Positions 1-24,340 of a DNA stretch of 24,340 bases are shown here, one piece after another. The notes beneath the pieces were generated by a model. It was given only the letters and a program-made list of their open reading frames with translations. It was not told where the DNA came from and made no database searches. Position 1 is the stretch's first letter. The number at the start of each line of letters is the position of its first letter. Origin of the DNA: an uncultured bacterium (lineage in GTDB: Bacteria; Verrucomicrobiota; Kiritimatiellia; RFP12; UBA1067); contig CACZAK010000056.1 of assembly GCA_902779075.1 (NCBI GenBank), forward strand, positions 1-24,340, given 5' to 3'. The position numbers and the translations under genes are program-made.

Positions 1-102
1 TTCGGGAAACGTCTCGGCGACGCCTACATCCTCTACACAAAGGACATCATGGTCAAGAACGACATCTACCACCTGCCGCTCTACATGGCCATGTTCCTGT
101 GA
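1..102 (+). CDS. C-terminal end of a DUF4143-type AAA+ ATPase (partial)
   Basis: The first frame is open from base 1 to a TGA at 100-102 and gives 33 residues ending in YHLPLYMAMFL. The segment GDAYILYTKDI followed by a short loop and LPLYMAMFL matches what I remember of the extreme C-terminus of bacterial AAA ATPases with a C-terminal DUF4143 domain. These are large, multi-copy accessory proteins of unknown role in gut and other host-associated bacteria. The start and the Walker motifs lie outside the window, so function cannot be judged from here. The family call rests on a short tail and is moderate in strength. Confidence 0.6.
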   Translation, partial: FGKRLGDAYILYTKDIMVKNDIYHLPLYMAMFL

Positions 103-145
103 CATTGTACCTCGCAGCGTCGTATTAGATCCAAGGTGACATCTG

Positions 146-343
146 TTACAGCCCGATGAAGTGGATGGTCTTGCCGTCCACGACTTCGTCGCGAGTCGTC
201 TTGCCGGACTGCCGGGCGGCGTGCAGCACGAAGTAGCTGCGCTGCTCGACGATGCGCATGATACCCGGCAGCCATCTTGCGCAAAACTCATGCACAATTA
301 ACCATATTGACCATGCAGAAAAATTGTCGTATAATATCTGCAT
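146..343 (-). pseudogene. Collapsed remnant of an AAA ATPase gene (Walker A joined to a short tail)
   Basis: On the minus strand an open frame of 65 codons contains the segment IMRIVEQRSYFVLHAARQ followed by SGKTT, a typical N-terminal Walker A region of the large ATP-binding proteins common in gut bacteria. Directly after the Walker A threonines the frame reads RDEVVDGKTIHFIGL and stops, which looks like the extreme C-terminus of such a protein. The normal several hundred residues in between (Walker B, sensor motifs and C-terminal domain) are absent, so this is read as an internal deletion that kept the reading frame. Recognisable sequence starts near 277; the part from 278 to 343 has no family resemblance and overlaps the promoter of the toxin-antitoxin module. 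A functional 65-residue peptide is unlikely. Confidence 0.55.
307..335 (+). promoter_or_regulatory. Sigma-70-type promoter of the vapBC module
   Basis: TTGACC at 307-312 and a perfect TATAAT at 330-335 are separated by 17 bases, which places the transcription start near 342, about 36 bases before the vapB ATG. A ribosome binding site, AAAGGA at 368-373, sits just before that ATG. VapBC modules are normally autorepressed by the complex binding near such a promoter; I do not see a clear operator palindrome. Confidence 0.8.
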
Positions 344-377
344 CGTTTCAACAAAAAAGTATGTATGAAAGGATCAA

Positions 378-575
378 ATGAAAACCACATTGGATTTGCC
401 CGTCAATCTGCTCGAAGAGGCGATGAGAGTAGGTAAGTGCGGTACGAAGACGGCCACGATCATTCGTGCGCTGGAACAGATGGTTCGTTCCGTGAAGTTG
501 TCGCGCCTGAGGGCGATGCGCGGGACTATGCCCGACTTTTCCCTTGACCTCGACGCATTGAGGGCGCGCACATGA
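378..575 (+). CDS. vapB: VapB-type antitoxin
   Basis: The 65-residue product begins MKTTLDLPVNLLEEAMRVG and continues with TKTATIIRALEQMVR, the pattern of ribbon-helix-helix VapB antitoxins (DUF2191 type): a short beta strand, then two helices that bind DNA as a dimer. The C-terminal tail MPDFSLDLDALRART is acidic and probably wraps around and inhibits the toxin. It is preceded by AAAGGA five bases before the ATG. Its stop overlaps the toxin start by four bases (ATGA), giving translational coupling, the usual layout for this module type. Family members both neutralise the toxin and repress their own promoter. The family call is confident; the RHH fold is inferred from sequence pattern. Confidence 0.88.
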   Translation: MKTTLDLPVNLLEEAMRVGKCGTKTATIIRALEQMVRSVKLSRLRAMRGTMPDFSLDLDALRART

Positions 576-979
576 CCGGCGTTCTTGTCGATACATCCGT
601 GTGGATACCGTACTTTCGCGGCGGGAACGACGGAAAGAAGGCAGCGGATGCCCTTGATTACCTTCTCTCCGGCGACGAGGCAATCGTCAACGACGTCATA
701 CTGTCGGAACTGCTGCCGTTCATGAACGTCAGGGGCGAGACGCAGTGTGCAGAAGCCTTGCTGGCGCTGCAGTCCCCCGCGCTTGAGATTGATTGGCCTG
801 ACATTCGCGCCCTTCAGGAGACGTGTCTCCGCTCGGGGATAAACAAGGTGGGGTTGCCCGACCTAATCATCGCGCAGCAAGCCATTCGCCTCGGCATTCC
901 GCTCTTTTCGCTCGACAGGCATTTTACCTTGATGTCAAAACACGTGTCTCTTGCTCTTTGGCCAGGACCGCAGAAGTGA
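572..979 (+). CDS. vapC: VapC-type PIN-domain ribonuclease toxin
   Basis: The 135-residue protein has the full PIN-domain acidic set: Asp7 in VDTSVW, Glu45 or so in SELLPF, an Asp near residue 96 in GLPDLIIA and a fourth Asp near 114 in FSLDRHF. These residues coordinate Mg2+ for RNA cleavage; VapC toxins typically cut tRNA or rRNA and stop translation. Length is normal for the family and no catalytic residue is missing. The start overlaps the antitoxin stop (ATGA), so the two are co-translated. The gene is flanked on both sides by decayed genes (an ATPase remnant and a kinase remnant), consistent with a module persisting in an otherwise eroding accessory strip. Confidence 0.92.
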   Translation: MTGVLVDTSVWIPYFRGGNDGKKAADALDYLLSGDEAIVNDVILSELLPFMNVRGETQCAEALLALQSPALEIDWPDIRALQETCLRSGINKVGLPDLIIAQQAIRLGIPLFSLDRHFTLMSKHVSLALWPGPQK

Positions 980-985
980 ATATCC

Positions 986-1239
986 TCATACCGGCGCCAT
1001 GTAGCCGTGAGTGCCCATTATGAGGCGCGAGTTCCTCGCCTCCGTGACCATGGTGGTGGATGCCCTCACCTCGTTGCGAAGCCTGTCGGAGAAAAGACGC
1101 AACACGCCAAAGTCGGAAAGTATGACCCGCTTATCCGCGGAAACCAATACGTTATTCAGCCCTTGCCAAGGAGCCGGACGATGCGGTACACGCCGATCGT
1201 GTCATCTGGATTGAACGCTGCCACGAGTTCCCGGCCGGA
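986..1239 (-). pseudogene. Remnant of a Hanks-type Ser/Thr protein kinase with an internal deletion
   Basis: Read on the minus strand, 1239 to 1156 encodes ELVAAFNPDDTIGVYRIVRL followed by LGKG and a stop. This is the run-up to, and the first half of, the glycine-rich loop of a bacterial Ser/Thr kinase (normally GKGGMGEVY). A one-frame shift later, 1154 to 986 encodes NNVLVSADKRVILSDFGV, then about 27 residues, then MGTHGYMAPV and a stop. That matches kinase subdomains VIb to VIII: the catalytic-loop Asn, the DFG metal-binding motif and the GT-GYMAPE activation segment. The ATP-binding lysine, C-helix and HRD aspartate region are missing, as is everything after APE, so the product cannot be an active kinase. 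It lies directly downstream of the isomerase gene and tail to tail with the toxin gene. Confidence 0.75.
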
Positions 1240-1245
1240 TCAGTC

Positions 1246-2658
1246 TCAGCAGACGCGCTCGTACGCGAGGTTGAGCAGCTTGGCGACCTTCGCCAGCGTG
1301 TCGGCGCAGTGTCCCACGCCGATCGCGCAGTGGTGTGCGGGACCGGCGGCGCTCCACGCCTCCATGAACGCCTTCGCGCCGATGGAGAAGCGGTAGCGGC
1401 TGTTGGTGTTGCCGATCTGCAGGACCGGACCCGGTACCGACTCGCCCTCGGCGGCGAGCAGCATCAGGCTGCCGTCCGCACGTTGCACCACGGAGAGCAG
1501 CGTCACCGGCCCGTGCTTCACGGTCATCTGGATGGAGAGCCCCTTGCCGGGCTTGCCGTGGTAGACCGGCACCGGCACCAGACCCACGCGCCCTTCGGCG
1601 ATGGCGAAGTGCGCCGGGCCGTCGTGCCCCAGCAACACCACGTCGTCCACGAAGTCGGTGAGGTAGAATTCCGAGAACGACCCGCCCGCGCCCAGCAGGT
1701 CCATGAGCTTCATTGCGTGCGCGTTCTTCACCTCGCACTCGCCCGCCACGGGCACGTGCGAGCCGGTGAGGAGCGTGTTCCCCGCGATGACCGAGGTGAC
1801 GATGTTCTCGTAGGCGTTCCCCGGCTGTCCCTCGTAGTAGTAGGCCATCGAGGAGAGACGGTGCTTCGCCACAAGACGGTCGAGCGCGATCGCCGTGCGC
1901 GCGGCGCGGTCGAGCTCCTCCGGCTCGCAGCTCGCGGACACGTCGAACCGCTCGCGGAACTCGGCGATCTTCGCCGACACGTCAGCCTCCGTCACCCCCT
2001 CGCGCAGCGCCTGCAGCTCGCACATCTCCAGGAGGTCGATGTGCGTGCCGAACGCCGCACAGAGCGCCGTGAGGTCGGAATAGACGTCCAGCATCCCGCA
2101 GTAGTAGTGCCCGAGCACGCCCATCCGGTTGGCGCGCATCCCGCCGACGGCACGGGCGGCGTCCAGCCACCCCGACACGTCGCGCCACATCTCGGGATCC
2201 TGCAGCCACCCGGTGACGAACGCATACCGCACGCCGGCGCGATTGAACACGCAGGCGATCTCCGGCACGCTGCACGCCTGGCAGTGCTCAAGCCAGATGC
2301 CGGTCATCACGCCACGGTCGCCGATCGCGTTGAACGCGGCGTAGTCCAGCTGCGCCACGGGCTGTACGTTCAGGACCACCACGAACGCGCCCTTGGGGAT
2401 GGCGGGCAGGACGGTCGAGGAGAGCGCGTACGTGGAGACGAAGAGGAACACCACGTCGATGTTGGCGTCCGCGAACAGCCCGGCTGCCGCACGCGCCTTG
2501 TCGGGCGTGTCGACAAGCCCCGCGTCCACCACCTCGCACTTCTCCGCGAGGCGCTTCCCGATCTGTGCGTGGTAGCCCAGCAGGTGGTCGCGCAGTCCCT
2601 CGAACTGCGCCCAATAGGTATCCAGCCCGATGCTGAAAAAACCGACTTTTGTTTCCAT
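1246..2658 (-). CDS. L-arabinose isomerase-like sugar isomerase
   Basis: The 470-residue product resembles the L-fucose/L-arabinose isomerase family, cytoplasmic metal-dependent ketol isomerases. The C-terminal half holds the diagnostic pattern: a Glu near 308 in GECEVKNA, a second Glu near 329 in FSEFYLTDF, a His near 345 in HDGPAHF, and [11 protein letters not shown] near 440. These sit close to the four metal ligands of E. coli AraA. The start METKVGFF is preferred because AGGAAG lies seven bases upstream; an ATG six bases earlier is too close to that site. There is no signal peptide. It is the last gene of a five-gene minus-strand carbohydrate operon, 116 bases after the GH2 gene. Substrate is not provable: L-arabinose, L-fucose or another aldose released by the upstream enzymes are all possible. 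Confidence 0.75.
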
Positions 2659-2774
2659 CTTCATTCTTCCTGTTTCAATCTGCGACATTGCCAGCCAAGA
2701 GGAAACGACATCCTCCACGGCCACGGATATTATCTCATACACCGCGCGGCGGGACAAGTCTCAATTTCCCTCTA

Positions 2775-5633
2775 TCACCAAATCGCGGCGCGGGCAGGGG
2801 TAAGCCCCTCGGATGAGACCGTCAACGTAAGTTCACCTGGGCCGTCACGTCGGACCACCGCCATGGCCTTGCCGAAGAAGAGCGGATGAGAGGCCGTTTT
2901 CGTGAACGCCTCGAACTCGTGTGGATTCCCGTTGCCTACGCCGAGGATCTTGCCCGGACCATCGAGCCTGAAGTTCACACGGTTCATCGCAAGGGGATTG
3001 CGCACGCCCCTTGCGTCCACCACATCCACCTGCACCCATGCGAGAGCGCCAGGATCATCCGCCAACTTCGGCTCCACTGTCAACTTCAACGCGACAGATT
3101 CGCCCGCGGTCCTCATTACCGTCTCGCCAATGCGCGTCCCGCCGCGATATGCCACGGCCCTGAGCTCGCCAGGCTCGTACGGAACGTCAAACCAGCGCAG
3201 ACGGTACTTCCCGCACACGTTGTAGTAGGCGGAATACGGGGGCACGTCAAGCCGTGCCTCGTATGCGCATATCTCCCGGATAGACGCCCATCCGTTATTC
3301 GCATCCGTCACGAGTGCGCGAAGATGCCGCGCCGTTATGGGCTTCTCGAACACGGGCCTTCCCTCGCCGCCCTTCTCCTTGGCAAACACGTTCGTCCATA
3401 CGTTTCCGTCTAGCGACGCCTGCAGCTCATAGGCGTATTTCTTGTAGTCGCCTTCGAAGTCTATCGTCACGGTCGAGAACGTGCGATTTTCGCCCATGTC
3501 GAACTGGAGCCATTCGGGGAAATGACTGCTGCACGCGCACCAGCGCGTTGTGCCGTCACCATCCGTCGCGTACTTCTCAAGATTTCCCTTATCCACTTCA
3601 GTTGAGGAGGCGGACACCCTGGCGCCTGCAAGCAGATTCCTCTGCTTCGAGAAAACGCTCTCGCCTTTTTTGCGGATTCCGAGAGAGCGTCCGTTGAGAA
3701 AAAGCTCCGCACAGTCGCCGCTCGTATAGACGTACACCGGCACGCTCTTCCCCTCGTGGCCTTTCCAGTTCCAGTGCGGCAGGATGTGGACCGTCTCGTC
3801 CTTCTTGTTCCAGTGGCTGCGGTAGAGGTAGTAGCGGTCTTTGGGAACGCCCGTGAGATCGACGATTCCAAAGTAGGACGAACGCGACTCTTTCGCGAAC
3901 GGCGTCGGCTCGCCGAGATAGTCGATGCCCGTCCACACGAATTCGCCACACACATAGCGGTCCTGTTCCATGTAGTTGAACTCCACGTCCGCAATGTCCG
4001 GCCCCGCGTTGTGGTCGTAGGAATCCACCTGGAATTGGTTGTTCGCGAAGTTGCGCTTTCCATCTGGGGGCGGGTTGAGATAGAATCCGTACGTACTGAA
4101 GGCGGACGCCGATTCCGAATAGACAATAGGCTTAGCGGGATACTTGGCCTTTACTGGACGATAGCGTGCGCCGTAGTTCCATCCTGTGATGTCGAGGTCT
4201 GCATAGATTTCCTTGTCCAGCACATTCTGATGGGACATGAAATATATATTTCCGTTGCCGATCGGACGAGTGGTGTCAAACTCGCGCATCTTCTCGCGGA
4301 ACAACCTGCAGCGCTCGCGGGTGAGTCCGTTCACGCCTTCGCCGATTTCGTTGCTCATCGACCAGATCACGACGCAAGGATGGTTCCTGTCGCGCTTCAC
4401 GAACGCTTGCAGGTTCCTCGCCACGTACTCCTCGAGGTTCTCGTTTTTCCGGCGCCCCGCCGTTCCGTCCCACTTGTCGAAGCACTCGTCCCACACGACA
4501 ATGCCCATCTCGTCGCAGAGGTCCAGCACATCCGGCGCGGGACAGTTGTGGCTGGTACGCAACGCGTTCGCGCCCATCTCCTTCATCAACGTCAGCTGGC
4601 GGCGCATCGCCGACTTGTCGAACGCCATGCCGAGCAAGCCAAGGTCGGAGTGGAGATCCACGCCCTTGAGCTGCACGCGACGTCCGTTCAGGTGGAAACC
4701 GTTCGACGCCCAGTCGTTCGTGAGGCTTCCGGTGGCGACGGGGAATGCAATCGTGCGAATGCCAAACCGGACTCGCTCGCGCGAAAGAGTTTTACCCCCG
4801 TTGACGAGCGCCACCTCCGCCTCATACAGATTTGGCGCATCAACATCCCACAACGCGGGCTTCTCCTCCCTCCACGACAGACTACCCTTCTCTGCGGGGA
4901 CAGTCCCCACTTTTCTGGGGACTGTCCCCGTGTTACGCGGGTCAAAAACTGCCACCTCCACCCACGCCCCAGAGGGGACAGTCCCCTTGATTTCCCATGT
5001 CACATGCACTGTGGCTACATCTCGAGAAACTTCAGGCGCCGTCACAAAAATACCATTATACGCAAAATGCGCATTGTTTCGCAACCTTAGCGTAACCTTG
5101 CGGTAGATGCCCGCACCGGGATACCAACGCGAATGGTGGTCAAGCGTAGAGGCGCGCACGGCGATGACGTTCTTCTCGCCGAACTTCACGAACGGCGTCG
5201 CATCCACGCGGAAACTCGCGTAGCCGTAGTCCCAGCCGCCGGCGAAGTGTCCGTTCACATAGACCTTCGGCGACGCCATCACGCCGTCGAAGTCCAGAAA
5301 CACCGACTTGCCAGCATCCGCCGCGTCAAGTGTCAACGAGCGGCGGTACCAACCCACGCCCTTCCACGGCAGCTTGCCAGAGCCGCCGTGTTCCTTTGGA
5401 TTGAACGGGCCCGATATCGCCCAGTCATGCGGCACGCGCACGTTCTCCCATGCGGAGTCATCAAATCCGACACCCTCGGCCGCGAGCGTGTGCGTTGGAT
5501 CCTTGACGAACTTCCAGCCATCCGTGAGGGCCGCGTCGACTTCAGACGGCGACCTCCCCGCATCTTCAGCAAATGCCGCACTGGCAAAAACACCCCATGC
5601 GGCTACGAAGGAAAAAATCAGTTTGATTGTCAT
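2775..5633 (-). CDS. Secreted GH2 beta-galactosidase-like glycosidase with inserted F5/8C domain
   Basis: The 952-residue protein starts with a Sec signal peptide ending near FASAAFA. Domains in order: GH2 sugar-binding jelly roll (about 35-190), immunoglobulin-like domain (about 190-310), TIM barrel (about 315-600) and a DUF4982-type domain. Landmarks are ANALRTSHNCPAP, the acid/base Glu near 430 in WSMSNEIGEG and the nucleophile Glu near 506 in VYSESAS. Both catalytic residues are present, so retaining exo-glycosidase activity is expected, most likely beta-galactosidase. Two things are odd. A discoidin-like F5/8C carbohydrate-binding domain (about 660-795, GARVSASSTE to REICAYEA) splits the DUF4982 domain between LFLNGRSLG and YRLRWFDVPYEPGELRAVAY. 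Residues about 216-246 are encoded by three palindromic repeats read as GTVP. The gene follows the esterase-like gene by 65 bases. Confidence 0.88.
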   Translation of the reverse strand: MTIKLIFSFVAAWGVFASAAFAEDAGRSPSEVDAALTDGWKFVKDPTHTLAAEGVGFDDSAWENVRVPHDWAISGPFNPKEHGGSGKLPWKGVGWYRRSLTLDAADAGKSVFLDFDGVMASPKVYVNGHFAGGWDYGYASFRVDATPFVKFGEKNVIAVRASTLDHHSRWYPGAGIYRKVTLRLRNNAHFAYNGIFVTAPEVSRDVATVHVTWEIKGTVPSGAWVEVAVFDPRNTGTVPRKVGTVPAEKGSLSWREEKPALWDVDAPNLYEAEVALVNGGKTLSRERVRFGIRTIAFPVATGSLTNDWASNGFHLNGRRVQLKGVDLHSDLGLLGMAFDKSAMRRQLTLMKEMGANALRTSHNCPAPDVLDLCDEMGIVVWDECFDKWDGTAGRRKNENLEEYVARNLQAFVKRDRNHPCVVIWSMSNEIGEGVNGLTRERCRLFREKMREFDTTRPIGNGNIYFMSHQNVLDKEIYADLDITGWNYGARYRPVKAKYPAKPIVYSESASAFSTYGFYLNPPPDGKRNFANNQFQVDSYDHNAGPDIADVEFNYMEQDRYVCGEFVWTGIDYLGEPTPFAKESRSSYFGIVDLTGVPKDRYYLYRSHWNKKDETVHILPHWNWKGHEGKSVPVYVYTSGDCAELFLNGRSLGIRKKGESVFSKQRNLLAGARVSASSTEVDKGNLEKYATDGDGTTRWCACSSHFPEWLQFDMGENRTFSTVTIDFEGDYKKYAYELQASLDGNVWTNVFAKEKGGEGRPVFEKPITARHLRALVTDANNGWASIREICAYEARLDVPPYSAYYNVCGKYRLRWFDVPYEPGELRAVAYRGGTRIGETVMRTAGESVALKLTVEPKLADDPGALAWVQVDVVDARGVRNPLAMNRVNFRLDGPGKILGVGNGNPHEFEAFTKTASHPLFFGKAMAVVRRDGPGELTLTVSSEGLTPARAAIW
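4896..4986. repeat. Three GGGGAC(A/T)GTCCCC palindromes inside the GH2 coding frame
   Basis: Copies lie at 4896-4908, 4917-4929 and 4974-4986. Each is a 13-base palindrome with six paired bases on each side of one central base; the middle copy has T instead of A at the centre, i.e. it is the same element in the opposite orientation. On the coding strand they read in frame as GTVP, so the host frame is not broken. The first pair is separated by 8 bases and could form a larger hairpin by pairing between copies. The clustering in one linker of the immunoglobulin-like domain suggests a mobile or REP-like element tolerated in a loop. Confidence 0.85.
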
Positions 5634-5698
5634 ATCATGTGCTCATCTTTATTGTTGCCCCACTAGCCCCCTCTCCTCCATCGAAAGAGGAACGTGAA

Positions 5699-7636
5699 TT
5701 ACTTCTGGAGGTCGGTCCAGTCATAGACCTTGAGCGCGCCATAGACCGTGTCCGCAAACGAGAAGTGAAGTTCCGGCTTGTTCACCACGTCGTGCCACGA
5801 CGGCGGCGCGTTCTTCGTCGTGAAGGACGCGAACAGCCCGCGCTCCAGGAAATACGCATGCGCGGCCGGAATCGCCGCCGTGCCGCGCGCGAAGAGCGCC
5901 ACCTTGTCGACGCCGGCCATCGACGCGAAATGCCGTGCCGCGAGCGCCGCGTCCTCCGCCCGCCGCGCGGCGAGGTTCTCGCCGACGGAAATCGCCATTA
6001 CGGCCATCTCCTCGTCCGGACGCTTTGAGCCATAGAACGAATAGTTACCCTTCGCCGTCTCGCCAAAGCCGCGCATTTCCGCAACAGCAACCGCGCGCCC
6101 CTCCCCGAGCGCCGCGCGAATCTCGTCGGCGAGCGTCGTGCGCTTACCGTCCGTGAAAAGGAGTAGCGGCACGCCCTTCGCGTTCTTCGGCAGAAACGCC
6201 ACCATCGGGATTGGCGTGAAGTCGTCGGTGCGCGAAAGGACGAGACGCACGGCGCGTCCGTCCGTGGCAGGCTTCTCAACGACGGCGGCCGGTACCGCTG
6301 TAAGTTCAGCGAGCGGACGTATCCCGGAGACGGCACGGACGCCCTCGGCCGTCGGCGGCACGCGCTTTTCGTCAAGACGCGCCAGTTCGTCCTTCATCAC
6401 GTCGTACGCGCTGCGCGCGCCGGGGATGTCCATGACCTGTCCGGTCTTCGTGACGTGACGCACCTCGGGCTTGTCGTTGGCGACGCCGGAGTTCTCCGGC
6501 GCATACGCGAAGCCGATGTCGAGACGACGGAGCGCGGCGCGGTCCTGCGGCCAGGCGGATGCATCGCCGGCAGCCCAGTGGCGGATCCAGAGCATCGCGG
6601 CGTTGCGCGTCGATTCGTACCAGTGGTGCGGACCTGCGGTCTCCATGAGATCGACCTTCTCCGGGGCGCCGAGCATGGAATAGATTTTGCGGGCGTTCTC
6701 GAAGGTTTCCGTGGACCCCATGAACGGAAAGTAGTCCCCGTGGGTCGTCACGATCATCGTGGGCGACGGCGCACGGAGCGTGACGATGCCGAGGTGGTTG
6801 AACCCGATCTTCATCTGGCCGAACAGGAACTGCTCCGCGTCCTGTCCGCCGATCTTCGCGTACACGTCGCGGATCGTAGAGAGAAATCCCGCCGGGGCGC
6901 CGGCGACGTAGCGGTCGTCGAGCGCGTTGAGGTAAGACGAAAGCGTGCCGCCGCCGGAGAGTCCTGTGACGCCGAGCTGCGCGGCATTCACGTCGGGACG
7001 CGAGGCAAGGTAGTCGCACGCGCGGATGCCGTCCCAGATGCGGAACTGCGCGGTGTTCCAGCCGAGCAGGTTCGCCCGCCACCCGATGCAGTTGTGTCCG
7101 CCGCAGGAGATCGGACACTTCGGATGCTGGCGGCGCTCTCCCTGGTCGATGGGGTCGTAGACGAGCGTGGCGAGTCCGTGCAGTGCGCCGGTCACACCCA
7201 CGCGCTGGTACCACGGGGCGTTCTTCCCCGTGGCGGAGTGTCCGCACGGCGAGACGACGCCGGGGTACGGTGCCTTGTACTTCAGGTTGTCCGGCAGGAA
7301 GAGGTGCGCCGTCACGTAGTGGTGCGGACGGCTCTCGAAGAGCACCTTCTCGATCACGTAGCCGTCCTTCTTGATCCGGCCCGTCACGCGTGCGTTGAGC
7401 GGCGTCTTCTCCGGCAGGCCGCCGATGACGCAGAGGACGCCGGCGCGCACCCACGCCTGATGCTCGGCAAGCTTCTCCTTCGTGTCGCACGCGAGCCACG
7501 CGGCGTCCGCCGCGCGGTCCTGGCGCACGACCTCGTTGAAGAGGCTGTCGCGAACGGTCTTCCCGATGTCGGACCCGCCGCATTGCAGCTGCTGTGTTCC
7601 GAGCATGAGGGAAACGATCAATGCCAAGTTAGTCAT
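5699..7636 (-). CDS. Two-domain alpha/beta hydrolase (acetyl xylan esterase-like), probably secreted
   Basis: The 645-residue protein begins with a short hydrophobic leader (MTNLALIVSLMLGTQQLQC) that may act as a signal peptide. The first alpha/beta hydrolase domain carries the nucleophile elbow GLSGGG near residue 227, a likely acidic residue in THGDYFPF near 301 and the catalytic His in AGPHHWYES near 335. This is the pattern of esterases of the acetyl xylan esterase/DUF family that remove acyl groups from polysaccharides. A second domain from about 460 to the end keeps the strand order, with VALFARGTAAIPAAHAYF where the elbow should be, but it has no Ser there, so it looks catalytically dead. 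AAGG lies before the ATG. It sits between the isomerase/epimerase (19 bases) and GH2 (65 bases) genes, so a role in de-esterifying the glycan is inferred. Confidence 0.78.
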   Translation of the reverse strand: MTNLALIVSLMLGTQQLQCGGSDIGKTVRDSLFNEVVRQDRAADAAWLACDTKEKLAEHQAWVRAGVLCVIGGLPEKTPLNARVTGRIKKDGYVIEKVLFESRPHHYVTAHLFLPDNLKYKAPYPGVVSPCGHSATGKNAPWYQRVGVTGALHGLATLVYDPIDQGERRQHPKCPISCGGHNCIGWRANLLGWNTAQFRIWDGIRACDYLASRPDVNAAQLGVTGLSGGGTLSSYLNALDDRYVAGAPAGFLSTIRDVYAKIGGQDAEQFLFGQMKIGFNHLGIVTLRAPSPTMIVTTHGDYFPFMGSTETFENARKIYSMLGAPEKVDLMETAGPHHWYESTRNAAMLWIRHWAAGDASAWPQDRAALRRLDIGFAYAPENSGVANDKPEVRHVTKTGQVMDIPGARSAYDVMKDELARLDEKRVPPTAEGVRAVSGIRPLAELTAVPAAVVEKPATDGRAVRLVLSRTDDFTPIPMVAFLPKNAKGVPLLLFTDGKRTTLADEIRAALGEGRAVAVAEMRGFGETAKGNYSFYGSKRPDEEMAVMAISVGENLAARRAEDAALAARHFASMAGVDKVALFARGTAAIPAAHAYFLERGLFASFTTKNAPPSWHDVVNKPELHFSFADTVYGALKVYDWTDLQK

Positions 7637-7655
7637 GCCGCACCTTCGCCTTTAA

Positions 7656-8552
7656 TCAGCACCCGGCGGCCTTGCGGCAAAACGCGTTGCAGCGCGCAAC
7701 CTCCTTCACGGCGTTGGAGCCTTTAGGAATGGAGTATTCAAGTTCAATGTCGCAGTAGAACGGCCAACACTTCTTCTGAAGGAAGGGTAGCAGCTTCGCG
7801 AGAGGCGTGTCGCCCTTGCCGAACGCGAGGTTCTTTGAGCCATGCGCCTTCGTGGTGCGGTCCTTGAGGTGGATCGAGAAAATCTTCTCGTGGTACTTCT
7901 CGATGAAGGCGAGGGGGTCGATGAAGCGCGTGGCGTCGTCCGTGGTGGCCGCCACGTAGTGGCCGATGTCGAAGTTGATGCGCAGGTTGGGCGAATAGCC
8001 GAGAAGCGGACCGTCGTAGGTGAGCGCGTTGATCTGCGTGTGGTTGTGGAACGCGATGAATATGCCGTGCTTGTCGGCAATGGCCGCGCAGCGCCGCCCG
8101 ATCGTCTCGTACTCCGTGACCTTCGGCACCTCACGCGTGATGCACTTCGCGCCCAGCGCCTTTGCGACGGCCACGCGGTACTCGTCCTCCTTCGCGTTCT
8201 TGCCACCGATTCCGCCATACTTCACGATGTGTATGGACACCCCCGCGTCGTCGAACATCTTGCGCAGCGCGGGCAGGCGGCCCATGTCGCGCGCGCCCTC
8301 GCGCTTCAGGTACTCGTCAACCACCTCGCCCTTGAGCTCAAGCGTGCCAAGACCGTCCTCCACCGCGTACTGGACGATGTCCTCTGCGTTCTTCTTGCGC
8401 ATGGAGCGGTAGCTGTAGGTTATGCAGCCCACCTCCACGCCGTTGTACCAGGAACGGCTCTTTGCCTTTGCAGGCGCAGCGCCGCCGCCAATGCACATTC
8501 CGGCCGCCGAGGCAATCCCGAGACCGATAAAATCTCTTCTTCCGAGGTTCAT
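7656..8552 (-). CDS. Tat-exported sugar phosphate isomerase/epimerase-family TIM barrel
   Basis: The 298-residue product starts MNLGRRDFIGLGIASAAG, a twin-arginine signal followed by a hydrophobic stretch ending near PAKA. This is usual for Tat-exported members of the xylose isomerase-like TIM barrel family in Bacteroidota and PVC bacteria. Barrel landmarks with likely metal ligands are LELKGE, AFHNHTQ, INFDIGHY, SIHLKDR and CDIELEY. The start at 8552 is chosen because AAGGAAAAAAGAA precedes it and because it puts the RR motif at the N-terminus; the longer frame begins inside the upstream gene. It follows the GH36-like gene by 26 bases. Family members act as isomerases, epimerases or 3-keto-glycoside processing enzymes, so the exact reaction is open. 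Confidence 0.82.
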   Translation of the reverse strand: MNLGRRDFIGLGIASAAGMCIGGGAAPAKAKSRSWYNGVEVGCITYSYRSMRKKNAEDIVQYAVEDGLGTLELKGEVVDEYLKREGARDMGRLPALRKMFDDAGVSIHIVKYGGIGGKNAKEDEYRVAVAKALGAKCITREVPKVTEYETIGRRCAAIADKHGIFIAFHNHTQINALTYDGPLLGYSPNLRINFDIGHYVAATTDDATRFIDPLAFIEKYHEKIFSIHLKDRTTKAHGSKNLAFGKGDTPLAKLLPFLQKKCWPFYCDIELEYSIPKGSNAVKEVARCNAFCRKAAGC

Positions 8553-8578
8553 TTCTTTTTTCCTTTCTTCGTTTGGAA

Positions 8579-11500
8579 TTACAACAGAAAACCGCATTCC
8601 GCCCAGTCGCCATGGTCGGACTTGTCGCCGTCGCCACCATCGGTAACGACGAACTTGACGAACGCAACGTCATCGGGCAGCGCCACGTTGAAGTGCCAGC
8701 GCTCCGTTCCGCCGAACATCATGTACGGCGATGTGGCAAGCTCCTTCTCCTTCTTGCCGTCCTTCCCCACGCCCACGATCTTGAAGACGACGCTCGACTG
8801 GTTCTGCACGCGCTGGCTCTCGTCGATGCCGACGACCGCCACCACGCGCTTCCATTCCGTCTTGCGCGCAAATGTGGCGTAGCCCGGCCCGTGGATCGCC
8901 ATTCCGCCCGTGTAGGTACGGTTCTGGATGCAAATTGCGCCGTCGTAGCCCTTTCCAAGACGGATGCCGCCGCCCCAGCCCGTCTTCTGCTTTGCGGGCT
9001 TCAGAGTTTCGATGCGCACCTGCGGCGCAGGCGGCACGGGACCGGGATTTTGCGGCAGGTATTCGCGCGGAATCGGGCGCGAGAGGCGCGGCGGTCGCGG
9101 GGCGACCGCCCTACCGTATGACTCCCCAAACGTAATCCTCCACTTCACCGCGCGCGACTGCGGCACCGTGATCGCAACGCGCACCGTGCCATTCGTCTCG
9201 ACCGCGCACACCTTCACGCCGGCCGCCGCATCCTCAGGTGACACCTCCGCCCGCACGAGCGGAAACACCTGGCCGTCTGTTGTATCCGCCGCGATGACCA
9301 CGCTCTCCGTGGTGCCGCTTACTATATGCTTCGCCGTGCCGGAGAGGACACGCCCCGCCGCATCCCACTTCTCGTCCGCGACGTCCATCCACCCCTGCAG
9401 CACATGGCGCGTGGTGGAGACGACCTGCGGACGCGTCTCGGCCTTCGTGAAGCGGAACATTTCGCATTCAAGACCGTTCATCTCGATCTCGATCGAGTCC
9501 TTCGCGCCGAGGATGCCGAGATATTCGTCGTCCCAGAACGAATGGACGCGCCACTTCGCCTGCGGGTCGAGTCCGAGCGCGCCGTCCGTCGCGCGGTCGC
9601 CGCAGAGCGCGGTCTTCACCGTGGCGCGCTTCTTCTCCGGATTGAAGAGCATCACCTGATGCCACGTCGGCGCGAGCTCGAGGTCATAGACCGTGGGATT
9701 CACCACGCCTTTCTTGAAGGCGTCGATCGGACGCGCCGCGAACGGTTCGCGGTATTCGGGGTAGAGGCGCGAGAGGTCGTGCGTCATCTCCGGCGTGAAC
9801 AGGCGGAAGCTCGTCGCGAGCTCGATGCGTCCGCTCGTGAGGTAGACCGTGGTGAGCATCGAACGGCGGACACCCTCCAACAGCCCGTGGATCGCCTTGG
9901 AGTCGGGATAGTAGTTGAACACCGTGCGCATCTTGAACCAGCGGAGGCCGTCCGTGGTGATCATGTGGGGGTCGAACTTGTTCGAATCGTTCCACGTACG
10001 CTGCGTATCGACAATGCCGGCCGTCACGTCGAGGCAGGGGCGTCCGCACTCGCCGAGGTTGCGTTCGTCGAGGAACGCCTCCTTGCCGAGGCCCTCGCGG
10101 GCGAGCGCGAAGTAGCGGCGATAGACCTGCGTCGCGCTCGCGTGGATGTCGTCGAAGCCGCCCTGCGTGTTGTAGCCCGTCTCGGGGTAGTCGAACTTGA
10201 TGCCCTGCATCCCGTCCTTGCGGAGGCGCTTCCACACGGCGAGCATGTGGTCGGCCATGCCCTTGTCCGACAGGTCGTACGTCACGTAGGGGCGGTGGTG
10301 CATGTGCTTGCGCTCGATGCGGTTCGTGGAGTTGAAGAGCATCCAGTCCCTGTGCGCGATTGCGAAGTCGTCGCTGGGCATTCCCACCTGGATGTAGGTG
10401 TACGGGATGCCGTTCCGCGCCTTGATCGCGGCACACCACTTGGCGAACGTCTCGTAGGGCGGGCGGAGGTGTCTGTACTTCGCCCAGTGCGCGTCGTCGT
10501 ACCAGCCCTGCTCCGTGTTGCCGTGGTCATGGTAGCAGTAGAAGTCGGGCTCGAGGCGCACGCCCACCTTGGAGTACTTTGTGAAGCCCTTCTCGTTCGC
10601 CATGTCGAGTTCCTTCACGAGCGCGGGGGCGTTATTGATGTTGCCGAGCCTGCTGAGCGCGCCCACGGCCCAGCCGCAGAGGAGCGGGAAGTCGTAGACG
10701 TTCGGGTCCGCGCCGTTCGCCTTGCGCATGGCGCGTCCGTACGCCTCGGCGGAGGCGAAGGGGTCGTCCGTCACCGCGTCAATGTAGAACGTGTCGGCGG
10801 AGAAGAGCTGGTTCGTACCGGGCTCCACGAGCACGCCCACCTCGTCGGCGGCGTAGAGCGTGAGCGTACCGTCGTCCAGCTCGGCCATCTTGCCGAAGGC
10901 GTCGTACTGGAGACCACCCGCGACGAGCGTGCGGCGCTTGCCGTCCACGAGACCCGTTACGAGGATGCCGTTCGCGCTGTTGCGCGACAGGCCCGGAACG
11001 AGGTGCGCGGGCTCAGCGCCCGCCGCGCTGTTGATGGTCACGAAACTATCAACGGGCAAGATGCCCGTTGTCCCAGTGGTAGGGCGGTCGCCCCGCGACC
11101 GCCGCTCGCCGAGCCACTTGCCGCCGCGCACGACCGTCGCGCCCATCAGGCGGCGGCGGTACCACACGGGCGTGTTGACGCCGAACGAGGCGATCAGCGC
11201 GGGCGAGTCGTCGTAGAGGGTGTAGGTGTAGACCGGCTCCCATGCGCCCTTGCTGTGCGGGTGCGCGTAGCCGGCGTCATGGAAGCCCCAGCGCGCGCCG
11301 GCCGTGTCGTCGCGCACGGTAAAAGTGATGCGCGCGCCGTGTCCGAAGGCGTCGTTCACCTCGTCCGTCTTCGCCGTGAACGCCGCGCCGCGCTTCACGC
11401 TTGTCGCGCCCACACTGGCGTCGGCGAGCCGAACGCGCCCTTCCGCGTCGCGGATCGTGAACGTGCCGCTCGTCACGTTGAACGACACGGTGACGCGTCC

Positions 11501-11614
11501 GTTGGAAAGCACCACGCACCCGGCTTTATTCTCTATGGCGGACTTAGCCGCCCATGTATGCACAGCCGTCAAGACCACGCACATCAGCGCAAGGAAATAA
11601 CTTGTGGATCGCAT
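8579..11614 (-). CDS. Secreted GH36/GH27-like glycosidase with C-terminal NPCBM domain
   Basis: The 1011-residue protein has a Sec signal peptide (MRSTSYFLALMCVVLTAVHT then WAAKS). An N-terminal beta-sandwich (about 30-300) precedes a TIM barrel (about 310-650). That barrel contains GIKFDYPETGY near 475, where the Asp is the best nucleophile candidate of an alpha-galactosidase-like fold, and LDERNLGECGRPCLDV near 515, likely to carry the acid/base. A beta domain follows, then an NPCBM-type carbohydrate-binding domain (about 875-1011: GGMAIHGPG, ERWHFNVALP, DGGDGDKSDHGDWAECGF). The assignment to the alpha-galactosidase clan is by overall pattern; subfamily and substrate are uncertain. It is the first gene of the carbohydrate operon. 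Residues about 170-188 and 835-841 are encoded by palindromic repeats that interrupt otherwise ordinary sequence, one reading GERRSRGDRPTTGTTGILPV. Confidence 0.7.
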   Translation of the reverse strand: MRSTSYFLALMCVVLTAVHTWAAKSAIENKAGCVVLSNGRVTVSFNVTSGTFTIRDAEGRVRLADASVGATSVKRGAAFTAKTDEVNDAFGHGARITFTVRDDTAGARWGFHDAGYAHPHSKGAWEPVYTYTLYDDSPALIASFGVNTPVWYRRRLMGATVVRGGKWLGERRSRGDRPTTGTTGILPVDSFVTINSAAGAEPAHLVPGLSRNSANGILVTGLVDGKRRTLVAGGLQYDAFGKMAELDDGTLTLYAADEVGVLVEPGTNQLFSADTFYIDAVTDDPFASAEAYGRAMRKANGADPNVYDFPLLCGWAVGALSRLGNINNAPALVKELDMANEKGFTKYSKVGVRLEPDFYCYHDHGNTEQGWYDDAHWAKYRHLRPPYETFAKWCAAIKARNGIPYTYIQVGMPSDDFAIAHRDWMLFNSTNRIERKHMHHRPYVTYDLSDKGMADHMLAVWKRLRKDGMQGIKFDYPETGYNTQGGFDDIHASATQVYRRYFALAREGLGKEAFLDERNLGECGRPCLDVTAGIVDTQRTWNDSNKFDPHMITTDGLRWFKMRTVFNYYPDSKAIHGLLEGVRRSMLTTVYLTSGRIELATSFRLFTPEMTHDLSRLYPEYREPFAARPIDAFKKGVVNPTVYDLELAPTWHQVMLFNPEKKRATVKTALCGDRATDGALGLDPQAKWRVHSFWDDEYLGILGAKDSIEIEMNGLECEMFRFTKAETRPQVVSTTRHVLQGWMDVADEKWDAAGRVLSGTAKHIVSGTTESVVIAADTTDGQVFPLVRAEVSPEDAAAGVKVCAVETNGTVRVAITVPQSRAVKWRITFGESYGRAVAPRPPRLSRPIPREYLPQNPGPVPPAPQVRIETLKPAKQKTGWGGGIRLGKGYDGAICIQNRTYTGGMAIHGPGYATFARKTEWKRVVAVVGIDESQRVQNQSSVVFKIVGVGKDGKKEKELATSPYMMFGGTERWHFNVALPDDVAFVKFVVTDGGDGDKSDHGDWAECGFLL
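9090..9115. repeat. GGCGGTCGC palindrome copy 1 inside the GH36-like gene
   Basis: A 9-base stem GGCGGTCGC (9090-9098), loop GGG, and its complement GCGACCGCC (9102-9110) is followed by CTACC. The same 26 bases occur in reverse orientation at 11078-11103 in the same gene. Here the coding strand reads GRAVAPRPPRL, in a different frame from the other copy. It falls in a linker just before the NPCBM domain. Confidence 0.85.
11050..11103. repeat. Two adjacent palindromes inside the GH36-like gene
   Basis: The first palindrome has stems CAACGGGCA (11050-11058) and TGCCCGTTG (11062-11070) with loop AGA. After a short spacer, the second has stems GGCGGTCGC (11083-11091) and GCGACCGCC (11095-11103) with loop CCC. 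On the coding strand they read GERRSRGDRPTTGTTGILPV in frame, in a loop of the N-terminal beta-sandwich. From memory, peptides like GILPV and RGDRP recur in unrelated PVC proteins, which would fit a dispersed repeat family. Confidence 0.85.
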
Positions 11615-11669
11615 CTTGATTTCTCTCTTCTACTTGAAACTTCTAGGGATTCCGTATTGGGACACGTCA

Positions 11670-11698
11670 AGTATACCAAAGAAGCCGCCCCCCGTCAC
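11670..11698 (-). promoter_or_regulatory. Probable promoter of the carbohydrate operon
   Basis: On the minus strand GTGACG (11698-11693) and TATACT (11675-11670) are 17 bases apart, putting the transcript start near 11663 and leaving a leader of about 49 bases before the GH36-like ATG at 11614. The -35 matches four of six positions. No operator or riboswitch is evident. Confidence 0.55.
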
Positions 11699-11719
11699 CT
11701 CCAAAGACGCTTCACCGGG

Positions 11720-11747
11720 TTGACGCATCGGCGGGAAAGTGTATAAT
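11720..11747 (+). promoter_or_regulatory. Strong promoter giving a probable leaderless phosphoribosyltransferase mRNA
   Basis: TTGACG (11720-11725), a 16-base spacer and a perfect TATAAT (11742-11747) stand immediately before the gene. Only seven bases separate the -10 box from the ATG at 11755, so transcription would begin at or within a base or two of that ATG. There is no Shine-Dalgarno sequence. An earlier in-frame ATG at 11746 lies inside the -10 box and cannot be the start. Confidence 0.75.
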
Positions 11748-11754
11748 GTCAGCC

Positions 11755-12294
11755 ATGGAAACGAAAGCGTATCTCGACCCGAAGGAATACCTTCACGATA
11801 TCTGGCGTCTCGCGCGCCAAGTGTATGACAGCGACTGGCACCCGGACGTGCTGCTCGCCCTCTGGCGCGGTGGCGCAGCTCCCGGCGTGGCGGTCCACGA
11901 ATTCCTAAAGGTAAAGGGGCGTTCCCTCCGACACGCACCCGTCAAGTGCTCAAGCTACACCGGCATAGGCACAAGCGAAACCGAGGTGAAGTTCGACGAA
12001 CACGCCGAACGCATGCTGGCGTCGTTCGCGCCAGGCACGAAGGTGCTAGTCGTGGACGACGTGTTCGACACCGGCCGCACCGCCGCGGCCGTCCATGATC
12101 GCATGGCCGCCGCCGGTTGCGACATGCGCCTAGCATGCGTATACTGGAAACCGTCGAAGAACGTCACTTCCCTTGCTCCCGATTTCTTCGTGAAGAAACT
12201 GGAACAGTGGATCGTGTTCCCCCATGAGATTGAGGGCCTCACCCCCGAAGAGGTCGCGGTAAAAGATCCCGTGCTCGCAGAACTCATGATGTAA
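11755..12294 (+). CDS. Phosphoribosyltransferase-family protein
   Basis: The 179-residue cytoplasmic protein contains the PRPP-binding motif of type I phosphoribosyltransferases, KVLVVDDVFDTGRTAAAV, at about residues 97-114. An N-terminal LLALWRGGAAPGVAV matches the PRPP-loop region near the nucleotide site. Length and arrangement resemble hypoxanthine/xanthine-guanine phosphoribosyltransferase-like proteins, so a purine salvage reaction (base plus PRPP to nucleotide) is the best guess, but the base specificity loop is not recognisable. The start at 11755 is fixed by the promoter, whose -10 box overlaps the only earlier candidate. It is divergent from the carbohydrate operon and appears monocistronic. 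Confidence 0.8.
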   Translation: METKAYLDPKEYLHDIWRLARQVYDSDWHPDVLLALWRGGAAPGVAVHEFLKVKGRSLRHAPVKCSSYTGIGTSETEVKFDEHAERMLASFAPGTKVLVVDDVFDTGRTAAAVHDRMAAAGCDMRLACVYWKPSKNVTSLAPDFFVKKLEQWIVFPHEIEGLTPEEVAVKDPVLAELMM

Positions 12295-12316
12295 TTCTGA
12301 ATTCCATTTGAATGTT

Positions 12317-12682
12317 CTCATTGCTTTCGCTGCTGGGAGTTTCGGAGTTTTGGAGGATGGGAGAGTTTATCCTAAAAACGCTGTTGAATAATCCCTTCTT
12401 ATTTCTATTAGCCACATAGCCACAAAGAACACAAACACCACAAAGAAGGGATGTTTTTTGACTATAAACGCCGTCCTTTCTGTACGGCAATTCACCCAAT
12501 TGGTGAAAACTTTTAATAGAAGACAGGTCTGTATAATTCACAATACGCACCCATCATTATAAACTTTGTGGCCTTTGTGTTCTTTGTGGCTAAAAACTAG
12601 AATCCAACTGCGACATTTAGGTTTATAAAATATCTCCTTAACTCCAAGACTCCTAATCTCCCAATAGCGAAAGCAAGAGATG
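12317..12682. repeat. 366-bp imperfect inverted-repeat element (MITE-like) in a non-coding stretch
   Basis: The gap 12295-12778 contains no credible gene. Its centre is a large inverted repeat. Outer arms: 12317-12356 (with TTGCTTTCGCT, GGGAGT, TTTTGGAG) pairs with 12639-12682 (reverse complement has TTGCTTTCGCT, GGGAGA, TCTTGGAG). Inner arms: 12409-12446 (AGCCACAAAGAACACAAA) pairs with 12562-12592. Scattered matches such as CCTAAA and CGC-GTTG join the two, so each arm is about 130 bases. The middle (about 12451-12550) has smaller palindromes, including TTCACC-N5-GGTGAA at 12492-12508. It is clearly richer in A and T than its neighbours. Either a MITE or two inverted copies of one dispersed repeat would explain it; the CACAAAGAACACAAAG word looks like common intergenic filler in many genomes. 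Confidence 0.7.
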
Positions 12683-12715
12683 TATATTGATAGCGGCATT
12701 CCTTATACAAAGGCG

Positions 12716-12748
12716 AAAGGCCTCCGCACCTTGACGGGCGGAGGCCTT
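12716..12748 (-). terminator. Hairpin terminator after rpsU
   Basis: AAGGCCTCCGC (12717-12727) and GCGGAGGCCTT (12738-12748) form a perfect 11-base stem with a 10-base loop, 30 bases beyond the rpsU stop on the minus strand. The T-tract on that strand is interrupted (TTTCGCCTTTG), so it may be a moderate terminator or an mRNA 3' stabiliser. Confidence 0.65.
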
Positions 12749-12778
12749 CCAAAAAGGCAAAATGCCTGAAGTCGAGAA

Positions 12779-12979
12779 TTACATCTCAACCGAACGACGA
12801 CGCGAACGATTCCTGATGCGGGCGCGCGCAGACTTCTTGCGCGCCTTCACGCAGGGCTTCTCGAAATAGCGCTGGTCGCGAAGCGTCTTGATGATCCCCT
12901 CCTTGTCGAGGATCTTCTTCAGCCGCTTGAGCGCACGTTCAACGGACTCGTTCTTCTTCAGCTTGAGCTGGATTGCCAT
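12779..12979 (-). CDS. rpsU: 30S ribosomal protein bS21
   Basis: The 66-residue basic protein MAIQLKLKKNESVERALKRL continues with the bS21 signature KILDKEGIIKTLRDQRYFEKP and an Arg/Lys-rich tail (RNRSRRRSVEM). bS21 sits on the 30S platform beside the anti-Shine-Dalgarno end of 16S rRNA and assists initiation. Length is normal. The start is preceded by AAGGAGGTG (12990-12998), one of the strongest Shine-Dalgarno sequences in the window, with slightly long spacing. A consensus promoter lies upstream and a hairpin terminator downstream, so it is monocistronic. Its neighbours have no functional link. Confidence 0.95.
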   Translation of the reverse strand: MAIQLKLKKNESVERALKRLKKILDKEGIIKTLRDQRYFEKPCVKARKKSARARIRNRSRRRSVEM

Positions 12980-13036
12980 TTGCCTTTTTCACCTCCTTGG
13001 TCCTTCCGGCCCTTGGGGCACCGAAAAGTCGGGAAT

Positions 13037-13065
13037 AGTATATCAAAGCAGTCTGGGGCTTTCAA
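13037..13065 (-). promoter_or_regulatory. Sigma-70-type promoter of rpsU
   Basis: On the minus strand TTGAAA (13065-13060), a 17-base spacer and TATACT (13042-13037) give a near-consensus promoter. The transcript would start near 13030, leaving a leader of about 50 bases that ends in the AAGGAGGTG ribosome binding site. Confidence 0.8.
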
Positions 13066-13120
13066 CTCCAAACCTTACTGAATTTCATTTCGCGAAATTC
13101 GCAGAAGCACTTTGCGAAAA

Positions 13121-13654
13121 TTAGTAATTTTCTGGCTCAATCTGGAAGTAAGCCTTGGGGTGATCGCACACAGGACATTTCTCGGGGGCCTGTTCGCCCT
13201 CGACGACTGCCCCGCAGTTGCGGCACTGCCAGCGGTTCTTTCCGATGCGCACCCACACCTCGCCCTTCTCGATGTTCGCGGCGAGCTTGCGGTAGCGCTC
13301 CTCGTGGTGCTTCTCAATCTCGGCGACCTTAGCAAAGAGGAATGCGAGCTTGTCGAACCCCTCGGCCTTCGCCTCCTCCGCGAAGCGCTTGTACATGTCG
13401 GTCCACTCCTCGTGCTCGCCTGCGGCGGCGGCAAGGAGGTTGGCCGGCGTGTCGCCGATGCCCTCAAGTGCCTTGAACCAGAGCTTCGCGTGCTCCTTCT
13501 CGTTCAGCGCCGTCTCCTGGAAGATGGCCGCGATCTGCTCGTAGCCGTCCTTCTTCGCGCGGGAGGCGAAGTAGTCGTACTTGTTGCGTGCCTGAGACTC
13601 GCCGGCGAAAGCGGTCCAGAGGTTCTGCTCTGTCTTGGATCCTTTAAGTTCCAT
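13121..13654 (-). CDS. Rubrerythrin (diiron peroxidase with C-terminal rubredoxin domain)
   Basis: The 177-residue protein has the ferritin-like four-helix bundle with ligand motifs AFAGESQAR (Glu in the first helix), [28 protein letters not shown] and [10 protein letters not shown]. The C-terminal rubredoxin-like knuckles are CRNCGAVV and [11 protein letters not shown]. It reduces hydrogen peroxide to water in the cytoplasm using electrons passed through the rubredoxin iron, and is a standard protector of strict anaerobes. The start at 13654 is supported by GAAAGGAAC six bases upstream and by a promoter at 13698-13727; the 15 codons before it lie in the leader. It is monocistronic, between panB and rpsU. 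Confidence 0.95.
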
Positions 13655-13697
13655 TATTGTGTTCCTTTCTGCCCGAGACTTACGGGCTGTGGGGTGC

Positions 13698-13727
13698 AAT
13701 TTAACAAAAAAGCCCCATGTTAGGCAA
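13698..13727 (-). promoter_or_regulatory. Rubrerythrin promoter sharing a 13-mer with the DRTGG operon promoter
   Basis: On the minus strand TTGCCT (13727-13722), an 18-base spacer and TAAATT (13703-13698). The word GTTGCCTAACATG (13728-13716) covers the -35 box. The same 13 bases occur at 18142-18130, exactly 12 bases before that promoter's -10, as here. Confidence 0.65.
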
Positions 13728-13735
13728 CGGTAATT

Positions 13736-14527
13736 TCAAGCTCCCCGACGCGGCGGGGGAAATGTGCCGCCAGCCACTTCGTCCACGTACTGCGCGAATG
13801 CCTTCTTCGCGTCGGCGGCGAGATTCGCGAAGCGCTTCACGAATGACGGCACATGCCCCTCGTTGAGTCCGAGGAGATCGTGCATCACGAGCCACTGCGC
13901 ATCGCACACGGGACCCGCGCCGATGCCGATCGTTGGGATCTTCAGCGCAGCCGTGATTTCGGCTGCGAGTTCATCTGGCACGCACTCGAGCGTGACGGCG
14001 AACGCGCCGGCGGCCTCCACGGCCTTCGCGTCCTCGAGTACCTGCAGCGCGGCCTCGCGCGTCTTGCCCTGCGTCTTGAAGCCGCCGTAGGCGTTCACGC
14101 TCTGCGGCGTCATGCCCACGTGCGCGAGCACGGGGATGCCGGCGTCCGTCATGCGGCGGATGAGTCCGCACACGCGCGCGCCACCTTCGAGCTTCACGCC
14201 GTCCGCGCCGACCTTCAGGCAGGCGACGGCGTTCGCCATCGCCGCGTCGTCGCCGCACTGGTAGCTGCCGAAGGGCATGTCCGCGATCACGAGCGCATCC
14301 TTCGCCGCGCGCGCCACGGCGGCCGTGGCGGAGAGCGTCTCCTGCATCGACACTGGGAGCGTGGTCGAATAGCCAAGCGAAACCATGCCCATCGAATCGC
14401 CCACGAGGATGCATGGTACGCCCGCTTCGTCGGCCAAACGCGCGAAGCAGGCGTCGTATGCGGTGCAGCATCCGAGTTTACGGACGCCCTTCGCCGCCTT
14501 GAAAGTTGAAACTGTCCACTTTTTCAT
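13736..14527 (-). CDS. panB: 3-methyl-2-oxobutanoate hydroxymethyltransferase (pantothenate synthesis)
   Basis: The 263-residue TIM barrel MKKWTVSTFKAAKGVRKLG continues with the PanB signature LVGDSMGMVSLGYSTTLPVS, in which the Asp binds Mg2+. Further landmarks are VIADMPFGSY, GVKLEGG, VLAHVGMTPQSVNAYGGF and IGIGAGPVCDAQ. It transfers a hydroxymethyl group from methylene-tetrahydrofolate to 2-oxoisovalerate to make ketopantoate, the first committed step toward pantothenate and CoA. Length is normal and all conserved motifs are present. The start at 14527 is chosen because codons upstream overlap a TATACT -10 box. No ribosome binding site is visible, so the mRNA may be nearly leaderless. panC and panD are not nearby. 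Confidence 0.95.
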   Translation of the reverse strand: MKKWTVSTFKAAKGVRKLGCCTAYDACFARLADEAGVPCILVGDSMGMVSLGYSTTLPVSMQETLSATAAVARAAKDALVIADMPFGSYQCGDDAAMANAVACLKVGADGVKLEGGARVCGLIRRMTDAGIPVLAHVGMTPQSVNAYGGFKTQGKTREAALQVLEDAKAVEAAGAFAVTLECVPDELAAEITAALKIPTIGIGAGPVCDAQWLVMHDLLGLNEGHVPSFVKRFANLAADAKKAFAQYVDEVAGGTFPPPRRGA

Positions 14528-14536
14528 AGCGGCAAT

Positions 14537-14566
14537 AGTATAGCACAATCTACTTCTTTGTGCCGA
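14537..14566 (-). promoter_or_regulatory. panB promoter, leaving almost no leader
   Basis: On the minus strand TCGGCA (14566-14561), an 18-base spacer and TATACT (14542-14537); the ATG follows nine bases after the -10 box. Transcription would start about two to three bases before the ATG. The promoter overlaps the 3' end of the repeat-protein gene. Confidence 0.55.
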
Positions 14567-14975
14567 CCACGCGTCCCATGGCGTCGCGGTAGGTCGTCTT
14601 ACCGTAACGGTCCGTCGTGGCGGTTCCAGTCACGCGCCCCATCGAATCGCGGAATGTCGTCTTGCCGTAGCTATCCGTGGTGGCCGTGCCCGTGGTGCGG
14701 CCCATGGAGTCGCGGAACGTCGTCTTGCCGTAGCTATCCGTGGTGGCACTTCCCTGGGTACGGCCCATCGAATCGCGGAACGTCGTCTTGCCGTAGCGGT
14801 CCTTGGTGGCAGACCCCTGGGTACGTCCCATGGAATCGCGGTAGGTCGTCTTCCCGTAGCGGTCCGTGGTGGCCGAGCCCTGGGTACGCCCCATGGAATC
14901 GCGGTATGTTGCTGCGAACGCGCCGGTCGTCATAATGGACAGTGCCAGCAGACAGATGATTCGGATGTTGTTCAT
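14550..14975 (-). CDS. Small secreted protein of five 21-residue tandem repeats
   Basis: The 141-residue product has a Sec signal peptide (MNNIRIICLLALSIMTTGAF, then A) and then consists entirely of the unit YRDSMGRTQGSATTDRYGKT plus T: five full copies (residues 24-128) and a partial sixth ending GRVVGTKK. Later copies drift to FRDSMGRTTGTATTDSYGKT. The unit alternates Gly, charged and Thr/Ser residues and looks like short beta strands and turns, so a beta-solenoid or flexible surface protein is plausible. No catalytic residue or Cys is conserved. GGAGAC precedes the ATG. I do not know a function; similar R-D-x-x-G-R-x-x-G-x-A repeats occur in uncharacterised secreted proteins. It ends 22 bases before panB and overlaps its promoter. 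Confidence 0.8.
   Translation of the reverse strand: MNNIRIICLLALSIMTTGAFAATYRDSMGRTQGSATTDRYGKTTYRDSMGRTQGSATKDRYGKTTFRDSMGRTQGSATTDSYGKTTFRDSMGRTTGTATTDSYGKTTFRDSMGRVTGTATTDRYGKTTYRDAMGRVVGTKK
14592..14906. repeat. Five coding tandem repeats of 63 bp
   Basis: The DNA repeats every 63 bases in step with the 21-residue protein unit. Synonymous differences between units (for example CGGTAGGT versus CGGAACGT around the Arg-Asp codons) show the array is not freshly expanded. Confidence 0.9.
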
Positions 14976-15061
14976 GGCTTGTCTCCTTTTTTACAGTTCA
15001 AGTGAGTTAGGATTTTCCACCTGACGCATCTGACACACAAATCTCAACTTACGAAAAAAAA

Positions 15062-15598
15062 TTACAGCGCCTCCTCCTGCGACTGGAGGAACTCGCGTGC
15101 GAGGGATATGCCCTCGATGGATTCAAGGCCGCCCACGGCCTCTGCGAGTTCAAGACGCGAGATGGAATATTCCTCCGTGCCTTTCCGGTGAGTGAAAGTG
15201 AGATCGAAATCGCCCGGATAGTTGAAGAGCATGAGAATAGTCTCGGCGAGGTCACCCATCGGCGGCAAATCAATGTGCGTGGCAGAGAAGGAGTAGCGCA
15301 GTTCCGTGCCCACGCCCTTCTGCGACGTGAGGTTTACCGCACCGTCCGTTGACTCGCACAGCTGCTTGAGGATCGGCAGCCCGAGACCGACCTTGCGCTT
15401 GTCATGCTTGCCCGCCTCGGTGTAGAACGGGTTGAACGCACGCGCCTGCGTGGCCTCGTCCATACCCTTACCGTCGTCCTTGATCGTAACGGCGATGGTC
15501 GTGCCGTCCTCGACGAGCGTGAGCGAAACGTGCTTCGCCCCCGCCTCGATTGAGTTCTGCGCCGTATCGGCGATAACATCCGCAAGTGTCGCGTGCAT
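15062..15598 (-). CDS. Stand-alone GHKL ATPase (histidine-kinase-like ATP-binding domain)
   Basis: The 178-residue protein is a histidine-kinase-type ATPase domain without any sensor or phosphoacceptor domain. It has the N box DTAQNSIEAGA, G1 box DDGKGM, G2 box KVGLGLPILKQL and a closing GVGTELRYSF, followed by about 65 residues of its own. It binds ATP; such single-domain proteins act as switch kinases or anti-sigma-like regulators. The start at 15598 is set by GAAAGGAAC seven bases upstream, which overlaps the stop of the PHP gene. It is the last of five tightly packed genes (DRTGG, CBS-HATPase, DRTGG, PHP, HATPase), a gene set that in many anaerobes sits beside HydABC-type [FeFe]-hydrogenase genes. 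A role in hydrogenase control is inferred from that context only. Confidence 0.82.
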   Translation of the reverse strand: MHATLADVIADTAQNSIEAGAKHVSLTLVEDGTTIAVTIKDDGKGMDEATQARAFNPFYTEAGKHDKRKVGLGLPILKQLCESTDGAVNLTSQKGVGTELRYSFSATHIDLPPMGDLAETILMLFNYPGDFDLTFTHRKGTEEYSISRLELAEAVGGLESIEGISLAREFLQSQEEAL

Positions 15599-15612
15599 TA
15601 TGCCAGTTCCTT

Positions 15613-16344
15613 TCAAAAAGTCGTAAGGCGTGGGGAGAGGCGCGTGGTGCGTGCCGCGAAAGCCTCCTTGAGAGCCGCCGTGGTGAACGCGGAGAGGTCG
15701 GCCTCCGTCCATACGCGTGCCACGTCGTCGAGGTTGTGCGCGTCGGAGCTACGCGTGACGGCGTAGCCCTCCGCCTTTGGAATCCAGATGGTCTCATCCG
15801 CCGTGCGCGAAAGTTCCACGGCATCGAACGCGCCGTCCGAGGGAATACTGCCGAGTTGCGAATAGACGGAGAAAGCGCTGCGGTCTATGTGCGCGGCGAG
15901 GTAGAGTCCGCCGAGTTCGTGGCACTTCGCGGACACCTCCGGAATAGTCTTGCGGCAGCCCATTGCGAGGATTCGCCACTCCATCTCCACGATGTCGTCG
16001 TTCCACGTGACCACGGGCTGGTCGCCGAAGGTCTCGGGGTCGTTCACGCGCTTGGGCATCGCGGCATACACCCAGTCCGTCATCGTGAGCGCCTGTTCCG
16101 TGGTGTCGAATAGGGCGAGCGTATGGACTTCCTCGGCGGTGCAGACCTCGAGCCCAAAGAGACAGGCGATACCGGCGCGGCGCGCGCACTCGGCAATTGC
16201 CGGCGTGTTGCGCGCGCTCTGGTGGTCCGTGAGCGCGATGCCGCCCATGCCGGCTTCTACGGCACGCTTCACGATCTCGGACGGCGACATCTCCAAGTTT
16301 GCGCACGGCGAGAGGCAGCTGTGGATATGGAGGTCGAACTTCAC
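15613..16344 (-). CDS. PHP-domain metal-dependent phosphoesterase
   Basis: The 243-residue protein shows the PHP metal-ligand series in order: DLHIHSCLSPCA at the N-terminus, ALTDHQSA, GLEVCTAEEVHTLALF, AAHIDRSAF and a closing SSDAHN. These residues bind a di- or trinuclear metal centre that hydrolyses phosphoesters. The motif set is complete, so the enzyme should be active; the substrate is unknown, with a nucleotide or small phosphoester likely by family. It starts two bases after the upstream DRTGG gene ends and is 14 bases from the downstream ATPase. PHP proteins of this kind are a regular member of the [FeFe]-hydrogenase neighbourhood. Confidence 0.85.
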   Translation of the reverse strand: MKFDLHIHSCLSPCANLEMSPSEIVKRAVEAGMGGIALTDHQSARNTPAIAECARRAGIACLFGLEVCTAEEVHTLALFDTTEQALTMTDWVYAAMPKRVNDPETFGDQPVVTWNDDIVEMEWRILAMGCRKTIPEVSAKCHELGGLYLAAHIDRSAFSVYSQLGSIPSDGAFDAVELSRTADETIWIPKAEGYAVTRSSDAHNLDDVARVWTEADLSAFTTAALKEAFAARTTRLSPRLTTF

Positions 16345-16346
16345 GG

Positions 16347-16682
16347 TCAGTGTTCGGAGGGAGGGAGTGCGGATAGGGCGAGCGCCACCGCGTACTGCGA
16401 GAGCGGCGTGATGATGATCGCCACGCCCTCGCGCGCGGCGGCCTCTGCCATGTCCGGCGGCACGGGCCTGTTATGGCACAGCACGATCACCGCGCAGCCC
16501 ACAAGCGTGCAAACCGCTATGGCATTGAGGTGGTTCTGGATCGTCACGAGCACGCAGTCCTCGCCCGCGTGGCCCATGACGTCCGAAAGCAGGTCGCCCA
16601 CGTACACGCCGGTGGCGGACGCATCTTCCACGTTCACCGCAATGGTGCCCTTCACCGCAGAGCAGATTTCGGCAGCCGTCAT
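16347..16682 (-). CDS. DRTGG-domain protein (second copy)
   Basis: The 111-residue protein MTAAEICSAVKGTIAVNVED resembles the DRTGG domain: a short alpha/beta sensor-like domain with VYVGDLLSDVMGHA, then LVTIQNHLNAIAVC and PVPPDMAEAAAREGVAIIIT. The companion DRTGG gene at 17731 has the same order of features (NDLMSDVL, LLITSLASDQAI, PLSETMLKVAADLGVPLVSS), so the two are paralogues within one operon. The start at 16682 overlaps the CBS-HATPase stop by four bases (ATGA), giving translational coupling. DRTGG domains also occur in phosphotransacetylases and are thought to bind a small ligand or nucleotide; no catalytic residue is evident. Confidence 0.75.
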   Translation of the reverse strand: MTAAEICSAVKGTIAVNVEDASATGVYVGDLLSDVMGHAGEDCVLVTIQNHLNAIAVCTLVGCAVIVLCHNRPVPPDMAEAAAREGVAIIITPLSQYAVALALSALPPSEH

Positions 16683-17707
16683 TGCGCACCTCCTGCGGCG
16701 GGAGCCGCCTCTGGCGGGTTGAGGTTGAACGTACACGTGACCTTCGTGAACTTGCCCACCTCGCTCTCGATGTTGAAGGAGTCAGCCACGCGCTTGGAAT
16801 TGGAGAGGCCCATGCCCGCGCCGAAGCCGAGCGAGCGGATCCAGTCGTTCGCGGTGGACGTGCCGTCACGGCAGGCCCACTCGATATCGGGAATGCCGGG
16901 TCCGCGGTCCTTCGCGGTGATCGTGATCGTGTCGTCAGATATAAGCAGCACTAGCACGCCGCCGTGCGAGTGGATGCAGATGTTGATTTCCAGTTCGTAG
17001 GAGGCCACGGCAACGCGGCGGGCGATGGAACGCGCCACCTTGCGCTCGCGCAGGATGCCCTTGATGTCGTTCGCGGCGTGTCCGGCGCGGGAGAGGTCGT
17101 TGCGCACCACGGCCCACTCGCGGCGGAAGTAGTGTTCGCCGGTGGCGTGCGTGGGCGCGTTGTTCGAGGTCTTGCGCTCGAGCTTGCGGATCTCCACGGA
17201 GAGCTCGTAGAGGAGCGCGCGCATCACGTCGCGCTGGGAGAGGATGCCCACGAGCTTGCGGTTTGAATCGAGCACCGGGAACCGGCCGTATGTGTAGTTG
17301 TTGAAGTAGCGGAGCGCGAAGGAGATCGGCATGCCAGCTTCCAGCACCACGAGGTTGCACGCCATGTGCTTCTCGCAGGTGTCCTCGATCCATCCGTTGT
17401 CGAGCGCGTTGATGATGTCATTCACGGAAACGATTCCGTAGAGACGCCCTTCCTCGCATACGGGCAGGCCCGAGATGCGGTTCTCGCGCATGAGCCGCTG
17501 CGCTTCGCGCAGGGAGGTATCGCGCGAGACGGCAATGATCTTCCGCTTCATCACGTCGCGCACCTTGAAGCGTTGCAGCAGCTCCATGATGATCACGCTC
17601 GAGTCGCCGCCGAGCGCCTTAGGATCGAGAGGCGGCGTCTTAGCGAGGATCTCGTCGTCGTTCGTCTGCTGTCCCTGCAGGATCGTGGGGGAGTAGCCGT
17701 TGTCCAT
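16679..17707 (-). CDS. Tandem CBS-domain protein with C-terminal HATPase (RsbW-like) domain
   Basis: The 342-residue cytoplasmic protein has two CBS domains (about 47-102, VRDVMKRKIIAVSRDTSLRE and GLPVCEEGRLYGIVSVNDII; about 115-165, GRFPVLDSNRKLVGILSQRD), which usually bind adenine nucleotides or sense energy state. A linker follows, then an anti-sigma-type GHKL ATPase domain (VASYELEINICI as N box, KDRGPGI, GFGAGMGLSNSKRV). ATG at 17707 is chosen over an upstream TTG at 17734 because GGAGGG lies seven bases before it; the TTG would overlap the previous stop (TTGA) and remains an alternative. The layout suggests a regulator that couples nucleotide status to a partner, possibly by a partner-switch mechanism. 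It is the second gene of the cassette. Confidence 0.85.
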   Translation of the reverse strand: MDNGYSPTILQGQQTNDDEILAKTPPLDPKALGGDSSVIIMELLQRFKVRDVMKRKIIAVSRDTSLREAQRLMRENRISGLPVCEEGRLYGIVSVNDIINALDNGWIEDTCEKHMACNLVVLEAGMPISFALRYFNNYTYGRFPVLDSNRKLVGILSQRDVMRALLYELSVEIRKLERKTSNNAPTHATGEHYFRREWAVVRNDLSRAGHAANDIKGILRERKVARSIARRVAVASYELEINICIHSHGGVLVLLISDDTITITAKDRGPGIPDIEWACRDGTSTANDWIRSLGFGAGMGLSNSKRVADSFNIESEVGKFTKVTCTFNLNPPEAAPAAGGAQ

Positions 17708-17730
17708 GTCCGTACCCTCCGGCGCGCCGT

Positions 17731-18078
17731 TCAACCGCGCTCCTCGGCGAGGAAGGCGTCGTGCAGGCGCACGCAGGCGTCGTATTTCGAGAGCGGGCTC
17801 GACACGAGCGGCACGCCGAGGTCGGCCGCAACCTTGAGCATCGTCTCGGAGAGCGGCTTCGCGTTGTGCACCACCACGCCCATCGCGCCCACGATGTGGG
17901 CTGTGCGTATGGCCTGGTCGCTCGCGAGCGATGTGATCAGGAGGATGTCGTCCGCATCGTTCAGCAGCACGTCGCTCATGAGGTCGTTCGCCACCACGGC
18001 GCCTACGGCGCGCGGGCTCGTGCCGTCACCGGCCATCAGCTTGCCGTTTAGAATCTTCACCACGTCGGCTATCGTCAT
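17731..18078 (-). CDS. DRTGG-domain protein (first gene of the cassette)
   Basis: The 115-residue protein MTIADVVKILNGKLMAGDGT continues with VVANDLMSDVLLNDADDILL and ends with PLSKYDACVRLHDAFLAEER plus G. It is a DRTGG-type sensor domain like its paralogue three genes along. The start at 18078 is supported by GAAAGGAAC six bases upstream and a promoter at 18112-18141; the frame upstream of it is leader. As the first gene of a five-gene operon it may sense the ligand that sets the state of the two ATPase proteins. In many anaerobes this set precedes NADH-linked [FeFe]-hydrogenase genes, none of which is in the window. Confidence 0.75.
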   Translation of the reverse strand: MTIADVVKILNGKLMAGDGTSPRAVGAVVANDLMSDVLLNDADDILLITSLASDQAIRTAHIVGAMGVVVHNAKPLSETMLKVAADLGVPLVSSPLSKYDACVRLHDAFLAEERG

Positions 18079-18111
18079 CGTCTGGTTCCTTTCAGTTCGG
18101 GGTACACGCAC

Positions 18112-18141
18112 ATTATCCCATAAATTCAGCATGTTAGGCAA
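18112..18141 (-). promoter_or_regulatory. Promoter of the DRTGG/CBS/PHP/ATPase operon
   Basis: On the minus strand TTGCCT (18141-18136), an 18-base spacer and GATAAT (18117-18112). GTTGCCTAACATG (18142-18130) is identical to the word in the rubrerythrin promoter at the same distance from the -10 box, so both genes may share a regulator or simply a favoured -35 context. Confidence 0.65.
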
Positions 18142-18149
18142 CCCTAATC

Positions 18150-19388
18150 TCACGGCATCTTACTTGCGGCGGCGATGGCTATTTTATCGATGTTGGCGGG
18201 AGCCAGGCCGCGGTAGTTGATCGTAGCCGCACCCTCGCCCGCGATCCATTGGCAGAGGCGGTTCATGGCCGTGGCCTCATGTCGTGCCATTGGCTTGTGT
18301 CCCGGCGTGTAGGGCCAAGCGACCGGCGCGAGCATGAGGAGCCGTCCCGCCGCGCAGGCATCGAAATAGCGGCCCCTCGGCTTCTCCAGCTTCGAGAAGC
18401 CCTTGTTCTGCATGGTCACGAGCGGCAGGCCCTCGGCAAGCGCCTTGCGGGCGATTTCGCGCTCGCCATCCGAAATGCAGGGCGAGATCAAAACTACGCC
18501 ATGCCGCGCGGCGGCGAGCAGCCGGTTGTGCAGCCTTTCGTATTCCGGCGAGGAGAAATCAGCGATTGGATTCCAAGCCGAATCACGCGCTATCTTCATT
18601 CCGCCGCCAGGCTTTGGAATTCGCTTGTAGCCGAAGTAGCGCCGCGAGCATTGCACTTGCACCATCGGCCGCTCCAGCAACGCCCTGTTGCCGATGGCGG
18701 AAAAGTGGAGGGTGGGGGGCGGCTTGGCGGGAGAGGGCTTGGAATCCGGGAGTCCTGTGATCGGCGATATTATCGCCGATAACTGAACTCGAACTCCCCT
18801 CACCACCGTGAATAGCCCCGGCAGGGCGCGCTTTATCGCAAGGCGCAGGGGATTGGCCTTGATATAGGCAATCATCTTTGCAAGCTGCCCTTCGTGGAAA
18901 AGGATCGAATCCTGGAATCCCTCGGCGAAAAGCCCCGCTCCCTCCACGAGCAGATCCGGGCAGAGCCGCCTCGCCGCGCGGTTGCAGCCAATCTTGAATC
19001 CCTTTATCACCTGCCCGAGGTGGCACTCCAGTGGTTCCTTCACCCAGAGGATGCCGTGGAAATGATCGGGCATCACCTGCTTGCAGATGATCTGCACCTG
19101 CGGGTAGAACTGCGGTATCGCCTCCCAGCATTCCTCCACAGCCCTTCCCAGCTCGGTCAATTCGCACCGCGCCGAGTTGGGGAGGGGAGTCCTGTGATCG
19201 CCGATATTATCGGCGATAACTGAACTCCCCACCACCTCCCCCAGCACCTTGCTTCGCCGGTTGGCCAGCACCAAGGTGATCATGTAGATGCACGGCAGGG
19301 AATAATCCCAGCCTTCGCACCGGCGAAGCATGCCGTGAATGGTTTCTTTCAGGTAGCCCTTTCCCTTCTGATCTTCAAGCTCCGTCAT
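18150..19388 (-). CDS. RAYT-like HUH (Y1) transposase with an extra C-terminal domain
   Basis: The 412-residue protein belongs to the IS200/REP-associated tyrosine transposase group. The HUH motif is DHFHG near residue 108 within MPDHFHGILWVKEPL, and the probable catalytic Tyr is near 174 in MIAYIKANPLRLA. Such enzymes cut and join single-stranded DNA at hairpins. A C-terminal region (about 230-405: GVVLISPCISDGEREIARKA, GLPLVTMQ, GRYFDACAAGRLLMLAP) looks like a Rossmann/SLOG-type fold as in DprA-like proteins; similar extensions occur in Bacteroidota proteins of this kind. AGGAGG precedes the ATG by nine bases. Two 39-bp hairpin elements lie within the frame, translated as VIADNIGDHRTP and VQLSAIISPITGLP. 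No IS ends are visible, which fits a domesticated RAYT rather than an insertion sequence. Confidence 0.82.
   Translation of the reverse strand: MTELEDQKGKGYLKETIHGMLRRCEGWDYSLPCIYMITLVLANRRSKVLGEVVGSSVIADNIGDHRTPLPNSARCELTELGRAVEECWEAIPQFYPQVQIICKQVMPDHFHGILWVKEPLECHLGQVIKGFKIGCNRAARRLCPDLLVEGAGLFAEGFQDSILFHEGQLAKMIAYIKANPLRLAIKRALPGLFTVVRGVRVQLSAIISPITGLPDSKPSPAKPPPTLHFSAIGNRALLERPMVQVQCSRRYFGYKRIPKPGGGMKIARDSAWNPIADFSSPEYERLHNRLLAAARHGVVLISPCISDGEREIARKALAEGLPLVTMQNKGFSKLEKPRGRYFDACAAGRLLMLAPVAWPYTPGHKPMARHEATAMNRLCQWIAGEGAATINYRGLAPANIDKIAIAAASKMP
18751..18789. repeat. 39-bp hairpin element, copy 2, inside the transposase gene
   Basis: AGTCCTGTG, then stem ATCGGCGATA, one central T, stem TATCGCCGAT (18760-18780), then AACTGAACT. 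It equals copy 1 at 19188-19226 except for two bases that pair with each other. The host frame stays open through it. Confidence 0.9.
19188..19226. repeat. 39-bp hairpin element, copy 1, inside the transposase gene
   Basis: AGTCCTGTG, stem ATCGCCGATA, central T, stem TATCGGCGAT (19197-19217), then AACTGAACT. Here the outer flanks also pair: GGGGAGT (19184-19190) with ACTCCCC (19224-19230). It is the same size and order as copy 2, 437 bases away. Confidence 0.9.
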
Positions 19389-19423
19389 TTCACAAAACCT
19401 CCTAATGCATCACCCTGCTCCAT

Positions 19424-19882
19424 TCACGCGCGAAGCTCCGATAGCATACCATCGTTGTAGGCATAGCCCACGCGCGGGACCGTGACGATCCGCGCGCCGT
19501 CGACGCCTAGCTTTTCTCGGATATGCCAGATGTGCTGGTCGAGCGTGCGCGTGTTGCCGTAGTAGTCGATACCCCACAGGCGGCTGAGCAGCATGTCGCG
19601 CGCGAGGACCTCGTTTGGATGCTCCGCAAATATCTCCAGCAGCAGCAGCTCGCGTGGCGAAAGGCGTATGAGCCGATTCCGCTTGCTGATGTAGGCGAAT
19701 TTCCGCCGGCTCACCTTCCCCTCGCCGAATTGGAATACGTCATCTTGCAGTTCCTCGCGCCTCGCGTTTTCGCTGAGCGTCGACTCGATCCGCGATAGCC
19801 TGCGGCCCAGATCCTCCAACACGTGCAGGAGCGATGCGGGCACCTGTGCACAATCCCTCATCTCCGCCGTAGCCTTATACAT
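19424..19882 (-). CDS. OmpR/PhoB-type winged-helix regulator lacking a receiver domain
   Basis: The 152-residue protein has a C-terminal winged-helix DNA-binding domain of the OmpR/PhoB type (about 62-147: LSPRELLLLEIFAEHPNEV, ARDMLLSRLWG, TRTLDQHIWHIREKLG, IVTVPRVGYAY). The N-terminal 60 residues hold no receiver domain: there is no acidic pocket or phosphoacceptor Asp, only a short predicted coiled coil (LLHVLEDLGRRLSRIESTL). The start at 19882 is fixed by AGGAGGTGG upstream and overlaps the end of the sensor gene by eight bases, so the two proteins are translationally coupled. The natural reading is a regulator controlled by direct contact with the membrane partner, in the manner of ToxR/ToxS-like systems, not by phosphorylation. 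The upstream palindrome array at 20903-20987 is a candidate binding site. Confidence 0.82.
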   Translation of the reverse strand: MYKATAEMRDCAQVPASLLHVLEDLGRRLSRIESTLSENARREELQDDVFQFGEGKVSRRKFAYISKRNRLIRLSPRELLLLEIFAEHPNEVLARDMLLSRLWGIDYYGNTRTLDQHIWHIREKLGVDGARIVTVPRVGYAYNDGMLSELRA

Positions 19883-20525
19883 GCTCCACCTCCTCTCTTT
19901 CCACGTTCTGATGCAGCATCTCGACGAGCGCATCCGACTCCTCCCGCGCGCGCCATGCTGCGCGTCTCAGGTACCAGGCACCGGCCGCGGCCACTGCCGT
20001 GAGTACGCACAGCAGGCCTGATCCCAACGCCAGCCGCACTACGGGACGTCGTCGCCCTTCCCCGCCCAAATCCAGCACGAAGCCGCACACATCCCGCTGC
20101 CCCATGCGCGACCAGGCGACAGTAGTGCCCGCATCCGTGAAGAACCCGTGTTTCGGATACTTTACGCGCCTTCCTTCAGTTGTCCATTTGAAACCGCCAT
20201 CCAATCTGCCTGTAATCATTTGCTCTTCTCCTTTTTTCCAAATAACGCCTTTCCCCTTGCGCCATACGAAAGCCGACGCAAGACCAGCTTCCCGTTCAAG
20301 GTCGCTTGCGAGCGCGTCTACCTGTTCCGGAAGTCCGCGCCCCGCGTCGGCACCGTACTGTTTCCACAACGTATCTGCGAGGGCGTTCGCACGTGCGCTG
20401 ACGCCCTCACGCAAATCGGCCTGTTGACGCGCACATTCCCGGCGGAGGAGGGAAAATCCCCCCAGCGCCCCAACGAACGCCGGGAGAACCACCGCCAGGA
20501 AACCGATCCACAGGTCGCACTTCAT
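19875..20525 (-). CDS. Membrane sensor-like protein without kinase domains
   Basis: The 216-residue protein has a transmembrane helix at about 5-27 (FLAVVLPAFVGALGGFSLL) and an extracytoplasmic domain of about 130 residues (SAFVWRKGKGVIWKKG, HGFFTDAGTTVAWSRMG). A second transmembrane helix follows at about 161-187 (LALGSGLLCVLTAVAAAGAW), then only about 28 cytoplasmic residues (EESDALVEMLHQNVEREEVE). This is the architecture of the sensory half of a histidine kinase, cut off where the HAMP/HisKA region should begin; no H box or ATPase domain is present. The stop lies inside the next gene's ribosome binding region, so the end is arranged for coupling and does not look like random truncation. 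GGAG at the lipoprotein stop serves as its own ribosome binding site. Ligand unknown. Confidence 0.72.
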   Translation of the reverse strand: MKCDLWIGFLAVVLPAFVGALGGFSLLRRECARQQADLREGVSARANALADTLWKQYGADAGRGLPEQVDALASDLEREAGLASAFVWRKGKGVIWKKGEEQMITGRLDGGFKWTTEGRRVKYPKHGFFTDAGTTVAWSRMGQRDVCGFVLDLGGEGRRRPVVRLALGSGLLCVLTAVAAAGAWYLRRAAWRAREESDALVEMLHQNVEREEVEHV

Positions 20526-20528
20526 GGC

Positions 20529-20831
20529 TTACTCCGCCGAGTCGAGCATGCCTGTGACGGGAAGCGCAGACATCTGCGTTTTGCGCGTGCGACGACGCCG
20601 TGGCTGCTTCTGCTTCTCGCCATCGGGCGCGGCGGCATTGTCTTTCTTCGTGCGGCGCGTGCGACGCGGCTTGGCCTCATTCTTCTCCAGTGTCGGCACG
20701 TCAGCGACGGCGATCTGAGTCGGTGCTGCGGACGCGACGTGGTTCGACTTACAGACGGCGTCTGACGTACATGCCGTGAAGGCGAAGCTGGCAATGACGG
20801 CCAGCGCGATGGTTTTCAGGTTTGCTTTCAT
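20529..20831 (-). CDS. Small basic lipoprotein, first gene of the sensor/regulator operon
   Basis: The 100-residue product MKANLKTIALAVIASFAFTA reaches Cys21 in FTAC, a plausible though not perfect lipobox, so it is probably lipidated after export. The mature part is unstructured in appearance with two strongly basic clusters (KPRRTRRTKK and KQPRRRRTRK) separated by an Ala/Pro-rich stretch. It has no family resemblance that I recognise. The start at 20831 is supported by GAAAGGAAC six bases upstream; the longer frame begins inside the upstream palindromes. Its stop is three bases before the sensor ATG. An envelope protein that interacts with an acidic polymer, nucleic acid or the sensor domain would fit, but this is a guess. 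Confidence 0.7.
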   Translation of the reverse strand: MKANLKTIALAVIASFAFTACTSDAVCKSNHVASAAPTQIAVADVPTLEKNEAKPRRTRRTKKDNAAAPDGEKQKQPRRRRTRKTQMSALPVTGMLDSAE

Positions 20832-20902
20832 GGTTCTGTTCCTTTCTTTTTTCCGGTCGGAAACACCTTGTCTCCGTCCGGCGAACAGTAAACCAAAAAA
20901 CC

Positions 20903-20987
20903 GCGTGATAATCATCACATGGACATCACACAATCATCACATGATCTTCACGCGCACGTGATGATTATCACGTGGACGTGATAATTG
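20903..20987. promoter_or_regulatory. Array of GTGAT-N4-ATCAC palindromes upstream of the lipoprotein operon
   Basis: Left site: GTGAT-AATC-ATCAC (20905-20918). Right site: CACGTGAT-GATT-ATCACGTG (20955-20974). Their centres are 53 bases apart, about five helical turns. Between them are CATCAC (20924-20929) and a second ATCATCACATG (20933-20943), 22 bases from the first at 20911-20921. A further half-site, CGTGATAATT, lies at 20977-20986. The array ends about 70 bases before the lipoprotein ATG, in the 195-base gap after the beta-helix gene. Confidence 0.75.
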
Positions 20988-21026
20988 CCTCGCCTCCCAC
21001 ATGCGGTTGACCGTAACGAGGCCCCC

Positions 21027-21737
21027 CTATTCAACGACAACCTTGTAGAACATCTGCATGTCGGACGGCGCGACCGGAACTTCGATCGTCATCGTGCCGT
21101 CGCCGTTGGGCGTCGCGGACACCCCGGCAGAATCCATCGCGTAAGTCGTGACGCGCGACGGATCGCCGGAACTGAGGCTTTCCAGGTCGGCAGCGCAAAC
21201 CACCTTCAGCTGGTCCATGAACTGCACGGCCGCCCCAGCTGGCATGGCGGAGACGACGAGGGTCACACTATCATCCGCAACTGCAATCGACTCGATCATG
21301 AGGCTATCCACCCCTGAATAGACGACCTTCTGTGCGGTGTTGGCGGCGGAAGAGTCGGTGGCTACAACCCGGTAGAGCTGTCCGTTGGCGATGAAATACG
21401 TCGTTTCGTCACTGTACGTGGCCTTAAGATAGATGTAGACCTTGCCTTCGGCGTTAGCGACGATGTTGGAGGCGTTGTAGTAGTCCGGAAGTCCCGTGAA
21501 GACCACGGGCGCGTTCGGCTCAAGCTCTGGCACCTCGATGCAGGCGGCAGTGTCGCCCTGCGGCGTCTTCGCGTTGATCGCGAGCGCATCATGGGAATAG
21601 TACGGATCCTTTCCAATGTAGATGTTACCGCCGAAAACGACCGAGTCATCGATGCCATCCACGGTCCCCACCGCGCCGCTGAGCGCCACGAAGTTGCCGC
21701 CGGTGATCGTGATGCCGTGCCCCCACTCGTAATACAT
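21027..21737 (-). CDS. C-terminal part of the beta-helix surface protein, in the shifted frame
   Basis: This frame encodes the natural continuation of the large beta-helix protein: MYYEWGHGITITGGNFVALS, another rung-like unit, GGNIYIGKDPYYSHDALAIN, then a linker (VVFTGLPDYYNASNI, GKVYIYLKATYSDETTYFIA) matching the inter-module linkers further upstream. It ends in a compact C-terminal domain closing with MQMFYKVVVE and TAG. No ribosome binding site precedes the Met at 21737, so it is not a separate gene. One missing G in the run at 21748-21751 (CCCC on the plus strand) would join it to the main frame as K-G-G-G-C-D-G-M. The end lacks a recognisable sorting signal. Confidence 0.65.
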   Translation of the reverse strand: MYYEWGHGITITGGNFVALSGAVGTVDGIDDSVVFGGNIYIGKDPYYSHDALAINAKTPQGDTAACIEVPELEPNAPVVFTGLPDYYNASNIVANAEGKVYIYLKATYSDETTYFIANGQLYRVVATDSSAANTAQKVVYSGVDSLMIESIAVADDSVTLVVSAMPAGAAVQFMDQLKVVCAADLESLSSGDPSRVTTYAMDSAGVSATPNGDGTMTIEVPVAPSDMQMFYKVVVE

Positions 21738-24340
21738 CCCGTCGCAGCCCCGCCCTTCGCGTTGAGCCATCCGTCGCCGCCGATTTCGAGATTCGAGACG
21801 CCGGGCACCTCGAGCGCGGCGCAGTACCTGCCCGCCTCGAGCGTGTTCGTGCCGGTGAACCAGATTCGCGCCGTCATGTTCGAGGCGATTGCGAACGGCG
21901 TGCAGCGGCTCTCCGTCGCCTTGAGGCAGAGGTTGGAGAGCGTGACCATGGTCTCCGTCTCCACGCGCACGCGCACCTTGCCATAGACGTTGGTGCCGGA
22001 GATGACGAACGGCCCGTCGCCAGAGAGCGTCAGCTTCGACGTGTCGGGCGACCACGTCCAGCCTTCGCCGCTGCCGCGCGCGACCTCCACGCCATCGACG
22101 GACACGCCCGTCTGATACACGCGCTCATACGGGACCGCCGTCGTGACATCATCCCCCGTGACGTCGGCGTACCAGAGTCTGCCGCCAACAAGGACGACAT
22201 TCTCGCCTCCCGGAAGCCAGAGGTAAATCTTGCCGTCGGCGTCGGCGAAGATGCTTTCCACGCCGTATGCCCAGGCGGCGCCGTTCAGTTTCACTTCACC
22301 AAGGTCCACGGCCGCGTTCGGCGTGAATCCGGGGAATGCCACGCACCAGACGCGCTCCGTGGCGTTAGATGCGGCGGGGGCCACGATGCCTTTGTTCGTC
22401 GCGTGCACGGAACCGCCAGTGACGAGAACTGACCCCTTCGCAGCGGCGTTACGGCCCGCGCCAATATCGGTGGGGGCATAGTCGCTGTCCTTGTTCGCCG
22501 TCGCCACAACGGTGCCGCCGGTGATGCGAACGATGCCCCCGCCCTCATATCCGCCACCAATCGCGGCGGCGTATGTTTGCGATGTCGCCGTCACGAGGCC
22601 ACCCGAGATGGTAATCTCCCCGCCTGCGCCGTATTGGCCGCCGCCAATACCCGCGCCGAACTGGTCGCCGCTGGCCGAGACAACGCCGCCGGAGATTGTA
22701 ATCGTCCCGGCATCGCCGCAATTGCCGCCGCCGATGCCGGCCGACACATAGCCTGCCGTTGCCGTCACCGTGCCACCGGAAATGACGATCTTGCCGCCGG
22801 ACTTGCGCGCTTGGTATTCGCCGGCGCCACTGCCGATGCCGGCGCCATTGGAACCGCCGGTGGCCCTCACGGTTCCGTTGGTAATGGTGGTGGTCCCCCC
22901 GTGGCCGTCCTGGCCACCGCCGATGCCCGCGGCGAAAGAACCTCCAGTGGCTTTGACGGTGCCGCCATTGATCGTGATTTTGCCCGCGTGTTTTCCGTCG
23001 GCACGGGCTCCGCCGATGCCGGAGCCGTATTTCCCGCCGACCGCTTCAACCGAGCCTTCGCCCCCGATGGCCACGACCGCGCCGGCGGGAACCTGCAGCC
23101 CGGCGCTGTTTTCGCCGCTCTTGAAGGTGTTGGTGCCTGCCAGCGTCAAATCGACCGACATGCCGGCCATGATGGCGAAGGCCGCGCGGTTTTCGACGCC
23201 CGAAGCGTCGAGCGTCAGGTTCGTGACCGTCACGGCGCAGTCGGCCTCGGCCAAAATGCCCTTGCCGATCGCGGAGCCGGCGATTTCAAACGGCCCGGCG
23301 TCCACGAGGTGGACGACTCCGTTGGTGAAGCTCCAGCCATGGCCGAAGCCGTAGCCGATGTCCTTGCCGTTCACGGTGACGCCCTCGATGAGAGGATCGA
23401 CGGTGATTTGCGTGGCTTCCACGTCCGCGCCGTTCACGCTGGCGGCGAGATACAGGTCGTCACGGCCGTCCTGCGAAACGAGGAGGCGGTAGTCGCCGTC
23501 GGGCAGCCAGAGGTAGATTTCGCCCCAGTTGTTGGCGAAGAGGTCGGCGGTGCCGTAGTCCACGAATGACAAATCCGATGTACGGCACACCGTCAGACCT
23601 TCCACCCGGGCGTTGCGTACCAGTCCGGAAACCGTCACGCACCAGACGCGCTCCGTGGCGTTGGATGCGGCAGGCGCCACTTGATCTGAGACGGAGTAGA
23701 CGGATCCGCCGGAAATCGTGACCGAACCCGCACTGGACCGGGTTCCAGAACCGATGCGCACCGGACTGCCCGTCGGCAGAATGGTGCCGCCGCAAATCGT
23801 GACGGCGCTGCAGGAACCAAAACCGCTGGAGCCGATTCCCGCCGGACCCGCATAATCAGAATAAGGACACGACACGCGGATGACGCCACCGGAAATCACG
23901 ATGGTGTCGCCTGTCGCCGTCTGCTCAACCGTCTGGTCGCCAGAGCCGATCGCCGCGCTGTAATCCCCGCCTGTCGCCGTGACGGAACCACCGGAAATCA
24001 CGATTGTACAGTTCTTTCCCTGGAAACCTCCGCCGATGCCGGCGCCACTGCTGCCGCCTGTTGCCGACACCGAGCCGCCGACGATGGACACTGTGCCGAC
24101 CGCTTCACGTCTGCCTCCGCCAATGCCCGCGGCTTCCCTCCCGCCTGTCGCGGACAGGGAGCCGTCGCCGCCGATGGTCACGCTCGTGCCGTTCGTCACG
24201 CTCAGTCCTGCGGCTTGTCTGCCGCCCTTCAGAACGTTGTTGCCGACAAGCGTCAATGTCACGGACGCGCTGTCAACGACTGAGAAGCCCGGACGATTGT
24301 TGACGGACGAGTTGTCGAGTGAAAGCGAATCGAACGTCAC
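21362..24340 (-). CDS. Giant GAGIGGG-repeat beta-helix surface protein (5' end outside the window, frameshifted near 21750)
   Basis: The frame is open from the window edge and encodes about 860 meaningful residues before a frameshift near 21750; the last roughly 130 residues are out-of-frame read-through. Modules alternate. First, a strand-rich unit (AFAIMAGMSVDLTLAGTNTF, AGLQVPAGAVVAIGGEGSV). Then rungs of the form ITISGGTVTATGG plus GAGIGGG (five in the first array, seven in the second), typical of right-handed parallel beta-helices. Then a linker beginning VAPAASNATERVWCV with IYLWLPDG or IYLWLPGG. A third unit starts near 22050. Such proteins are secreted or surface-anchored adhesin-like or carbohydrate-binding proteins of unknown function. 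There is no catalytic motif. Linkers repeat at DNA level (22338-22384 and 23634-23680). Confidence 0.78.
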   Translation of the reverse strand: MTFDSLSLDNSSVNNRPGFSVVDSASVTLTLVGNNVLKGGRQAAGLSVTNGTSVTIGGDGSLSATGGREAAGIGGGRREAVGTVSIVGGSVSATGGSSGAGIGGGFQGKNCTIVISGGSVTATGGDYSAAIGSGDQTVEQTATGDTIVISGGVIRVSCPYSDYAGPAGIGSSGFGSCSAVTICGGTILPTGSPVRIGSGTRSSAGSVTISGGSVYSVSDQVAPAASNATERVWCVTVSGLVRNARVEGLTVCRTSDLSFVDYGTADLFANNWGEIYLWLPDGDYRLLVSQDGRDDLYLAASVNGADVEATQITVDPLIEGVTVNGKDIGYGFGHGWSFTNGVVHLVDAGPFEIAGSAIGKGILAEADCAVTVTNLTLDASGVENRAAFAIMAGMSVDLTLAGTNTFKSGENSAGLQVPAGAVVAIGGEGSVEAVGGKYGSGIGGARADGKHAGKITINGGTVKATGGSFAAGIGGGQDGHGGTTTITNGTVRATGGSNGAGIGSGAGEYQARKSGGKIVISGGTVTATAGYVSAGIGGGNCGDAGTITISGGVVSASGDQFGAGIGGGQYGAGGEITISGGLVTATSQTYAAAIGGGYEGGGIVRITGGTVVATANKDSDYAPTDIGAGRNAAAKGSVLVTGGSVHATNKGIVAPAASNATERVWCVAFPGFTPNAAVDLGEVKLNGAAWAYGVESIFADADGKIYLWLPGGENVVLVGGRLWYADVTGDDVTTAVPYERVYQTGVSVDGVEVARGSGEGWTWSPDTSKLTLSGDGPFVISGTNVYGKVRVRVETETMVTLSNLCLKATESRCTPFAIASNMTARIWFTGTNTLEAGRYCAALEVPGVSNLEIGGDGWLNAKGGAATGCITSGGTASRSPAATSWRSAARWGPWMASMTRSFSAVTSTLERIRTIPMMRSRSTRRRRRATLPPASRCQSLSRTRPWSSRDFRTTTTPPTSSLTPKARSTSILRPRTVTKRRISSPTDSSTGL
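22338..22384. repeat. Direct repeat, copy A, in the beta-helix gene
   Basis: About 45 bases encoding the linker APAASNATERVWCV are nearly identical to 23634-23680, 1296 bases away, differing at only a few positions. Recombination between the copies would delete one whole module in frame. Confidence 0.8.
23634..23680. repeat. Direct repeat, copy B, in the beta-helix gene
   Basis: Partner of 22338-22384. The spacing of 1296 bases is a multiple of three, so exchange between copies keeps the frame. Confidence 0.8.

Follow-up and report, generated by a model that had tools for sequence, protein, structure and literature searches.

Tagged hairpins inserted in frame within the genes of a family of RAYT-like HUH/Y1 transposases

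The RAYT-like gene and its protein

The stretch of DNA analysed here (the window, 24,340 nt from an uncultured bacterium of the Kiritimatiellia) carries on its minus strand a RAYT-like HUH/Y1 transposase gene (18150–19388), a single reading frame of 412 aa within which two hairpins lie in frame. The HUH pair H109/H111 (about 19056–19064, minus strand) and the candidate catalytic tyrosine Y175 (18864–18866, minus strand), whose role is assigned by position only, are conserved in the aligned members, H109 in 93 of 94, H111 in 91 of 94 and Y175 in all 94, and the window family therefore presents the HUH motif and single tyrosine (catalytic by position) that are features of RAYT/TnpAREP proteins. 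The NCBIfam profile REP_Tyr_transpos matches residues 97–182 of the window protein with an E value of 8e-9, the 35.5 bits lying below the cut-off of 80, and NF047646 (REP-associated tyrosine transposase) was matched by 45/45 aligned members (best E 5.7e-12; window protein 35.5 bits against a cut-off of 80). The proposal of an earlier note on this DNA that the gene encodes a RAYT-like HUH/Y1 enzyme is supported.

From about residue 227 onwards (window residues about 227–412) the protein continues into a C-terminal domain of some 185 residues, which has many invariant residues among 45 members and is without a usable Pfam match. Its motifs had suggested a DprA/SLOG domain, for which profile comparison gave no support: the hhalign probability was 0.3% against eight DprA proteins of the same order, the alignments being shallow. 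The Pfam family GT4-conflict was likewise set aside, as a weak match in 15/45 members (best E 0.0022) which fell below the cut-off in the three proteins with bit scores.

Two hairpins in one reading frame

Copy A, a 43-bp repeat (18748–18790, minus strand), lies at site 3 (residues about 200–214), the linker that joins the HUH/Y1 part to the C-terminal domain, with its hairpin core at 18760–18780 (ATCGGCGATATTATCGCCGAT on the plus strand) and beside it, at 18752–18759 on the plus strand, the tag GTCCTGTG. Copy B, found by the repeat search as a 43-bp repeat at 19185–19227 (minus strand), has its core at 19197–19217 (ATCGCCGATATTATCGGCGAT on the plus strand) and the same tag at 19189–19196 on the plus strand (GTCCTGTG; CACAGGAC on the minus strand), which is the family-wide tag found de novo (below). 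It is held within a 51-nt in-frame insertion (site 1, residues about 52–69; 19184–19234, minus strand, the boundaries being uncertain by a few bases) that is absent from the orthologues in genomes G001 and G070. On the plus strand, each hairpin lies between GTCCTGTG and AACTGAAC.

The 39-bp copies at 18751–18789 and 19188–19226 differ only at positions 14 and 26, which are positions 5 and 17 of the 21-base hairpin and face each other, and the repeat extends to 43 bp as imperfect palindromes 95% identical between the copies. With up to 3 mismatches allowed, the hairpin was found nowhere else in the window, both places being matched on either strand, and 100 shuffles gave no match. Both copies fold strongly whichever strand is taken, and their internal mismatches are the same, single-strand folding compared with shuffles giving z scores of –4.7 and –7.5 on the minus strand and –5.0 and –6.3 on the plus strand; Rfam returned one chance-level match and nothing more. 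The two copies thus differ at exactly two mutually pairing bases, by a C-G/G-C switch, as the earlier note had read them, and its suggestion that structure was kept while sequence moved is supported; both copies fold far beyond shuffles. The reading frames differ between the copies, with the tag in phase 0 in copy B and in phase 2 in copy A.

The window holds other repeats. Two identical GTAG-foot REPs (GTAG followed by GGCGGTCGC-CCC-GCGACCGCC) at 9090–9114 (minus strand) and 11079–11103 (plus strand) sit inside a large reading frame (8579–11614), and their pattern recurs in 16/16 genomes of the genus, with 141 matches in G001 and 171 in G068 (up to 3 mismatches, some matches being counted on both strands). 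Nested inverted repeats, of 44 nt (80% complementary) and 29 nt (93%), occupy 12321–12676, and a small predicted protein at 14550–14975 (minus strand) consists of 63-base tandem repeats (YRDSMGRTQGSATTD...).

Insertion and turnover in a gene that stays put

Orthologues were compared in G001, the nearest genome by shared words, and in G070, G065 and G059. At site 1, the 51 nt are cleanly missing, in frame, from the G001 and G070 orthologues. At site 3, a full hairpin in G001 is accompanied by one additional left arm and two additional right arms, and G065, G070 and G059 have other arrays. The idea that the hairpins fall as insertions in loops where relatives run straight on consequently holds for copy B; for copy A no closely related empty site appeared among the relatives compared, all of which carry other arrays.

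Among the best 25 of 1298 homologous proteins, site 1 was parsed in 23 (16 different strings, six proteins being empty) and site 3 in 24 (21 different strings), these counts coming from the less strict of two parses, the stricter giving fewer site-3 strings. At site 3, 13 proteins read the array in one frame and 11 in another, so that it is the DNA, not the peptide, which is conserved. We therefore regard it as scarcely credible that selection for an encoded peptide maintains the repeats: they do stay in frame, but the frame differs between the two window sites and divides 13 to 11 at one site among close homologues, and both orientations occur in other members.

The gene neighbourhood is kept throughout. 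Around the gene, the window aligns over 7.9 kb with L046 (the G065 place, by coordinates), 11 kb with L047 (G001), 5.8 kb with L050 (G070) and 2.8 kb with L018 (G059), and considering that the arrays differ within these collinear surroundings, it is the hairpins that are gained, lost or altered, while the gene itself stays where it is. From one related species to another they appear, vanish and increase in number, and the protein remains intact.

Could replication alone account for this, with no enzyme taking part? Template switching and slippage may correct quasi-palindromes, giving paired changes, and multiply half-units, giving arrays; the arrays do have a full hairpin flanked by incomplete left and right arms, and paired changes are what template switching would be expected to produce. 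That array growth and paired changes are possible in this way counts against an explanation by the enzyme. We nevertheless think replication unlikely to be the whole cause, since it leaves unexplained how an entire 51-nt element is cleanly gained or lost, as well as the tag common to unrelated stems, the copies in other genes and the concentration in and next to RAYT genes described below.

A constant tag with changing stems across the family

Relatives of the window gene occur in 113/161 genomes searched within the order; the titles of their records name Kiritimatiellae and Lentisphaerae, several from the rumen, and they are mostly metagenome-assembled. For the survey we used 93 further members with DNA (the 29 loci L017–L045, L003, L005, L051 and L052, plus 60 fetched stretches), which are mutually related and were taken from the better matches plus L003, L005, L051 and L052, not at random. 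A de novo count of 7-mers in the repeated parts of 80 genes found ACAGAAC in 21 genes and CACAGAA in 18 (background 0 for both); GC-rich 7-mers top this list, yet are about equally common in the background. The tag was accordingly written as C[AG]CAG[AG]AC, which is 5'-GTYCTGYG on the other strand, and a tagged hairpin defined as a stem of at least 5 bp beside the tag.

The 93 ORFs contain 136 tags and 102 tagged hairpins, compared with 13.4 and 4.4 in codon-order shuffles, the tag having been derived from the same genes in which it was afterwards counted. ORFs were defined from stop to stop; five of the 102 hairpins are located ahead of the first ATG, and further ones close to the N terminus may likewise lie upstream of the true start. 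A tagged hairpin lies inside the member's own ORF in 47/93, and none by that definition was found in the other 46. Throughout the 93 members the tag is constant and the loop often so, while the stems differ between genes and also within a gene (e.g. CCTGGGC/GCCCAGG and CCTGCGC/GCGCAGG in L122).

Mapped to window residues, 20 of the 102 hairpins fall in the loop after the first strand (45–75), 23 between HUH and Y (115–165), 27 in the linker (190–232) and 17 in the tail, with 11 before the start of the window protein, three in the C-terminal domain and one at residue 109, the last being in L117, where a run of N interrupts the frame. Alignment columns filled by fewer than half of the members hold 87/102. 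On a quick tree the minimum number of state changes was 11 at site 1, nine between HUH and Y and 11 in the linker. One relative, L052 (4629–6128), comes from a record titled uncultured Bacteroidales (RUG324), another phylum by title; its stop-to-stop frame opens with six tagged hairpins, and a tandem repeat distinct from these lies between HUH and Y.

Hairpins with stems of at least 6 bp occur at 0.74 per kb in the ORF and at 0.41 and 0.80 per kb in the two adjacent 250-bp bins, and at 0 to 0.23 per kb in the ten bins listed farther out, up to 1.5 kb. In all, the flanks of the 93 ORFs have nine tagged hairpins within 250 bp upstream and 18 within 250 bp downstream; the window gene's own 250-bp flanks have none. 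Flanking by cognate hairpins, a feature of RAYT/TnpAREP genes, thus holds for the family as a whole. Such concentration in the gene and the first 250 bp on either side would also suit regulatory hairpins, through which the enzyme would bind its own gene or mRNA and repress itself, as would the array at site 3 in 5/5 proteins that are empty at site 1 (six are empty, one being unparsed at site 3). However, no single hairpin position is kept family-wide, the sites changing repeatedly on the tree, which argues against a fixed regulatory element; moreover, 46/93 members are without a tagged hairpin, and orientation varies within one gene (e.g. L029). Self-repression seems to us, if anything, slightly less probable than an origin by replication alone.

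Copies elsewhere in the genomes

The unit GTTCAGTTATCGNCGA (at most one mismatch) was found at 18 places in 9/16 genomes of the genus: by inspection, eight are in the RAYT gene (G001, G059, G065 and G070), five are elsewhere with a hairpin and five are without an evident hairpin. The further copies anticipated by the earlier note thus exist, at five hairpin places outside the RAYT gene in the near relatives G001 (one), G065 (one), G059 (two) and G060 (one), within a transporter-like frame or close to an end of another frame. Those of G001 and G065 occupy the same place of one frame, which from its sequence seems oligopeptide-transporter-like, and they differ by the same paired C-G/G-C switch. 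Both full hairpins of G001 have one stem variant and all three of G065 the other, transporter copies included, while the window has one of each; this uniformity within G001 and G065 hints, in small numbers, at copying between loci or homogenization.

A class with the loop AARAAYG and the tag is found at 26 places in the 16 genomes, 23 of them inside RAYT frames of six genomes. The three others comprise a perfect 7-bp stem in G067, a partial stem in G066 and a place with no stem in G057. The G067 copy (L170, contig C6, match at 24762–24782) is perfect, tagged and situated in a kinase-like frame, no RAYT match being close to it, and slightly weakens the near-confinement of this class to the RAYT gene.

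Another loop class has matches, counted by a tag-plus-loop pattern, in 50/155 genomes. G025, G052, G151, G157 and G160 have 13, 15, 13, 10 and 20 matches, respectively, on several contigs, RAYT contigs included, compared with 0, 0, 5, 1 and 1 for a reversed-pattern control; 3/3 matches in G077, 2/2 in G111 and 4/5 in G081 are at RAYT places. Ten of the G160 matches form an array away from the listed RAYT matches, mostly spaced by 30 bases (contig C26, 14742–15063). Dispersal therefore varies: some genomes have scattered copies, and one hairpin class hardly occurs outside the transposase gene.

A paralogous RAYT-like gene of G001 (L005, 1141–2625, on contig C166) has a repeat type of its own, arranged in tandem and inverted, both around the gene and, in frame, at more than one site within it; this repeat gives 140 matches in G001 and 18 in a control. 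Although 26/30 such repeats fall in a frame of at least 250 aa, 92% of random positions do likewise, and the figure is uninformative about a preference for genes.

Selfish palindromes unrelated to the enzyme might land anywhere and merely be tolerated here, like the Rickettsia palindromic elements found in many genes. This would fit the copies placed within the transporter-like frame or close to an end of another frame, as well as the G067 hairpin in a kinase-like frame, from a class otherwise confined to RAYT genes, and the dispersal of other REP families of the genus. Against this, that one class lies in RAYT frames at 23/26 places in the 16 genomes, and 47/93 RAYT genes carry hairpins of various stems that share a common tag. 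We consider such indifference to the enzyme improbable, well below either replication alone or self-repression.

Comparison with known systems

In-frame REPs inside a RAYT gene are already known in kind. They have been published for RAYT subclass 2.4 (Bertels group 4), for which they are given as a unique feature (PMC6006769), and the earlier note's premise that REPs are normally intergenic and absent from the enzyme's own gene has to be given up to that extent. The hairpins of that subclass resemble ours in being REP-like and in frame, in having flanking copies and in their variable length, and part of the window family also has hairpins between HUH and Y. Subclass 2.4, however, is described there by NH[IFV]H, a median of 194 aa, no tail domain, a GT[AG]G foot and insertions generally between HUH and Y (PMC6006769), whereas the window family has DHFH, about 400 aa (412 in the window), a C-terminal domain and the foot GTYCTGYG, not the GTAG or GTGG foot of REP elements, and has insertions also in the loop after the first strand, the linker and the tail. 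Other RAYT subclasses, with a large C-terminal domain, are without REP association according to the same paper (PMC6006769).

The enzymes of E. coli, Stenotrophomonas and Marinomonas bind foot and hairpin on one strand and cleave nearby (PMC8266576). The HUH/Y1 enzyme, a foot-plus-hairpin substrate (putative here) and, for the E. coli type, a long stem with mismatches that are conserved are shared with the present system; the differences are the GTAG foot and cleavage at CT (or CA), established by experiment there, while the window family is known from sequence alone (PMC8266576). Intragenic GTAG/CGTC REPs and Rickettsia palindromic elements are also palindromes inserted within reading frames, but in many unrelated genes, and the transposase genes have flanking or overlapping, not internal, repeats as far as the consulted part of PMC3733652 extends. 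With IS200/IS605 transposons the family shares an HUH/Y1 enzyme and, putatively, the recognition of single-strand hairpins (PMC6006769). The window gene differs from these in keeping its chromosomal position, and in place of several near-identical mobile copies G001 has one orthologue and one 37%-identical paralogue.

A literature search combining Kiritimatiella with palindromic elements, transposase and REP found no report, and, within a partial coverage of the literature, REPs inside RAYT genes were reported only in PMC6006769. What is new is a different RAYT family with a C-terminal domain of about 185 residues, another tag, further insertion loops and visible turnover.

A possible mechanism and its implications

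Taking as observed the repeats and their tag, the in-frame insertion, the sites and their turnover, the positional stability of the gene and the copies in some other genes, we suggest that the hairpins are probably REP-like elements of this RAYT family, each a constant tag, 5'-GTYCTGYG, joined to a paired stem that changes freely, copied by the enzyme. By analogy with known systems, the enzyme would recognize tag and hairpin as a single strand, GTYCTGYG serving as a foot like that of known RAYT substrates; the HUH/Y1 protein may then nick near the tag and copy or move the hairpin. New copies would land in or near the RAYT gene through a preference for DNA close to the place where the enzyme is synthesized, insertions that leave the frame intact and lie in a surface loop or the tail would persist, and inserted hairpins may grow or shrink as arrays of half-units, probably helped by replication errors on palindromes.

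The filled and empty site between orthologues collinear for kilobases supports this explanation by REP-like elements, as do the excess of the tag, the placement in loops, the concentration in and beside the gene, and the repeated gain and loss on the tree. Counting against it are the 46/93 members without a tagged hairpin, the rarity of the window type elsewhere (five hairpin places in 16 genomes), unlike classical REPs, and a tag that is unlike the GTAG foot. More tentatively, and as a possibility that we would not at present favour, the RAYT gene may be the main home and breeding ground of the hairpins, the enzyme re-inserting and amplifying them in cis at a few loops without loss of frame; the stem code of enzyme and hairpins would then change together gene by gene. 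If so, the gene would supply the enzyme and at the same time store its substrate.

Finally, the spread of REPs is described as poorly understood (PMC8266576). In this family, close relatives can be compared site by site within the gene of the presumed enzyme, at positions that do not shift, for whether a site is filled or empty, how its array has grown and how its stem has switched; this opens the movement of REP-like elements to testing and provides many natural enzyme/hairpin pairs that have one constant tag and variable stems.
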